Shown piece by piece: positions 1 through 64,000 of a stretch of DNA of 64,000 bases. Positions within the stretch are counted from its first letter, which is position 1, and every line of letters begins with the position of its first letter. Source of the DNA: Komagataeibacter oboediens (GTDB lineage: Bacteria > Pseudomonadota > Alphaproteobacteria > Acetobacterales > Acetobacteraceae). Below the pieces are notes generated by a model that saw only the letters and a program-made list of their open reading frames with translations, was not told where the DNA came from and ran no database searches. The stretch spans positions 1-64,000 of the forward strand of contig NZ_NKTX01000007.1 of the NCBI RefSeq assembly GCF_003207815.1, given 5' to 3'. The translations under genes were made by a program, and so were the position numbers.

Positions 1-135
1 TTCTTCCGCCAGCTGCTTCAGCTGCTCCACCGAAAGGTTGCGCATGTCATGCGGCATGCGAACCCGGTCAAGCTGTGGGTAGCGCCCAAGGGTCGGAATC
101 GCGGGTTTGGTCTGATCCATGATGTTCGCGTCCAT
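1..135 (-). CDS. dxs: 1-deoxy-D-xylulose-5-phosphate synthase, N-terminal fragment (gene runs off the left edge)
   Basis: Only the first 45 codons lie in the window. The translation contains a short leader followed by PTLGRYPQLDRVR and LSVEQLKQLAEE, which matches the very start of DXS, the thiamine-diphosphate enzyme that condenses pyruvate and glyceraldehyde 3-phosphate to open the MEP isoprenoid pathway. Two in-frame ATGs exist, at 135 and at 120. I chose 135 because AAGGA lies about 13 nt upstream of it, while nothing resembling a ribosome binding site precedes 120. It is divergent from hpnH, so isoprenoid supply and hopanoid tailoring are neighbours, and ispE of the same pathway lies 8 kb away. 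The assignment rests on a short stretch and on context. Confidence 0.8.
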   Translation of the reverse strand, partial: MDANIMDQTKPAIPTLGRYPQLDRVRMPHDMRNLSVEQLKQLAEE

Positions 136-570
136 TATTCTGTGTTGGTCCTTGCCCCGTTCGTGGGGAGGAACCAACCCGGGTTTCGGTTTGGCCAGCC
201 AGCCCCGGGATCGGGGCTGGTGCGGGCTGCTCCGGCGGCGATGAATGGCGGCTCATGGCACGAAAACCATGGCGACCGTAGCGTAATCGCGATGTGTTAC
301 TCCGGTTAAGCGTGTAAATACAGTCTCTAATTCTGTGACTGTTGTTAATTGGCCACACCAAAGCTGATAGCAATTGAATACAGGATGGTTTCTGTCCTAT
401 ACCCTCGCGAAAGGCTTCATGTGTCGTACAAGTCCGCAACCTCGGCATGCTCTGAATGCACGGCTGGGTGATGTTGGACTTGTTTTCTCGTAGGTGGATG
501 TGTCCATAGTCCGACCTACCAGACTTGAAATATGAGACCGGCGTTGGGCCGGTGCAGGAGCAGAGGTTTC
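136..570. other. Divergent intergenic region between dxs and hpnH
   Basis: These 435 bases contain no credible gene. They must hold the promoters of dxs (leftward) and hpnH (rightward). The middle part (about 300-400) is less GC-rich than the surroundings. The only promoter-like pair I can point to is the one listed at 374-403. A weak inverted pair TAGGT/ACCTA occurs around 491-518, probably without meaning. Confidence 0.6.
374..403 (+). promoter_or_regulatory. Candidate sigma-70-type promoter for hpnH
   Basis: TTGAAT (374-379) and TATACC (398-403) are separated by 18 bases in the less GC-rich part of the dxs-hpnH gap. This would give a 5' leader of about 160 nt. The call rests on sequence resemblance only. 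Confidence 0.3.
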
Positions 571-1758
571 ATGGCCGTTCCTATTATGCAGGCAGTCCGC
601 GTCGGTGCCTATGTTGTCAAGCAGCATGTCACGCGACGCAAACGTTATCCGCTCGTGCTTATGCTCGAGCCCTTGTTCCGCTGTAACCTGGCCTGTGCCG
701 GTTGCGGCAAGATCGACTATCCCGCCCAGATCCTGAACCAGCGCATGACCCTGCAGGAATGCCTGGATGCGGATACCGAAGCGGGCGCGCCGGTCATCGC
801 CGTGGCGGGTGGGGAACCGCTGCTGCACAAGGAAATGCCCGATATCATCCGTGCGCTGATCGCACGCAAGAAGTACGTATATCTGTGCACGAACGCCCTT
901 CTTCTGGAAAAGAAGATGGACGATTACGAGCCGAATCCCTTCTTCTCGTGGGACGTACACCTTGATGGTGACCCGGCGATGCACGACGCGTCGGTGTGTC
1001 AGGACGGCGTGTACGAACGCGCGGTCGCCGCCATCAAGAAGGCGAAGGCCCGCGGATTCCGCGTGTCGATCAACTGCACCCTGTTCGATGGCGCCGATCC
1101 CAAGCGCGTTGCCGCCTTCTTCGACGAAGTGATGGCGATGGGCGTGGACGGCATCATGACCGCGCCGGGTTACGCTTACGAACGTGCGCCGGATCAGGAG
1201 CACTTCCTGAACCGTCACAAGACGAAGCAGCTGTTCCGTGACATCTTCCGTCTGGGCAAGGGCAAGAAGTGGCGCTTCACGCAGTCGCCGCTGTTCCTGA
1301 ACTTCCTGGCCGGGAATGAGCAGTACCACTGCACCCCCTGGGGCAAGCCGCTGCGCAACGTCTTTGGTTGGCAGCGCCCGTGCTACCTGCTGGGTGAAGG
1401 TTATGCCAAGAGCTTTGAAGAGCTTATGACCGACACCGACTGGGATGCTTACGGCACCGGCAATTACGAAAAATGCGCCGACTGCATGGTCCATTCCGGC
1501 TACGAATCCACCGCCGTGATGGATGCCGTCCGCCGTCCCTGGCACATTGCCAAGGTCGCCCTGTTCGGGCCGGAGACGGAAAAGCCGATGGCGCCGGAAA
1601 TCTCGCTGGCGAACCAGCGTCCGGCCGAATACGTGTTTACCCAGCACGTTGACGCCAAGATGGAAGAACTTGCCGCCCGCAAGAAGCCCGCGGCCCCGCC
1701 GCGCGTGAACAAGGTGGCGGCTGCCCCTGCTGCGGAAACGGCCGACGCGGCTGACTGA
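571..1758 (+). CDS. hpnH: HpnH, radical SAM adenosylhopane synthase
   Basis: This 395-residue protein belongs to the radical SAM HpnH family, which attaches the 5'-deoxyadenosyl group to diploptene to form adenosylhopane, the first step of extended (C35) hopanoid synthesis. The cluster-binding cysteines C38, C42 and C45 are present in FRCNLACAGC, followed by the SAM-binding GGEP stretch. The N-terminus MAVPIMQAVRVGAYV is typical of the family, so I start at 571, with AGGAG about 10 nt upstream, rather than at an in-frame ATG 39 bases earlier. The C-terminus carries a low-complexity Ala/Pro/Lys tail. A strong terminator follows. The divergent dxs gene supplies isoprenoid precursors. Confidence 0.95.
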   Translation: MAVPIMQAVRVGAYVVKQHVTRRKRYPLVLMLEPLFRCNLACAGCGKIDYPAQILNQRMTLQECLDADTEAGAPVIAVAGGEPLLHKEMPDIIRALIARKKYVYLCTNALLLEKKMDDYEPNPFFSWDVHLDGDPAMHDASVCQDGVYERAVAAIKKAKARGFRVSINCTLFDGADPKRVAAFFDEVMAMGVDGIMTAPGYAYERAPDQEHFLNRHKTKQLFRDIFRLGKGKKWRFTQSPLFLNFLAGNEQYHCTPWGKPLRNVFGWQRPCYLLGEGYAKSFEELMTDTDWDAYGTGNYEKCADCMVHSGYESTAVMDAVRRPWHIAKVALFGPETEKPMAPEISLANQRPAEYVFTQHVDAKMEELAARKKPAAPPRVNKVAAAPAAETADAAD

Positions 1759-1792
1759 TCGCGTTCATTCACGCGGTCATGCACGGTTTTGG

Positions 1793-1826
1793 AAAAGGCG
1801 GGACACAGGTCCCGCCTTTTTCTTTT
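1793..1826 (+). terminator. Rho-independent terminator of hpnH
   Basis: A perfect 12-bp stem AAAAGGCGGGAC / GTCCCGCCTTTT encloses the loop ACAG and runs into TTTCTTTT, 34 bases after the hpnH stop codon. Confidence 0.9.
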
Positions 1827-1897
1827 GCATGCGTATTGTCCAGCCATGTCCGCGCGGTGTGCCCGCGCGCGTGATTATGCTGTAGGATCAGGGGATC

Positions 1898-3187
1898 ATG
1901 GTTGTCTCATTGATTGTCATACTGGGTCTTGTCCTGCTCAACGGGCTTTTTGCCATGGGCGAACTGGCCCTGATTTCCGCTCGCCGGGCGCGGCTTGCCA
2001 TTCTGGCGCGTGATGGTGTCAAGGGATCGGACCGCGCCCTGAAACTGGCGGGAGACCCGCAGAGCTTCCTGCCCACCGTCCAGATCGGCATGACCCTTGT
2101 CTCCATTCTGGAGGGCACCTTCGGCGGCAACAGTATCGAAGCAGGCGTCAGCCACTGGCTGTCCCATATCCCTGCCCTGCGCTCCATTGCGGATGAACTG
2201 GCCATGTTCCTAGTCGTCAGCAGCATTACCGCGGTCATGCTGGTGCTGGGGGAACTGGTGCCCAAGCAGATCGCGCTGCGGCAGCCCGAACTGATCGCAG
2301 CGCGCCTGTCGCTGCTGCTGGAATGGATGGCGTGGCTGACGCGGCCCATCGTGTGGCTGCTGGGGCGATCGTCGGAGCTGGTGCTGAAGCTTATGGGTAT
2401 TGGCGGCGCGATCCGGCAGTCCGTCTCGGTCGAGGAACTGCGGGCCTACATTGCCGAAGGGGCGCAGGCTGGCGTGCTGGAGCAGGAAGAGCGCGACATG
2501 ATCGAACGCCTGCTACGCCTGGCCGAACGTCCCGTGCGGGCCATCATGACCCCACGGAACGAACTGTGCTGGGTGGAACGGCATGTGCCCCGTGCGCAAC
2601 TGCTGCAGGTCCTGCGTTCGACCACCTATTCCCGCATCGTGGTGTGTGAGGGAGGGGTGGATAACCCGGTGGGCGTGATACTGGCCAAGGACATGCTGGA
2701 CCGGTTTCTGGATGGCAAAAGCCCATCAGTGGAAATCGGGCTGCGGCATCCCATTTCGGTGCCCGATACGCTGTCGGCCTTTGACATGCTGGAGCGTATG
2801 CGCGCGTCCCCGCTAGGCCTTGCGCTGGTGCTGGATGAATATGGGTCGTTCGAAGGGATTGTGACCTCGTCCGACCTGTTTGGCGCCATTGTGGGGGAAC
2901 AGCATGAACCGGGGAACACGCCGCCCCAGCGGCTGGCGCATGATAATGTGCTGGTGCTTGACGGGTCCATGCCTGCGGATGAGGTGAAGGACCGGCTTGG
3001 CCTGTCCGACCTGCCAGCCGAAGGCAGCTATCACACCCTTGCGGGGCTGATATTGGCCCTGCTGCGGCGCGTGCCGGCCAGGGGGGACAAGGTTGTCTTT
3101 TCCGGCTGGCTGTTTGAGGTGCTGGAAATGGAAGGGCGCCGCGTGGTGCGCGTGCAGGCCAGCCGCCAGCTTCTGGCGGAAAACTGA
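1898..3187 (+). CDS. CNNM/CBS-domain integral membrane protein (hemolysin C / CorC-like family)
   Basis: The 429-residue protein has the standard order of this family: an N-terminal CNNM (DUF21) membrane domain with hydrophobic segments around residues 1-25, 100-120 and 135-155, a CBS-domain pair around 205-330, and a C-terminal transporter-associated domain from about 345 with the DEYGSFEGIVT motif at the end of the CBS region. Members are linked to magnesium or cobalt export; older annotations call them hemolysins. It stands alone, with a bidirectional terminator between it and the convergent lytic transglycosylase gene. The substrate is not shown by the sequence. Confidence 0.85.
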   Translation: MVVSLIVILGLVLLNGLFAMGELALISARRARLAILARDGVKGSDRALKLAGDPQSFLPTVQIGMTLVSILEGTFGGNSIEAGVSHWLSHIPALRSIADELAMFLVVSSITAVMLVLGELVPKQIALRQPELIAARLSLLLEWMAWLTRPIVWLLGRSSELVLKLMGIGGAIRQSVSVEELRAYIAEGAQAGVLEQEERDMIERLLRLAERPVRAIMTPRNELCWVERHVPRAQLLQVLRSTTYSRIVVCEGGVDNPVGVILAKDMLDRFLDGKSPSVEIGLRHPISVPDTLSAFDMLERMRASPLGLALVLDEYGSFEGIVTSSDLFGAIVGEQHEPGNTPPQRLAHDNVLVLDGSMPADEVKDRLGLSDLPAEGSYHTLAGLILALLRRVPARGDKVVFSGWLFEVLEMEGRRVVRVQASRQLLAEN

Positions 3188-3215
3188 CTGCTGCGTCCTT
3201 CCGTATAAAAACAGG

Positions 3216-3292
3216 AGAAGTTTTCGGGTGCTGCCTTTTCAAAAAGGCGGCGTTCCCGGATGATTTCTGGAAAACGCTTTACCGGAAGCGTC
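3216..3292 (-). repeat. Tandem-hairpin intergenic repeat, copy 1 (reverse orientation)
   Basis: Read on the minus strand, this copy contains GGGAACGCCGCC-TTTTTGAAAA-GGCAGCACCC preceded by a degenerate GCTTCCGGTAAAGC hairpin and followed by GAAAACTTC. It has the same two-hairpin layout as the copies near 9.34, 27.46 and 32.5 kb. Relative to the convergent pair around it, it lies beyond the 3' end of the lytic transglycosylase gene. Confidence 0.7.
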
Positions 3293-3343
3293 CTTCAATG
3301 TTCGGGACGTTCCACAGGCAGGGTATTTCAGACGGCGTGCCAT

Positions 3344-3383
3344 AAAAAAAGGGCGTCCCCCGACAATGGGACGCCCTTTTTTT
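3344..3383. terminator. Bidirectional terminator between convergent genes
   Basis: A 16-bp perfect stem AAAAAAAGGGCGTCCC / GGGACGCCCTTTTTTT with an 8-nt loop has A-tracts and T-tracts on both sides, so it can end transcription from the CNNM gene on the plus strand and the lytic transglycosylase gene on the minus strand. Confidence 0.92.
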
Positions 3384-3401
3384 ACGGATATGCAGAACCC
3401 G

Positions 3402-5378
3402 TTAATGGATGGTGTGGCCGGTATGTCCCGCCATGGCCATTTCCGCGCCAAAACCGGGCCATTCATTGCGGGCCAGTGTTTCCAGCGAAGGCGCTGCAAT
3501 TCCCAGCCTGTCGGCATAGATCCACAGATAGGTGAATGCCCGGCGGACATAATCACGTGTCTCGGTATTGGACAGGCTTTCGATATACAGCAGCGGATCC
3601 TCGCCTTCGTCCATGGTCGCGCTGCGGCGCGAAATGGCGGACGGACCGGCATTATAGCTGGCCAGCATGCGGATCATGTCGCCACCAGGCGGCACATGCC
3701 TGCCACCGGCCTGCGTGGAAAGCTGGGCCAGGTAAAGTACGTAGCGCTGCCCGATATCAAGATTGGTCGCAGGGTCATGCAGGTCCACGGGACGCCGGGT
3801 GAACCGGTCCTTGTCATGCATGACGAAACCGGCCGTGACCGGCATGACCTGCATGAGGCCATGCGCACCGGAGCCTGATACCGCATTGCTGTCGAAATTG
3901 GATTCCAGCCGCGTCAGCGCATAGACCAGTGCAGGGTCCATGCGGAACCCATGTTCAGGCTGCAGCGGCGGCAGCGGGAAGCGGGATGCGTGGGTACTGT
4001 GCTCGCTCTCGTTCGTGTCGATCAGCATGAGCATCTGGGCCGACAGGTCCTTCATGTTCATGGCGTCGGCCACCATCTGGGTGGAATGGCACAGTGCGGC
4101 GTCGTTCTGGATATCGGGCCACATGCGGCGCAGGGTGGCTTCTGCCCGGTCACGCTCACCCACCTGCAGCAGGGCGAAGGCCCGGCGTCCCGCCGGTGTG
4201 GCGGCCACGGCCTCGATATCGATTTCACCCAGCACGCGGCTGCCCGCATGGATGGTCTGCTGTTCGGCGGCCAGCGTCATGGCGGCGTTCGGGCCGATGG
4301 TACCGGATGGATGGACGGATCTGGAGGCCGGTGTACGCAGGCCAAGGATCTGTGAGGCCAGAAGGCCGTAGAACGTATGTGGTGCCGCGGCCGCGCGGTG
4401 CAGCCAGGGATGGTAGGCCGCCACGTCACCCGTCGCCTGATGGGCGCGTGCGGCCCAGTAAGCGGCACCGGCGCGGATGCCGCCCGGTGTCAGGCTGGCG
4501 CGTGATGCGGCTTCGAACAGGGGTTCAGCCATGTCCGGCCGTCCCTGCCGCCATGCGGCCAGACCAGCCACATAACCCGCAAGACCCAGCCGCTGGCCAG
4601 ATCTGGCAAAGGCATCGCGCGCGATTGACATGGCCAGCCGGTTTTCACCGCTGCTGAACATGGTCATGGCGATTTCTGCCTGAAGATGGGCTGCATACAG
4701 GTCATTCATGCCCGGCGTCACCGCGATCAGGTGCAGGGCGCTGCGTGCCCCCTTTACCCCCTGCGCGGCACGTTCGCGCACCGTGTGGTCAAGCAGGCTG
4801 TTGCGGGTAAACACGCGGAGCGAGGGGTCATCCTCCTCCGGCAGGCGGATATGCTGCGGGGGGTGACTGCTGTCCAGCGCGTTATGGGCCGGCGCTGGCG
4901 GCAGGGGGCCGCCCCTGTTGGGCATGGAGGACAGCAGGGAATAGATCGCGGGCGAATCCGCAAGCCCCGAAAACGTCCGCAGCCATAACCTCAGCTGTCC
5001 GGGGCTGGCATGGTAGGCGGGGTTGAGATACCGCGCGGCCAGGATGTCCCCCAGCAGGGTATCATCATGGATCGCGGCCGTTTCATGGATTGCGGCATCG
5101 AACTTGCCATCCGCCTGCAGCCGGAACACCCGGCGGATACGGCTGACGTCATCGGGCGAGAGGGGACGCGGCAGCCCGGCACTGCCCTGCGTGGGCAGAC
5201 GCGGAAGGGCGAGTGCCGTTTCCTCGTTATGGTCGCCGTGGCTGGCCGGATCCTGATCCGGCCTTCCGGCGTCCACCGTTTGGGCACGCAGCGGCGCGAA
5301 CGCCGCTCCTGCCAGAAATGCGGCGCCAGCCAGAAAGGCTGCCACCGCGTGATGGGGGGTATTGAGTGTCCCTCGCAT
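3402..5378 (-). CDS. Soluble lytic murein transglycosylase (Slt70-like)
   Basis: This 658-residue periplasmic enzyme cleaves the MurNAc-GlcNAc bond of peptidoglycan with formation of 1,6-anhydro ends. It has a signal peptide containing a tandem LAGAAF LAGAAF repeat, a long alpha-helical superhelical region (about residues 60-465), and a C-terminal SLT domain with the catalytic glutamate in RLESNF (near residue 492), then GLMQVMP and the ASYNAG motif. I start at the ATG at 5378, which gives a clean signal peptide; a TTG at 5417 is also in frame, and neither has a strong ribosome binding site. It is monocistronic, with a terminator directly after its stop. Confidence 0.88.
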   Translation of the reverse strand: MRGTLNTPHHAVAAFLAGAAFLAGAAFAPLRAQTVDAGRPDQDPASHGDHNEETALALPRLPTQGSAGLPRPLSPDDVSRIRRVFRLQADGKFDAAIHETAAIHDDTLLGDILAARYLNPAYHASPGQLRLWLRTFSGLADSPAIYSLLSSMPNRGGPLPPAPAHNALDSSHPPQHIRLPEEDDPSLRVFTRNSLLDHTVRERAAQGVKGARSALHLIAVTPGMNDLYAAHLQAEIAMTMFSSGENRLAMSIARDAFARSGQRLGLAGYVAGLAAWRQGRPDMAEPLFEAASRASLTPGGIRAGAAYWAARAHQATGDVAAYHPWLHRAAAAPHTFYGLLASQILGLRTPASRSVHPSGTIGPNAAMTLAAEQQTIHAGSRVLGEIDIEAVAATPAGRRAFALLQVGERDRAEATLRRMWPDIQNDAALCHSTQMVADAMNMKDLSAQMLMLIDTNESEHSTHASRFPLPPLQPEHGFRMDPALVYALTRLESNFDSNAVSGSGAHGLMQVMPVTAGFVMHDKDRFTRRPVDLHDPATNLDIGQRYVLYLAQLSTQAGGRHVPPGGDMIRMLASYNAGPSAISRRSATMDEGEDPLLYIESLSNTETRDYVRRAFTYLWIYADRLGIAAPSLETLARNEWPGFGAEMAMAGHTGHTIH

Positions 5379-5568
5379 AGCGCAGCCGGATGTAAGCCCT
5401 GTGCGGGAGGAAAGCAATAGCTAACGCATTAAGGGGTGGTAAATAAGTTTTCAGAACAGATACGGGAACTATATGTAAACAGTAAAAAACATATACTCGA
5501 AACAGAACGAATATCTACCATTCCCAAGCTAATCGCCCGGAATGATTATGTTAATACCCTTTATGATT

Positions 5569-6414
5569 TTAAAGGATGTTTCCGATTGTTTCCCGGATCA
5601 GAAGCATGTCTTTCCATGCATCCCGGCGGGCCGTGGCGCTGGCGCGCAACTGTAGCGGATGGCGCATGGGCAACGCCTGGATCGTGGGCACGGTTGCACC
5701 GTCATCCGCACAGTCGGGGGGCAGGGGCAGGTCGCGCCACCGGCCCCGCATGCGCGCCGCCGTGGTGCGCTGGCCCAGCAGGACGGAGACCGGCAGGTTG
5801 CCCATGAGTACCACGCGCGCGGGCCGCGCCAGCACGATCGCGCGTTGAATGAAGGGCAGGCAGATCCGTGTTTCGGCAACCGAAGGGGGCCTGCCGCCCG
5901 GCGGCCGCCATGGAATGACCGGCGCGCGCAGCAGGGTCGCCTGGTTTATGCCGATACTGCTGAACATGGCGGTGACCAGCGCCCCGCTTTCCCCGGCAAA
6001 GGGCTGGCCGCCGCGATCCTCGTCCGCATCCGGGGCTTCGCCAACCAGCATGAGTGGTGCCCCCTCCGGTCCCGCGACAAAGACGCTGTGGGTGGCCGTT
6101 TCACGCAGGCTGCACCCTTCGAAGGCGCAGATGGCGGCATGCAGGTCCGCCAGCGTGCGCGCGCCACGTGCCGCCTCCCGCGCCGCTGCCACGGCCTGTT
6201 CCACCAGCGGGGCGGACCCGCGTGGGACAGGGGGGGGCGGGCGGTGATTTTTATGTGCATTCCCCGCGCCTGCCTGTATGGGGGGGGGCTGTGTCGTCCG
6301 GGGGTGGTCGTGTATCGTGGGGGCAGGCGCCAGCCGGTCATGCGGGTGGCTGTCCAGCGCGTCATCGGCGCCCCATTCGACATACAGGCGTAACAGGGAC
6401 AGGGAATCAGTCAT
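5569..6414 (-). CDS. Uracil-DNA glycosylase family protein (family 4/5-like), with altered motif 1
   Basis: The 281-residue protein has the alphaproteobacterial family 4-like uracil-DNA glycosylase layout, removing uracil from DNA in base excision repair. Motif 1 reads GEAPDADED, where the family normally has GEAPGA; the later WRPPGGRPP and RHP motifs are recognisable. The full set of four iron-sulfur cysteines of classical family 4 enzymes is not seen: C-x4-C is present near the start of the domain, but the cysteine normally before RPPG is tryptophan. About 75 N-terminal residues are Pro/His-rich and include two G-tracts on the plus strand (6230-6237 and 6280-6288). The start at 6414 is the first that gives a sensible N-terminus and leaves 99 bases to the divergent TPR gene. 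Confidence 0.75.
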   Translation of the reverse strand: MTDSLSLLRLYVEWGADDALDSHPHDRLAPAPTIHDHPRTTQPPPIQAGAGNAHKNHRPPPPVPRGSAPLVEQAVAAAREAARGARTLADLHAAICAFEGCSLRETATHSVFVAGPEGAPLMLVGEAPDADEDRGGQPFAGESGALVTAMFSSIGINQATLLRAPVIPWRPPGGRPPSVAETRICLPFIQRAIVLARPARVVLMGNLPVSVLLGQRTTAARMRGRWRDLPLPPDCADDGATVPTIQALPMRHPLQLRASATARRDAWKDMLLIRETIGNIL

Positions 6415-6513
6415 CGGATGGATATATCCCGCACAGGCAATGCAGGCATGCGCCGTTCCGTCCCCATGCGCAGGGTTTGGCAGCGGGCGCCGCACGCGGT
6501 AGATTCTGGCGTC

Positions 6514-8358
6514 ATGCTCTTACCTCGTCTGTCACGCATGGTCGTGGCCGCCCTTGTTGTACCGCTCATCGCCGGGATTCCCAACCGGGAAATACACGCC
6601 GCAACTCCGGATGACACCATCATTCAGGCAGGACAGCACGATCTGGCCACCAACCTGCTGGTGGGCAGCGTTGCCGCCAGCGAGGGTGATAACGCCAGCG
6701 CCGCGCTGGCCTTCCGCAACGCAGCACAGCTTGCGCCGACGTTCCGCCTGTTCAGCGAACGGGCGTTTTATTACAGCATTCTGGCTGGCAGCCCGGAGGC
6801 CGCGACACTGGCCCGCTGCCAGACACCCGGCGTCATGTCCGCGCTGGTGCTGGGGAATGCCGCGGCTCTTGCCGGGAAATGGGACGAAGCCCTGACGCAG
6901 TACCAGGGCGCGCCCGCAGACCAGATCATGACCCTGCTGCGGCCGTTGCTGCGGGCCTGGGCGCTGCAGGGCGCGGGCCGCACGGATGAAGCGCTGGCCG
7001 CACTTGAGCCCGCGCGTCAGGATCGTGCGCTGGGGGGATATTATACCCTGCATGCCGCCCTTGTGGCCCAGCTGTCGGGCCAGCAGATGCGCGCGGATAC
7101 GCTGTTCCGGCAGGCGGCCAGCATGACGGGCGGCGACCTGTTCACCTCGCTGGTCATGGCGCGGTGGCTGGTGACGCAGGGGCACGTGGCGGACGCGCAG
7201 GCCCTGATCAACCAGCGCATCACGGGCATGCCGGTGCTGGAGGCGGCGCGCGCCAACATCATGGCCATGATCCAGCGCCCGGTGGTGACCCGCGCGACGC
7301 AGGGACTGGCGCAGGCATACGGGCTGATTGCCCTGCTGATCGACCAGCAGTTCTATGCCCGCGATGGCGTGGATGATGATCACCAGCCCGTTGATGCGGC
7401 AATGGAGATCGGCACCCTGCGCGGAACCGAACAGATGATGCTGCGCATGGCGCTGATGCTGGACCCGGCGGATTCGGAAGCGCGGCTGCTGCTGTCCTCC
7501 ACGCTTCATGCCCGCAAGCAGGACCGACAGGCGCGCGAGGCGCTGGACGGCGCGCCCGTCGATGACCCGCTGCTGCCGGTCTACCGGACCGAACAGGCCG
7601 ATCTTGACGTGGTGATGGGACATAAGGAACAGGCGGCGCTGGAACTGCGCGACCTGCTGCGGCAGGCCCCCGATGACCGCATGCTGTGGTCCAGCCTTGG
7701 CGATGCGCTGCTGGACCAGCAGAAATGGGCGGAAGCACTGGATGCGTACCAGCATGCCATGGCGCTGACCCACCACCCGCTGGAAGGCGATGACTGGCGG
7801 CTGCTGTTCGGGCAGGCGATCGCACAGGAACGGCAGGACCACTGGCCGCAGGCGCGTGCGCTGCTGCAGCATGCCCTCCAGCTGTCCCCGAACGAGGCGG
7901 ACCTGCTGAACTACCTCGGTTATTCCATGGTCGAACATGGCGGCGACCCCGCCCAGGCGGAAACCTACCTGCGGCGCGCGCTGGCGCTGGCACCATCCGA
8001 CAACCAGATCCGTGACAGCGTGGGCTGGGTGCTCATGCGGCTTGGCCATGTGGCCGAAGGCCTGCCCCTGCTGGAACAGTCCGCCGAGCAGATGCCACAG
8101 GACCCGGCCATCAATTACCACCTTGGCGTTGCGTACTGGATGGCGGGGCGCAGGCTGGAAGCGGTGAATGAATGGCAGAACGCAATCCAGTTCCAGCCCG
8201 ACCCCATGGACCGGCGCAAGATCACGGCGGCACTGACCTACGCCCGGGCATGGCAGGCCAATGCGGGGCATCCCGGCGTGGTGCTGCCTGCTGACCTCAG
8301 GCCTGCGGTTACCCCCGCCGCTCCTTCCCATTCACAGGCAAATGGAACCCATCACTGA
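6514..8358 (+). CDS. Secreted or membrane-anchored tetratricopeptide-repeat protein
   Basis: This 614-residue protein begins with a hydrophobic segment (MVVAALVVPLIAG) fitting a signal peptide, followed by TPR units along most of its length. The clearest lie between about residues 440 and 580, with typical A-x-x-x-Y and P-x-D patterns such as ALSPNEADLLNYLGY and ALAPSDNQIRDSVGW-like helices. TPR proteins are protein-interaction scaffolds; the partner is unknown. Its stop TGA overlaps the ispE start (TGATG), so the two are translationally coupled, an arrangement that recurs in alphaproteobacteria. The start at 6514 lacks an obvious Shine-Dalgarno sequence, and upstream ATGs are possible. Confidence 0.8.
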   Translation: MLLPRLSRMVVAALVVPLIAGIPNREIHAATPDDTIIQAGQHDLATNLLVGSVAASEGDNASAALAFRNAAQLAPTFRLFSERAFYYSILAGSPEAATLARCQTPGVMSALVLGNAAALAGKWDEALTQYQGAPADQIMTLLRPLLRAWALQGAGRTDEALAALEPARQDRALGGYYTLHAALVAQLSGQQMRADTLFRQAASMTGGDLFTSLVMARWLVTQGHVADAQALINQRITGMPVLEAARANIMAMIQRPVVTRATQGLAQAYGLIALLIDQQFYARDGVDDDHQPVDAAMEIGTLRGTEQMMLRMALMLDPADSEARLLLSSTLHARKQDRQAREALDGAPVDDPLLPVYRTEQADLDVVMGHKEQAALELRDLLRQAPDDRMLWSSLGDALLDQQKWAEALDAYQHAMALTHHPLEGDDWRLLFGQAIAQERQDHWPQARALLQHALQLSPNEADLLNYLGYSMVEHGGDPAQAETYLRRALALAPSDNQIRDSVGWVLMRLGHVAEGLPLLEQSAEQMPQDPAINYHLGVAYWMAGRRLEAVNEWQNAIQFQPDPMDRRKITAALTYARAWQANAGHPGVVLPADLRPAVTPAAPSHSQANGTHH

Positions 8359-9284
8359 TGTCCCCACTACGTGAACTGGCTCATGCAAAGATCAACCTGT
8401 ACCTGCATGTCACGGGGCGGCGTGATGATGGCTATCACCTGCTGGACAGCCTTGCGGTGTTCGCCGGGGCGGCGGATGAACTGCGACTGGACTGCGGGAA
8501 TGGTCGTGGCGGCCATGTCCGCCTGCGGATCGAGGGGACATTCGCCCCCGGTCTGCTGGATGACAGCGCTGACAACCTGATCGTACGCGCGGGCGCGCTG
8601 CTGCGTGCGCATGTGGGGACGGATGTTGCCGCCCGCCTGCCGGATGTGGAGATCGTGCTTGGCAAGGAACTGCCCGTAGCGTCGGGAATCGGGGGTGGAT
8701 CGGCGGATGCCGCGGCGGCGTTGCGCCTGCTGCTGAAGGCATGGGACCTGTCCGTCGATCGTGCCGACCTCATGGTGCTGGCGACCCGTCTGGGCGCGGA
8801 CGTGCCGGTATGCCTGCACCAGCTGCCTGCCCGCATGGAAGGAATCGGGGAGGAACTGACCCCTGCACCCGACCTGCCCCCGTGTGGCATGATGCTGGTC
8901 AACTGCGGGCAGAGCGTATCCACCCCACAGGTGTTCCGTACGCGTGCACCGGGCTTTACGCCACGTGCGGACCTGCCCGCGCGGTGGAATACGCTGGCGG
9001 ATATGGTGCGTGACCTGTCGGCACAGACCAATGACCTGCAGGATGCAGCCTGCGCCATCTGTCCCGAGATCACGGCCGTACTCGACTCCCTGCGTGCCGC
9101 ACCCGGCTGCCGCCTTGCGCGGATGAGCGGGTCAGGCGCCACCTGCTTCGCCCTGTTTGACAGCCCGGAGGCGGCACGGGCGGCTGAACCTGCGGTGCGT
9201 CAGGGGAAATGGTGGGTCTGGGCGGGTGATCTGTACCGCACGGGTATGCGGCTGGATGCACGGGCCGATTCGCTGTCTGCCTGA
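8358..9284 (+). CDS. ispE: 4-diphosphocytidyl-2-C-methyl-D-erythritol kinase
   Basis: The 308-residue GHMP kinase phosphorylates CDP-methylerythritol in the MEP isoprenoid pathway, the same pathway as dxs at the left edge. Visible are the N-terminal AHAKINLYLHVTGRRDDGYH signature, the ATP-binding glycine loop PVASGIGGGSADAAAALRL around residues 109-127, and the C-terminal RMSGSGATCFALF motif. It starts one base before the end of the stop codon of the upstream TPR gene. Confidence 0.95.
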   Translation: MSPLRELAHAKINLYLHVTGRRDDGYHLLDSLAVFAGAADELRLDCGNGRGGHVRLRIEGTFAPGLLDDSADNLIVRAGALLRAHVGTDVAARLPDVEIVLGKELPVASGIGGGSADAAAALRLLLKAWDLSVDRADLMVLATRLGADVPVCLHQLPARMEGIGEELTPAPDLPPCGMMLVNCGQSVSTPQVFRTRAPGFTPRADLPARWNTLADMVRDLSAQTNDLQDAACAICPEITAVLDSLRAAPGCRLARMSGSGATCFALFDSPEAARAAEPAVRQGKWWVWAGDLYRTGMRLDARADSLSA

Positions 9285-9334
9285 CCGGACATGGGCTGTC
9301 GCAGACGGTAGCCCATGAAATATGCCATGGATCA

Positions 9335-9418
9335 GGAAGCGCTTCTGGTGAAGGCCGTCTCCGGAAAGCGCCGGGGAATGCCACCTTTTTGAAAAATGGC
9401 GGCACCCGAAAACCTTCG
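9335..9418 (+). repeat. Tandem-hairpin intergenic repeat, copy 2
   Basis: The copy lies between the convergent ispE and SDR genes. It reads GCGCTTCTGGTGAAGG...GAAAGCGC, then GGGAATGCCACC-TTTTTGAAAAA-TGGCGGCACCC and ends AAAACCTTCG. It is the most diverged of the four copies, but the second hairpin arms (GCCACC/GGCGGC) and the flanks are clear. Just before it, CATGGGCT (9290-9297) and AGCCCATG (9310-9317) form another small hairpin after ispE. Confidence 0.7.
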
Positions 9419-9453
9419 TTAATTCCTGGCGGAACCCGTGGCGGAGTGTACGC

Positions 9454-10440
9454 CTAGTCCCGTCTGCGGCGCAGGGCCAGCATTATGATGCCCATAAGGC
9501 CCGTGACGGTGGCCAGCTGCGCATGGCGGCTGGTCAGCAGCAGGGGCATGCTCTTGCGGGTGACCATGTCAAATCGGCCATGGGCGGCATAGGCCCCCGG
9601 CACGGTTTCATACAGGTCATCGGGTTCGTTGCCTGCAACCGGCGTCTTTTCCATCTGCTTCGCATAGCCCTTGCCCGACAGCCAGCGGTCCGACAGGCCG
9701 GGCAGGAATGTGGCCAGTGCCCAGTTGCGCACGCCAGACAGGCCAACCCAGATGTCACGTTCACGCCCGAAGGCGGCGCGGCATATCGCCTCGGCGGCGA
9801 TTTCGGGTTCGTAAACCGGCCCCATCGGCTTCAGGCGCTTGCCGGTGTGGTTGCGTGTCCATGAAAAGCGCGGCGTGTTGATGGACGGCAGATGGACCAG
9901 CACGATATTGATCCGGTCGCCGTCATGCAGGATTTCCGGGCGGATGCTTTCGGAAAAGGCGCGCACGGCAGCGCGGGCTCCGTTTTCCACGGCTTGCAGC
10001 GGCGGCGGACGCAGGCTGGCCAGACGGTCGAGGTTGACAATGGTGCCATGCCCGCGCCTGCGCATGCGCGCCAGCGCCGAGCGGGTGCCGTTGACGGTAC
10101 CAAGGTAGGTCACTTCGGTCGCGCGCCGGATTTCATCGGCGTCAAGGGCGGCGACCTGCCCGGTCACGCTGGCGCCCGCGCAGTTGATCCACAGGGTGAT
10201 GGCGCCAAGGGTTTCCTCGATTTCCTCGGCCGCCTGATCGACGGCCCTGGCGTCGGCCACGTCAACGCAGACGATATGGGTGCGCACGTTCAGTTCGCGC
10301 AGTTCGGCCGCCGCATCATTCAGCCGGTCGCGGTTACGGCCCAGCAGGGCGACATCGCACCCCGCGCGGCCCAGCGTGCGTGCTGTGGCGCGGCCGATAC
10401 CTGCGCCCGCTCCGGTAATGACGGCAACCTGCTGCGGCAT
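9454..10440 (-). CDS. Short-chain dehydrogenase-fold protein lacking the catalytic tetrad
   Basis: The 328-residue protein has a complete classical SDR nucleotide-binding half: TGAGAGIG at residues 9-16, an acidic D60 in VCVDVAD, and the NCAG motif at 86-89. The catalytic positions are all changed: at the family spacing, the Asn is T111, the Ser is R139 (IVNLDRLAS), the Tyr is E152 and the Lys is R156 (AVENGAR). The C-terminus carries a membrane-like segment (TVTGLMGIIMLAL) followed by a basic tail RRRRD. It resembles membrane-tethered SDRs of alphaproteobacteria, but as read it should not perform normal SDR chemistry. It may bind NAD(P)H as a structural or regulatory protein. It is monocistronic. 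Confidence 0.8.
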   Translation of the reverse strand: MPQQVAVITGAGAGIGRATARTLGRAGCDVALLGRNRDRLNDAAAELRELNVRTHIVCVDVADARAVDQAAEEIEETLGAITLWINCAGASVTGQVAALDADEIRRATEVTYLGTVNGTRSALARMRRRGHGTIVNLDRLASLRPPPLQAVENGARAAVRAFSESIRPEILHDGDRINIVLVHLPSINTPRFSWTRNHTGKRLKPMGPVYEPEIAAEAICRAAFGRERDIWVGLSGVRNWALATFLPGLSDRWLSGKGYAKQMEKTPVAGNEPDDLYETVPGAYAAHGRFDMVTRKSMPLLLTSRHAQLATVTGLMGIIMLALRRRRD

Positions 10441-10585
10441 GAATGTGCTCCCCCACCCGTTGGAATATAGGCCCGCGAGGATGGTGCAGTCCGCGCGGGG
10501 ATGAAATCATGACTGGTCCGTCATATCACGCCCCGCCAGACCCGAATACTGCCATGCGGACGGCCCCGGGGCGGCGGGTGGCCCG

Positions 10586-11164
10586 TCATATGTATTTCAG
10601 CGCCACGATGCCACCAACCAGCGCCAGCGCGAACAGGCCCGCCACCAGTGGCAGACGGCGTTCGATAAAGGCCTGGATCGGCGCGCCAAACCGGCGCAGC
10701 AGGGCGGCCAGCAGGAAGAAGCGCGCCCCACGCGTCACCGCGCAGGCCAGCAGGAAGGGCGCCAGCGGCAGGTGGGCGGCCCCGCTGGCGATGGTGACGA
10801 ATTTGAACGGGATGGGGGTCAGCCCCTTGATGAGGATGATCCACACGCCCCATTCCCGGAAGCGCTCCTGCAGGATAAGCAATGTGTTCTGTGCATGATA
10901 GAACCGCACAATCGGCATCGCAATGTAGTCCAGCAGGAACGAACCGATGGTCCATCCCAGCACGGCCCCGCATACGCTGGCGGCCGTGCAGATGGCCGCA
11001 AGGCGGAAGGCGCGCGCCCGGCACGCCAGCACCATGGGCACCAGCATGATGTCGGGGGGCAGCGGAAAGACGCTGGCCTCGGCAAAGGCGATGACAGCCA
11101 GCCATATGATGGCATGTCGGCTGGCGGCCAGGGCAATGATGCGGGCATACAGGCGATCAAGCAT
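10586..11164 (-). CDS. YqaA-type membrane protein (VTT/SNARE-associated, DedA-related)
   Basis: The 192-residue integral membrane protein contains the VTT-domain signature seen in YqaA/DedA relatives: FAEASVFPLPPDIMLVPM near the N-terminus and KGLTPIPFKFVTIASGAA in the middle, with four or so hydrophobic segments. Members of the wider superfamily take part in lipid flipping and membrane homeostasis; this subgroup is uncharacterised. It lies 39 bases downstream of the OsmC-like gene on the same strand, so the two may be cotranscribed. Confidence 0.8.
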   Translation of the reverse strand: MLDRLYARIIALAASRHAIIWLAVIAFAEASVFPLPPDIMLVPMVLACRARAFRLAAICTAASVCGAVLGWTIGSFLLDYIAMPIVRFYHAQNTLLILQERFREWGVWIILIKGLTPIPFKFVTIASGAAHLPLAPFLLACAVTRGARFFLLAALLRRFGAPIQAFIERRLPLVAGLFALALVGGIVALKYI

Positions 11165-11203
11165 TATCGGGCAATGCCATTACGTCTGTCCCACGGCAAG
11201 GCA

Positions 11204-11680
11204 TTATTGCGCTCCGGTAACCCGCGGCTCACACAATACCGGGAAGCTGACCGAACGCGCGATGCAGCTGCGCATCGTGGCGTCCTGATGCAGGTCGATC
11301 ACCTGCTGTATGTCATGGGGGGTGGAAATGGCGGCATGGGGCCGGAGGATGACCTGTGTGATGGAAAAGGAACCGTCCTCGTATTCATCAATCAGGGCTT
11401 CGGCGCTGTCGGAATAGGACAGGATACCGATTCCCATGGCGGTGCACAGGTGGATGAACCAGAGCTGGTGATCGGCGCACAGGGCGCCGAGCAGCAGTTT
11501 TTCGGGATTCCATTTCTGGGAATCGCCGCGGAAGGCAGGTGCGGCCGAGCCGTCGATAACCGGTCGGCCCACGCAGTGCAGTTCGTAATCACGATGATGG
11601 GCCTGCCGGGAAGCCCCGTCATTTCCGCCGTTTCCGGTCCATAAAAGCGAGACCTGATAGCGGTGTGTTCTGTCCGGCAT
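11204..11680 (-). CDS. OsmC family protein
   Basis: The 158-residue protein is of the OsmC/Ohr class, small dimeric thiol peroxidases that reduce organic hydroperoxides. The recognisable parts are SADPAF-like GSAAPAFRGD, the WNPEKLLLGALC segment and CIARSVSFPV near the C-terminus. Candidate reactive cysteines are C68 or C79 and C139; the first helix shows two cysteines rather than one, so pairing is uncertain. It precedes the YqaA-type gene on the same strand. Confidence 0.8.
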   Translation of the reverse strand: MPDRTHRYQVSLLWTGNGGNDGASRQAHHRDYELHCVGRPVIDGSAAPAFRGDSQKWNPEKLLLGALCADHQLWFIHLCTAMGIGILSYSDSAEALIDEYEDGSFSITQVILRPHAAISTPHDIQQVIDLHQDATMRSCIARSVSFPVLCEPRVTGAQ

Positions 11681-11720
11681 TGAACGCTATATCCTGAATT
11701 GTCCGTACGGGAATCGGACC

Positions 11721-13337
11721 TTAGCAGACAAGTGTGACTGTCACACGCAATCCGTGTGGCTGTCGGTTGCCAAGACGGATATCACCGCCCAGCCCCCATA
11801 TGATGTTACGCGAAATCGACAGCCCCAGCCCCGTGCCGCCGGTTTCGCGGTTGCGGCTCTGTTCGGCGCGGACGAAGGGATCGAACATGCGTTCAAGGTC
11901 TTCGGTAGGCAGGCCGGGGCCTTCATCCTCGATCAGGATGGTGACCTTGTATTCATCGGCGTCCTCGCCATTGCCCTTGTGGGGATGCAGCAGGGTGATC
12001 CTGGCGCCGCCGCCATATTTCACCGCATTGGTCACAAGGTTGCTCAGCGCGCGCTTGAGCGCCATGGGGCGTGCGCGCACCAGCACGTCAGGCATGTTTT
12101 CCGATACGAATACGATCTGATCCGCCGCATCGAGGTAGGTTTCGGCGGCTTCGTCGGTAATGGTCTGCAACATCGCGGTCAGGTTGACCTGTCCCATCGG
12201 CTCGCGCTGGGACGCATCCCGGCCGAAAGCCAGGGTGGCGGCGACCATGGCTTCGAGTTCATCAAGATCACTGAGCATCTTGATGCGCATTTCATCATCT
12301 TCAATGAATTCGGCCCGCAGCTTCAGCCGTGTAATCGGCGTGCGCAGGTCATGGCCGATCGCGGTCAGCATGAGCGTGCGGTCCGTCAGGTAACGGCGGA
12401 TCCGGTGCGCCATGGTGTTGAACGCATGGGCGGCGCGGGCCACTTCGCGCGGGCCGTTTTCGGGCATGGGGGGCGCGTTCATGTTACGGCCCAGTTCCTC
12501 GGCGGCGGCGGCAAGGGTGCTGACCGGCGCGATCAGCCTGCGCACGCCCCACAGGATCAGCAGCCCCCCCGTGAACGTCATGATGAGGAAGGCAATGGGG
12601 AAGGTGGGGGACCGGAACGGGCTGGGTCGGGGCAGCACGTAATGGATGGTGACCCATCGGCGTTCATCGGGCAGCAGGAAGGCCACGGCCCGCCTGCGTC
12701 CGGTCGCGGGGGAAACCAGCACCTGTTCCGGGCGCATGGAAGGGGGCAGTGGCCCCATGCCCTGATCGTTTTCTGGACCAAAGCCATGCGGCCCGCCCGG
12801 GCTGTCGGGGCTGAAGGGACCGCCGCCATTATGTCGGCCGGGCCCATCGCCCCCACCATCCGGCCCACCCGGGCCAAAGGGGACAGGGGCCATGTCATCG
12901 GCTCTGGGGCCGTTCCATTCATGTGGCTGGTGCATGTGCGCAGCGAAGGGAGGGCGACCGGGCAGCGCGCGCGCATTGATCATGTCCGGCTCGGGGCCGG
13001 GGGTCAGGGTAATGGTAATGTTTTCGGGCAGATGCAGGGCGGCCAGTTCCCGGTCGCGGTCGGACGGCGCGGTTTCCACTATGGCGCGGTAGTACGTGAA
13101 CATCTTGCTGCGCGCGCGTTCATAGATCATGCGCTGGTCAAAATCGAACCGGTCCATCGCGTGGATGGTCAGGCCGATGATCTGGATGATTCCCAGCCCG
13201 CCAATCAGCAGCAGCGTGGTGCGTGCCGCCAGCGACTGTGGCAGCAGTCGCTGGCGGATGCGCTGCATCCAGCCGGGGGCCGTGCTTTCATCGGTTTCGG
13301 GGGAAGACAGGAATGACGACCAGGATGAATTGGACAT
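11721..13337 (-). CDS. Membrane sensor histidine kinase (EnvZ-like)
   Basis: This 538-residue kinase has two membrane segments (about residues 38-58 and 243-265) bounding a periplasmic sensor, then HAMP, HisKA and HATPase domains. The phospho-accepting H329 lies in AIGHDLRTPITRLK; the N-box (NLVTNAVKYGG), G1 (DEGPGLP) and G2 (GGTGLGLSI) motifs are present. The periplasmic loop holds a Gly/Pro/Asp/His-rich low-complexity stretch around residues 126-196. It lies 9 bases behind its response regulator on the same strand, so the pair is one operon. The signal is not evident; the domain order resembles the EnvZ/OmpR class. Confidence 0.9.
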   Translation of the reverse strand: MSNSSWSSFLSSPETDESTAPGWMQRIRQRLLPQSLAARTTLLLIGGLGIIQIIGLTIHAMDRFDFDQRMIYERARSKMFTYYRAIVETAPSDRDRELAALHLPENITITLTPGPEPDMINARALPGRPPFAAHMHQPHEWNGPRADDMAPVPFGPGGPDGGGDGPGRHNGGGPFSPDSPGGPHGFGPENDQGMGPLPPSMRPEQVLVSPATGRRRAVAFLLPDERRWVTIHYVLPRPSPFRSPTFPIAFLIMTFTGGLLILWGVRRLIAPVSTLAAAAEELGRNMNAPPMPENGPREVARAAHAFNTMAHRIRRYLTDRTLMLTAIGHDLRTPITRLKLRAEFIEDDEMRIKMLSDLDELEAMVAATLAFGRDASQREPMGQVNLTAMLQTITDEAAETYLDAADQIVFVSENMPDVLVRARPMALKRALSNLVTNAVKYGGGARITLLHPHKGNGEDADEYKVTILIEDEGPGLPTEDLERMFDPFVRAEQSRNRETGGTGLGLSISRNIIWGLGGDIRLGNRQPHGLRVTVTLVC

Positions 13338-13346
13338 GGGCGTCGG

Positions 13347-14066
13347 TCAGTGACGCTCGACTTCTGATGCGAGGACATAGCCACCGCCCCGTACCGTTTT
13401 GATCAGCTGCGCGTTGCGTCCGTTATCTTCCAGCTTGCGGCGCAGGCGGCTTATGGCCACGTCGATCGCCCGGTCAAACGGGCCGGCCTGCCGGCCGCGC
13501 AGCAGGTCAAACAGCATGTCACGGGTCATGACCCTGTTGGCCCGTTCCAGCAGGGCCAGCAGCAGGTCATATTCCCCGCCGGTCAGCGGGACCTCCACCC
13601 CGTCGGGGTTGAGCAGCCGCCGTCGCCCGGTATCAAGCTGCCACCCTGCGAAGCGCAGCGTGTGCAGCACCGGCACACTGCGGGGGTCGGGGGTGTCGCT
13701 GGCCCGGCGCAGCACGGCGCGGATGCGGGCCAGCAGTTCACGCGGGTTGAAGGGCTTGGGCACGTAATCATCCGCCCCCAGTTCCAGGCCGATGATCCGG
13801 TCCGTATCATCGCCCATGGCGGTCAGCATGACGATGGGCACGTTGGCCTGCGTGCGCAGCCAGCGCGAAATGTCCAGCCCGCTCTCGCCGGGCAGCATGA
13901 GATCGAGGATCACAAGCTGGTAATGCCCCTCCGCCCACCGGCGGCGGGCTTCCTGCCCGTCGCGTGCGGTGGTGACGCGCAGTTCATTGCGTTCAAGAAA
14001 CCGTGCCAGCAGGTCACGGATCTCGCGATCATCATCAATGATCAGGATATGGGGCAGCGGGCTCAT
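13347..14066 (-). CDS. OmpR-family response regulator
   Basis: The 239-residue protein has an N-terminal receiver with the acidic pocket DDD near residues 11-13, phospho-acceptor D55 (VILDLMLPG) and the conserved lysine in YVPKPF, followed by a winged-helix DNA-binding domain ending in the typical IKTVRGGGYVLA. It is the first gene of a two-gene operon with the histidine kinase. Target genes cannot be told from the sequence. Confidence 0.92.
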   Translation of the reverse strand: MSPLPHILIIDDDREIRDLLARFLERNELRVTTARDGQEARRRWAEGHYQLVILDLMLPGESGLDISRWLRTQANVPIVMLTAMGDDTDRIIGLELGADDYVPKPFNPRELLARIRAVLRRASDTPDPRSVPVLHTLRFAGWQLDTGRRRLLNPDGVEVPLTGGEYDLLLALLERANRVMTRDMLFDLLRGRQAGPFDRAIDVAISRLRRKLEDNGRNAQLIKTVRGGGYVLASEVERH

Positions 14067-14154
14067 GGTACCATCCTACATGACCATCGGGGCAGGAACA
14101 TCAGATGTTTCAATCCGTTGCAATTGCCGCCCTGTCAGGGTCAGGCGCGCGGCC

Positions 14155-15177
14155 TCAGGCCAGCCAGCCAGGAACCGGCAGGTTCTTGGCGCGCAGGAAT
14201 TCGGGGTTGAACAGCTTGGATTGGTACCGCGCGCCACCATCGCACAGGATGGTGGCAATGCGGTGTCCCGGCCCCATGGCGCGCGCGACCCGGATGGCGG
14301 CGGCGATGTTGATGCCGGCCGACCCGCCAACCGATAGCCCTTCATGGATCAGCAGGTCATAGATCTGCTCCAGCGCCTCAGGGTCGGGAATGCGTACGGC
14401 GTCGTCGAAGTGCAGGCCTTCCAGGTTGCCTGTCACCCGCGACTGGCCAATGCCTTCGGTTACCGATGATCCGCTGATCGACAGGTCGCCCGTCTTGACC
14501 CAGCCGTAAAGGCCCGACCCCTCCGGGTCGGCCAGGACGACACGCGGGCGGGCGACGCCAGCCTGTTTCGCGCAGTCCTCAAGCCCCAGCGTGACACCGG
14601 CCAGCGTGCCGCCCGTCCCGCACGAGCAGGTGAAGGCGTCGATCCTGCCCCCCATCTGGTCCCAGATTTCGGGGGCGGTGGTGTGGCGGTGGCCTTCGCG
14701 GTTGGCGGTGTTGTCGAACTGGTTGGCCCAGACGCCGCCGGTTTCCTCTGCCAGGCGGCGCGAAACATGGACGTAGTTGCCAGGATCACGGAACGGCTTG
14801 GCGGGGACCAGGCGCAGGTCGGCGCCGATCATGCTCAGGAACTCGATTTTCTCGCGGCTCTGGGTCTCGGGCATCACGATGACCGAGCGGTAGCCGCGCG
14901 CATTGGCCACCAGCGTCAGCCCGATGCCGGTATTGCCCGCCGTCCCTTCGACAATCGTGCCGCCGGGCTTGAGCGTGCCGCGGCGTTCGGCGTCGTTGAT
15001 GATGGCAAGGGCCGCGCGGTCCTTGACCGAGCCACCGGGGTTCATGAATTCCGCCTTGCCGTAGATATCGCATCCCGTTGCCTCCGATGCCCGTCGCAGG
15101 CGGATCAGGGGCGTATGGCCGATGGCGGCCGGCATGTCCGGTGAGAGGGAGGGGGCGGGATTTGCACTTTCGGCCAT
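14155..15177 (-). CDS. cysK: Cysteine synthase A (O-acetylserine sulfhydrylase)
   Basis: The 340-residue PLP enzyme makes cysteine from O-acetylserine and sulfide. The PLP lysine is K52 in NPGGSVKDR; the substrate loop reads EGTAGNTGIGL, the variant of EPTSGNTG seen in a longer alphaproteobacterial subgroup; the C-terminal PLP-phosphate serine region (GLSVGGSAGIN) and the closing RYQSKLFNPEFLR are also present. The subgroup is about 30 residues longer than E. coli CysK. A divergent rhodanese gene lies 149 bases away, which suggests a small sulfur-metabolism neighbourhood. Confidence 0.9.
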   Translation of the reverse strand: MAESANPAPSLSPDMPAAIGHTPLIRLRRASEATGCDIYGKAEFMNPGGSVKDRAALAIINDAERRGTLKPGGTIVEGTAGNTGIGLTLVANARGYRSVIVMPETQSREKIEFLSMIGADLRLVPAKPFRDPGNYVHVSRRLAEETGGVWANQFDNTANREGHRHTTAPEIWDQMGGRIDAFTCSCGTGGTLAGVTLGLEDCAKQAGVARPRVVLADPEGSGLYGWVKTGDLSISGSSVTEGIGQSRVTGNLEGLHFDDAVRIPDPEALEQIYDLLIHEGLSVGGSAGINIAAAIRVARAMGPGHRIATILCDGGARYQSKLFNPEFLRAKNLPVPGWLA

Positions 15178-15326
15178 AAGGCAGCACCTTCACTGGTCTG
15201 GATCATATCATGCGGCACGGCGGCCGGACATGGCGGCCATGCCGGGCGTGTTGCATTCCTTACTATCAGGAATGCGTGCGGCTTGGCATATCCCTAAACA
15301 GGTTTTCCCGATGAAAGGAAACAGCA

Positions 15327-15737
15327 ATGATCGATGATATTTCCCCCACCGCTGCATGGGAGGCCGTGCGCAGCCGCCCCAACGCCTGGCTGGTTGACGT
15401 GCGTACCCCCATGGAATGGGAGCATATCGGCGTGCCCGACCTGTCGGGCGCGGGCAGGACACTGGTGCGTGACAGCTGGCAGCTGCCGCCTGCGGGGCAG
15501 GTCAACCCGGATTTCGTCACCACGCTGGAAAAGGCAGGGATCGGCAAAACGGATGAGGTCTATTTTATCTGCCGTTCCGGTGCGCGCAGCATGGCCGCAG
15601 CCCACGCGGCGTATGATGCGGGATACCACAACGTGCATAACGTGGCCGACGGGTTCGAGGGGCCGGAAGACGCAACCGGTCGCCGTGGCTGCGTTGCGGG
15701 CTGGCAGGCATCCGAACTGCCGTGGTCGCGTGGCTGA
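15327..15737 (+). CDS. Single-domain rhodanese-like sulfurtransferase
   Basis: The 136-residue protein is one rhodanese domain. The active-site loop is CRSGARS with catalytic C82, and the N-terminal LVDVRTPMEW is the usual first signature. It would carry a persulfide sulfur between donor and acceptor in the cytoplasm. GAAAGGAAA lies just upstream of the ATG. It is divergent from cysK. Confidence 0.9.
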   Translation: MIDDISPTAAWEAVRSRPNAWLVDVRTPMEWEHIGVPDLSGAGRTLVRDSWQLPPAGQVNPDFVTTLEKAGIGKTDEVYFICRSGARSMAAAHAAYDAGYHNVHNVADGFEGPEDATGRRGCVAGWQASELPWSRG

Positions 15738-15740
15738 TCA

Positions 15741-15783
15741 CCCGGCAGGTAATGTCCGGCCCGGCGGAGATGATCCTGCCGGG
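15741..15783. terminator. Hairpin between convergent rhodanese and DUF2272 genes
   Basis: CCCGGCAGG (15741-15749) and CCTGCCGGG (15775-15783) can form a perfect 9-bp stem. It starts three bases after the rhodanese stop and precedes the stop of the convergent gene. There is no T-tract, so a role in termination is likely but not certain. Confidence 0.4.
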
Positions 15784-15791
15784 CGGGGTGA

Positions 15792-16685
15792 TTACTGGTC
15801 CGCCTGTGGTTCGCTATCGGCGTCGTAGCGGACCTGCAGCACGACACACCAGGGATAGCGGGGGTCAAGGCTTTGGCCCCGGTGGTCGAACAGCCGCCCG
15901 TCCTGTCCCACCGGGACATGGGTCAGGGCAACCGCGTCATCTATGTTGCCGCCGATGATGCTGATTTCATGGCCGAAGGGCGCATCATCGTGGGGACCAG
16001 CCACCACGATGCCGCAATGGGCGGGAAAGCCCTGTGGTGTGGGCAGGTCACGGAAGCGCACCGACTTGCTGGCCCCGCGCCCCACGCAGATCAGGTCCCC
16101 CGGTTTCGGTGCGTAACGGGCGGGGCTGCGGGCCTTCACGCCCTTTTCCTGTCCCGTTGCCGCGGCGTTGATGTAGGTGGCGTGGTTGGGGGAATAGGCA
16201 AAGCGGTCATTCGCCCCCGCCACCCGCATGACATACGAAATGAACGCCGCAGACCAGGCAAAGCGGCCATCATGCACGAAATCTGTTATGTGGCCGTCCG
16301 CGTCATGCTTGCCGTCCCATGCGATCTCGGTTTCCTGCGGGTCCTGGCCAATCCACCAGTATTCGCCCACGCGCTGCCACAGGCCGGGCGTGCGTTCGGG
16401 CTTGACCACGGGCGTGGTCGGCTCGGGGCGCAGCAGGGGATCGTCATCACTGACCGGTTCCCCGAACAGCCGCCATTCGCGCAGGGCGATGGCCACCACG
16501 TCCTGCCGGGCAAAGGGTTCGTAATTGCGGGTGGCGAAATCAGGCACATGGGTGTTGACCGCCAGCGGTCCGGCCCCGGTAGCGTATTGCGCAACCGGCG
16601 TGGTCGCCCGCCGGGTATGGTTGTCAGGACCATGGGCACAGGCGGCAAGGCAGGCCAGGGAAACGAAAAGGGCGATCTTGCGCAA
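15792..16685 (-). CDS. DUF2272-type lipoprotein
   Basis: The 297-residue product resembles DUF2272 proteins, with an NlpC/P60-like or CHAP-like look: FAWSAAFISYVMRVAGA, then GDLICVGRG and HCGIVV, a C...H arrangement like those of cell-wall hydrolases but with serine or alanine where a catalytic cysteine would stand. The N-terminus RKIALFVSLACLAAC is a lipoprotein signal with the lipobox LAAC. I start at the TTG at 16685, because GGAG lies exactly 8 nt upstream and the signal peptide then begins properly; a longer frame begins at 16781 with an unlikely 32-residue extension. Function unknown, probably envelope-located. Confidence 0.65.
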   Translation of the reverse strand: MRKIALFVSLACLAACAHGPDNHTRRATTPVAQYATGAGPLAVNTHVPDFATRNYEPFARQDVVAIALREWRLFGEPVSDDDPLLRPEPTTPVVKPERTPGLWQRVGEYWWIGQDPQETEIAWDGKHDADGHITDFVHDGRFAWSAAFISYVMRVAGANDRFAYSPNHATYINAAATGQEKGVKARSPARYAPKPGDLICVGRGASKSVRFRDLPTPQGFPAHCGIVVAGPHDDAPFGHEISIIGGNIDDAVALTHVPVGQDGRLFDHRGQSLDPRYPWCVVLQVRYDADSEPQADQ

Positions 16686-16870
16686 AATCGGCACTCCATT
16701 GCAGGCGGCGTGCCCAATCCATACGGGGTGCACCGGTCCGGTGGAAGGGGGCAGCCCGTACATGGGGTGAAAATGCGCCATTCATTCCGACGAAAAAACA
16801 TGGCAGGCGTTTTCAGGCAGACGGCATGTCCCGAAGTGCCTTGCCTGCGCGTGGATACGCCCGGGGCGGG

Positions 16871-17230
16871 TTAATTGCCGATCCGGTCACCAGTATTGTT
16901 GGCGGACTGTGTGCGCCACATGCCTTCGGCCACCATGCATTCCGAGAAAAAGCGGATATGGGTACTGCCCACCGTGGTGGTTGCGCTGCCTGAATTGTTG
17001 CTGGATAGCGCGCCCATCGAGGCTTTTGTCTCACATTTCTGTTCAGCGGCGACATAGCGGGGATCGTGTTCATCCATCGCGGGCATGTAGCCCCTGACAT
17101 GACCATAGGGAGAATCCGCATGGACGCGGTGCTGGGGCACGCTGAAATGATGCGAGCGAGCCAGGGCACACGGCGCAAGGACAGCGGTCAGGCACGCGCC
17201 CGCGGACAGGGCGCGTAGGAGGGGCGGCAT
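16871..17230 (-). CDS. Small secreted protein of unknown function
   Basis: The 119-residue product starts with a signal peptide (PPLLRALSAGACLTAVLA, cleavage after ALA). The mature part is short and polar, with His-rich beginning, two cysteines (KCETKAS and ECMVAEG) that could form a disulfide, and no recognised domain. The ATG at 17230 has GGAG 9 nt upstream; a longer frame upstream lacks this. It follows the antiporter gene on the same strand by 57 bases and may be cotranscribed. Confidence 0.6.
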   Translation of the reverse strand: MPPLLRALSAGACLTAVLAPCALARSHHFSVPQHRVHADSPYGHVRGYMPAMDEHDPRYVAAEQKCETKASMGALSSNNSGSATTTVGSTHIRFFSECMVAEGMWRTQSANNTGDRIGN

Positions 17231-17287
17231 GGGCAGTTTCTCCAGTTTGCAGCTCTGTTGCGGGTATAGGGGCACCGCCCGGCCGTG

Positions 17288-19054
17288 TCAGTGGCTGACG
17301 GCGCTGGCCATGCGTGCATCGGTGGGCTGGGTTGTGGTTTCGTGGTTGTCCGCAGGCAGGCTGTCGGGACGGGGGAGGGAGCGCGCCTCGATCTGGAGTT
17401 CCTGTTCAATGAAGTCCAGTTCCTGGTTTATGGTCCATTCGGTTTCGTCATTGATGTGTTTCTGGACCACGCGCATGTGCAGGCGTTCGCGCATGTGCCG
17501 GATGATCCGGAAGCGCAGCGCCAGTTCGGCGCGTTTTTCCCGGATGGCGGTGGCGCGTATGCTGGCCTCCGCCGCGCGGGAATTGTCCAGCCTGTGCACC
17601 GTATCCTGATATTCATGCAGCAGGCGGCCAATGGCTTCCTGCTTCAGGTCCACCGATTCTTCATGGCCGGGCAGCCCGTCGATTTCGTGCTGTGCCAGCG
17701 CCGCCTGTTCGGCATGCAGGGTTTCGATGGCAGTCTGCGCCAGTTCGATGCGCATCATGTCCAGTTCATGCAGGGTGGGGTCTTCTTCATCGGTGCGCAT
17801 GCCATGCAGCAGCGGCGGGATGGCCATGCTGGCCAGCAGCAGTGAACAGATGATTACCCCCGCCGCCAGCGTCACCAGCAGGTCACGGCCCGGAAATCCC
17901 GGTCCCGCCACCGACGCCACCGGCAGCGAGAGCACGGCCGCCAGCGTAATGGCCCCGCGTGTGCCCGCCACCGTCATCAGCATTACGGTGCGGGCGGAGG
18001 GGATGACCGTCTTGCGGTGGCGGAAATGGGCGAACAGCCGACGTGCGGAAATGGAAATCCAGATCCATGCGAAGCGGATCAGGCTCATCATCAGCTGGAT
18101 GCCCACAATGGCCAGGATCAGGAACCATGGCGATACGCCACCCGCGCGCGCGATGGCGGCCCCCCCGCTGACAAGATCGGGCAACTGAAGGCCCAGCAGC
18201 AGGAAAATCACGGCGTTGAACGTGAAGTTCACCATGTCCCACACCGTGGTGGCTTTCAGCCGCGTCTCGGTCCGGGCTTCGTTCATCACGCCGGTGAACT
18301 TGACGGTCATGCCCCCGGCCACGGCGGCCAGGATGCCCGAACACTGCAGCGCGTCGGCAATCAGGTAAATGCCGAACGGCAGCATCATGGCCAGCGTGAT
18401 ATGGGTGGGCGGATCGTCATAGCCGCGTATCAGCAGCACGTGTTCCGCCCGGCACGCGGCCCATGCGCAGGCAATCCCGATCAGGATGCCGCCCGTGGAC
18501 ATGAAGATGAAGCTGCCCAGCGCCTGCTGGAAGGAAAACAGTCCCGTCATGGCCGCCGCCACCGCGAATTTGAAGCACACCAGCCCCGATGCGTCGTTCA
18601 GCAGCGCCTCCCCATGCAGGATATGCACCACGCGCGCGGGTGCCCGCCCGCCTTCGATCATGCTGCCGACCGAAACAGCATCGGTGGGGGACATGACGGC
18701 GGCCAGCGCAAAGGCCGCGGGCAGCATGATGGGCGGGATCAGCCAGTGGATGAAGTATCCGCATGCCAGCGTGGTAAAGACCACCAGCCCCAGCGCCATC
18801 ATGATGATGATGTTCCGCAGTTCCCCGAATTCGCGCATCGGCATGCGATAGGCATCGGCGTACAGCAGCGGTGGGATGAACAGCAGCAGGAACATGTCGG
18901 GATCAAAACCGATATTCAGCCCCGCCAGGGCGGCAATCGCCCCTACCCCGATCTGGATCAGGGGCAGCGGCACGGGAATCCGTCCCACGCGTGAGATCAG
19001 GCTGCTGAGTCCGGTAACGGTCAGTAATGCAAGGGTGATGAAAACGGCATGCAT
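17288..19054 (-). CDS. CPA1-family monovalent cation/proton antiporter
   Basis: The 588-residue protein has about twelve hydrophobic segments in its first 400 residues and the CPA1 signatures FIPPLLYADAYRM, VMSPTDAVSVGSM and the GEALLNDASGLVCFKF ion-binding stretch with the conserved ND pair. The C-terminal 170 residues are hydrophilic and largely helical, as in bacterial NhaP/YjcE-like exchangers. It exchanges sodium or potassium for protons across the inner membrane. Acid-tolerant acetic acid bacteria would need such pH control, but the ion is not defined by sequence. The upstream 279-base gap is unusually AT-rich. Confidence 0.88.
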   Translation of the reverse strand: MHAVFITLALLTVTGLSSLISRVGRIPVPLPLIQIGVGAIAALAGLNIGFDPDMFLLLFIPPLLYADAYRMPMREFGELRNIIIMMALGLVVFTTLACGYFIHWLIPPIMLPAAFALAAVMSPTDAVSVGSMIEGGRAPARVVHILHGEALLNDASGLVCFKFAVAAAMTGLFSFQQALGSFIFMSTGGILIGIACAWAACRAEHVLLIRGYDDPPTHITLAMMLPFGIYLIADALQCSGILAAVAGGMTVKFTGVMNEARTETRLKATTVWDMVNFTFNAVIFLLLGLQLPDLVSGGAAIARAGGVSPWFLILAIVGIQLMMSLIRFAWIWISISARRLFAHFRHRKTVIPSARTVMLMTVAGTRGAITLAAVLSLPVASVAGPGFPGRDLLVTLAAGVIICSLLLASMAIPPLLHGMRTDEEDPTLHELDMMRIELAQTAIETLHAEQAALAQHEIDGLPGHEESVDLKQEAIGRLLHEYQDTVHRLDNSRAAEASIRATAIREKRAELALRFRIIRHMRERLHMRVVQKHINDETEWTINQELDFIEQELQIEARSLPRPDSLPADNHETTTQPTDARMASAVSH

Positions 19055-19203
19055 CTGCGGGGGTCTTTTTTATATTTCTATTGTCATCGGCAAATACTTC
19101 ATTTTCCATTTAATTAAAAATACAAAAAATGTTATTTCGAAGTTCCTGTTTTGTTATTTTCTTCTGCCTGCCATGCAGGAAATAAAGATTTCCCTCCGCT
19201 TTC

Positions 19204-19232
19204 ATTGACCCTGTGCGCCCCAATTCCCATTA
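19204..19232 (+). promoter_or_regulatory. Candidate heat-shock (RpoH-type) promoter for dnaJ-cbpM
   Basis: ATTGAC followed after 15 bases by TCCCATTA resembles the heat-shock sigma consensus CTTGAA-N13-15-CCCCATNT. It lies about 100 bases upstream of a chaperone gene, which raises its plausibility. No experimental support is available. Confidence 0.4.
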
Positions 19233-19333
19233 TCGAGGTAAGAGTGACCGCAAGGTCGTATTCATGATGTTCGGGACGATAACGGGCGTGGCACAGGCCG
19301 GGCTGGCATGTTCCGACGGAGGATGATTTTTAA

Positions 19334-20269
19334 GTGAGCAAGGATCCATACGAAGTACTCGGCATAGCCCGCACGGCAAGCCAGGATGACATTCGCAAGG
19401 CCTATCGCAAGCTGGCCAAGAAGTACCATCCTGACCTCAATCCCGGTGACAAGGTGGCGGAAGAGAACTTCAAGGCCGTGGGCGCAGCCAATGCCCTGTT
19501 GTCGGATGAGGAACAGCGCGCCCGCTTCGACCGTGGCGAAATTGACGCCACGGGACAGGAAAAGGGCTTCGGCTTTGGCGGCGGACGCTATCGTGATCAT
19601 GCCGAGGGGGCGCAGGGCTTCAATTATGGCGGCGGCCAGTTTTCGGAAGATGACCTGGGCGATATTTTCGGCACCATGTTCGGTCAGGGCGGGGGCGCGG
19701 GGTTTGGTGGTGGCTTCCGCCGCCGCCCGCAGGGACCGCAGAAAGGGGCCGATCGCCAGTATGCCCTGACCGTCAGCTTCCTTGATTCCGTCAATGGCGG
19801 TACGTCGCGCATTACCCTGCCCGGTGGCACGCAGCTGGATGTGAAGATCCCCGCCGGTATTACCGACGGTCAGGTGATGCGCCTGCGCGGCAAGGGCGAT
19901 CCGGGCGTGCAGGGCGGTCCCGCCGGTGACGCGCTGATTACCATCACCGTCGCCCCCGACAGCACCTACACGCGCGATGGCAATGACATCCGCATGTCGC
20001 TGCCGGTGGATCTGAAGACGGCGGTGCTGGGGGGCAGCATCACCATTCCCACGCCTGCGGGATCGGTGAAGATGAATGTGCCCCCCCATTCCGACAGTGG
20101 CAGCGTGCTGCGGCTGCGCGGGCGTGGGGTCAAGGTACATGGCAAGCAGGAAGCCGGCAACCTGTATGTCAAGCTGGTCGTAACCATTGGCAAGGTCGAT
20201 CCCGCGCTTGAGGCTTTCCTGAAGGGCACGACGGATCAGGCCGGGGAGCAGGGGAAGGATAAGGCATGA
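19334..20269 (+). CDS. cbpA: DnaJ C-terminal domain co-chaperone (CbpA-like)
   Basis: The 311-residue protein has an N-terminal J domain with HPD at residues 32-34, a Gly/Phe-rich linker (about 75-135), and the two-barrel DnaJ C-terminal substrate-binding domain (VKIPAGITDGQVMRLRGKG, then VLRLRGRGVK). It lacks the cysteine-rich zinc finger, so it is a class II (CbpA-type) DnaJ that stimulates DnaK. The start is GTG with GGAGG 8-12 nt upstream. Its last codons overlap the start of cbpM (ATGA), which supports the CbpA assignment. Confidence 0.9.
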   Translation: MSKDPYEVLGIARTASQDDIRKAYRKLAKKYHPDLNPGDKVAEENFKAVGAANALLSDEEQRARFDRGEIDATGQEKGFGFGGGRYRDHAEGAQGFNYGGGQFSEDDLGDIFGTMFGQGGGAGFGGGFRRRPQGPQKGADRQYALTVSFLDSVNGGTSRITLPGGTQLDVKIPAGITDGQVMRLRGKGDPGVQGGPAGDALITITVAPDSTYTRDGNDIRMSLPVDLKTAVLGGSITIPTPAGSVKMNVPPHSDSGSVLRLRGRGVKVHGKQEAGNLYVKLVVTIGKVDPALEAFLKGTTDQAGEQGKDKA

Positions 20270-20595
20270 TCACGCTCGAAACCCTGTGCGTGCGCATCGG
20301 CAACGTGCCGGCGGACGAGGTGCAGGGCTGGATCGACAGCGACTGGCTGCGCCCCGAAGGGGTGCGCGGGCATTACCTGTTCCGCGAGATTGACGAGGCC
20401 CGCGCCCGCCTGATTCTTGAACTGCGCGATGACATGGGCATCAACGATGAAGGGATGCCCGTCGTGCTGTCCCTGCTGGACCAGCTTTATGCCGCCCGAC
20501 GGCAGATGCTGCGCCTGCGTGAGGCCATAAGCGTCCCGCGCGACGACGAACTGCGCAGCCGGGTGCGCGCCCTGCTGGCCAGTATGCACGACTGA
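20266..20595 (+). CDS. cbpM: CbpM-like chaperone modulator
   Basis: The 109-residue protein resembles the MerR-like helix-turn-helix modulator CbpM, which binds the J domain of CbpA and inhibits it. The LETLCVRIGNVPADEVQGWI start and GHYLFREIDEARARLI region fit this small family, and a long C-terminal helix carries a basic Arg-rich face. Its ATG overlaps the cbpA stop, so the two are translated together. A strong terminator follows. Confidence 0.8.
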   Translation: MITLETLCVRIGNVPADEVQGWIDSDWLRPEGVRGHYLFREIDEARARLILELRDDMGINDEGMPVVLSLLDQLYAARRQMLRLREAISVPRDDELRSRVRALLASMHD

Positions 20596-20604
20596 CTGCC
20601 ATGC

Positions 20605-20639
20605 CCCCCATGCCTGGACCGGCATGGGGGTATTTTTTT
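20605..20639 (+). terminator. Rho-independent terminator after cbpA-cbpM
   Basis: A perfect 10-bp stem CCCCCATGCC / GGCATGGGGG encloses a 6-nt loop and is followed by TATTTTTTT. Confidence 0.92.
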
Positions 20640-20641
20640 AC

Positions 20642-21046
20642 TTAATCCGCGCGGCTGAGTGGCAGGTCCAGCTTCTGCCCCGGCTTCGCGCCCTGCATCT
20701 GCAGGTCGGCGGCGTTGGGGGATGTCAGGCGGAAGACCGCGCGCGGGTTGTCATCAACCGACCGTAACGAGGTGTCGTCCTGCACCTTCATCTCGATGGT
20801 GCGTCCGGTCAGGCCGGTAATCTTGCCCAGCGAGTCCGGCAGCCGGAGGTACAGCCGCGCCGCCGGGCCAAGTGCCTTGTTGGCGCTGATGGTGACGGGC
20901 TTGAGGCCCAGCGCCGTCCAGTCCCCGGTATATGCGCCGGGGCCATAGGGGGGCTTGGGGTCCGTGCCGTCGGCGCGGGCGATGGTGCTGCTGCCGACAA
21001 CGCCACCAAGGGCCAGCGCGGCAAGCGCCATGTGGAATGGTTTCAT
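20642..21046 (-). CDS. Small secreted protein of unknown function
   Basis: The 134-residue product has a clear signal peptide (PFHMALAALALGGVVGSSTIARA). The mature part is beta-rich in look, begins with DGTDPKPPYGPGAYTGDW, and ends QMQGAKPGQKLDLPLSRAD; it has no cysteines and no domain I can name. It is divergent from the acetoin genes, sharing with budA a control region that contains a 23-bp inverted repeat. Frames extending upstream to 21136 would bury the signal peptide, so I start at 21046. Confidence 0.65.
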   Translation of the reverse strand: MKPFHMALAALALGGVVGSSTIARADGTDPKPPYGPGAYTGDWTALGLKPVTISANKALGPAARLYLRLPDSLGKITGLTGRTIEMKVQDDTSLRSVDDNPRAVFRLTSPNAADLQMQGAKPGQKLDLPLSRAD

Positions 21047-21158
21047 CAATCCAGTCTTCCTGATCGTGTTTCGGTCGCCACAATGGCAGGTGCGCGCGCC
21101 CCTAAGCAAGCGCGGGGGCTGCACGTCAGGCCCCACGAAGGGGAACGGATACGGCCTG

Positions 21159-21181
21159 TTCCATATTTTTTATATATGGAA
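21159..21181. promoter_or_regulatory. Inverted repeat, candidate operator between budA and the divergent secreted-protein gene
   Basis: TTCCATAT and ATATGGAA form 8-bp arms around a 7-base AT-only spacer. The position, about 120 bases upstream of budA and 113 bases upstream of the divergent gene, fits a regulator site. LysR-type regulators (AlsR in Bacillus) control acetoin genes through such dyads, but no alsR-like gene is in this window. Confidence 0.4.
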
Positions 21182-21303
21182 AACGCCTTGAATATATATT
21201 GGACGTACGAACCCGGCTGGCTCACCATCCCACTGCAATCACACATGACCGGGAAGCGCGGCGCCCATGCTTGCGCTGCCACCCGATGCAGGAGACTGAG
21301 GTC

Positions 21304-22089
21304 TTGAAGCTGAAATGCTACTCGGCAGGCGATGTCGATACCCGCTCCAGCGCCGCGGATGCGACTGGCGTGCGTCCGCGCATGAACCGCCTGTACCAGA
21401 CGTCCACCATGGCAGCGCTGCTTGATGCGGTGTACGATGGGGAAACCACGCTTGATGAACTGCTGATGCACGGCAATTTCGGGCTGGGCACGTTCAACGC
21501 GCTGGATGGCGAAATGATCGTCAATGACAGCGTGATCCACCAGTTTCGCGCCGATGGTCAGGCGGGCCGCGTGCCCGGTGATCTCAAGACCCCGTTCGCA
21601 TGTGTCACCTTCTTCAACCCGGAGAAGGAATACATGATCGATACCGCGCGCGACAAGGACGGGTTCGAGGCGATTGTCGACCAGCTGGTCAACAACCCCA
21701 ACCTGTTCGCCGCCGTGCGCTTTACCGGCATGTTCGAACGTGTCGAGACCCGCACCGTGTTCTGTCAGTGCCGCCCCTATCCGCCCATGCTTGATGTGGT
21801 CGCGCGTCAGCCGACCATGCAGCTGGGGGCATCTACCGGCACCATGCTCGGTTTCCGCACGCCGGGTTACATGCAGGGTGTGAACGTGGCGGGCTACCAC
21901 CTGCACTTCCTGACGGAAGACGGGCGTCGTGGCGGCCATGTGACCGATTACGCGGTGCTGAAGGGCAAGCTGGAAGTGGGCGTGATTTCCGATGTGGAAA
22001 TCCAGCTGCCCCGCACGGAACAGTTCGCCCGCGCCAACCTGTCCCCCGAAAACATTCACGAAGCCATTCGCGTGGCTGAAGGCGGCTGA
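21304..22089 (+). CDS. budA: Alpha-acetolactate decarboxylase
   Basis: The 261-residue enzyme decarboxylates (S)-2-acetolactate to (R)-acetoin. The zinc-site histidines are seen in VAGYHLHFLTEDGRRGGHVTDY (H-x-H and a third His), and the substrate-side LMHGNFGLGTFNALDGEM and VPGDLKTPFACVTFF segments are typical. I prefer the TTG start at 21304, with GGAG and GAGG at good distance; an ATG at 21286 in the same frame would add six residues. The downstream alsS gene is 81 bases away, so the two form an acetoin operon. Confidence 0.92.
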   Translation: MKLKCYSAGDVDTRSSAADATGVRPRMNRLYQTSTMAALLDAVYDGETTLDELLMHGNFGLGTFNALDGEMIVNDSVIHQFRADGQAGRVPGDLKTPFACVTFFNPEKEYMIDTARDKDGFEAIVDQLVNNPNLFAAVRFTGMFERVETRTVFCQCRPYPPMLDVVARQPTMQLGASTGTMLGFRTPGYMQGVNVAGYHLHFLTEDGRRGGHVTDYAVLKGKLEVGVISDVEIQLPRTEQFARANLSPENIHEAIRVAEGG

Positions 22090-22170
22090 GGGGGCTTCTC
22101 CCCTCCCGTTTACTTGGATTGACCGCCCGCGCCCTGGCTGCGGCGCCTCCCCGTTCAGGAATCTGGAACA

Positions 22171-23862
22171 ATGACTGACAAAAGCAAACCTGCCGCGCCT
22201 GAGTGCGGGGCGGACATGATCGTGCGCAACCTCGTCGCACATGGCACGACCCACGTATTCGGTATTCCGGGTGCGAAGGTGGACCGCCTGTTCGATGCAC
22301 TGGTGGACAGCCCCATCGAAACGGTTGTGACCCGTCATGAACAGAACGCCGCCTTCATCGCCGGTGGCATCGGCCGCCTGACGGGCAAGGCCGGCGTGGC
22401 GATTGCCACCTCCGGTCCCGGTGCGTCCAACTTCGTGACCGGCCTTGCGACCGCCAATTCCGAAGGCGACCCGGTGCTGGCCATTGGTGGCGCGGTCAAG
22501 CTGGCTGACCGGCTGAAGCTTACGCACCAGAGCATGGACACCGTTGCCCTGTTCCAGCCGATCACGAAATACAGCGCGGAAATCACCTCTCCCGCCGCCG
22601 TGTCGGAATGCATTTCCAATGCGCTGCGCTTTGCCGAAAGCGGGCGTCCGGGCGCGGCCTTCGTCAGCACGCCCATGGATATCCTGTCCATGCCAGCTGA
22701 AGGCAAGGTGCTGTCCGGCCGCAAGGTGCCCACCACAGGCGCCGCCCCGGCTGAAGCCGTGAACGAGGCCCTGACCCTGGTGCGCAAGGCGAAGCGTCCC
22801 GTCATCCTGCTGGGCCTGCTGGCCAGCCGTCCGGATGTGGCCGACGCGGTGCGCGCGCTGGTCGCGACGACGGGCGTGCCGGTCATTGGCACCTACCAGG
22901 CCGCAGGCGCGGTATCGGAAGAGCTGTCCGATCGTTTTGGCGGTCGCGTTGGCCTGTTCCGCAACCAGCCGGGCGACCAGCTGCTGCATGAAGCGGACCT
23001 GGTCATTTCGATTGGTTACAACCCGATCGAATATGACCCGTGGCTGTGGAATGTCGATAACGGCCGCAAGATCGTCCATGTCGATGTCGTGGCCGCTGAA
23101 CTGGACACCCATTACGATCCGGCGGTGGAACTGGTGGGTGACATTGCGGCATCCGTGCGTGCCCTTGCCGCACAGGCGGGCAAGCTGCCGCGTGCGCCGC
23201 AGCTGGAAGACATCCTGTCGCAGTATCACGCGACCCGTCTGGCCGCGCTGTCGGGTGCGCGCAGCACCAGCAATGCCGCGGTGCATCCGCTGCAGATCGT
23301 GCGTGAACTGGAGCCGTTCGTGACCCCCGATGTCACGATGTGCCTTGATATGGGCACCTTCCACATCTGGCTCGCGCGTTACCTGCTGTCCTTCCGTGCA
23401 CGCCAGATGCTGATCAGCAACGGCCAGCAGACCATGGGTGTCGGCCTGCCGTGGGGTATTGCCGCAAGCCTGGTCAACCCGGCGCAGAAGGTGATCTCCA
23501 TTTCCGGTGACGGCGGCTTCATGATGTCGTGCATGGAACTGGAAACGGCGGTGCGGCTGAAGTGCAACCTGATCCACATGGTCTGGGTTGATCAGGCCTA
23601 CAACATGGTCGAGATGCAGGAAAAGAAGAAGTACGGCCGAGGATCTGGCGTGGAATTCGGACCGATCGACTTTGCCATGTTTGCCCGTTCGTGCGGTGCG
23701 CACGGCATTGCGGTACAGTCCGCCGACGGGATTGCCGGTGCAATGCGCGAAGCCATGGACATCGAAGGCCCGGTCGTGATTTCGGTGCCGGTTGACTATT
23801 CCCAGAATCACCTGCTGATGAAGCCGCTGGCGACGCTGGGCGAGACGTCGGCCGCTGCGTAA
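22171..23862 (+). CDS. alsS: Catabolic acetolactate synthase
   Basis: The 563-residue thiamine-diphosphate enzyme condenses two pyruvates to acetolactate. The catalytic E57 is in VTRHEQ, and the cofactor motif starts at GDGGFMMSCMELETA and continues to WVDQAYNMVEMQ. The length, the lack of a small regulatory subunit gene nearby and the adjacent decarboxylase indicate the FAD-independent catabolic type (AlsS/BudB) rather than the biosynthetic IlvBN enzyme. It is the second gene of the acetoin operon. Confidence 0.92.
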   Translation: MTDKSKPAAPECGADMIVRNLVAHGTTHVFGIPGAKVDRLFDALVDSPIETVVTRHEQNAAFIAGGIGRLTGKAGVAIATSGPGASNFVTGLATANSEGDPVLAIGGAVKLADRLKLTHQSMDTVALFQPITKYSAEITSPAAVSECISNALRFAESGRPGAAFVSTPMDILSMPAEGKVLSGRKVPTTGAAPAEAVNEALTLVRKAKRPVILLGLLASRPDVADAVRALVATTGVPVIGTYQAAGAVSEELSDRFGGRVGLFRNQPGDQLLHEADLVISIGYNPIEYDPWLWNVDNGRKIVHVDVVAAELDTHYDPAVELVGDIAASVRALAAQAGKLPRAPQLEDILSQYHATRLAALSGARSTSNAAVHPLQIVRELEPFVTPDVTMCLDMGTFHIWLARYLLSFRARQMLISNGQQTMGVGLPWGIAASLVNPAQKVISISGDGGFMMSCMELETAVRLKCNLIHMVWVDQAYNMVEMQEKKKYGRGSGVEFGPIDFAMFARSCGAHGIAVQSADGIAGAMREAMDIEGPVVISVPVDYSQNHLLMKPLATLGETSAAA

Positions 23863-23886
23863 AACCGGCCGCATGCGTGGGTAAAA

Positions 23887-23928
23887 CGGCCCGCCACGCC
23901 CTGACCGGCGGGCGGGTCGTTCTGTTTG
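23887..23928 (+). terminator. Candidate terminator after alsS
   Basis: GCCCGCC (23889-23895) and GGCGGGC (23907-23913) form a GC stem that can extend through GGGTCGTT, then TCTGTTT follows. The T-tract is weak, so partial read-through to dld is possible. Confidence 0.5.
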
Positions 23929-24066
23929 GACATGTGACATCGGCATTTTATGCGCACGTCGTCCGATGCGGCACATGCCAGACTATGAAACGCCATTTTG
24001 GAAATGCGGCATGGGCCGACCACAGGTCGCCAGCAGGCTCCGGAATGGGATTGAGGAACAAATAAA

Positions 24067-25800
24067 ATGCTGAAAGCGGCACAGGACATGTCATCTACTG
24101 CGGGCGCACAACTGGTTACGGAACTTCAGCAGATCGTAGGCCACCACCATGTGCTGACCGAGGACGGGGCGACGCTGCCTTACCGTCGCGGGTTCCGTTT
24201 TGGTGAGGGACGTGCGCTTGCGGTGGTCATGCCCGGTTCGCTGGTGGAACAGTGGCGCGTGCTGCAGGCCTGCGTGAAAGCGGGCGTGATCGTGATCATG
24301 CAGGCGGCCAATACCGGCCTGACCGGCGGGTCCACGCCCGATGGCAATACCTATGACCGCGATGTGGTGATCGTGCACAGCATGCGCATGCGCACGATCC
24401 ACCTGATCGGGGAAGGCAGGCAGGTCGTCTGCCTGCCTGGCGCCACGCTGGACCAGCTGGAAAACATGCTCAGGCCCATCGGGCGCGAACCCCATTCGGT
24501 CATCGGGTCGTCATGCATTGGCGCGTCGGTATTCGGCGGTGTCAGCAACAATTCCGGTGGTGCGCTGGTACGCCGTGGGCCGGCCTATACCGACATGGCG
24601 CTGTTTGCGCAGGTATCGGACAAGGGCGAACTGCAACTGGTCAACCACCTGGGCATCGAACTGGGCAGCGACCCGGAGGAGATCCTGAAGCGTGCGGAGG
24701 AAGGCAACTTCCCTGAAGCCAGCATCAACTGGAACGCAGGCCGCGGGCATGATGATGACTACGCCCGCCATGTGCGTGACGTGAACGCTGACACGCCCGC
24801 ACGTTATAATGCCGACCTGCGCCGCCTGCATGAAGGGGCGGGCTGTGCGGGCAAACTGGGCCTGTTCGCCGTCCGCCTTGATACGTTCGAGGCCGAAAAG
24901 GATCCTGTCGTCTTCTATATCGGCACCAACCAGACCGATGTGCTGGAAGACGTGCGCCGTCATATCCTGTCGTCCTTTGCCGAACTGCCGATTGCTGGCG
25001 AATACCTGCATCGGGATGCGTTCAACATTGCCGAAAAATACGGCAAGGACACGTTTGTCATCATCCGCATGATCGGTACGAAACGCCTGCCGGCCATGTT
25101 CGCGATGAAAAACGCGTTCGATCGCCTGGCTGACAGGATTGGCTTCCTGCCCAAGCATTTCAGTGACCGGTTCATGCAGTTCATGAGCCATTTCTTCCCG
25201 CAGCACCTGCCTGCGCGCATGCGTGACTACCGTGACCGGTTCGAGCACCACCTGATGCTCAAGGTCAGCGCATCCGGCGCGCAGGAAGCACGGGATTTCC
25301 TGAAAAGCCATTTCGCGACGCATGAGGGCGAGTTCTTCGAATGCACCCCCGATGAGGGCGCGAAGGCATTCCTGCACCGCTTCGCCGCCGCCGGGGCCGC
25401 CGTGCGGTACCGCAATGTCCATACGGATACGACCGAAAACATCGTGGCGCTGGACGTGGCCCTGCGTCGGAATGATCAGGACTGGTTCGAGGTACTGCCC
25501 AAGGACATTGATGACGAGATCATCGTCAAGCTGTACTATGGGCATTTCCTGTGCCACGTGATGCATCAGGATTACGTGGTCCGCAAAGGGTATGACTGCA
25601 TGGCGCTGGAACACCGCATGCTGCCGCTGCTGGACCGGCGCGGGGCGCGGTACCCGGCGGAACATAATTTCGGGCACCTGTATGCTGCGCCCGATGACGT
25701 GCTGGCCCATTACCGCCAGCTTGATCCGTGCAACTGTTTCAATCCGGGCATTGGCCAGGCCACCAAGCGCCGGAACTGGGTTGCCGAAAGTGTAGGTTGA
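24067..25800 (+). CDS. dld: Quinone-dependent D-lactate dehydrogenase
   Basis: This 577-residue FAD protein matches the Dld family, a peripheral membrane enzyme that oxidises D-lactate to pyruvate and passes electrons to ubiquinone. Seen are the FAD-binding segment QAANTGLTGGSTPDG, the GSSCIGASVFGGVSNNSGGALVRRGPAYT stretch and the C-terminal cap with HHLMLKVSA, MHQDYVVRKG and a final CNCFNPGIGQ. Length is that of E. coli Dld. It lies between the acetoin operon and the pdc locus, so lactate-derived pyruvate is produced next to its consumers. Confidence 0.92.
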   Translation: MLKAAQDMSSTAGAQLVTELQQIVGHHHVLTEDGATLPYRRGFRFGEGRALAVVMPGSLVEQWRVLQACVKAGVIVIMQAANTGLTGGSTPDGNTYDRDVVIVHSMRMRTIHLIGEGRQVVCLPGATLDQLENMLRPIGREPHSVIGSSCIGASVFGGVSNNSGGALVRRGPAYTDMALFAQVSDKGELQLVNHLGIELGSDPEEILKRAEEGNFPEASINWNAGRGHDDDYARHVRDVNADTPARYNADLRRLHEGAGCAGKLGLFAVRLDTFEAEKDPVVFYIGTNQTDVLEDVRRHILSSFAELPIAGEYLHRDAFNIAEKYGKDTFVIIRMIGTKRLPAMFAMKNAFDRLADRIGFLPKHFSDRFMQFMSHFFPQHLPARMRDYRDRFEHHLMLKVSASGAQEARDFLKSHFATHEGEFFECTPDEGAKAFLHRFAAAGAAVRYRNVHTDTTENIVALDVALRRNDQDWFEVLPKDIDDEIIVKLYYGHFLCHVMHQDYVVRKGYDCMALEHRMLPLLDRRGARYPAEHNFGHLYAAPDDVLAHYRQLDPCNCFNPGIGQATKRRNWVAESVG

Positions 25801-25843
25801 GCGCCCGCCGCGCCCGGCGGCGCCCCTGCTGTCCTTTCGGCAT

Positions 25844-25865
25844 GATGGCCCGGTTGCGGGCCATC
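25844..25865. terminator. Perfect hairpin between dld and pdc
   Basis: GATGGCCCG and CGGGCCATC form a 9-bp stem with the loop GTTG, 43 bases after the dld stop and 74 bases before the pdc start. There is no T-tract. It may attenuate or stabilise a transcript end. Confidence 0.4.
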
Positions 25866-25938
25866 CATGTGGCTCCCCCCGCATGGGGCAAGGGCGCGGT
25901 ATCCCGCGCCCCCACACAAGGGAAGGAAAGTCGAAATA

Positions 25939-27353
25939 ATGACGTATACAGTTGGCCATTACCTTGGCGAACGCCTGGCGCAGATCGGGCTGAAGGATCA
26001 TTTCGCGGTCGCGGGCGACTACAATCTTGTACTGCTTGACCAGCTTCTTGAAATTGACGGCCTGCGGCAGGTCTACTGCTGTAATGAACTGAACTGTGGT
26101 TTCAGTGCCGAAGGCTATGCCCGCGCTAATGGCGCCGGGGCTGCCGTCGTCACCTTCAGCGTGGGTGCACTGTCCGCGCTGAACGCCATTGGCGGCGCAT
26201 ATGCCGAAAACCTGCCGGTCATCCTGATTTCAGGTGCGCCCAACTCCAACGATCATGGCAGCGGACATATCCTGCACCATACCATTGGTACGCCGGATTA
26301 TTCCTATCAGCTTGAGATCGCCAAACGCCTGACCTGTGCGGCGGTGTCGATCACCTCGGCCGAGGATGCGCCGGTACTGATCGACCATGCCATCCGCACC
26401 GCGCTGCGTGAAAAGAAGCCGGCCTATATCGAAATCGCGTGTAACGTGGCCCCGATGCCATGCCCGCGTCCCGGCCCGGTTGGCGCGATTCTGGCCGATG
26501 CACCGTCCGACCCGGAAACGCTGAAGCTGGCGGTTGACGAACTGGCCAGCTTCATTGCCGCGCGCAAGAAGCCGATCATGCTGGTGGGCAGCCGCCTGCG
26601 TGCCGCAGGATGCGAGGATGCCGCCATTCGGCTGGCTGATGCGCTGGGCTGCGCCGTGACCACCATGGCTGCCGCCAAGAGCTTCTTCCCCGAGGATCAT
26701 CCCGCCTATGCCGGGACCTACTGGGGCGATGTCAGCAGCCCCGGCGCACAGCAGATCTTTGACTGGGCGGATGGCGTGCTGTGCCTGACCCCGGTATTCA
26801 ACGATTATTCCACCGTTGGCTGGACCGCGTGGCCCAAGGGCGACAATGTGGCGCTGATGGATGCGCGGCATATCGCAGCCGGTGGCAAGGCATTTGATGG
26901 CGTGCACCTGCGTGACGTGATCGAGGGCCTGATCGACAGGCTGAAGGGCCAGCCGAAGAAGGATGCGACGCTGGTTGAATACCGTCGCATCAAAACTCCC
27001 GAGGCCCCGGTCGCCGCGGCAGAACCCAATGCCCCGCTGGTGCGTGCCGAAATGGCCCGTCAGATTCAGGGCCTGCTGACATCCGATACATCAGTCATCG
27101 CCGAGACCGGGGATTCCTGGTTCAACGCCATACAGATGAAGCTGCCGCACGGCGCGCGCGTGGAACTGGAAATGCAGTGGGGCCATATCGGCTGGTCCGT
27201 TCCCGCCACCTTCGGTTATGCTGTGGCGGCACCGGAACGCCGGATCATCGCCATGATCGGCGATGGCTCCTTCCAGCTGACTGCACCAGCGACCTGATTT
27301 CGTGGGGGCGCCGCGTTGCGACCGCCAACGCCCGGCCGCCGGCTGCGCGCTGA
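25939..27353 (+). pseudogene. pdc: Pyruvate decarboxylase, disrupted by an internal frame-shifting deletion
   Basis: The locus encodes residues 1 to about 448 of a pyruvate decarboxylase: [13 protein letters not shown] start behind GGAAGG, the catalytic Glu in CCNELNCGF, the HH pair in GHILHHT, and the thiamine-diphosphate motif start GDGSFQLTA. There the frame runs into PAT and TGA (27295-27297), giving a 452-residue product where the family has about 557. In another frame from 27279 the sequence reads [19 protein letters not shown] and ends at TGA 27351-27353, which is the normal PDC C-terminus. So about 90 codons are missing between the two, including the NN half of the GDG...NN cofactor motif. 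The junction carries GACTGCA (27279-27285). The product should not bind cofactor and is expected to be inactive. Confidence 0.9.
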
Positions 27354-27382
27354 TCTCAAATATCAGGACAATTCACAGGATT

Positions 27383-27406
27383 GGGGGTGCCTTCGGGCGC
27401 CCCCTT
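27383..27406 (+). terminator. Hairpin terminator of the pdc locus
   Basis: GGGGGTGCC and GGCGCCCCC form a 9-bp stem (one G-U pair) with the stable UUCG loop, 30 bases after the original pdc stop. Only TTGT follows, so the T-tract is short. Confidence 0.6.
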
Positions 27407-27460
27407 GTCGTATGGGACGTATTTTCCACGGGCTGTTTCCATGGTCCGCAGATCATCGGG

Positions 27461-27536
27461 ACGTTTTTGGCGAAGCTTTTTTCAGGAAGCTTCGGAAAAC
27501 CTCGTCTTTTTGAACAAAGGCGACACCCGGAAAATT
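27461..27536 (+). repeat. Tandem-hairpin intergenic repeat, copy 3
   Basis: The copy reads GTTTTTGGCGAAGCTTTTT then AGGAAGCTTC (first hairpin), then CCTCGTCTTTTTGAACAAAGGCGACACCCGG-like second hairpin and a GAAAATTTT end. It lies between the broken pdc gene and the Nudix gene, downstream of the pdc hairpin. Confidence 0.75.
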
Positions 27537-27597
27537 TTATTATTTTTTATCAACGGATTGTTTCCAGACAGGGTCTTAAACGGGAAGAGGTCGGATA

Positions 27598-28041
27598 ATG
27601 ACGGCAATAACCAGCCCACGCGTGGGATGTGGCGCGGCGATCATGGACAGGGACGGTCGTATCCTGCTGCTGCGGCGCCTGAAGCAGCCAGATGCTGGAT
27701 GCTGGGGGCTGCCGGGTGGCAAAGTAGACCCATACGAGACCACCGCCCATGCAGCCGAGCGTGAAATAAAGGAGGAACTGGGCATCACCATACAGGCCCG
27801 TGACCTGCTGTGCCTTGTGGAGCAGATGGATGCCAGAGCCGGGTATCACTGGCTTTCGCCCGTGTACCTGATCACGTCATGGCAGGGTGTACCGACCTTG
27901 ATGGAACCGGACAAGCATGAGGGACCATGCTGGTATGCCCTCGACGCCCTGCCTGCGGAACTGACCGAACCGACCCGTCATGCATTGGCTGCCCTGCGGA
28001 CGCGCCCTGAACGGTCGCAGGAAAATAATGTCAAAGTTTGA
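27598..28041 (+). CDS. Nudix hydrolase
   Basis: The 147-residue protein contains a complete Nudix box, G-x5-E-x7-REIKEELGI, starting at the GGKVDPYE segment (residues about 40-62). Such enzymes hydrolyse nucleoside diphosphates linked to another group. The CGAAIMDRDGRILLLRR start resembles MutT/ADP-ribose-type family members; the substrate cannot be fixed. GAAGAGG lies upstream of the ATG. It appears monocistronic. Confidence 0.88.
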   Translation: MTAITSPRVGCGAAIMDRDGRILLLRRLKQPDAGCWGLPGGKVDPYETTAHAAEREIKEELGITIQARDLLCLVEQMDARAGYHWLSPVYLITSWQGVPTLMEPDKHEGPCWYALDALPAELTEPTRHALAALRTRPERSQENNVKV

Positions 28042-28098
28042 TTTTTATCGTGGCCCGGATGATGGACCTGCGGTCAACTGACCCCACGGTGCAGGTGA

Positions 28099-28284
28099 TC
28101 AGGCGTTTTCGGTCGGGGTATTGAGTGTGCGGGCATAATCACGCAGCGCACGACGGTGTCGGGAATAGATCATCCGTGTGGTCTGGGACCGGGTCGGGAT
28201 TTCCTCGGGCGTTACGGACAGGCCAACGGCGACGACGGGGGAAGCTGCCGGGGACGAGGCGATCGTGTCAACTGCAGGGGTCAT
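28099..28284 (-). CDS. Small hypothetical protein
   Basis: This 61-residue reading frame starts at an ATG with CGGAAAA about 8 nt upstream. The product has an Ala/Ser/Val-rich first half and a basic second half (RHRRALRDYARTLN). No family is recognised. Placement between convergent and divergent neighbours with its own ribosome binding site makes it plausible, but coding is not proven. Confidence 0.4.
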   Translation of the reverse strand: MTPAVDTIASSPAASPVVAVGLSVTPEEIPTRSQTTRMIYSRHRRALRDYARTLNTPTENA

Positions 28285-28563
28285 TGCTGTTTTTCCGTTA
28301 TGTGCCAAGGACGGGACGGGCTCCGGTGAGTCGGGTTGTTAACCGAACGACACATTACCTAACGTTCATACATGTCAGGAATGAGGCATAAAAGACATAC
28401 TGCGCTGAAAATTCGATTCCTCAGGTCACATTTATTTGATCTCATGCAACCCTCGCGTGGTGCGGTTTTCGCCTCGAAAACTTTCTGAAAAGTAATGTGG
28501 GCGGTTTCATCACGAAGATGAATTAAAAAAATATCTAATTATGCCGTTCCGAAACGGTAGCGA
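28285..28563. other. AT-richer intergenic region
   Basis: These 279 bases between the small hypothetical gene and the 3' end of the kinase-like gene contain no credible gene. The part from 28340 to 28560 is clearly less GC-rich than its surroundings, and would hold the promoter of the small minus-strand gene. Confidence 0.5.
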
Positions 28564-29547
28564 TCAGCCGATATGGCGCAATAACCGGCCCTGCATCCAT
28601 GCCTGACATAAGCCCAGCGTGCGATCGGACCAGTCGGGACCAAGGCTGTGCACCTGCTGCGTGTCATGGTGCGTACCGGTCCATGCCAGAAGCTGGATGC
28701 GGCGCTGGATAACAAGGGCGGGCAGGATGTCGAGGTCGGCCTGCGTGAGGGTTCCGGACGTGGCATAGCCCCGCAGCCAGTGGTCAACCCAGCGGGGCAC
28801 ATGCGGGTGGTCTTCATGGAAGCTCAGGGCTGCTGCAAGATCCTGCATGAACCAGCTCAGGCCGCAGTCATCAAAATCGATCACGCGCGTATGCGTGCCG
28901 CTGACCAGCAGGTTGGCCAGCCGCAGGTCGGCATGGATCAGCCCGAATCGATGGGGGGGCGTGCCGTAGTCCGCCAGTTGCGCATCAACCTGCCGCAGGC
29001 AGTGCGCGATCAGGTCGCGTCCGGCCCCGGTCATGCCGGGCACACTGTCCCATTGCCCCCACAGGGCATGGGGGCCGGTCATGGTGGCGGGCACCCACGC
29101 CTTGCGGACAAACCCGTCCGGGCGCGTCCAGTGGCGGCTGTGGTCATGCAGACGGGCGGTAATGCGGCCCAGCCGGGCAAAGGCCGCGGGATCGATGTCC
29201 GGGGTGGGTTCGTTGCCGTCCATCCATGCAAACATGACGGCATGGCGGGTCATGCCATTATCGCCCGGCAGCGTGCGCAGGCACTGGCCGTCATGACCGG
29301 GAACGGGCAGGGGTACCGCCACCCCCGACGCATGCAGGGCATCAAGCCATGCCAGTTCGCTACGGATCTCGGGCGCTGTATGATAGCCGGGCCGGTGCAG
29401 GCGCAGTGCGTAGCGCTCGCCCCCCGCCGTATCGACGCGGAAAATAACGTTTTCTGAAATGGACACCAGCGTTGGCCGGGCGTCCCGCAGGGGATAGCCA
29501 GACAACGCAGCATGGGCCTGTTGGTAAAGGAAAGCGGGATCGGTCAT
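28564..29547 (-). CDS. Phosphotransferase (APH/choline-kinase fold) family protein
   Basis: The 327-residue protein has the aminoglycoside-phosphotransferase fold: the Brenner motif HADLRLANLL near residue 213, the metal-binding DFDD about 20 residues later, and a short N-terminal ATP-binding lobe (ENVIFRVDTAGGERYALRLHRP). It resembles homoserine kinase type II/SrkA-like small-molecule kinases. The substrate is unknown and it need not be involved in drug resistance. It lies 45 bases downstream of oprB on the same strand. Confidence 0.82.
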   Translation of the reverse strand: MTDPAFLYQQAHAALSGYPLRDARPTLVSISENVIFRVDTAGGERYALRLHRPGYHTAPEIRSELAWLDALHASGVAVPLPVPGHDGQCLRTLPGDNGMTRHAVMFAWMDGNEPTPDIDPAAFARLGRITARLHDHSRHWTRPDGFVRKAWVPATMTGPHALWGQWDSVPGMTGAGRDLIAHCLRQVDAQLADYGTPPHRFGLIHADLRLANLLVSGTHTRVIDFDDCGLSWFMQDLAAALSFHEDHPHVPRWVDHWLRGYATSGTLTQADLDILPALVIQRRIQLLAWTGTHHDTQQVHSLGPDWSDRTLGLCQAWMQGRLLRHIG

Positions 29548-29592
29548 GATCCGCTTCCCATACCGTGTGGACGCCCGTTGATGAAGGGGATG

Positions 29593-31071
29593 TTACAGGA
29601 TGCAGTTGAACTGCAGGCCCATCACCGCCGCATCGTGGTAAGTGGTGGTGCCGCCGGGGCGGTTGATATACTGGAAATCGGGCTGGAAGCTCATGCCGCG
29701 CGCTGTGTGGATGTTGTAGAAGACTTCATATACATCTTCATGCGTCTGGATGCCCCACGCCTTTCCCCACTGGTTGGACAGGAACGGCGTGCCCGCCAGG
29801 ACCGAGGATTCCTGCTGCAGGACGGATGCGCGGCTCATTTCGAAATAATGGAACATCGCCCCCACGGTATCGAGCGGACGCCCCCATGCCGCACCCGTTT
29901 CTACCATGCCGGCCCACGCATGGTATTTCATCGCCGACACCTTGCCCGATGTGTACATGAAACCCGCCAGCGCGATCAGGCCGTTGGTCGGGCCCGCGCC
30001 ATTGCGGATGAACATCTGGTCGGCCTGGAACCACGCGGTGCTGACACCGGACTGCTTGCGGAACGGCTGTCCCGTCAGAACGGCGGAGTTGCCGTTGATG
30101 TCCTGGTACAGGTCGCTGTACTGCGAATTGTCATAGCCATAACCCGCCTTGTAGTGACCGGCGAGGTGATGGCGGCCGAATTCCGGCAGCCAGCCGAATT
30201 CCACCGGGGTCGAGAACTTGCCCAGGCCGCTCTGTGCCCATGACCATCCCGAAATGCCGCCGTTGTAGGAATGCGGCGATACGGCAAACATACTGGCCAT
30301 GATATAGGTATTGACCGTGGGCATGACGCGCATGACCACGCCAAGGTTGCCCGACGGCCAGTCACGGCCACCCGGCACGTATTTGCCCGGCGCGGGGTTA
30401 CCGCAGATCGACACGTTCATGAAGTCACAGAACAGCGGGGATGCGGCAAAGAAGCTGCCAACGGGAATCCAGCCCGCGCTGATATCCAGCCGGTTATGGA
30501 ATAGTGACTGTTCGGCATACATGTAGACCAGATGGGCGACCACGTTACCACGCGCGCCATAGATCTGCTGCACGCCGGCAAGGGAATCGTGGATGTAATC
30601 CGTACTGTCGTTACGGCCATGGCCGTTCACGATCATGGTATGTGTCCAGAAATTCTTCGGTGCGCCCGCCAGCTTGTGCCAGTCGATATCGACTTCCACA
30701 CCGACCTGCCCGGCATCGGTCACGCCCTGCTTGGCGCCCCCGCGGAAATTGCCCGCCAGTTCCTCATGCACGTCGGCTTCAATATGGACGCCATGCTTCA
30801 GCAGGAAGGGCTGAAGCCCGGCCCAGTCCCCGAAAAAATGCTGGTTTCCGTAGGGTGCGCTGAAAAATGACCCGGGATCGTTCACGGGAACATTACGTCG
30901 TGAATTGACGTTCAGACTGGGCTGCGCACCAATGACGCCCTGACCTTCTCCGGGAATGGCCTGTGCCGATGCGGTTTCACTCAGGGTGAAAAGCGCAAGA
31001 AGAAGCAGGGATAGCGGTATAAAAAATCGGGAGAATGTTCTGATCATTCGCGCATCGATAACATATTTCAT
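29593..31071 (-). CDS. oprB: OprB-type carbohydrate-selective porin
   Basis: The 492-residue outer-membrane protein has an N-terminal signal (residues about 10-36, ending SAQA) and a beta-barrel with the OprB family marks: GDWAGLQPFLLKHGVHIEADVHEELAGN near the start, then many alternating aromatic strands such as SQYSDLYQDINGN and a C-terminal FQPDFQYINRPGG and final LQFNCIL. OprB porins admit glucose and other sugars or polyols, fitting an acetic acid bacterium that oxidises them periplasmically. An ATG eight codons in (31047) is a possible alternative start. The AT-rich upstream region has a palindrome listed separately. Confidence 0.9.
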   Translation of the reverse strand: MKYVIDARMIRTFSRFFIPLSLLLLALFTLSETASAQAIPGEGQGVIGAQPSLNVNSRRNVPVNDPGSFFSAPYGNQHFFGDWAGLQPFLLKHGVHIEADVHEELAGNFRGGAKQGVTDAGQVGVEVDIDWHKLAGAPKNFWTHTMIVNGHGRNDSTDYIHDSLAGVQQIYGARGNVVAHLVYMYAEQSLFHNRLDISAGWIPVGSFFAASPLFCDFMNVSICGNPAPGKYVPGGRDWPSGNLGVVMRVMPTVNTYIMASMFAVSPHSYNGGISGWSWAQSGLGKFSTPVEFGWLPEFGRHHLAGHYKAGYGYDNSQYSDLYQDINGNSAVLTGQPFRKQSGVSTAWFQADQMFIRNGAGPTNGLIALAGFMYTSGKVSAMKYHAWAGMVETGAAWGRPLDTVGAMFHYFEMSRASVLQQESSVLAGTPFLSNQWGKAWGIQTHEDVYEVFYNIHTARGMSFQPDFQYINRPGGTTTYHDAAVMGLQFNCIL

Positions 31072-31195
31072 GCCGAATATAAACCTTGGGAAGGGAATTA
31101 CGTAAAAACTAATATTTTGTAAAATAACGGTAAAGGGATTTTTTTTGTTATATCAATAGATTCATATAGAGTGTTGTTATTCCTTGGTGTGTTTT

Positions 31196-31212
31196 TTTGT
31201 GCAATGCACAAA
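31196..31212. promoter_or_regulatory. Palindrome in the oprB-moaB divergent region
   Basis: TTTGTGC-AAT-GCACAAA is a perfect 7-bp dyad with a 3-base centre. It is 125 bases upstream of oprB and 120 bases upstream of moaB in a 260-base AT-rich gap, so it could be an operator for either gene. Confidence 0.35.
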
Positions 31213-31331
31213 TACATCAGAATTTTGTGTTTATTCTCACATATTACTCATTTTGCCTGCCGTGGGGACACCTGCATGTGCCGCCGCAATGCCCGTTGAC
31301 GCCGCGACGCGGGAGTGGTGAACATGGCCAC

Positions 31332-31886
31332 ATGTCGCGTCTTGATATGAAAAGAACCTTCCTGCCTGTCCGCATCGCCGTGCTGACGGTGTCCGATACC
31401 CGCACGCCGGAAACGGACAGATCCGGCGACATACTGGCCGCCCGCATTGCCGGGGCGGGCCATGTGGTGGCGGCCCGTGCCATCGTGCCCGATGACGTGG
31501 ACCGTCTGGCAGCGACACTGGCGGGCTGGATTGCGGATGCGCAGGTGGATGTCATTATTTCAACAGGCGGCACCGGGGTAACGGGCCGCGATGTCACGCC
31601 GGAAGCTTTCGATAAAGTGATCGAAAAACGGATCGAAGGCTTTGGCGAACTGTTCCGTATGCTGTCGTACCAGAAAATCGGAACATCCACGATCCAGTCC
31701 CGTGCACTGGCCGGGGTGGCGAACGGTACCTACCTGTTCGCGTTGCCCGGATCATCCGGCGCGGTGAAGGACGGGTGGGACGACATACTGGTCTGGCAGC
31801 TCGACAGCCGCCATGTGCCCTGCAATTTTGTCGAACTCATGCCCCGGCTGCGTGAACACCTGTCCCCGGATGACCATCACGACTGA
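31332..31886 (+). CDS. moaB: MoaB-like molybdenum cofactor biosynthesis protein
   Basis: The 184-residue protein belongs to the MoaB/Mog fold that adenylates molybdopterin during molybdenum cofactor synthesis. Seen are [19 protein letters not shown] at the N-terminus, [16 protein letters not shown] in the middle and [18 protein letters not shown] near the end. I start at the ATG at 31332; a second ATG is 15 bases on, and a long upstream frame reaching 31197 is not supported. The DJ-1-like gene follows after 25 bases, so the two may be cotranscribed. Confidence 0.9.
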
Positions 31887-31911
31887 CCGGATAACGGGAA
31901 GGATGCGGATA

Positions 31912-32487
31912 ATGAGTGCACCAAGGCTTCTGCTGCTGGCTGGTGACTATGTCGAGGATTACGAGGTCATGGTGCCATATCAGGCGCTGACCATGCTGGG
32001 CTATCGCGTCGATGCGGTCTGTCCGGGCCGTAAGAAAGGCGAGCATGTCCTGACGGCCATCCATGATTTTGAAGGTGCGCAGACCTACAGTGAAAAGCCG
32101 GGTCACCGATTTGCGCTGAACGCGACATTTGACGACATCGGTCACGCGGATTACGCGGGCCTTGTCCTGCCCGGTGGGCGCGCGCCGGAATACCTGCGTC
32201 TGGATGCACGGGTCATCGAACTGGTCCGTGCCTTTGCTGACCGGCCCATCGCCGCGATCTGTCATGCGGGCCAGCTTCTGGCGGCCGCACGCATCATTTC
32301 GGGGCGGAGGGTTTCAGCCTATCCCGCCTGCCGCCCGGAGGTCGAACTGGCCGGTGGCATATATGCCGATATTGCGCTGGATGCAGCGGTGACGGATGGC
32401 AGGCTGGTCACGGCACCGGCATGGCCCGCCCACCCCGCATGGCTGGCGCAGTTCATCGCCGTGCTGGGGGCAAAAGTCAGCCTGTAG
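31912..32487 (+). CDS. DJ-1/PfpI family protein
   Basis: The 191-residue protein has the flavodoxin-like DJ-1/PfpI fold. The nucleophile elbow is [12 protein letters not shown], with the reactive cysteine near residue 122 and an adjacent histidine, and [13 protein letters not shown] precedes it. Members act as glyoxalases, deglycases, amidases or chaperones; the true substrate is unclear. GGGAAGGA lies upstream of the ATG. The repeat copy 4 follows its stop. Confidence 0.85.
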
Positions 32488-32504
32488 CGCTGCGCGATCA
32501 GTAA

Positions 32505-32580
32505 AGAAGTTTTTGGTGAAGCTTTTTGCAAAAAGCTTCCGGGTACCGCCTTTTTTAAAAAAGGTGGCACACGGAAACGT
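32505..32580 (+). repeat. Tandem-hairpin intergenic repeat, copy 4 (best preserved)
   Basis: The copy reads AAGAAGTTTTTGGTGAAGC, then GAAGCTTTTTGCAAAAAGCTTC-like hairpin one (arms GAAGCTTTTT / AAAAAGCTTC), then GGGTACCGCC-TTTTTT-AAAAAAGGTGGCACAC as hairpin two, then GGAAACGTC. It lies between the convergent DJ-1-like and folE genes. Confidence 0.8.
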
Positions 32581-32603
32581 CTGTTCGCTTATTAAATATA
32601 CCC

Positions 32604-33209
32604 TCAGATACCGCTGCTGTTCATGGCCGGGCGGTTGAGGATCGACAGGAATTCGCGTCGCGTGTCCGAATTGGTGCGGAAGGTGCCCAGCATGCGGCTG
32701 GTTACCATTGATACGCCGGGACGGTGCACGCCGCGCGTGGTCATGCACTGGTGTGATGCCTCGATCACCACGGCCACGCCATAGGGCTGCAGTTCCTCAT
32801 TGATGGTATTGGCAATCTGGGCCGTCAGGCGTTCCTGGATCTGGAAACGCCGGGCATAGGCATCCACCACGCGGGCCAGCTTGGAAATGCCCACCACCCG
32901 CTTGCGCGGCAGGTAGGCCACGTGGGCCACGCCAATGATGGGCACCATGTGGTGTTCGCAATGGCTTTCCACGCGGATATCGCGCAGCAGCACCATCTCG
33001 TCATAATCATCGACTTCGGAAAAGGTGCGGCGCAGCAGGTCGACCGGGTCTTCGGCATAACCGCAGAAGAATTCGTCATATGACTTGATGACGCGCTGGG
33101 GCGTGTCACGCAGCCCCTCACGGTCGGGATCTTCGCCCGCCCAGCGCAGCAGGGTACGGACGGCCTCCTCTGCTTCCTGACGAGTGGGATGGGAATCGAT
33201 GGGGGTCAT
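32604..33209 (-). CDS. folE: GTP cyclohydrolase I
   Basis: The 201-residue enzyme makes dihydroneopterin triphosphate from GTP, the first step of folate synthesis. The zinc cysteine and histidines are in [22 protein letters not shown], followed by [20 protein letters not shown] and the second cysteine in [11 protein letters not shown] use the ATG at 33209; a GTG at 33245 in frame is less likely. It is downstream of apaG and metZ on the same strand, and folP, which acts later in the pathway, is at the other end of the window. Confidence 0.95.
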
Positions 33210-33266
33210 TTCTGTTGGTTCTTGTTGTATGGGCCCGTCCGGCACGGACAGGCCACAGGGGGACAG

Positions 33267-33677
33267 TTAATGAAGGATGGCCGGATGGTGCGGGCTGTCC
33301 AGGCTGAATACGGGAATGCTGACATCAAAGTGCTGCCGGCTGGCGGGGCGGATCATATGGTACATCCCCCCCATGAAGCCGGTTGGCGTTTCAAGGGCGG
33401 CGCCGGACATGTATTCGAAACTGGCGGCGGCGTCGATCAGGGGCTGTTCCCCCACCACGCCGTCGCCTTCCACGCGGTCGATCCGTCCCTGCCCATCCAC
33501 GATGCGCCAGCTCCGGCGCAGCAGCTGTATCTGCTCTGTCCCGTGGTTTTCGATACGGATCCGGTATGCCCACACGTAACGGTGTTCGTCCGGCTCTGAC
33601 TGGTCATCCAGCCAGAAGGTCTGGACCACCACGCGTACATTGTCGGTCGTCTCCTCGAAACAGGGGGTATTGTCCAT
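33267..33677 (-). CDS. apaG: ApaG family protein
   Basis: The 136-residue protein is an ApaG domain: VVVQTFWLDDQSEPDEHRYVWAYRIRIEN at the start and TPTGFMGGMYHMI in the middle. The fold is an immunoglobulin-like beta sandwich linked to divalent-cation tolerance; the molecular function is not settled. I choose the ATG at 33677, giving the usual family length; a longer frame from 33743 with GGAG 10 nt upstream adds 22 Pro/Gly-rich residues and cannot be excluded. It follows metZ by 84 bases, a common alphaproteobacterial pairing. Confidence 0.88.
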   Translation of the reverse strand: MDNTPCFEETTDNVRVVVQTFWLDDQSEPDEHRYVWAYRIRIENHGTEQIQLLRRSWRIVDGQGRIDRVEGDGVVGEQPLIDAAASFEYMSGAALETPTGFMGGMYHMIRPASRQHFDVSIPVFSLDSPHHPAILH

Positions 33678-33761
33678 TGTCTCGCCCAGCGGGGACTCCG
33701 CTCCTTCCCCACCGGGGGGAGGGAAAGGCCTGTTCTTGCTCATGGAGGGGATGCTCCTTGT

Positions 33762-34964
33762 TTACCGGTTGCCCAGCGCCGCAATGCCGCGCTTGAGGTC
33801 GTCAATCAGGTCGTCGGCATCTTCCAGCCCGACGGAAAAGCGGATCGCCCCGTCGGTAATGCCAAGGCGGGCACGTTCTTCGGGCGCCAGCTTCATATGG
33901 GTGGTGGTGGCCGGATGCGTGACAAGCGAGCGTGCATCGCCAAGGTTGTTGGAAATCGAGATCAGGCGCAGCGCGTTCATGAAGGCGAATGCCCCGTCCT
34001 TGCCGCCCTCGACTTCAAACGCCACCAGCGTGGACCCGGCGGACATCTGCTTTTTCGCCAGTTCATACTGCGGGTGGTCCTTGCGGCCGGGATAGAACAC
34101 ACGCACGATGCCGGGCGCATCCGCAAGGAAATCCGCCACCTTCGCGGCATTGCGCGTCATGGCGTCCACGCGCAGGCCCAGCGTCTCGATGCTTTTCAGC
34201 ATGACCCACGCATTGAAGGGCGACAGGCTGTTGCCGGTGTTACGGGTAAACGGGCGCAGGACTTCGCCAATCCATTTGGCGTTGCCCAGCACTGCCCCAC
34301 CCAGCACGCGGCCCTGTCCGTCGATATGCTTGGTGCACGAATACACCACCACGTCGGCCCCCAGTTCCAGCGGCTTCTGGTACAGCGGGGTGGCGAAGAC
34401 ATTATCCACCACAACCGTCGCCCCGGCCTTGTGCGCGAGATCGCAGATCATGCGGATGTCCAGCACATCCAGCATCGGGTTGGACGGGCTTTCCAGCAGC
34501 ACGGCGCGGGTCGGCTTCGACAGGGCCTCTTTCCACGCCGCCATGTCGCCGCCATCAACAAAGATGGTTTCCACACCATAACGCGGCAGCAGTTCGGCCA
34601 CGATCCAGTGGCACGACCCGAACAGTGCGCGTGACGCCACGACCCGGTCACCCGCGCGCACCTGCGCCAGCAGCGCGGAGGATACGGCCCCCATGCCCGT
34701 TGCCGTCAGGACGCAGGCTTCCGCCCCCTCCAGGTCACACAGGCGGCGTTCGAGGTTTGACGTGGTCGGGTTGCCAAAGCGCGAATACTGGTAGTGCGAG
34801 ATATCGCCCGTAAAGGTGCCCTCGGCCTGTTCCGCGCTGTCATAGACAAAGCCGGAGGTCAGGAACATCGCCTCACTGGTCTCACCATATGGCGTGCGCT
34901 CAAGGCCCGCATTGATCAGGCGCGTGGCAGGGCGGAAGGACTTGGGATCAGGCTGGTCAGTCAT
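33762..34964 (-). CDS. metZ: O-succinylhomoserine sulfhydrylase
   Basis: The 400-residue PLP enzyme of the Cys/Met metabolism family makes homocysteine directly from O-succinylhomoserine and sulfide. The PLP lysine is K212 in YSCTKHIDGQGR; the SRFGNPTTSNLERRL and ESPSNPMLDVLDI segments are typical, and the HIDGQGR variant is characteristic of MetZ. A SAM-II riboswitch and a possible terminator hairpin lie in its 5' leader, so its expression should fall when SAM is high. apaG and folE follow on the same strand. Confidence 0.93.
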   Translation of the reverse strand: MTDQPDPKSFRPATRLINAGLERTPYGETSEAMFLTSGFVYDSAEQAEGTFTGDISHYQYSRFGNPTTSNLERRLCDLEGAEACVLTATGMGAVSSALLAQVRAGDRVVASRALFGSCHWIVAELLPRYGVETIFVDGGDMAAWKEALSKPTRAVLLESPSNPMLDVLDIRMICDLAHKAGATVVVDNVFATPLYQKPLELGADVVVYSCTKHIDGQGRVLGGAVLGNAKWIGEVLRPFTRNTGNSLSPFNAWVMLKSIETLGLRVDAMTRNAAKVADFLADAPGIVRVFYPGRKDHPQYELAKKQMSAGSTLVAFEVEGGKDGAFAFMNALRLISISNNLGDARSLVTHPATTTHMKLAPEERARLGITDGAIRFSVGLEDADDLIDDLKRGIAALGNR

Positions 34965-35051
34965 GGCTGGTGGCTATTCCTGTGAACGGGGATGGGCGTG
35001 AATACGGGCAGAGATGCCGGCGCCGGGGCAGTTCCGGCAGCCCATTCCCCC

Positions 35052-35079
35052 AAAAAGGCGGTTCACGACCGTGGAAACC
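35052..35079 (-). terminator. Possible terminator in the metZ leader (riboswitch expression platform)
   Basis: On the minus strand GGTT-TC-CACG-GT-CGTG-AACC folds into a hairpin (8 bp with a 2-nt bulge), followed by GCC and five T. It lies between the SAM-II aptamer and the metZ start codon, where a SAM-controlled terminator would act. Confidence 0.4.
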
Positions 35080-35107
35080 ATGATGCCCGCGCCCTGTCGG
35101 GCGGGAT

Positions 35108-35168
35108 CAGGCCTCTTTAGCGCGTATGTTTTACCTCGCCGCAAGCCGGCCGTATCAAATCACGAGGG
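35108..35168 (-). ncRNA. SAM-II riboswitch upstream of metZ
   Basis: Read on the minus strand, the sequence has in order the SAM-II landmarks: P1 strand CCTCG, then GTGATTTG, a loop with CCGGCTTGC, the complementary P1 strand CGAGG, then TAAAAC, and finally GCTAAAGAGG. The closing GCTAAA element is diagnostic of this pseudoknot class. SAM-II aptamers sit before methionine-synthesis genes in alphaproteobacteria, and here the next gene is metZ. The distance to the start codon is about 145 nt, longer than usual. Confidence 0.85.
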
Positions 35169-35252
35169 CCCGGTGGAAACCGTCCCCGGACATCACTGCT
35201 TATTGCGGATCAGGGCAGGGTGCGTCAACTATCGCCCGTCATGTGGGGGTGA

Positions 35253-35281
35253 TTGCATCCGCACGGCTTGTGCAGTATAGA
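35253..35281 (+). promoter_or_regulatory. Sigma-70-type promoter of tRNA-Gly
   Basis: TTGCAT (35253-35258) and TATAGA (35276-35281) are 17 bases apart, and the -10 ends 10 bases before the mature 5' end of the tRNA, as expected for a tRNA promoter. Confidence 0.65.
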
Positions 35282-35291
35282 GGGCCACAAC

Positions 35292-35365
35292 GCGGGTGTA
35301 GTTCAATGGTAGAACGGCAGCTTCCCAAGCTGCATACGAGGGTTCGATTCCCTTCACCCGCTCCA
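35292..35365 (+). tRNA. tRNA-Gly, anticodon CCC
   Basis: The acceptor arms GCGGGTG and CACCCGC pair fully. The D arm is GTTCAATGGTAGAAC, the anticodon stem is GCAGC/GCTGC around the loop TTCCCAA (anticodon CCC, reading GGG), and the T arm is AGGGTTCGATTCCCT. The discriminator is T and the CCA end is encoded (35363-35365). The gene stands alone with its own promoter. Confidence 0.95.
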
Positions 35366-35447
35366 TCTTTCCCATGAAATCATATATCCGGCGGGCCTGA
35401 CCTGCGGTCGTTACATCATGCAATGGCGCCTGCCTGCCGGCCTGTTG

Positions 35448-35939
35448 TCACGGGGCGGGTTCTGGGGCTGCCTGGGTGTCGGTATAGGTCGTGCCGTTCC
35501 AGATCCAGCGATCCGTATCATCAACCAGCAGGTCGTGCATGTTGCCATGTACCTGCGGGGTAATGGTGATCGGTCCGCTGACGGAATCCAGCACCAGGGT
35601 CCATTTGTGCCCGTCGGGCAGGTACACGGACGTGGAACATCCTGCCGAGCCACACAGGCTGGCGGACTGGAGCTGAACAAACAGCGCCATGCGACGCGGG
35701 TTGTCCGACAGCAGGCCCGATCCGGTCAGCAGGACAGGCTGTTCACGCTGGTTTGCGGCATCATGCAGATCCTGCGCCACCAGCCTGCGCGCCTGCCGGT
35801 CCAGTTCCGTGCCGGGATGCTGCGCCAGGATGACCGGCCCGCCTTCCGCCCGTGCCATGCCGACACCGGACAGCAGCAGGGCGGCAGGCAGGCAGATCAG
35901 ACATGCGGCTCGGCGAAGGGAAGGAAAAAGAGGGGGCAT
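35448..35939 (-). CDS. Secreted protein of unknown function
   Basis: The 163-residue product has a signal peptide (PLFPSLRRAACLICLPAALLLSGVGMARA). The mature part has a helical first half, one Cys pair in LCGSAGCSTSVY that could form a disulfide, and a beta-rich C-terminal part ending in an Ala/Pro tail. I do not recognise a family. GAAGGAAAAAGAGG lies upstream of the ATG at 35939, which supports this start over an earlier one. Confidence 0.65.
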   Translation of the reverse strand: MPPLFPSLRRAACLICLPAALLLSGVGMARAEGGPVILAQHPGTELDRQARRLVAQDLHDAANQREQPVLLTGSGLLSDNPRRMALFVQLQSASLCGSAGCSTSVYLPDGHKWTLVLDSVSGPITITPQVHGNMHDLLVDDTDRWIWNGTTYTDTQAAPEPAP

Positions 35940-36093
35940 GACGACACTCCGGCAGGTTGGACAGGATTGCGCACCCAATGCCCCTTCTGCCGAAAGGTTC
36001 CCCCATTCATGGCGGCAGGTTGGCGCAGGCGGCCCGTTTCCCCCAGCCTAACCGGGGCGGGACAGGACTGGCCACCCCTGTCGTGTCGGATGT

Positions 36094-36777
36094 TCAGCCC
36101 TTGGTGTGACGGTGGAAGGTCATGGCGGTCTGCGGTGTCGCGCCGGTCGTGCTGGGCCAGCTTGCCTCGATCCGGTCGCTCAGTTCGTTCAGCAGGCTTT
36201 CCGTTACCTTGGCGATGTTGGCGTTGCTGGCCGTATTGCCATCCATGACGATGGTGGTGCGGTTACGCAGGATGGATACGCGCGTGTCCTGCGGGATGAT
36301 GGCCCAGTCCGCGTTCAGCGCGGATTTGCCGTCACGGCTGACATCAAGACGGCTGATATTCAGCTGTAGCCGCCATGTCGGGCGGTCAGGCTGGCTCTGG
36401 TCGGTTACGAACAGGTTCGGCCATTTCTGCGCCAGCCGCGCCGTGATCAGGTCGGTAGCCCCTACCGACAGGCGGCTGGCCCAGCGGCCCAGCCCGCTGC
36501 GTTCGATTTCATGGCCGTTGCGGACCATGATGTCCTGGCTGTCCAGATAGTCGGGCATGCGCGCGCGCTCGACCTCGATCACAGGCGTGCTGTCCGTGAT
36601 GGGAATGGTGGAACTGCTTTCCGCGCCCACGGCCACGGCGGGCGCGCCAAGGGTATAGAAGCGGACCGGGGCCGAGGAACAGGCCGACAGCACAACCGCC
36701 GACAGCAGCAATCCGCCACCTGCCCGCAGGGCCGGATACAAACGGGAAAGAGAGACAGCGGGCTGGCGCGTTTTCAT
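36094..36777 (-). CDS. PqiC-like lipoprotein of an MCE transport system
   Basis: The 227-residue product has a lipoprotein signal (LLLSAVVLSAC) and then RFYTLGAP, the start of the ABC-type transport auxiliary (PqiC) domain. Such lipoproteins sit in the outer membrane and complete MCE systems that move phospholipid between the membranes. Its ATG overlaps the stop of the MCE gene (ATGA), making it the last gene of a four-gene operon. Confidence 0.85.
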   Translation of the reverse strand: MKTRQPAVSLSRLYPALRAGGGLLLSAVVLSACSSAPVRFYTLGAPAVAVGAESSSTIPITDSTPVIEVERARMPDYLDSQDIMVRNGHEIERSGLGRWASRLSVGATDLITARLAQKWPNLFVTDQSQPDRPTWRLQLNISRLDVSRDGKSALNADWAIIPQDTRVSILRNRTTIVMDGNTASNANIAKVTESLLNELSDRIEASWPSTTGATPQTAMTFHRHTKG

Positions 36778-37739
36778 TTATTGCGTCCCATCAGCAGAAG
36801 TTGCGGATTACTTTCGACTTCATTGGCGAATCCGCGCAGCCCGTAGCCTGCTTCCATGATATCACGCATCGTATCGTCCAGATTGAGCCTGTCACGTGAT
36901 TGCGGATCGGTCAGCGTACGCAGGCTGGCAAGTGTCTCATGCGCCTGTGTCATGGTCTGATGCGTATTGGCGATCAGCGTCAGCAGTTCCGCCCGCCGCG
37001 CGGCAAACTGCTGGCTGTTGGTGGAGATCAGCCGGTCCAGCTTGTTGATGGTGATGCTGGCGCGGTTCTCCACATCCGTAATGGTGGCGCGGATGTGGGT
37101 GACCGCCGCGTCGCTATGCGCCGATGTCTCGCGAATACTGGTGATCATGCCTGGCAGGTCGCGGTTCATGTCGGCCGCCAGCTTGCGGATGCTGGCCATT
37201 GCGGTCTGCAGGTCATGATGAAGCTGCTGGACGGAAGTGGACACCAGCGTGGTTTCCAGCTGCTGCAGCGCCGTCTGCCCCATCGGGATTTCCGTCAGCG
37301 TCGTGTCCACCAGTCCCGGGTGCAGCCGCGCCGGGGTTTTGGGGTCGAGGTCGAGGTCAAGCTCGGTCTGCCCGGTGACAAGGCTGTGCAGCGTCATTTC
37401 CGCCCGCAGGCCATTGGCAATCAGTTCGGGCAGCGGCGGCAGGTCGCTGCGTCCTGGCGCATGGTTGGGATCGAACAGGATATAGACCGGCATGTAGGTG
37501 TGATGGTCTGCCGGATCGACCTTGACCGTAATACGTTCGACAGCCCCCACCGGCACGCCCCGGAAATTGACGGGGGAGCCGATGTCCAGCCCGTTGGTCG
37601 GGCTTTCAAAAATGACCATTGCCTCACTGGTGCGGCCGGGCAGGGGGAGCGACCCCTTCACGCCCAGTATGATGAGCGCAACGGCCGCAACCCCCAGCAC
37701 GGCTGATCCGATCAGCGTTTGCCTGCCGGGCATCGGCAT
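36774..37739 (-). CDS. MCE/MlaD family substrate-binding protein
   Basis: The 321-residue protein has one N-terminal membrane anchor (residues about 8-28), one MCE domain (VIFESPTNGLDIGSPVNFRGVPVGAVERI) and a long C-terminal helical region from about residue 155 that resembles a coiled coil. MCE proteins form hexameric rings that carry lipids across the periplasm. The ATG overlaps the last base of the ATPase stop codon. The single MCE domain and long helical tail recall MlaD/LetB-like tubes. Confidence 0.88.
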   Translation of the reverse strand: MPMPGRQTLIGSAVLGVAAVALIILGVKGSLPLPGRTSEAMVIFESPTNGLDIGSPVNFRGVPVGAVERITVKVDPADHHTYMPVYILFDPNHAPGRSDLPPLPELIANGLRAEMTLHSLVTGQTELDLDLDPKTPARLHPGLVDTTLTEIPMGQTALQQLETTLVSTSVQQLHHDLQTAMASIRKLAADMNRDLPGMITSIRETSAHSDAAVTHIRATITDVENRASITINKLDRLISTNSQQFAARRAELLTLIANTHQTMTQAHETLASLRTLTDPQSRDRLNLDDTMRDIMEAGYGLRGFANEVESNPQLLLMGRNK

Positions 37740-38551
37740 TACCCGTTTCCAGCGGAGCCGGAACTGTCCAGCTGTTCACGGTGCATGAAGGCATGGACCA
37801 TCGGGTCTGTGCAGTGATCGCGCAGCCATGTGGGGGAGCCGTGGGCAATGGCCGTTTTCTGCTCGGCATCAAGGAAGATGCCGTCATCGGCGATGTGGAA
37901 CAGGCTGGACAGTTCATGGCTGACGATGATGATCGTCGCCCCCAGCCCGTCGCGCAGGTTCAGGATCAGTTCATCCAGCCGGGCGGACGTGATCGGGTCC
38001 AGCCCGGCGGAGGGTTCATCGAAAAACAGGATATCGGGGTCCAGTGACATGGCGCGGGCCAGGCCCGCGCGCTTGCGCATGCCGCCACTCAGTTCGGACG
38101 GATACTGGTCTATGGCATGCAGCATGCCCACCAGCCCAAGCTTGAGTTCCACAAGCTGGCGGATCACGTCTGGTTCCAGCTTGGTGAACATCTGCATGGG
38201 CAGGGCGACGTTCTCGCCCACGGTCATGGAACTCCACAGCGCGCCGCTCTGGAACAGGACGCCGAAACGCCGGCCGATCCGCACGCGGCTGGCATCATCG
38301 CCAGCCCAGTAATTGTCCTTTTCCACCAGATAGGTACCGTGCGTGGGACGCAGGAGGCCGATCATGCTTTTCAGCAGGGTGCTCTTGCCACAGCCCGACC
38401 CACCCATGACGGCAAAGATGCTGCCCCGCTTCACGCGGAAGGACACGTCGTGCTGGATCACCTTGCTGCCGAACGCCAGCGTCACGTCATCGACCGAAAT
38501 CATCACCGGACGGTCATCGGTGGAGGGCATCTGGGTATTGGTATCATTCAT
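37739..38551 (-). CDS. MlaF-like ABC transporter ATPase
   Basis: The 270-residue ATPase has the Walker A GGSGCGKSTL, the signature LSGGMRKRAGLARAM and Walker B DILFFDEPSAGLDP, the SAGLDP spelling being usual in MlaF. It energises lipid movement through the MlaE-type permease encoded just upstream (5-base gap). Confidence 0.93.
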   Translation of the reverse strand: MNDTNTQMPSTDDRPVMISVDDVTLAFGSKVIQHDVSFRVKRGSIFAVMGGSGCGKSTLLKSMIGLLRPTHGTYLVEKDNYWAGDDASRVRIGRRFGVLFQSGALWSSMTVGENVALPMQMFTKLEPDVIRQLVELKLGLVGMLHAIDQYPSELSGGMRKRAGLARAMSLDPDILFFDEPSAGLDPITSARLDELILNLRDGLGATIIIVSHELSSLFHIADDGIFLDAEQKTAIAHGSPTWLRDHCTDPMVHAFMHREQLDSSGSAGNG

Positions 38552-38556
38552 GGCGG

Positions 38557-39693
38557 TCAGATCCCGATGACATTGGCGATAACCGCGAAGATCGCATCCA
38601 GTGCGATCACGCCCACAATGCCCACGACCACGGCCTTGGTCGCGGCAATGCCAACGTCAGCGGCGCTGCGTCCGGCCTTCAGTCCGATACGGCAGCTGGT
38701 CAGGCCGACAAATGTGCCGAATACGAAGCTCTTGATGAAACCGAACGTGAACTGGTCCAGCGGCAGCGCCTGGATCGTTTCGTGGAAATAGCCCAGTGGC
38801 GATACGTCCAGCATGATATAGGACACAAAGAACCCGCCCAGCATGCCGATCAGGCAGCCGTACAGGTAGAGCAGCGGCATGGTGAAGGCGAGGGCGAGCA
38901 CCGACGGCAGGATCAGGTAACTGGAAACCGGAATGCCGAAAACCTGCAGCGCGTCGATTTCCTCATTGGCCTGCATGGTGGAAATGCGCGCGGCATAGGC
39001 GCCGCCGGTACGTCCGGCCATGATGATGGCGGTCATGACAGCCGACATCTCGCGCACCATGGCAATGGCCACAAGGCTTGCGACATAGATGTCAGCCGCG
39101 AATTTATGCAGTTCCACCGACCCGACGAAGGCCAGGATCGCGCCGACCAGGAAGTTCACCACGCCCACGATCAGCAGTGCCGCCGGACCCGCGGCATTCA
39201 GGTCGGACATGAGGTCGACGGTGCGCATCATCCCGCGCCCGACCAGCGAGGCCAGCCCCCCCTTGGCCGCCGCCGTGCCCATTTCGCTGACACAGCCCAC
39301 TTCGTTCAGGGTGTCGAGTGTAAACTGCCCCACGGCCGCCACCGGGGCGAAATGATGGGGTGGCGGGGGCGTTGGTTCGGGCGGGATTTCGGGCAGCAGG
39401 TCCAGCAGCTTGTGCGCGGATTCCGGCAGGGTGTTGGTATCGACGTTCACATGGGCTTCACGCGCGCTGCGCTTGAGTTCCCACAGGAAGCTGATCAGCG
39501 AGGTATCCCATTTGCCAAGCTGGTCGGTGCTGAATTCGACCGGCTCACCATGCGGCACGTCTTTCAGCGCATCGGCGGGAAAGGCGGGCGTACGTCCTTC
39601 CTGTGCAATCCAGTCCCCAGACAGGGTGACAAGGGTCCGGTTCGCCTCGGGCTGAAGATGCCATTGCGGCGCACCATTGACGGACGTATTCAC
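38557..39693 (-). CDS. MlaE-like permease with an N-terminal STAS-like domain
   Basis: The 378-residue protein fuses an N-terminal soluble STAS-like region (about residues 1-105, similar in role to MlaB) to an MlaE permease with five or so hydrophobic segments and the EEIDALQVFGIP signature. I start at the GTG at 39693, with GGAGAGG just upstream; a TTG further out at 39759 is unlikely. First gene of the permease-ATPase-MCE-lipoprotein operon; no mlaC-like periplasmic carrier gene is present. Confidence 0.88.
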   Translation of the reverse strand: MNTSVNGAPQWHLQPEANRTLVTLSGDWIAQEGRTPAFPADALKDVPHGEPVEFSTDQLGKWDTSLISFLWELKRSAREAHVNVDTNTLPESAHKLLDLLPEIPPEPTPPPPHHFAPVAAVGQFTLDTLNEVGCVSEMGTAAAKGGLASLVGRGMMRTVDLMSDLNAAGPAALLIVGVVNFLVGAILAFVGSVELHKFAADIYVASLVAIAMVREMSAVMTAIIMAGRTGGAYAARISTMQANEEIDALQVFGIPVSSYLILPSVLALAFTMPLLYLYGCLIGMLGGFFVSYIMLDVSPLGYFHETIQALPLDQFTFGFIKSFVFGTFVGLTSCRIGLKAGRSAADVGIAATKAVVVGIVGVIALDAIFAVIANVIGI

Positions 39694-39901
39694 CAGCCTC
39701 TCCAACCTCAGTGCCGCAACCTTGCCCGTCCGGTTACGGGGGCGGCATGCACAAAACAATCCCCGTCCATCTTACATGACTGCGTCGCGCATGCGCATGG
39801 CGGGCATCTCACGGTATCCTGTTTTCCATACCAGATGACCCGCCCGGCACAAGCCCCGCCGGCGTGGAGGCTCCGCGATGGCAGCGCATGGCTTTGCCCC
39901 G

Positions 39902-40972
39902 TTACCGGTCCATGCGGGGCAGGCCCGGCGGGTCATGCAGGATGTCCAGCGCCGGGTCTGCAGGCGGTTTCCCATGTATGACAGCACCCATGTCCGTCAT
40001 CACGCGCTGGGCGGTGGGCATGCGGTAATGCAGGGGATCCCAGAAATTATCGCGGTTTTCCGTCAATGCGCTGTCATGGTTGAAATCAAGGGCAACCACG
40101 TTGGGCTGGTGGGCGGCAATCCGTTCCACCCCCAGCCTGCATGCCTGCAGCCGGGCCGCCGCAATGCCCCCCGTCGTTCCGTGCAGGAATGCCGATGCGG
40201 GTGGAAACCACAGGATGCGGATGGTGGAGGCAGGCATGCGCCCGACCATTGAATCCAGCAGCGCCATGGTGGCCGGTGGCGTGTCGGCCATGCCAGGCGG
40301 GGCGGGGCTGTTATCCGGTGGCGACCAGTGGTCGAATGCGGCCTGTACCCGTCCCCGCAACTGGTCGTACCGGTCATCGGGCGGCACGAAACTGGTGTAG
40401 CCATCGGTGCCGAAACGCTGTTTCTTCTGTCCGGTCAGCCACAGGAACTGATTGGCGGCTTCCTGCAGGGCATACAGGCTGGCCATGTGCAGGTAGCCGG
40501 TCCATGCGGGGTGGCCGTACATCCATTCCGGCCACGGACGGTTGGGGGATGTCAGGCTGCCAGGGCGTTCATGGCACCAGGCGGCGTCCACGCCGATCAT
40601 GACAATGCGCGGGGCGGGATGGGCGCGCAGGAAGGTATCGAGTTCACGCGCCTGTTCCCACGGGCTTGCGCTGTTCATGGCCATGTTCAGGAAATGCGTG
40701 CCCAGGGCACGGTCCATCACGGCGGGCTGGATCAGCCGGCTGGTGGATGTGCCCAGCATGACGGAATCAAACCGGGGGTCACGCGCCAGCGCGGGCATGG
40801 TGTAACGGGCGTTGGACGTAACGGGTATGCGGGGCAGGCGGGGGGAAAAGGGCAGCACGTCCCATGGGTCAACCGTTACGATGAACAGGTAGAGCCCGCC
40901 CCCCACCGCCAGCATGACCGCCAGTGCAAGCCGGCAGAAGTGTCGCCACGCCCCTGCCTGCACCGGCGTCAT
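39902..40972 (-). CDS. Membrane-anchored SGNH-hydrolase-like protein
   Basis: The 356-residue product has one N-terminal membrane segment (LALAVMLAVGGGLYLFIV). The periplasmic part holds a GTSTSRL element resembling the GDS(L) block I and, near the C-terminus, DPLHYR, resembling the D-x-x-H block V of SGNH/AlgX/DltD-type proteins. Function unknown; an O-acyl-transfer or esterase role is possible. Its ATG overlaps the stop of the 2OG-Fe oxygenase gene (ATGA), so it is the third gene of a coupled operon. Confidence 0.6.
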   Translation of the reverse strand: MTPVQAGAWRHFCRLALAVMLAVGGGLYLFIVTVDPWDVLPFSPRLPRIPVTSNARYTMPALARDPRFDSVMLGTSTSRLIQPAVMDRALGTHFLNMAMNSASPWEQARELDTFLRAHPAPRIVMIGVDAAWCHERPGSLTSPNRPWPEWMYGHPAWTGYLHMASLYALQEAANQFLWLTGQKKQRFGTDGYTSFVPPDDRYDQLRGRVQAAFDHWSPPDNSPAPPGMADTPPATMALLDSMVGRMPASTIRILWFPPASAFLHGTTGGIAAARLQACRLGVERIAAHQPNVVALDFNHDSALTENRDNFWDPLHYRMPTAQRVMTDMGAVIHGKPPADPALDILHDPPGLPRMDR

Positions 40973-41703
40973 TGATGGCGGAATGTCACGACCAGTACGT
41001 CACGATAGGCCGGTCGTGTGGGATCAAGGGGACGCACCGCGGTGACCCCGTGATAGACGCGGTTGTCATTGACCACCGCCGTATCCAGCGGCTGGTCCAG
41101 CATGAAACTGCCCACCAGGGTGCGCTGGAGATCATGGATGGCGGTTTCGCCCGACATGACGTTCTCGCGCCGGATCATCACGACCACGACCCAGTCCACG
41201 CCATCACGGTGCAGCCCTTCGGGTGTCGGCTGACCGGGGCTGTCTCCCTGCGCTTCGATGCGGAACTGGTGGATTTCGGTATGCCATGTATCGGGCATGA
41301 CGGCCGGATCGGTCAGGTCGGTTACGATCCGGTGCATGAGCCGCAGTATGGCGACCAGCGCCGGATGCGTCCCCATTTCCGGTTCCACCGCGCGGAACCA
41401 GCGTTCGATGCCGCCATTCAGTTCGTTATAATCGCGGCTCTGGTAATGGGGCTGGTGTTTCTTGCGCTGGATGCCATCGGCGCTGATGGCGAAGGTGGCA
41501 TGACGGCGGCGGCGGTACCGGCCGCCATCCGCCATGTAGCGGTCCAGTCCCAGCCGGTTCCAACTGCTGGCGAAGCTGGCCCAGTCACGCAGGCCATACT
41601 GTTCCAGCAGGGGGCGCATGTCCCCCGCCGGCACGAAGGCGTAGCCATCCCTGCGCAGGGGGGATTCCAGTTCCGCCAGCAGCATGGGCGTTCCATCAGC
41701 CAT
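40969..41703 (-). CDS. 2OG-Fe(II) dioxygenase family protein (PF10014-like)
   Basis: The 244-residue protein resembles the 2OG-Fe dioxygenase family that includes the isoleucine dioxygenase group. The iron ligands are apparent in LHRDGVDW (H-x-D, near residue 165) and YHGV (near 217), with the 2OG-binding Arg in YRDVLVVTFR. It would hydroxylate a small molecule, often a free amino acid in characterised relatives, using 2-oxoglutarate and oxygen. The ATG at 41703 overlaps the mscS stop; the SGNH-like gene overlaps its own stop. Substrate unknown. Confidence 0.75.
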   Translation of the reverse strand: MADGTPMLLAELESPLRRDGYAFVPAGDMRPLLEQYGLRDWASFASSWNRLGLDRYMADGGRYRRRRHATFAISADGIQRKKHQPHYQSRDYNELNGGIERWFRAVEPEMGTHPALVAILRLMHRIVTDLTDPAVMPDTWHTEIHQFRIEAQGDSPGQPTPEGLHRDGVDWVVVVMIRRENVMSGETAIHDLQRTLVGSFMLDQPLDTAVVNDNRVYHGVTAVRPLDPTRPAYRDVLVVTFRHQ

Positions 41704-44254
41704 GGGAAGGGTTATTTCCCTTGGGGCTGGTGGCGTCCTTGCCGTCCCCGTCATCCGCCTTTGGGGCGGCGGCCTTGGGTGCATCAGGCTGCGCGTTGTG
41801 CGCGGCGAGGATGGCGGCGGGATTTTCCTCCATGTTCATGCGCAGGGCGCCACTGGGCGCATTGGCCAGCATGTTGACCGAGGTCGGGATCGGGAAGGCG
41901 ACCTTTTCCTTCACCATGCGCGCGCCCAGGCGGGCATAGTATTCACGATAGACCTTCCACTTGGCCCCCGCCGCCGTACGGATGGAACCAAGGAACTTGG
42001 CCCCGTTTCCGTCCGCCTGCTCAACACCCAGGAACGAGAAGTCGGACTTGATCAGCGGGCCATAGACGGGGTCCTTGCGCAGCAGGCCCAGTTCGTCCTT
42101 CAGGATCGCAGCAACGCGATGCGGATCTTCCGACAGGTCCAGCATGAAGCTGACCACCACAAGGTTGTAATCGCGCGAGGTATTGGCGATCGACGTCACG
42201 GAGGAGAACGGGATGATATGCAGGTCCCCGTTGACCGCGCGCAGCCGCAGGGTGCGGATCGACAGGTGTTCCACCGTACCCGCGACGCTGCCCGCCGTGA
42301 CCCAGTCGCCCACCTGCATCGCATTTTCCACCAGCATGAAGAAGCCGGTAATGAAGTCCTTGACCAGGCTCTGTGAACCGAAGGCGATGGCGGCACCCAT
42401 GATGCCCGCACCGGTCAGCAGCGGGGCGACGTTGATGCCGATCTGCGACAGCGTGGTCACGGTCACGATGATGATGATGAAGGTCAGCAGCACCGTGCGG
42501 ATGATCGGCAGCACCGTGCGCAGCCGGGTGGCGCGGGATGCCTGGTCCGATGTCTCGAACCGGGTGATCTGGTTCTGCAACGTGGCGTTGGCCACTTCCC
42601 ACACCACGATGGCGATGGTGTAGGCGACCATGATCGTCAGCATGGCGCCCACGATCTTCGGACCCAGCGAGCCATGCAGGAAGAAGCGGATGGCGGGCAG
42701 GCCCCACGACTGCAGCAGCAGCACGACGGTCACGAATGTCAGCAGCACCGACAGCGTACGCCGGGCCATGGGATAGTAGTAGTCCACGCGGGCCTGCAGG
42801 CCGGGGTACCGCTTTTCAGTGGCTTCAGGCACATGGAAAATCTTGTTCTGCAGGCTGAATGCCAGGACCGACAGCAGCCGCGCGCCAAGAATGACCACAA
42901 TGGTCAGCGACAGCGTGCGCAGGATCCATGCATAGCCGCCACGGATCTGGGTCGCCCATACCAGCCACAGCGCGAAGTCGAAGAACATGGCCGGGATCCA
43001 CCAGAACCGGACCATCCTGCCCACGAACATCCAGAACGGCTTTTCGCGCAGGCGGCCCGATGGCTGCAGGGCCGCGCCCACATGGTGGCGGATGCGCCAG
43101 ATGAAGATCGCGATCAGGATATGTTCGATCAGCACCACGGCGCGGATGATGGCTTCCGTGCCGCGTGCGGGCATGTCGAACACGCCGCCCAGCGTGGACA
43201 GGCAGACCACGATGGACGGCGCCGCGACAAGGAAGTTCCACCACCGCGTGACCATGCGCGCCGTCGCGTCCGATGCGCTGCACAGGCGGATGGTGGGCGA
43301 GTGGGGAACGAATACCGTTTCCAGCAGCAGATAGATCACGCGCGCGATGACATAGGCGTTCGTCAGCGTGATGGTGACCATCGCGGCCTGATGGGTGGAG
43401 GTGAACAGGGCGGACGCGCCATAGCCCAGCCCGCAGAACAGGGCGACCGGCATCAGCTTGATCAGCAGGTGCAGCAGCGAATAGGGGATGCGCGTGATGA
43501 TGCGCAGCGTTTCGTGCTGCTGGCGGTCATCCTGCTGCCGGGTCTGTTCGGTCTGCTGTTCGGCCTTGGCATCGGCGGAGGATGCGGGCGGCGGGGCGGG
43601 CTGGTCGTTATCCGCCTGGTCTTCATGCGTCAGGCGCTGGTTCAGGCGCTGTTCGGTCGCGACCGCGCGCGCGGTGACACCCGCCAGCGGCTTGCGCATG
43701 GCGATGGACAGCGCACGTTCGGCAACAAGGGCCAGGATGAAGATGATGCTGGCACGTCCCATCGCATCCAGCAGGATCCGGCGCGAATCCGCATTGGACA
43801 GGATGGAATGGACCCACCGGCCCACAAAGGCCAGATCCTTGAACAGCGCCATAAAGTTCTGGCCCTGCTGCAACGCGACATCGCGTATGTGGGTCAGTTC
43901 GTTCATGGTTTCGCTGCTGATGCTGTCGGGTTCAAGCGACACATCGGCGGGGGCAGCGGCTTTTTTCGCAGGGGCGGGTGCGGCAGCGGCCGGCTTGGGC
44001 GCGGGCAGCCCCTTGGCTATGGCATCAAGGGTGCGGGTGAACTCCTCGCGCTTCTGCGGGTCGTTCATGACCGACAGGACCTGCTGTGCCTGCTGGCTGG
44101 TTATGCCCTGCGCGGGGGCGGTGGTGTCCGCCGCGCGGGCCTGCATGGCCATGGGCAGCAGAGCCAGCATGAAGGCCGCCAGCAATGTCAGGATGCGGCC
44201 CCGTCTGGACCGGGTGGGGGCAGGATGGACCGTTGTCGCGTAATGGGCCGACAT
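41696..44254 (-). CDS. Large MscS-family mechanosensitive channel
   Basis: The 852-residue protein has a signal peptide (LLAAFMLALLPMAMQARA), an Ala/Pro-rich periplasmic region, about ten hydrophobic segments between residues 165 and 630, and the MscS pore and beta domain near the end: GIMGAAIAFGSQSLVKDFITGFFMLVENAMQVGDWV and PFSSVTSIANTSRDY. The architecture is that of larger MscS-like channels which vent solutes at low osmolarity. An excellent ribosome binding site, AAGGAGGTGA, precedes the start. Its 3' end overlaps the 2OG-Fe oxygenase gene. Confidence 0.88.
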   Translation of the reverse strand: MSAHYATTVHPAPTRSRRGRILTLLAAFMLALLPMAMQARAADTTAPAQGITSQQAQQVLSVMNDPQKREEFTRTLDAIAKGLPAPKPAAAAPAPAKKAAAPADVSLEPDSISSETMNELTHIRDVALQQGQNFMALFKDLAFVGRWVHSILSNADSRRILLDAMGRASIIFILALVAERALSIAMRKPLAGVTARAVATEQRLNQRLTHEDQADNDQPAPPPASSADAKAEQQTEQTRQQDDRQQHETLRIITRIPYSLLHLLIKLMPVALFCGLGYGASALFTSTHQAAMVTITLTNAYVIARVIYLLLETVFVPHSPTIRLCSASDATARMVTRWWNFLVAAPSIVVCLSTLGGVFDMPARGTEAIIRAVVLIEHILIAIFIWRIRHHVGAALQPSGRLREKPFWMFVGRMVRFWWIPAMFFDFALWLVWATQIRGGYAWILRTLSLTIVVILGARLLSVLAFSLQNKIFHVPEATEKRYPGLQARVDYYYPMARRTLSVLLTFVTVVLLLQSWGLPAIRFFLHGSLGPKIVGAMLTIMVAYTIAIVVWEVANATLQNQITRFETSDQASRATRLRTVLPIIRTVLLTFIIIIVTVTTLSQIGINVAPLLTGAGIMGAAIAFGSQSLVKDFITGFFMLVENAMQVGDWVTAGSVAGTVEHLSIRTLRLRAVNGDLHIIPFSSVTSIANTSRDYNLVVVSFMLDLSEDPHRVAAILKDELGLLRKDPVYGPLIKSDFSFLGVEQADGNGAKFLGSIRTAAGAKWKVYREYYARLGARMVKEKVAFPIPTSVNMLANAPSGALRMNMEENPAAILAAHNAQPDAPKAAAPKADDGDGKDATSPKGNNPSHG

Positions 44255-44325
44255 GCCGATTGTTCACCTCCTTGGAAATCCGGGAACCCTGCGCAGCGTT
44301 GCCCGGGGCCCCTCACCGTAACACC

Positions 44326-44356
44326 AAAACGCCCGCGCGCATTCCTGCGCGGGGCG
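44326..44356 (-). terminator. Terminator of the RDD gene (minus strand)
   Basis: On the minus strand CGCCC-CGCGCA and TGCGCG-c-GGGCG form an 11-bp stem with the loop GGAA and one bulge, followed by TTTT. It lies between the RDD gene and mscS. Confidence 0.65.
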
Positions 44357-44444
44357 GGCCGTCATGCTGCGGGAAAAACATTCAATATCAGAATAGAAGG
44401 CCGGCAGACGGGACAAGGTTGCATTTTTGTCATGTTTTTTTGTG

Positions 44445-45038
44445 TCAGCCGCCCCATTGTGGCGGCAGCGGCGCAGGCGCGCGCGCTTCGCGCCGGATCA
44501 CGCAGGTGCCCGCCAGGATGTCATGCAGCCCCTGCTTGCGCTGCGTCCACATGACCATGAGGAAACCCACCCCACAGATCAGGGCCGACAGGTATTTGCC
44601 AAAATACCGCCCTGCCGCCCGCAGCGCCGTGATGCGGTTGCCATACAGGTCGGTCACACGCATGCGGCACAGGATCTTGCCCGGCGTGGCCTGCAGGGAT
44701 GATGCCTCGAACACGATGTAGTACGCGGCGGGCAGCAGCAGGGTGATCAGTTCGAACAGCCCGTTGCCGTTCCAGTGCAGGTGGGGCGTGCTGGAAACGA
44801 TGGTGTAGTCTGCTGGCTGGATATAGGAAATCCGGTAATCGCCCCCGCTGCCCCCGGTCGATTGCGGGTCGAATATGGAGATCGAGAGGCTGGGCGGCAC
44901 CAGCAGCATGCCCAGTAGCCCCAGAAGCGCCCACAGCACGATGGAATCGATCACATAGGCCACGACCCGGATCCAGAACCCTCCATAGGTCCAGACATCC
45001 TGTTGGGTGGAGGCAGGGCGGAAAAACGGGTTTGTCAT
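44445..45038 (-). CDS. RDD family membrane protein
   Basis: The 197-residue protein has an RDD domain: GFWIRVVAYVIDSIVLWALLGL at the start, a second hydrophobic segment, and QATPGKILCRMRVTD and KQGLHDILAGTCVIRR towards the C-terminus. RDD proteins are small integral membrane proteins of mostly unknown function. The start at 45038 is the one that begins the domain properly. A terminator follows. Confidence 0.85.
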   Translation of the reverse strand: MTNPFFRPASTQQDVWTYGGFWIRVVAYVIDSIVLWALLGLLGMLLVPPSLSISIFDPQSTGGSGGDYRISYIQPADYTIVSSTPHLHWNGNGLFELITLLLPAAYYIVFEASSLQATPGKILCRMRVTDLYGNRITALRAAGRYFGKYLSALICGVGFLMVMWTQRKQGLHDILAGTCVIRREARAPAPLPPQWGG

Positions 45039-45115
45039 GCAGGCTGTTCCTGTCTGGCAGACGTGATGGGTATACCACCACAGCAATGCCATTGCTGCGT
45101 GCACAACGGAACAGG

Positions 45116-45153
45116 AAAAAAACGCACGCCCGCAATCAGGCGCCCGGCAGGCG
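45116..45153 (-). terminator. Possible terminator after argJ
   Basis: On the minus strand a hairpin GGCGCC-TGCCG-GGCGCC and a second short CGCC/GGCG hairpin are followed by TGCG and seven T (45116-45122), just after the argJ stop. Confidence 0.45.
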
Positions 45154-45155
45154 CC

Positions 45156-46391
45156 TTAGCTGCGATAGGACCCGTTGATGTTGATATAGCCGTGCGTCAG
45201 GTCACAGCCCCATGCCTGTGCAGTGCCGTTGCCCAGACCCAGGTCGATCGTAATCTCGATTTCCTGTCCGCGCATGTGCGCGACCACGGGCGTTTCATCG
45301 TAATCATGCACGACGGTGCCGTTCCGGGCGATCCATGTTCCGCCAATACCGACCGACAGCGTATCGCGGTTGGCGGGTTCGCCACATTTGCCGACCGCCA
45401 TGACGACGCGGCCCCAGTTGGCGTCTTCCCCCGCAACGGCGGTCTTGACCAGCGGGGAATTGGCGACCGCCATGGCGACGCGGTGGGCCGAGTCATCGGA
45501 CACCGCGCCCGTGACGACGATGTGCATCATCTTCGTGACGCCCTCGCCATCGCGGATCACCAGCAGGGCAAGTTCCAGCAGCAGGGAATCAAGTGCCGTG
45601 CGGAAGTCCGCCAGATGCGGGGACTGCGCATCCTCGATCTCCACATTGCCCGCCTGTCCCGTGGCGAACAGCAGGATCATGTCGGAGGTGGAGGTGTCCG
45701 AATCCACCGTAATGCAGTTGAAGCTGCGGTTGACGCCATCAGACAGCAGGGACTGGATCACGCCCGCGGGCAGCTTCGCATCGGTTGCGATGAAGGATAG
45801 CAGGGTGGCCATGTCGGGTGCCACCATGCCGCTGCCCTTGACGATGCCCTGGATCCGCACCGTGGTCTCCCCGATGCGTGCCGTGCGGGTCGCGGCCTTG
45901 GGGAAGGTGTCGGTGGTCATGATGCCGCGCGCGGCGTCCGCCCAGCCGTTATCCGACAGGGTGGCGTACAGGCCGGGCAGTGCCGCCGAAATCTTCTGGT
46001 AGGGCAGGATTTCACCGATCACACCGGTGGAGGCGAGGAAAACCTCGCTTGCGGCACAGTTGACCAGACGCGCTGCATCGGCAGCGTTGGCCTGTGTCGC
46101 CTCGAACCCTGCGCGGCCGGTAAACACGTTGGCGTTCCCGGCATTGACCACCAGCGCGCGCGCACGGCCATCGGCCATGGCGGCGCGGCACCAGTCCACC
46201 GGCGCACCAGGGCACTTGCTGCGGGTATAGACGCCTGCGACGGTCGTGCCCGGCGCGAATTCCGCCATCACCAGGTCGGTGCGCCCCGTGTAGCGGATGC
46301 CCGCCGCTGTTGCGCCAAAACGCACCCCCGCCACGGGCGGAAGTTCAGGCAGTGGCCGGGCAAGGGGGGAGACGGGCAGGGCGTTGGCCAT
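45156..46391 (-). CDS. argJ: Bifunctional glutamate N-acetyltransferase/ornithine acetyltransferase
   Basis: The 411-residue enzyme recycles the acetyl group from acetylornithine to glutamate in arginine synthesis. The autocleavage site is visible as KGSGMVAPDMATLLSF, where cleavage between Ala and Thr exposes the catalytic threonine, and the C-terminus GCDLTHGYININGSYRS is typical. It is cut into two chains after translation. A GC-rich hairpin separates it from the parvulin gene. Confidence 0.95.
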   Translation of the reverse strand: MANALPVSPLARPLPELPPVAGVRFGATAAGIRYTGRTDLVMAEFAPGTTVAGVYTRSKCPGAPVDWCRAAMADGRARALVVNAGNANVFTGRAGFEATQANAADAARLVNCAASEVFLASTGVIGEILPYQKISAALPGLYATLSDNGWADAARGIMTTDTFPKAATRTARIGETTVRIQGIVKGSGMVAPDMATLLSFIATDAKLPAGVIQSLLSDGVNRSFNCITVDSDTSTSDMILLFATGQAGNVEIEDAQSPHLADFRTALDSLLLELALLVIRDGEGVTKMMHIVVTGAVSDDSAHRVAMAVANSPLVKTAVAGEDANWGRVVMAVGKCGEPANRDTLSVGIGGTWIARNGTVVHDYDETPVVAHMRGQEIEITIDLGLGNGTAQAWGCDLTHGYININGSYRS

Positions 46392-46443
46392 GGTCGGTCA
46401 GGATCCTGGGATGACAGCGGGAAATGGGGAATGGATAAACAGC

Positions 46444-46483
46444 TGGCGCGGGCGGGAACACGGTTGTGCGCCCGCCCGCGCCA
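46444..46483. terminator. Strong GC hairpin between argJ and the parvulin gene
   Basis: TGGCGCGGGCGGG and CCCGCCCGCGCCA form a perfect 13-bp stem with a 14-nt loop, between the parvulin stop and the argJ start on the minus strand. It lacks a T-tract; it may be a Rho-dependent pause or RNA 3' end. Confidence 0.5.
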
Positions 46484-46491
46484 CGTCCGGG

Positions 46492-47397
46492 TCAGTGGGC
46501 CGCGGGCTGTTCAGGCAGCGGCTTGCCATCGGGGCCGTAGCGCACGACCTTGACCTGCGCCAGGGCGTTGCTGACGGCTTTCTGCACGCCTTCCTGGATC
46601 AGCTTCTGGCGGATCTGGTCGCGGGTTGCGTCCAGCGTGGGCGTGGGCGCGGTGCGCTTGCCCAGCACCTGGATCACATGCCAGCCGTACTGGGTATGGA
46701 CCGGGGTCTGGCTGAAGGTGTTGGGCTGCATGGCCGATGCCGCATCCCAGAAGGTCGGCAGCATGTCGCCCTTCTTGAACCAGCCCAGGTCGCCGCCATT
46801 CTGCTTGGCCGATCCGGGGTCCTTGGACAGCTTGGTGGCCAGCTGGCCAAAGTCGGCGCCGGCCTTCAGCTGCTTGATGACGTCATTGGCCTCGGCCTCG
46901 GTCTGCACCAGGATGTGGCGGGCGTGGATTTCCTCGGCGCCCGGCTTGTTGGCGTAGTTCTTGTCGTAATACGCCTTGACCGCGTCATCGGTCAGTGTGG
47001 GGGCGACCTGCGCGGACAGATAGGCATTCTGCAGCGCATTCTGCGCGGCCTGCTGCATCTGCTGCTGGACGTCGGGCTGCTTGTCCAGCCCGGCCTTGGC
47101 GGCCGCGACCTGGATGGCGCGCTGGTCCACAAGCTGGTTGAGCAGGATCGGCACGATGATGTTGTCGGGCAGCTTGCGCAGCTGCTCGGGCATCGTGGCC
47201 ATGGCCTGCCGCACGTCATTGAGGCGGATGTCCTGCCCGTTCACGCTGGCGAGGAGCGGATTCTGGTCCGCCGTGGCCGGCGCAGCGGGCTTGGCCGCCG
47301 CCGGCGCGGGCGACGCCGCGAGTGCAGGAGGGACAATGAAAGAAGAAGCAAGCAGGGCCATCGTTGCGACAGCCTTTGCCGGACTGATAGTCCGCAT
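46492..47397 (-). CDS. Periplasmic parvulin-type peptidyl-prolyl isomerase
   Basis: The 301-residue protein has a signal peptide (AVATMALLASSFIVPPALA), an Ala/Pro-rich stretch, an N-terminal SurA/PrsA-like chaperone helix region (about 60-150), and a parvulin domain with HARHILVQTEAEANDVIKQL, LGWFKKGDMLPTFWDA and YGWHVIQVL. It assists folding of exported proteins such as outer-membrane porins. The ATG at 47397 is preferred over a TTG six bases earlier. It is divergent from secA, an export gene. Confidence 0.9.
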   Translation of the reverse strand: MRTISPAKAVATMALLASSFIVPPALAASPAPAAAKPAAPATADQNPLLASVNGQDIRLNDVRQAMATMPEQLRKLPDNIIVPILLNQLVDQRAIQVAAAKAGLDKQPDVQQQMQQAAQNALQNAYLSAQVAPTLTDDAVKAYYDKNYANKPGAEEIHARHILVQTEAEANDVIKQLKAGADFGQLATKLSKDPGSAKQNGGDLGWFKKGDMLPTFWDAASAMQPNTFSQTPVHTQYGWHVIQVLGKRTAPTPTLDATRDQIRQKLIQEGVQKAVSNALAQVKVVRYGPDGKPLPEQPAAH

Positions 47398-47643
47398 GTG
47401 CAAAAAACCCTAGTTATGAACGCGTTCGGCAGGCATCATGGCGAAGGGCGGCCCGACCTGCAAGGGCCGGATGCGATATGGCCGTTTTCCCCCGTTTCCG
47501 CCATGGCGCTGCGGTCCATCGGTTGACCAGTGGCGGCGTGGGTCCTATCTCATGTCTCCGCGCGAGAATTTTATCCGCCAAGCCTGCCCCCGCCCAGCCG
47601 GTCCGCTGCGGGCGTGCGGGACTGTCATTCCGGGAAGGTCTTC

Positions 47644-50385
47644 ATGTTCGCCAGTATTGCCCGCGCCCTGTTCGGAACCGCCAATGACCGGGCGCTGAAA
47701 TCGTACCAGCGGCGTGTGCCCGCGATCAACGCGCTGGAACCCCAGGTCCAGGCGCTGGACGATGCAGCCCTTGCCGCCAAGACGACCGAGTTCCGTGAAC
47801 GCCTTGCCAGGGGCGAAACACTGGATGCCCTGCTGCCCGAAGCCTTTGCCGTCTGCCGCGAGGCTTCGAAGCGCGTGCTGGGCATGCGGCATTTCGATGT
47901 GCAGCTGATTGGTGGCATGGTCCTTCATGATGGCAAGATTGCGGAAATGCGCACGGGTGAGGGCAAGACCCTTGTCGCGACGCTTGCCGTCTATCTCAGC
48001 GCGCTGGCGGGCAAGGGCGTGCATGTCGTGACCGTCAACGACTACCTCGCCAGCCGCGATGCCGACCAGATGGGCGCGCTGTACAACTTCCTCGGCCTGA
48101 GCGTGGGCGTGGTCGTGCCCAACATGCCTGAGGATGAGCGGCGCGCCGCCTATCGTGCCGACATAACCTACGGCACCAACAATGAATTCGGTTTTGACTA
48201 CCTGCGCGACAACATGAAGTACCGCGTGGAGGACATGGTCCAGCGGCCGTTCCACCATGCCATCGTCGATGAGGTCGACTCGATCCTGATCGATGAGGCG
48301 CGCACCCCGCTCATCATCTCCGGCCCTGCCGAGGACAGTTCCGACCTGTACCGTGCCGTGGACGAGGTGATGGTCGCCCTGGTGGCCGACCCGGAAACGT
48401 ACGAGAAGGATGAGAAATTCCGCTCCGTCATCCTGACGGAAAAGGGTGCGGAACAGGTGGAGGACCTGCTGCGCACGGCGGGCGTGCTGCATGAAGGCGG
48501 CCTGTATGACAGCCACAACGTGGCGGTGATCCACCATGTCCAGCAGTCGCTGCGCGCGCATACGCTGTTCACCCGCGATGTTGATTACATCGTGCGCGGT
48601 GGCAAGGTGATCATCATTGACGAGTTCACCGGCCGCATGATGGAAGGCCGCCGGTATTCGGACGGCCTGCACCAGGCGCTGGAAGCCAAGGAACATGTCG
48701 AGGTCCAGCAGGAAAACCAGACCCTGGCCTCGATCACGTTCCAGAACTACTTCCGCATGTATCCCCGCCTGTCGGGCATGACCGGCACGGCCATGACGGA
48801 AGCGGACGAATTCGCGGACATCTACAAGCTCGACGTGATCGAGATCCCGACCAACCTGCCCGTCGCGCGCAAGGATGATGATGACGAGGTCTATCTGACC
48901 GCGCGGGAGAAATACGAGGCGGTCGCCAGCCTGATACAGGAGATCAGCAGGACATCCGGCCAGCCGGTGCTGGTGGGCACGACGTCGATCGAGAAGAGCG
49001 AATACCTCTCCTCCCTGCTGCGTCAGCACGGCATCAGGCACAATGTCCTCAACGCCCGCTTCCATGAACTCGAGGCCGAGATCGTGGCGCAGGCCGGTGC
49101 ACCCGGGGCGATCACGATCGCGACCAACATGGCCGGGCGCGGCACCGACATCAAGCTGGGCGGTAATGTGGACATGCTGATCCACCAGCGCCTTGCCGGC
49201 ATCGAGGATCCCGAGGAACGCGCCCGGCGCGAGCAGGAACTGCGCGAGACGGTGGCGCGTGATCACGACATCGTGCGCAAGGCTGGTGGCCTGTACGTCA
49301 TCGGCACCGAACGGCATGAAAGCCGCCGTATCGACAACCAGCTGCGTGGCCGTGCGGGCCGTCAGGGTGATCCGGGCAATTCGCGCTTCTTCATCTCGCT
49401 TGAAGATGACCTCATGCGCATCTTCGGCACCGACCGCATGGGCAACATGCTGCAGAAGCTGGGCCTGAAGGAAGGGGAGGCCATCGTCCATCCCTGGATC
49501 AACAAGGCCCTTGAGCGCGCGCAGAAAAAGGTCGAGGCCCGCAACTTCGACATGCGCAAGAACACGCTCAAATATGATGACGTGATGAATGACCAGCGCA
49601 AGGAAGTCTATGCCCAGCGCCGGGAATACATGGGGGCGGAAGATGTCTCCCCCATCATCACCGAAATGCGTGAAGACGTGATCCACGACATGGTGGCCCG
49701 CTGCATCCCTGAAAAATCCTTCCCCGAACAGTGGCTGAAGGACGAACTGGCGCAGGATGTGCAGGCCACGCTGAACCTGACCCTGCCGATCGCGGAATGG
49801 GCGAAGGAGGACGGCGTGGACGCTGGCGTCGTGACCGAACGGATCGAGCAGGCTGCTGCCCAGTCGCAGGCCAGCCGGGCCGCCAATTTCGGCCCCTCGG
49901 TCATGCGGTATGTTGAAAAGCAGGTCCTGCTGACCACGTTCGACGCTGTATGGAAGGAACACCTGCTGGCCCTGGACCAGCTGCGCCAGGGCATCGGCCT
50001 GCGCGCGTATGGCCAGAAGGACCCGCTGAATGAGTTCAAGCATGAAGCGTTCGAACTGTTCCACGCCATGCTGGACCTGCTGCGGGTGCGCGTAACCTCC
50101 ACCATGGCGCGGGTGGAAATGGCGCCGCCGCCGATTGACAATCCGTTTGCCGGTGTTGCCGAAATCCACTCTGACCCCGAAGTGCCGGGGCTGGAGAACG
50201 AGCCGGGACCCGGCCTGATGCCCGACGCGACGGGCCGCCAGCCGGACCCGTCCATGGCTACGCCCATTGGCGCGGCGGCGGTCATGCCCGATGACCCGTC
50301 CAGCTGGGGCGAGGTCTCGCGCAATGCGCCGTGCCCCTGCGGGTCGGGCAAGAAATACAAGCACTGCCACGGGCGGCTGGTCTGA
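47644..50385 (+). CDS. secA: Preprotein translocase ATPase SecA
   Basis: The 913-residue motor drives Sec-dependent protein export. Seen are Walker [30 protein letters not shown], the [10 protein letters not shown] motif, [10 protein letters not shown] and the C-terminal zinc-binding [14 protein letters not shown] that binds SecB and lipid. GGAAGG precedes the ATG at 47644; frames reaching 47530 are not supported. Domain order and length agree with other SecA proteins. Confidence 0.97.
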
Positions 50386-50444
50386 CCAGCTGCCCCGGGG
50401 TGGACAGACAAGAACGATAGACGAAACAGGATCAGGGACGAACG

Positions 50445-51194
50445 ATGGCGGGTCATTCCCAATTCAAGAACATCATGCACCGCAAGGGAGCGCAGGACGC
50501 CAAGCGGGCCAAGCAGTTTGCCAAGGTCATCCGTGAAATCACCGTGGCCACGCGTGAGGGCATGCCCGACCCGGCCATGAACCCGCGCCTGCGTGCCGCC
50601 ATTTCCGCCGCGCGTGAAGTCAACATGCCCAAGGACACGGTCGAACGCGCGATCAAGAAGGCATCTGGTGCCGGTGGTGGCGATGACTATACGGAAGTCC
50701 GGTACGAAGGCTACGGCCCCGCCGGTGTCGCCGTGATCGTGGAAGGGCTGACCGATAACCGCAACCGTACGGCGTCCGATGTCCGTGCCGCGTTTTCCAA
50801 GCATGGCGGTTCGCTGGGGGAAACGAACTCGGTCTCCTTCATGTTCACCCGTCTGGGCGTGATCACCTATCCGGCTGATGCGGCCAGCGAGGACGACCTG
50901 ATCGAGGCGGGCCTTGAAGCCGGCGCCGAGAATGTCGAGACCGTGGACGGCATGCATGAAGTGACCTGCCCGGTCGAATCCTTCTTCGCCGTGCGTGACG
51001 CGCTGGAAACCCGCTTTGGCGAACCGGCTTCGGCCAAGCTGGACTGGCGTCCGTCCAATACGGTCGAACTGGATGAAGACAAGGCACGCAGCGTGTTCAA
51101 ACTGATCGACACGCTGGAAGACCATGATGACGTGCAGGCGGTGTACGCCAATTTCGACGTGCCGGACGACGTGGCCGAAAAGCTGTCGGCCTGA
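50445..51194 (+). CDS. yebC: YebC/PmpR-family protein
   Basis: The 249-residue protein has the YebC signature [22 protein letters not shown] at the start and [14 protein letters not shown] in the middle. Members act in transcription control or in easing ribosome stalling at proline stretches; many genomes place them just before ruvC, as here (8-base gap). TolA downstream is extremely proline-rich, which is the sort of sequence such a factor might help translate, though this link is speculative. Confidence 0.9.
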
Positions 51195-51202
51195 TCCGGC
51201 CG

Positions 51203-51709
51203 GTGGTCCGCATCCTTGGTATCGATCCCGGCCTGCGGTTTACCGGCTGGGGGGTCGTGACGGCGCAGGGTAACCGGCTGAGCCATGTGGCCGATGGGGT
51301 GATCGCCACCGATTCGGCACTGTCCGTGCCCGAACGCCTGCGCCATCTGCATGATGCGCTGCTGGAACTGGCGCGGAACTTTGCCCCGGATGAAGCTGCG
51401 GTTGAGGAAACCTATGTCAACCGCAACGGGGCCGCGACGCTGAAGCTGGGTTATGCCCGCGGGGTGGGGCTGCTGGTGCCGATGCTGCTGGATATTCCCG
51501 TGGCCGAATACGGGGCGAAAACGGTCAAGCGTGCCGTGGTCGGCACCGGGGCCGCGACAAAGGAACAGGTCTGCATGATGGTCCGCCGTATCCTGCCCAC
51601 GGCATTGCTGAAGCGCGCGGACGCGGCGGATGCGCTGGCGGTAGCGATCTGCCACGCCCACCATCGCGCCAGCGCCGCCCACATCGCCAACGCGACGAGG
51701 ATGGCATGA
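51203..51709 (+). CDS. ruvC: Holliday junction resolvase RuvC
   Basis: The 168-residue endonuclease cleaves Holliday junctions. The first acidic residue is in ILGIDPGLRFTGWG, the second in EEAAVEETYVN, and two more near the C-terminus in DAADALAVAICHAHH. The start is GTG at 51203. It overlaps ruvA by four bases (ATGA), so ruvC, ruvA and ruvB are coupled. Confidence 0.96.
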   Translation: MVRILGIDPGLRFTGWGVVTAQGNRLSHVADGVIATDSALSVPERLRHLHDALLELARNFAPDEAAVEETYVNRNGAATLKLGYARGVGLLVPMLLDIPVAEYGAKTVKRAVVGTGAATKEQVCMMVRRILPTALLKRADAADALAVAICHAHHRASAAHIANATRMA

Positions 51710-52326
51710 TCGCGCAGCTGCGCGGCCTGCTGGCGCAGGTGGAGGCGGATCGCTGCGTCATTGACGTCAATGGCGTCGGCTATCTGGTGCAGGCATCCAG
51801 CCGCACGCTGGCCGCACTTCCCCAACCGCCGGAACTGGCCTGCGTGCTGGTGGAAACCGTGGTGCGGGAAGACGCCATCCTGCTGTACGGTTTTGCCGAG
51901 GCATCGGAACGGTCATGGTTCCGCCTGCTGACCACCGTGCAGGGCGTGGGGGCGAAGGTTGCGCTGGCCATCCTGTCGGTCCTGCCGCCGCCGGACCTCA
52001 TGGCCGCGATCGCGGCGGGAGACAAGACCATGCTGACCCGTGCGGGTGGCGTGGGCGCACGGCTGGCACAACGAATCGTGACCGAACTGCGCGACAAGTG
52101 CGACGGGATGCCCACCGGCCTGCCCGCAGGGGTGGCGGTATCGGCGGCGACTGTTGCGGTTCCCACGCCACGCAGCATCGCGGCGGATGCGGTGCTGGCA
52201 CTGTCCGGTCTTGGCTTCCGCCGTGCCGAGGCGCAGCCCGTGGTGGAACGGGTGATTGGCCGCTTCGAGGACAATGTCGATCTGGATGTCGTGATTCGTG
52301 ACGCGCTGAAGGAACTGGCCCGATGA
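51706..52326 (+). CDS. ruvA: Holliday junction DNA-binding protein RuvA
   Basis: The 206-residue protein has the RuvA OB-fold start ([29 protein letters not shown]), the tandem helix-hairpin-helix region [20 protein letters not shown] and [20 protein letters not shown], and the C-terminal domain that contacts RuvB. It binds four-way junctions and loads RuvB. Its stop overlaps ruvB. Confidence 0.96.
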
Positions 52327-53384
52327 GCGAACAGCCCGAGCGTGAGATCGACGCCCGCAGGGGTGAGGAAGACGGCAACGAGGGGTCGCTGCGGCCCCAG
52401 ACGCTTGATGATTTTACCGGCCAGAAGGCCAGCCGCGAAAACCTTGCCATTTTCATCGCCGCGGCCCGGCAGCGTGGCGATGCGCTGGACCATGTGCTGC
52501 TGCACGGGCCGCCGGGACTGGGCAAGACCACGCTGGCGCAGATCGTGGCGCGCGAACTGGGCGTGGGCTTTCGCGCCACATCGGGGCCGGTGATCCAGCG
52601 CGCGGGCGACCTGGCGGCGATCCTGACGAACCTGCAGCCGCGCGACGTGCTGTTCATTGATGAAATCCATCGCCTGCATCCATCCATCGAGGAAGTGCTG
52701 TACCCGGCGATGGAGGATTTCCAGCTTGACCTGATTATCGGCGAAGGGCCTGCCGCGCGTTCGGTGCGGATCGACCTGGCGCCCTTCACGCTGGTGGCGG
52801 CCACCACGCGCGCGGGGCTGCTGGCCACCCCGCTGCGCGATCGGTTCGGCATTCCGCTGCGGCTGGTGTTCTATACTCCGGAAGAACTGTGCCAGATCGT
52901 GACCCGGGGCGCGCGCAAGCTGGAATTCGATCTGACGCCGGAAGGGGCGGAGGAAATCGCCCGCCGGTCCCGTGGCACGCCGCGTATCGCGGGCAGGCTC
53001 CTGCGCCGGGTGCGTGACTTTGCCGCCGTGGCGCGCGCGGGCAGCGGCCCGGTGGACCGGGCGCTGGCCGATGCCGCGTTGTCGCGGCTGGAAGTCGACT
53101 CGATGGGGCTGGATGGCATGGACCGCCGTTACCTGCGCCGGATTGCCGAATACCACCATGGTGGCCCTGTGGGCGTGGAAACGCTGGCGGCCGCCCTCGC
53201 GGAAGCGCGTGACACACTCGAGGACGTGATCGAGCCGTACCTGATTCAGGAAGGGCTTGTGCTACGGACAAGCCGTGGGCGCATGCTGGGCGAACGGGGC
53301 TGGCGACACCTGGGGTTGCAACCCCCCGCCCGCGCGCCCGGACAGGGTGACCTGCTGGGGGATGGGATTGATGGTACAACATAA
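52323..53384 (+). CDS. ruvB: Holliday junction branch-migration helicase RuvB
   Basis: The 353-residue AAA+ motor has [12 protein letters not shown] at the N-terminus, Walker [11 protein letters not shown], Walker B DEIHRLHP and the ATTRAGLL sensor region, with a C-terminal winged helix near [16 protein letters not shown]. Its last 14 bases overlap the next gene. Confidence 0.97.
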
Positions 53385-53790
53385 TATCGACTTCCGTATC
53401 TATTACGAGGACACGGATGCGGGGGGCGTGGTCTACCATGCCCGCTACCTTGCGCTGGCGGAACGTGCCCGCACGGAAGCCATCCGCGCGCAGGGACAGG
53501 CGGCGTCCGACCTGCTGGCCGATTACGGGCTGGCCTTTGTGGTGCGGCATGCGGCCATCGATTACCGCGCGCCGCTGCGGCTGGATGATATCGTGCGCAT
53601 CACGACTCGCCTGACGGAACTGGGGGCGGCAAGCTGCCGGCTGCTTCAGGATTTTCATCGTGTGGATGGGGAAGGCGGCACGGCATGCGGATCGCTGGAT
53701 GTCCGTCTGGCCTGCATCCGCGCAGAAGATGGACGTGCTGCCCGATTTCCGCCGCTATGGCGTGATCTGTTACGCGAACTTGTGGCCTGA
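53371..53790 (+). CDS. ybgC: YbgC-type acyl-CoA thioesterase of the Tol-Pal cluster
   Basis: The 139-residue hot-dog fold protein has [20 protein letters not shown], where the aspartate of the YEDTD motif is catalytic. YbgC hydrolyses short acyl-CoA thioesters and is encoded with tolQRAB-pal in most proteobacteria, as here. The start at 53371 overlaps ruvB. Confidence 0.92.
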
Positions 53791-53937
53791 ACCAGACGAA
53801 GGCATGCAGTGTGCATGTGCTTTTCGTGCCATGGGTTGACCGGGATGCAAGGCTGTGCGGAAAGCGGGTTGGCCGCGACTTGCTAAAGGGGCAAGTTTCG
53901 TGTTTGTGCGAACGGTCAAGGTGGGCAGGAGGTATAT

Positions 53938-54657
53938 TTGGACCAAGCGGTTAACGCGGCGAATCTGGGCGCTGCAGCGGGTGATCTGTCGATGTGGGCG
54001 CTGTTCATGCACGCATCGATTGTGGTCAAGCTGGTAATGATTGGCCTGGTAACCTGCAGTGTGATTGTGTGGGCAATCATCTTCGACAAATTCACGACCA
54101 TCCGCCGGATCAACCGGCAGGCGGATGATTTTGAGGAACGCTTCTGGGCCGGTGGCAGCCTGGAAGACCTGTACGAATCCGATGGGGCAAAGCCCGTCCA
54201 TCCCATGGCCGCAGTCTTTGGCGCGGCAATGGGCGAATGGCGGCGGTCGTCGCGCATTACCGGCATCGATCTGGTGCATGGCGGGGTGCAGGACCGCGTC
54301 AACCGCGCCATGGCCATTACCATTACACGGGAAATGGACCGCCTGAACCGGTGGATCATCTTCCTTGCCACCATCGGGCCGGTCGCGCCGTTCATCGGCC
54401 TGTTCGGCACGGTGTGGGGGATCATGCATGCCTTCGGGTCGATCGCGGCGATGCACAACACCAATCTGTCTGTCGTGGCGCCGGGTATTTCCGAGGCCCT
54501 GTTCGCGACAGCCATCGGTCTTGTCACGGCCATTCCGGCGGTGATCGCCTATAACGTGATCAGCAACAGCATGAGCGTGTTCGAGGACCGGCTGGACGCC
54601 TTCGGTACCGAATTCGCCGCCATCCTGTCGCGGCAGTCCGAAGAAAGGGGCGCCTGA
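53938..54657 (+). CDS. tolQ: Tol-Pal system inner-membrane protein TolQ
   Basis: The 239-residue protein has three transmembrane segments (about residues 25-48, 140-160 and 180-205) and the MotA/TolQ/ExbB signature GPVAPFIGLFGTVWGIMHAF. With TolR it forms the proton channel that powers TolA. The start is TTG, but AGGAGG lies 5 bases before it, so this is well supported. A small dyad ACTTGC/GCAAGT lies in the 147 bases upstream. Confidence 0.94.
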   Translation: MDQAVNAANLGAAAGDLSMWALFMHASIVVKLVMIGLVTCSVIVWAIIFDKFTTIRRINRQADDFEERFWAGGSLEDLYESDGAKPVHPMAAVFGAAMGEWRRSSRITGIDLVHGGVQDRVNRAMAITITREMDRLNRWIIFLATIGPVAPFIGLFGTVWGIMHAFGSIAAMHNTNLSVVAPGISEALFATAIGLVTAIPAVIAYNVISNSMSVFEDRLDAFGTEFAAILSRQSEERGA

Positions 54658-54659
54658 TC

Positions 54660-55094
54660 ATGGGGGCAAGCCTGAGCGACCTGCGCGGACGCCGGCGCAA
54701 GCGGCGCCCCATGGCGGAAATCAACGTCACCCCGCTGGTTGATGTGATGCTGGTGCTGCTCATCATTTTCATGGTGACGGCCCCCATGATGACAAGCGGC
54801 GTGAACGTGGACCTGCCCAAGACGGACGCGGCCCCGGTCAATACCGATACCAAGCCGATCACCGTCTCGATCCGGTCCAATGGCGACCTGTACCTGGGCG
54901 ATGATCCCGTCTCGCCGGACCAGTTGGTGGACCAGTTGAAGGCGGCTGCGCAGAATGACCGCGAACACCGTATTTTCGTACGTGGGGATTCCCATATCGA
55001 TTATGGCCGGGTGATGCAGATCATGGGCCAGATCACGGCAGGCGGCTTTACGCACGTGGCGCTGCTGGCGCAGCAGCCGCCCGGCGGCCACTGA
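54660..55094 (+). CDS. tolR: Tol-Pal system protein TolR
   Basis: The 144-residue protein has one transmembrane helix with the channel aspartate in MAEINVTPLVDVMLVLLIIFMV and a C-terminal periplasmic domain of the ExbD/TolR type. It begins two bases after the tolQ stop and works with TolQ in the proton-driven motor. Confidence 0.94.
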   Translation: MGASLSDLRGRRRKRRPMAEINVTPLVDVMLVLLIIFMVTAPMMTSGVNVDLPKTDAAPVNTDTKPITVSIRSNGDLYLGDDPVSPDQLVDQLKAAAQNDREHRIFVRGDSHIDYGRVMQIMGQITAGGFTHVALLAQQPPGGH

Positions 55095-55124
55095 GCTGAA
55101 CCAGGTATCGGGAGCCGTCTGATC

Positions 55125-56117
55125 GTGGTGCCACCGCGTCGTTCCGAACGTATCCTCATGCGGCGCTCCGTCCTGGTGTCAGGCGGGCTGCATGTCGCGC
55201 TGCTGCTTGCGGTACTGCTCAGGATGCCGGTGCCGGTTCCCAAGGAACCGCCACCGCCGCCCACGATCGAGATGGAATTCGCAGCCGATACCGGCACGTC
55301 GACCCCGCACAAGGGCGACAGGCCTGCGCCCAAGCCTGCCCCGGCGCCCGCGCCGGTTAGGCAGGAGGCGCCACCCGCGCCCACCCCGCCGGAGAAGGCA
55401 CCGAACGAGGAAGCGGCCCCGCCACCACCGCCACCACCACCCATGCCGCCGCCGCAGCAGGCGCCAAAGCCCGTGCCGGATGCGCCGACGCCGCCGCGTG
55501 AACAGCAGCCTTCACCCGATGCGGTGAAGCTGCCGCCCACGCCGCCCAAGGCCGCACCGGCGCAGGCCCATGCCCCGGTTCCCCCGTCGGACCAGCCGGA
55601 CCCGACGGCAGCGCCCAAGGTGCAGGAGCGGTCAAGCACGACGCAGCCCAACGAGGCGAAGAAGCACGTGCCCGATACGCATTCCCTTCTGGCGACGCTG
55701 GATGCCTTCCGTGCGGACCAGAAGCAGACGCATCCGCCCAAGGCGCGCCCCAACCCGCAGCAGGGCGGCGCGCCCGATGGCGGCGGGACGCCGGATGGCG
55801 ATATCACCAGTGCGCTGAACGCAACGCAGCAGAAGGCGATCGGCAATTCCGTGCGGCGCTGTTATTCGGAAGATACGGCCGCGCGGAATTATGCCCAGTT
55901 CGTGGCGCATCTGGTGGTGACGGTCGATGGGACCGGTACGGCGCGACTGGTGGAATTCGCCCCCCAGACACAGGCACAGATGGCGTCGGACCCGTCCTAC
56001 CGTGCGCTGGCGGAACGCGCGCGTGATGCGGTGCTCAGCCCCACCTGTGCCAAACTGCCCATTCCGCAGAACCTGCTGGGACAGACCAGACAACTGAAAT
56101 TCGTATTCCGTCCCTGA
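55125..56117 (+). CDS. tolA: TolA-type energy transducer with a proline-rich linker
   Basis: The 330-residue protein has one N-terminal membrane anchor (SGGLHVALLLAVLL), a linker of about residues 60-190 dominated by proline (including a run of eight and many APKPAPAPAP-like repeats), and a C-terminal domain with two cysteines (VRRCYSEDTAARN and SPTCAKLP). Canonical TolA has a long Ala/Lys helical middle domain instead, so this spacer is more like that of TonB. Location between tolR and tolB sets its role. The start is GTG with GGGAG upstream. Confidence 0.88.
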   Translation: MVPPRRSERILMRRSVLVSGGLHVALLLAVLLRMPVPVPKEPPPPPTIEMEFAADTGTSTPHKGDRPAPKPAPAPAPVRQEAPPAPTPPEKAPNEEAAPPPPPPPPMPPPQQAPKPVPDAPTPPREQQPSPDAVKLPPTPPKAAPAQAHAPVPPSDQPDPTAAPKVQERSSTTQPNEAKKHVPDTHSLLATLDAFRADQKQTHPPKARPNPQQGGAPDGGGTPDGDITSALNATQQKAIGNSVRRCYSEDTAARNYAQFVAHLVVTVDGTGTARLVEFAPQTQAQMASDPSYRALAERARDAVLSPTCAKLPIPQNLLGQTRQLKFVFRP

Positions 56118-56147
56118 GATACGGGGAACGAAGGCGAGGAGAGGAAA

Positions 56148-57515
56148 ATGACGTCAAGCGTAAAGCCACTGATCCCCGATGATGATGCCGACCGGCTGGC
56201 CGCGGCCTTTGGCCGTCGTGGCTTCATGGGGGCGGGTGTGGCCGGCGGCCTTATGGCCACGCCGCTGTTTGCCGCGGGTGCCGCCCATGCACAGGCGGCG
56301 GGCGATGCCGAAATCACGGTGGACCAGGCGCGCACCGCGCCCATTCCCATTGTCCTGCCTTCGCTGGGCAGCGGCGTCGCGCAGCAGATCACGGATGTGA
56401 TTTCCGCCGATCTTGGGAATTGTGGGCTGTTCCGTCCCATCAGCGCCAGCATGCCGCAGGGCACGCCGGATTTCGGCAGTTACAAGTCCATGGGCGCACG
56501 TGCGGCCGTGACCGGAAAGGTCGTGGACCAGGGCGGTAGCCTGCGGGTGGAATTCCGCCTGTGGGATGTCGTGACCGGCAAGCAGGTCCAGGGTACGGCC
56601 TATACCGCCGCGTCGCAGGACTGGCGCCGCATTGCGCATGTGATTGCCGATGTGATCTACGGCCGCCTGCTGGGTGAACAGGGCTACTTCAATTCCCGCA
56701 TTGCGTATATCGCGCGTTCCGGCCCGCGTGCGCGGCAGGTCACGCGGCTTGCCATCATGGATCAGGATGGGGCGGACAGCCGTTACCTGACCAATGGGCA
56801 GTGGCTGACGCTGACGCCGCGCTTCAATCCGGCCAATAGTGAACTGGCATTCATGTCGTACGCCAACTACAGGCCGCGTGTTTACCTGTTCAACCTCAAT
56901 ACTGGGCAGCAACGACTTCTGGGTGACTTCTCGGGTATTTCATTCGCCCCGCGTTTCGCGCCCGATGGCCGGTCCGTGGTCCTGTCGGTTACGCGTGGCA
57001 GCGGGTCGGACATCTATACGGTGGACCTGGCCACGATGGCGCGGCGGCAGATTACGTCGTCCGGCGCGATTGACACCAGCCCGTCCTACAGCCCCGACGG
57101 GTCGCAGATCGTATTCAACTCCGACCGTGGCGGGTCGCCGCAGCTCTATATCATGAGTGCCGCGGGCGGGGATGCGAAACGGATTTCCTATGGTCACGGC
57201 CATTACGGGTCGCCAGTGTGGTCACCGCGTGGCGATCTGATCGCGTTTTCGCGTATTGCCAATGGCAGTTTCTCGCTTGGTGTCATGGCGCCTGATGGCA
57301 CGGGTGAGCGGATCCTGACACAGGGCTTTACTGTGGAAAGCCCGACCTTCTGCCCCAATGGGCGCGTGCTGGCGTTCTGCCGCCAGAGTTCTGCGGGAAG
57401 CAATGGTGCCGGATTTGCAACAGGTATCAATACAATTGATATCACCGGTTTCCATGAACGTGCCCTTCCGGCGGGAAGCGCGTCGGACCCCACGTGGTCG
57501 CCACTGAACAAGTAA
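56148..57515 (+). CDS. tolB: Tol-Pal system periplasmic protein TolB, with a Tat-like signal peptide
   Basis: The 455-residue protein has a TolB N-terminal domain and a six-bladed propeller with repeated D-G-x-x-I/V-F motifs such as [12 protein letters not shown] and [16 protein letters not shown]. It links TolA to Pal. The signal region has a long 22-residue n-part followed by GRRGFMG (R23, R24) and a hydrophobic core ending AHAQA, which fits the twin-arginine pattern better than a Sec signal. No gene for Tat components is in the window. Confidence 0.92.
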
Positions 57516-57591
57516 GTTTTTCAATGAGTTGGACAGACAATATTCCGCAACCTAATCATTTAGCAAATGGCGGGTATGTGTTTGTCCAACA

Positions 57592-57621
57592 TTGACTGTG
57601 GCCGGGTTTTATCTCTATGGT
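57592..57621 (+). promoter_or_regulatory. Candidate promoter for pal
   Basis: TTGACT (57592-57597) and TATGGT (57616-57621) are separated by 18 bases, about 140 bases upstream of the pal start in a 247-base gap, so pal may have its own strong promoter besides read-through from tolB. Confidence 0.4.
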
Positions 57622-57762
57622 AACGGCGGTTTCCAGCGATCGCGGGTCTCTGTTGGACAGTTTGTTTGGCAGGACGCAACGAGACTCGGGACCGTTCTAT
57701 ATTTAAATCCGGAAATTCAACAAATGGTTTCAAGTAATGGAACCGATCCAGGATCAAAAGTA

Positions 57763-58233
57763 ATGAAACTGAAGCTTCTCGGTGCGGCCGGCATGGCCCT
57801 TTTTCTCGCTGCCTGTTCCGATCATGCGAACAAGAACGTGAACACGGGCGCGGCCACGCAGCAGGTCGGCCCCACCCCGGGCAGTGAAGCTGACCTGGTT
57901 GCGACCGCTGGTGACCGTGTGCTGTTCGCCCTGAACCAGAACACGCTGTCGAGCGATGCGAAGGCGACGCTGGACAAGCAGGCGGCGTGGCTTGCCAAGT
58001 ACCCGCAGGTACACGTGCAGATCGCGGGTAACTGCGATGATCGTGGCACGGAAGAATACAACATCGCGCTGGGTGAGCGTCGTGCCAACGCTGCACATGA
58101 CTACCTGGTGGCGAAGGGTGTCGATGCGTCGCGCATCACCACCATTTCCTATGGTAAGGACCGTCCGACCGCCGTTGGCGATGACGAAGCATCCTGGGCC
58201 CAGAACCGTAACGCCATCACGGCGGTACAGTAA
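57763..58233 (+). CDS. pal: Peptidoglycan-associated lipoprotein Pal
   Basis: The 156-residue lipoprotein has the signal LLGAAGMALFLAAC and an OmpA-like peptidoglycan-binding domain with VQIAGNCDDRGTEEYNIALGERRANA, the classic Pal motif. It tethers the outer membrane to the wall and binds TolB and TolA. The ATG at 57763 is selected because the lipoprotein signal begins there; a frame running back to 57592 is not needed. Confidence 0.95.
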   Translation: MKLKLLGAAGMALFLAACSDHANKNVNTGAATQQVGPTPGSEADLVATAGDRVLFALNQNTLSSDAKATLDKQAAWLAKYPQVHVQIAGNCDDRGTEEYNIALGERRANAAHDYLVAKGVDASRITTISYGKDRPTAVGDDEASWAQNRNAITAVQ

Positions 58234-58270
58234 GTTTCTGCCCACGCTTTCGATTGCGTGACAGTTATGG

Positions 58271-58308
58271 AACCGGCCGGGCGCTTATCGCTCGGCCGGT
58301 TTTGTTTT
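58271..58308 (+). terminator. Rho-independent terminator after pal
   Basis: AACCGGCCGGGCG and CGCTCGGCCGGTT form a 13-bp stem (one G-U pair) with the loop CTTAT, followed by TTGTTTT. Confidence 0.9.
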
Positions 58309-58344
58309 AGGTAGGCATGTCTTGTGTTTCAGAGGGTTTGGTCC

Positions 58345-59088
58345 ATGCGGTCTGTGATGTCATGTTTCCTTTCGGTCCCGTCCCTGTGCCGCCAGTGGGG
58401 CAGGGTGGGCATCCTGGCATGTGGCGTGTCGCTGGCATGCGTGGGGCTGGCCCGGGCCGATGACAGCGGCAACCTGACCCTGCAGCTATTGGATCGCGTC
58501 AATGCGTTGGAAGACCAGACACGGCAGATGCGTGGCCAGATCGACCAGTTGACCAATCAGGTCCAGCAGCAGAATGCCACGCTCAGCAAGCAGGTGGAGG
58601 ATATGAACTTCGCCATGCAGCATGGCCATGGTGGCGCGGCAGCCGGTACTGCAATGGCCGCGCCTGCAGCCGCTGCCACGGGCGCAGCACCTGCGGCCGT
58701 CAAGCGCACGCCGGATGAGGTGCTGAAAGCCGGGAATGAGGCGCTGCTGAAACAGGATTACGCCACGGCGCAGGCCGATGCGCAGCAGGTCCTGTCCGGT
58801 CCCAAGTCACCCCGGCAGGTTGATGCCCAGTACCTTCTGGCGCAGTCGCTGGCGGGGCAGAAACAGTACCGCCAGTCCGCGCTGGCCTATTATGATGCCT
58901 ATAACCGTGCGCCACACGGACAGCGCGCGCCCAGCGCCCTGCTGGGGGTGGCGGCCACGCTTGTGGCGCTGAATGACAAGGCTTCGGCCTGTCAGGCGCT
59001 GGACAAGCTGTCCAGCGAGTTTCCCGAACCCGCCGCCCGTATCAAATCCGCTGAACAGGTCTATCGTAAACGCGCCAAATGTAACTGA
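58345..59088 (+). CDS. cpoB: CpoB/YbgF-like cell-division coordinator
   Basis: The 247-residue secreted protein has a signal peptide (VGILACGVSLACVGLARA), a coiled-coil segment (LLDRVNALEDQTRQMRGQIDQLTNQVQQQ), an Ala-rich hinge and a C-terminal TPR domain. CpoB couples Tol-Pal constriction to septal peptidoglycan synthesis. I start at the ATG at 58345, with AGAGGG 8 nt upstream; a GTG at 58324 is possible. The pal terminator precedes it, so it may also be made from a separate promoter. Confidence 0.88.
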   Translation: MRSVMSCFLSVPSLCRQWGRVGILACGVSLACVGLARADDSGNLTLQLLDRVNALEDQTRQMRGQIDQLTNQVQQQNATLSKQVEDMNFAMQHGHGGAAAGTAMAAPAAAATGAAPAAVKRTPDEVLKAGNEALLKQDYATAQADAQQVLSGPKSPRQVDAQYLLAQSLAGQKQYRQSALAYYDAYNRAPHGQRAPSALLGVAATLVALNDKASACQALDKLSSEFPEPAARIKSAEQVYRKRAKCN

Positions 59089-59104
59089 TTGGCGGGCGGC
59101 GCTG

Positions 59105-60379
59105 GTGACTTCGGCTGAACCGGTCAATCCGTCACGTTTTGCCGCCATGATGGCATCCCTTGGTCCCTGGCCGGGTGCGGGCGTGCCGGTTGCGGTTGCG
59201 GTATCTGGCGGGGCGGACAGCATGGCGCTGGCCATTCTTGCGCGGCAGTGGCGGCGCGATGTGGTGGCGCTGGTGGTGGACCATGGCCTGCGGGCCGAAT
59301 CCCGGACTGAAGCCGAACAGACCCTTGCCCGGCTGTCCACCCTGGATATTCCCGGCCGGCTGCTGGTGCTGACGGGACTGGAACGCGGAAGCCGCATGGC
59401 GGAACGTGCCCGGCGCATGCGCTATCAGGCGCTGTCTGCGGCCTGTCGCCAGATCGGGGTGCTGGATCTGCTGGTGGCCCATCATGCGGGGGATCAGGCG
59501 GAAACGGTCATGATGCGCGCGCGTGCCGACAGTGGCGATGACGGGCTGGCGGCCATGGCGATCGTGACCCCCACGGTCGATATACGCATTGTCCGGCCAT
59601 TGCTGGCGTTTCCCAAGGCCGCCCTGTACGCCACCGTCCGTGCTACAGGCGTGGCGTGGGTGGAAGATCCGTCGAATCATGACCTGCGTACGGAACGCGC
59701 GCGGGCGCGGCAGGCGCTGGCCCATGACGGGGGCCATGCCGCGCGCCTGCTGATGGAGGCCCGTCGTGCCGGGGCGGGACGCATGGCGCGGGATGCGGCG
59801 GATGCCCGATGGCTTGCGGCCCATGCCCGGTTTCATTGTGGGGGGTGGGTGGTGCTGCCTGCCGGGCTGGCGCCCGCGCGGCTGCTGTCCGCCCTGATCC
59901 GCGTAGTGGCCGGGCGGGATTATTCCCCGGCGCGCGACGCGGTGGAACGGCTGGTCCATGCGCCCCGGCCCGCGACCCTGGCCGGGGTGGCGATTATCCC
60001 GTGGCGCGATGGGCAATGGATCATCGCGCGCGAAGAATCGGCGGTTTCGCCGCCCGTTATCGCGCGCGTGGGCGAGATGTGGGACCGGCGCTTCGTGCTG
60101 CGGGCGCAGCACCTGCCCCATGGCTGGACCATGGGGGCGGCAGGCGCGGTTGCATCATGGTGGCCAGGCGGGCGACCACGCTCTATCTGGCCCGCACGCG
60201 TGTTGCGTACGCTGCCTGCGCTATGGCATGATGGACGTGTGATGGCCGTTCCGCATATCGGGCTGCGCACGCAGGATTGTGTGGCCGATGCGGTTTTTGT
60301 GAACCAGCCACCCCACCCCGTGTTGCCCGGAACCATGTTTTATGGCCCCGATGACGAACGTTCTGATCCATTGTCATAA
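59105..60379 (+). CDS. tilS: tRNA(Ile)-lysidine synthase
   Basis: The 424-residue PP-loop enzyme attaches lysine to the wobble cytidine of tRNA-Ile(CAU), which is essential for reading AUA. The ATP-binding loop is VAVSGGADSMALAI, and VAHHAGDQAETVMMRARADSG follows. I start at the GTG at 59105, just downstream of the cpoB stop, giving a length close to E. coli TilS; frames reaching 58973 would overlap cpoB. Confidence 0.88.
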   Translation: MTSAEPVNPSRFAAMMASLGPWPGAGVPVAVAVSGGADSMALAILARQWRRDVVALVVDHGLRAESRTEAEQTLARLSTLDIPGRLLVLTGLERGSRMAERARRMRYQALSAACRQIGVLDLLVAHHAGDQAETVMMRARADSGDDGLAAMAIVTPTVDIRIVRPLLAFPKAALYATVRATGVAWVEDPSNHDLRTERARARQALAHDGGHAARLLMEARRAGAGRMARDAADARWLAAHARFHCGGWVVLPAGLAPARLLSALIRVVAGRDYSPARDAVERLVHAPRPATLAGVAIIPWRDGQWIIAREESAVSPPVIARVGEMWDRRFVLRAQHLPHGWTMGAAGAVASWWPGGRPRSIWPARVLRTLPALWHDGRVMAVPHIGLRTQDCVADAVFVNQPPHPVLPGTMFYGPDDERSDPLS

Positions 60380-60414
60380 AAGGTGGTGGATTGGGGGTGT
60401 GAATGTCCCTTGAT

Positions 60415-60435
60415 CGTCCTATGTATGATAGGACG
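60415..60435. promoter_or_regulatory. Inverted repeat upstream of ftsH
   Basis: CGTCCTAT and ATAGGACG form perfect 8-bp arms with the spacer GTATG, 35 bases after the tilS stop and 75 bases before ftsH. No T-tract follows, so it is more likely an operator or RNA structure than a terminator. Confidence 0.35.
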
Positions 60436-60510
60436 TAGTGAACGTGGCGTCTGTTCGTCTGCCCGCGTGGGGTGGTTGCGAAGGGGCCAGCGGATGGAAC
60501 AGTAGGCAAG

Positions 60511-62451
60511 ATGAACAATTTCGGCCGCAACCTGGCCCTGTGGGTTATCATCATCGTCCTGTTGCTGCTGCTGTTTAACGTTTTCCAGCCCGGAAGCGTG
60601 CAGCACGCATCGCAGCAACTGGCATATTCCGATTTCATCGGGGACGTGAACAGCGGGCATGTCCGGTCTGTCGTGGTGCAGGAACATAACATTACCGGCA
60701 CACTGACGGATGGCACCTCGTTCGACACGTATGCGCCGCAGGACCCGACCCTGATTTCCCGCCTGACGGATAAAGGGGTGGAGGTCGCTGCCAAGCCGCT
60801 GGAAAGCGATACCAACCCCTTCCTGCGCTACCTGATCAACTATGCGCCGCTGCTGCTTATGGTGGGGGCATGGATCTTCATCATGCGCCAGATGCAGTCC
60901 GGTGGCGGCCGGGCCATGGGCTTTGGCAAGTCGCGTGCACGGATGCTGACCGAAAAGCAGGGCCGTGTGACGTTTGATGACGTGGCGGGCATTGATGAAG
61001 CCAAGGGGGAACTGCAGGAAATCGTGGATTTCCTGCGCGACCCGCAGAAATTCACCCGTCTGGGCGGCAAGATCCCCAAGGGTGTGCTGCTGGTCGGCCC
61101 CCCTGGCACGGGCAAGACGCTGCTGGCGCGTGCCATTGCGGGTGAGGCAAATGTGCCGTTCTTCACCATTTCCGGTTCCGACTTCGTGGAAATGTTCGTG
61201 GGTGTCGGTGCGTCGCGTGTCCGTGACATGTTCGAACAGGGCAAGAAGGCCGCCCCCTGCATCATCTTCATTGACGAAATCGACGCGGTCGGCCGCCATC
61301 GTGGCGCGGGCCTTGGTGGCGGGAATGATGAGCGTGAGCAGACCCTCAACCAGATGCTGGTCGAGATGGACGGGTTTGACAGCAATGAAGGCGTGATCCT
61401 GATTGCCGCGACCAACCGTCCCGACGTGCTCGATCCTGCCCTGCTGCGTCCCGGCCGTTTCGACCGTCAGGTCGTGGTGCCCAACCCCGATGTGGCGGGC
61501 CGTGAAAAGATCCTGCGTGTCCATATGCGCAAGGTGCCGCTGGCATCCGATGTGGATCCCAAGGTGATTGCCCGTGGCACGCCCGGTTTTTCGGGTGCGG
61601 ATCTGGCCAACCTTGTCAATGAAGCGGCGCTGATGGCTGCCCGTCTTGGCAAGCGTACCGTTGCCATGCTGGAATTCGAGAACGCCAAGGACAAGGTGAT
61701 GATGGGGGCCGAGCGCCGCTCCCTCGTCATGACCGAGGACGAGAAGAAGATGACCGCCTACCATGAAGGTGGCCATGCCCTTGTCGGTATCCTCACGCCC
61801 GGGTCCGATCCGGTGCACAAGGCGACCATCATCCCGCGTGGCCGTGCACTGGGCATGGTGATGAGCCTGCCGGAAAAGGACCGTTATTCCGAAAGCCGGT
61901 CGTGGTGCATTGGCAAGCTGACGCTGGCCATGGGTGGTCGCGCGGCGGAGGAAATCATCTTTGGTCCCGATAACGTGTCCACCGGGGCCTCGGGTGACAT
62001 CAAGATGGCGACCGACGTAGCCCGCCGCATGGTGACCGAATGGGGCATGAGCGAAAAGCTCGGCATGGTGGCGTATGGCGGCAACGGGCAGGAAGTCTTC
62101 CTTGGCCACAGTGTCACGCAGAACAAGAACGTGTCCGAGGAAACGGCGCGCGAGATCGATAACGAGGTCCGCAAGCTGATCGATGCCGCCTATGACCGTG
62201 CCCGCAGCCTGCTGCTGGAACATATTGATCAGCTGCACCGTCTGGGCGCCGCCCTGCTGGAATATGAAACCCTGACGGGTGAGGAAATCCGGCAGGTGCT
62301 GCGCGGCGAGAAGATCGAGCGTGTGGTGGTTGACGATCCGATGCCGGAAAACCGGCGTCCGTCCGTGCCGCCTTCGGCGCCGTCCGCACCGGTTGCCCCG
62401 CTACCCGCACCGGAAGGCGGCGGTGGAGTTGGTGCCGCACCGGCAGGCTAG
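60511..62451 (+). CDS. ftsH: ATP-dependent zinc metalloprotease FtsH
   Basis: The 646-residue membrane protease has two transmembrane segments (residues about 5-22 and 107-125), an AAA domain with Walker A GPPGTGKT and [12 protein letters not shown], and the zinc-binding HEGGH near residue 425. It degrades unneeded membrane proteins and heat-shock sigma factor in many bacteria. The start at 60511 gives the standard FtsH N-terminus ([14 protein letters not shown]). A terminator follows. Confidence 0.97.
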
Positions 62452-62475
62452 ACCGTTTGATCCGGACGTAAGAAT

Positions 62476-62511
62476 ATGGCGGGGTAGCTCATGGCTGCCC
62501 CGCCATGTTTG
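62476..62511 (+). terminator. Terminator after ftsH
   Basis: ATGGCGGGG-t-AGC and GCT-g-CCCCGCCAT form a 12-bp stem with two mismatched bases and a TCATG loop, followed by GTTTGT, 25 bases after the ftsH stop. Confidence 0.75.
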
Positions 62512-62549
62512 TATCCGGCCCACAAAATCCCGCATTGGCAGAATGATTG

Positions 62550-63587
62550 ATGAACGACCGGCTGATTGAACCCGTTGGCCTGCTGCATGGCCCGGCTGCC
62601 CGGCAGGCGGTAGAGGCCGGGCTGGCGCGGTGGCTGGCGGGTGGGCCAACGGCCTATACGCTGGCGCGTCTGTGGGGGGGGGGAGAAGACGGACGTATCC
62701 TGCCCGCCGGTAGCCTGCCCGCGCAATGGACAGGGGTTGCAGACCGTCTCAGTGCTCCGTTTCCCGATGTCGGCCTGCCATCGGGACCACAGGTGATGGG
62801 GATCATCAATGTCACGCCAGACAGTTTCAGCGATGGGGGACGGCATTACCATGCGGCCTCCGCGCTGGAGTCCATGCTGGCAATGCACGCAGCCGGATGC
62901 CGGATCGTTGATATCGGTGGCGAAAGCACCCGTCCCGGCGCCCCGCCTGTTACGGCAGAAGAGGAATGGCGACGGATCGCGCCGGTGATCCGCATGGTGC
63001 GCGAGCGCTCGGCGCTGGATGACCTGTACCTGTCCATTGATACGCGGCAGGCAATGGTCATGGACCGGGCACTGGAAGCAGGGGCGAATATCATCAATGA
63101 TGTCTCGGCCCTGACATATGATCCGGCGGCGCGCGCGGTGGTGGCGCGGCATGACTGCCCGGTCATGCTCATGCATATGCGCGGGACGCCTGCCACCATG
63201 CGCAACCACACGGTCTATGGCGATGTTGCGGTGGATGTGGTGCGCGAACTGTGGCAGCGGGTGGAGGAAGCGGTGGCAGCCGGTATCGACAGGACGCGCA
63301 TACTGGTTGACCCGGGCATCGGCTTTGCCAAGACGGTGGAAGGCAACCTTGACCTGCTGGCACGCCTGCCGCTGCTGGCCAATCTGGGCTGCCGGGTGGT
63401 GCTGGGTGTGTCACGCAAGCGCATGCTGGGTGAAATCTGTGCGCAGCCGGATGCGGGCCGCCGGGATCCGGCCACCATTGCCGCCAGCCTGCCGGGGCTG
63501 GTTTTTGCTGATACGGTGCTGCGCGTTCACAATGTTCCGGCCATGATGCAGGCCGTGCGCGTCAGTCAGGGGCTGGATCGTCACTGA
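62550..63587 (+). CDS. folP: Dihydropteroate synthase
   Basis: The 345-residue enzyme joins dihydropterin pyrophosphate to p-aminobenzoate in folate synthesis. Signature motifs are VMGIINVTPDSFSDGG, IVDIGGESTRPGAPPV and the ILVDPGIGFAKT and VVLGVSRKRML stretches. The first 75 or so residues precede the TIM barrel and are longer than in E. coli FolP. The gene carries a run of ten G at 62674-62683 in that N-terminal part; the frame is intact as read. It precedes glmM by 51 bases. Confidence 0.95.
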   Translation: MNDRLIEPVGLLHGPAARQAVEAGLARWLAGGPTAYTLARLWGGGEDGRILPAGSLPAQWTGVADRLSAPFPDVGLPSGPQVMGIINVTPDSFSDGGRHYHAASALESMLAMHAAGCRIVDIGGESTRPGAPPVTAEEEWRRIAPVIRMVRERSALDDLYLSIDTRQAMVMDRALEAGANIINDVSALTYDPAARAVVARHDCPVMLMHMRGTPATMRNHTVYGDVAVDVVRELWQRVEEAVAAGIDRTRILVDPGIGFAKTVEGNLDLLARLPLLANLGCRVVLGVSRKRMLGEICAQPDAGRRDPATIAASLPGLVFADTVLRVHNVPAMMQAVRVSQGLDRH

Positions 63588-63638
63588 CAGGTAAGGTAGG
63601 TCGGAGTACGACCTGAATGCATCCGGAGATCCCCAGTA

Positions 63639-64000
63639 ATGGTAAAAACAAGAAAGCTGTTCGGCACTGATGGAATTCGGGGGACTGCCAACCGCTTTCC
63701 CATGACGGTCGAAGTGGCACAGAAGCTGGGGCAGGCCGCAGGCCTTCGCTTCATTCAGGGGACCCACCGTCATAGCGTGCTGCTGGGCAAGGACACGCGG
63801 CTGTCGGGGTACATGATCGAATGCGCGCTGGTGTCGGGCTTTCTGTCGGCAGGCATGGATGTCACGCTGGTGGGGCCGATGCCGACACCGGCCATTGCCA
63901 TGCTGACCCGTTCGCTGCGTGCTGATCTGGGGGTCATGATCTCGGCATCGCATAATCCGTATGGGGATAATGGCATCAAGCTGTTCGGCCCGGACGGGTT
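63639..64000 (+). CDS. glmM: Phosphoglucosamine mutase, N-terminal part (runs off the right edge)
   Basis: The visible 120 codons begin [23 protein letters not shown] and reach the active-site loop [17 protein letters not shown], whose serine is phosphorylated. GlmM converts glucosamine 6-phosphate to glucosamine 1-phosphate for peptidoglycan and lipopolysaccharide precursors. CCGGAG lies about 13 nt upstream of the ATG. The ftsH-folP-glmM order is a common bacterial arrangement. Confidence 0.95.

Follow-up and report, generated by a model that had tools for sequence, protein, structure and literature searches.

The thiamine diphosphate (ThDP)-binding motif of pyruvate decarboxylase (PDC) is GDGS...NN, and an accession for the PDC of Komagataeibacter oboediens is listed in the same report (PMC4428508). 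The gene, pdc, is also mentioned for K. oboediens IMBG180 and IMBG185 (PMC8970348). Ethanol induces both pdc copies and dld in K. xylinus E25 and represses budB and alsD (PMC6667682). Published work also describes Gluconobacter oxydans 621H strains from which pdc was deliberately deleted (Peters et al. 2013, as cited in PMC4588806; IK003.1 in PMC7055074). In the literature on pdc pseudogenes and on pdc loss in acetic acid bacteria, no report of the loss described below was found.

The window analysed here, the whole stretch of 64,000 nucleotides, carries a pdc gene that has probably lost 280 internal bp recently by illegitimate deletion: comparison with relatives points to a formerly functional gene, the last in the order alsD-alsS-dld-pdc, whose product should now be inactive. 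Such a loss is ordinary pseudogenisation of a known gene and no new kind of system. The features of the locus are as follows.

21199 to 22089, forward strand: alsD, alpha-acetolactate decarboxylase, intact (PF03306, 256.4 bits)
22171 to 23862, forward strand: alsS, catabolic acetolactate synthase, intact (NF006378 at 814.6 bits and TIGR02418 at 782.1 bits, both over cut-off)
24067 to 25800, forward strand: dld, FAD-linked membrane D-lactate dehydrogenase, directly upstream of pdc (NF008387 at 953.9 bits, cut-off 391)
25939 to 27297, forward strand: truncated pdc reading frame of 452 residues, the first 447 being native PDC
27278 to 27282, forward strand: apparent deletion junction, CAGCTGAC (upstream) joined to TGCACCAGCGAC (downstream), the simplest break lying between 27281 and 27282
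27279 to 27353, forward strand: out-of-frame remnant of the normal PDC C-terminus (24 residues and a stop)
27383 to 27404, forward strand: GC-rich inverted repeat GGGGGTGCCTTCGGGCGCCCCC after pdc, recognised by eye

The alsD-alsS-dld-pdc cluster (21199-27353) lies on one strand and is colinear with the relatives G003 and G002. The PF03306 match of alsD begins at residue 65 of a TTG-started frame, and the true start may be further in. We read the cluster as a unit of lactate and pyruvate metabolism, in which D-lactate would be converted to pyruvate, and pyruvate either to acetaldehyde (by PDC) or to acetoin (by AlsS and AlsD). The inverted repeat at 27383-27404 is likely the pdc terminator; it does not appear in the terminator-scan output for the window, and a similar inverted repeat follows pdc in 17 of 18 relatives (it is absent in L015). 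Positions 27443-27570 of the window, just after pdc, hold a dispersed repeat element. It measures about 70-150 bp and seems to be palindromic (in relatives, GCCGCCTTTTT...AAAAAGGCGGC); weaker copies occur on the contig near 3208-3283, 9346-9417, 79334-79404 and 82644-82717, and each examined stretch of G001, G002 and G003 has related copies at several places.

Starting at 25939, the pdc frame follows native PDC sequence up to GDGSFQL and then ends in T-A-P-A-T and a TGA stop at 27295-27297, while the remnant of the PDC C-terminus runs to its own stop at 27351-27353 in a different frame from the 25939 start. A full-length PDC has about 560 residues and three TPP-enzyme domains (the intact congeneric orthologues L008, L009 and L010 translate to 564 residues), of which the window pdc, at 452 residues, falls short. 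Its N-terminal and central TPP domains score above their cut-offs, covering 106 of 119 and 115 of 137 profile positions, respectively. The PF02775 match is confined to profile positions 24-61 of 151 (25-62 in a second scan), and the frame scores below every NCBIfam curated cut-off; a partial frame from a relative's pdc that was included in the NCBIfam comparison is left out of account. GDGS of the ThDP motif is kept, and the NN half has gone with the deletion.

The nature of the missing piece was established by comparison within the genus Komagataeibacter, in which the nearest named relative of the window is K. intermedius TF2. The genus search comprised 19 genomes, the window's own (G000) and 18 others, and all 18 others carry a pdc orthologue that is 88-98% identical, with an open frame of 565-607 codons and no internal stop. 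Every one of these 18 orthologues has, in the alignment, the stretch that is absent from the window pdc, and in each of them the distance from GDG to the stop is 124 residues. Worked out from match coordinates, the loss is 280 bp relative to G003 and likewise to G002, and an offset of 280 bases puts both ends in register in 18 of 18. About 93 codons have been lost, among them those for the NN of GDGS...NN and for GYTIEV, a stretch that carries a catalytic glutamate; since 280 is not a multiple of three, the pdc frame is shifted. The orthologue is intact at the same locus in all 18 genomes, and the flanks are colinear with G003 and G002. A search for the missing 280 bp elsewhere in the G000 assembly found no copy, the best of 28 chance-level matches spanning 27 bases (E 0.26). 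The original prediction, made from the window alone, is thus confirmed in its reading of a PDC frame stopping at 27295-27297 and of the normal PDC end in a second frame stopping at 27351-27353, and the frame change and loss of the NN half are borne out by the alignment with the 18 congeneric orthologues. The internal loss also stands, with its size corrected from about 275 bases to 280 bp against G003 and G002, and comparison with the relatives supports the view that a frameshifting deletion inside pdc has inactivated it.

The mechanism proposed at the outset, loss of the bases between two GACTGCA copies leaving a 7-bp microhomology scar, is not supported by the same comparison. With the relatives taken as stand-ins for the undeleted sequence, the upstream site reads GACCGCG in nine of the congeneric orthologues, GACGGCG in six, and CACCGCG, TACGGCG and TACCGCG in one each, so that GACTGCA occurs there in 0 of 18. 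Across the 103 rows from loci L008-L116, which take in duplicates and paralogues, it occurs at this site once, in a Commensalibacter. The downstream site is GACTGCA in 13 of 18 congeneric orthologues and GATTGCA in four of the five nearest relatives (L008, L009, L011 and L012). The apparent 7-bp repeat arises because the joined ACTGCA happens to encode T-A, like the native ACGGCG. The exact overlap at the junction is 0-4 bp, varying with the relative taken as ancestor: a lost segment with the right end GATGAC (10 of 18) gives the overlap TGAC, 4 bp; GACGAC (3 of 18) gives 3 bp; and GATGAT or GACGAT (5 of 18, the nearest included) gives 0 bp. Near the endpoints, the longest exact match run is 2-4 bp in all 18. 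By a simple base-frequency estimate, a random join would overlap by 3 bp or more in about 6% of cases, by 4 bp or more in about 2%, and by 7 bp or more in about 0.06%. The similarity of the two ends is also unexceptional: in 17 of 18 relatives, 4-33% of the pairs taken at the same spacing within the gene reach an equal score, and in L021 65% do. A repeat scan of the intact G003 sequence found no direct repeat joining both endpoints, only short imperfect pairs. An imperfect 11-nt inverted pair (82%) near both ends in G003 was considered as a hairpin that might have caused the loss, and was regarded as chance. With an overlap of only 0-4 bp, the scar says little about mechanism, and the deletion would be best described as illegitimate, with an overlap little above what a random join is expected to give. 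This correction matters to anyone who would use the scar as proof of mechanism or of authenticity.

An illegitimate deletion of this kind would remove 280 internal bp of pdc, shift its frame, and take away the NN half of the ThDP motif together with most of the C-terminal domain, and the truncated PDC is predicted to be inactive. The acetaldehyde branch of the cluster would be removed and the acetoin branch left, and pyruvate from D-lactate and sugars would then pass to acetolactate and acetoin, to acetyl-CoA, or to export. PF02775 and PF02776, for the C-terminal and the N-terminal TPP domain, give the same six places in G000, i.e., AlsS, a biosynthetic acetolactate synthase, a benzoylformate-decarboxylase-like enzyme, IolD, an indolepyruvate-decarboxylase-like enzyme, and the broken pdc, the two "-like" names being best matches below curated cut-offs. 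A second intact pdc, which the original prediction had named as the finding that would make the broken gene a redundant remnant, was sought in G000 with these two profiles and with protein searches, and no close one was found. The nearest PDC paralogue is the indolepyruvate-decarboxylase-like enzyme, 33% identical and encoded on contig C245 near 52-53 kb. Among the matches listed for the 19 genomes, a second close pdc (67-69%) occurs only in G006 and G015. Plasmid-borne pdc proved irrelevant, with three records from Gluconobacter and Granulicella matching at 71-73% identity over 49-53% of the query. With no close second pdc found by these searches, the loss of acetaldehyde formation is plausible, and the cell would presumably lack PDC activity. 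The 33%-identical paralogue could overlap with PDC in activity, and the effect on overflow metabolism we therefore only infer.

The alternative that survives best is an error of assembly or gap closing, in which the strain's pdc is intact and its flanks were joined across a poorly covered 280-bp stretch; we consider this possible but rather unlikely. It had been discounted at first because of the clean repeat logic of the scar, an argument that falls with the 7-bp scar itself. The assembly is a draft of 278 contigs, the remaining pdc is fully constrained and free of other lesions, as expected of an intact gene, and the absence of the missing piece from every other contig is as compatible with a coverage gap as with a deletion. 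The pdc copies taken as functional that are reported in the genus (PMC4428508 and PMC8970348) also count against the deletion reading.

Colinearity between the window and G003 extends for about 65.8 kb, and the gaps inside their aligned blocks number 48, each of 1-22 bp. Between the blocks lie two larger losses, the 280 bp of pdc and about 150 bp at 62516-62519, where the window has 4 bases against 157 in G003, and 1 against 137 in G002. A second loss on the same contig favours an assembly fault, though this one is intergenic, lying between ftsH and folP, where it breaks no gene, on the dispersed intergenic repeat. The extra G003 sequence in this gap resembles the dispersed repeat at many intergenic-looking places, and the gap arises because the repeat is present in one genome and absent from the other; we read it, from these matches, as repeat-element variation. 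Since no gene is broken and the site is a repeat, this second loss leaves the odds for the pdc deletion unchanged. Of 48 genes of conserved extent on the pdc contig, 45 are full length and three are partial. One of these three is pdc, one has no indel in the DNA alignment, and in one the difference is limited to the first 28-29 residues.

Contig C245 (86.5 kb) of G000, which served as a control, has no gap of at least 24 bp inside its aligned blocks against G002 or G001, with length differences between blocks of up to about 1 kb. The 61 genes kept for this control comprise 42 full-length genes, three partial ones and 16 without a match, 15 of which precede the matched stretch (G002 region coordinates below 42,033); one, of 312 aa, is wholly absent inside it. 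Among the partial genes, one is a 32%-identity paralogue match outside the stretch, one is an apparently spurious frame in which the gaps cancel, and the third is 89% covered. The 312-residue frame is conserved in extent in G002 and G001 and absent from G000:C245 at about 61.7-61.9 kb (compared with L145, G002:C321), a whole-gene difference rather than a truncation. The control speaks against an assembly error, since C245 has no such gap within its blocks and none of its genes could be shown to be truncated by a deletion (the partial gene that is 89% covered being left aside). So does the junction, where the overlap is at most 4 bp. An overlap of this size is too short for an ordinary read-overlap join by an assembler, though a single local fault would still be conceivable. 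We infer that the deletion is present in the organism and not merely in the assembly.

How old the pdc deletion would be was judged from the substitutions in the remaining gene, which were polarised with four outgroups (47 of 58 differences could be polarised and 11 could not). The window branch carries 19 synonymous and 2 nonsynonymous changes, and the sister branch 23 synonymous and 3 nonsynonymous changes. Relative to G003, dN/dS is about 0.05 for the pdc remainder, 0.04 for dld and 0.02 for alsS; the ninth flanking frame, 58973-60376, contains a gap and was left out of this comparison. The window frame has no second lesion. With no decay preceding the deletion, the event is young or else an assembly fault, and the pattern of changes suggests accordingly a pdc loss that is recent or only apparent. 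An older pseudogene, drifting since the split from the nearest relative, would agree with the broken frame and its out-of-frame tail; however, a fully neutral window branch would be expected to hold about 57 nonsynonymous changes against the 2 observed, which limits the neutral share of the branch to less than about 11% at 95%, and together with the single lesion this makes such an origin very improbable. Least credible of all is that the 452-residue protein keeps a function, e.g., in mixed tetramers with the remaining paralogue: its frame is otherwise conserved and its N-terminal and central TPP domains exceed their cut-offs, but recency accounts for the conservation, the half-motif that binds the cofactor is gone, and the nearest paralogue is only 33% identical.

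If the deletion is in the organism, this strain of K. oboediens is a natural pdc-null in a genus whose 18 other searched genomes all have the gene intact at this locus, and such a strain would be useful for asking what role PDC has in vinegar and cellulose bacteria. In the wider family, a PDC match at E <= 1e-100 is found in 30 of 150 genomes. The pdc of G143 (L154:2001-3659; G143:C1, about 512721-514379) contains three in-frame stops (two TGA and one TAG) and is otherwise complete, and pdc is intact in G064 (L155), of the same genus; the G143 gene is apparently an independent pdc pseudogene. In both pdc copies of G090, L156 on C34 and L157 on C74, the N-terminal third contains frame breaks and undetermined residues, for which masking or poor assembly is a likelier cause than gene loss. 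Judging by the window gene and that of G143, natural loss of pdc may have happened more than once. A broader scenario, in which pdc would have been lost repeatedly and recently in acetic acid bacteria as the natural counterpart of the engineered deletions, favoured by selection when acetaldehyde carries a cost or when carbon from lactate and sugar is put to better use in acetoin, exported pyruvate or cellulose, appears doubtful to us.

We compare the window pdc with three known or related cases. First, it resembles the bacterial PDC of acetic acid bacteria (e.g., that of G. diazotrophicus, PMC4428508) in that its sequence before the junction aligns full-length, with equal spans, to the 18 intact genus orthologues, whereas about 93 codons, including NN, are missing and its C-terminal tail is out of frame. 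Second, the broken pdc of G143 is like the window gene in having an intact relative in the same genus (G064), and it differs in being interrupted by stop codons rather than by a deletion and in belonging to another Acetobacteraceae genus. Third, the engineered G. oxydans 621H strains (PMC4588806 and PMC7055074) have in common with the window that an acetic acid bacterium has lost the function of pdc; those deletions are deliberate, and the strains export pyruvate instead of acetate and reach a higher final cell density, whereas the loss in the window is natural or apparent and is seen in the sequence alone.
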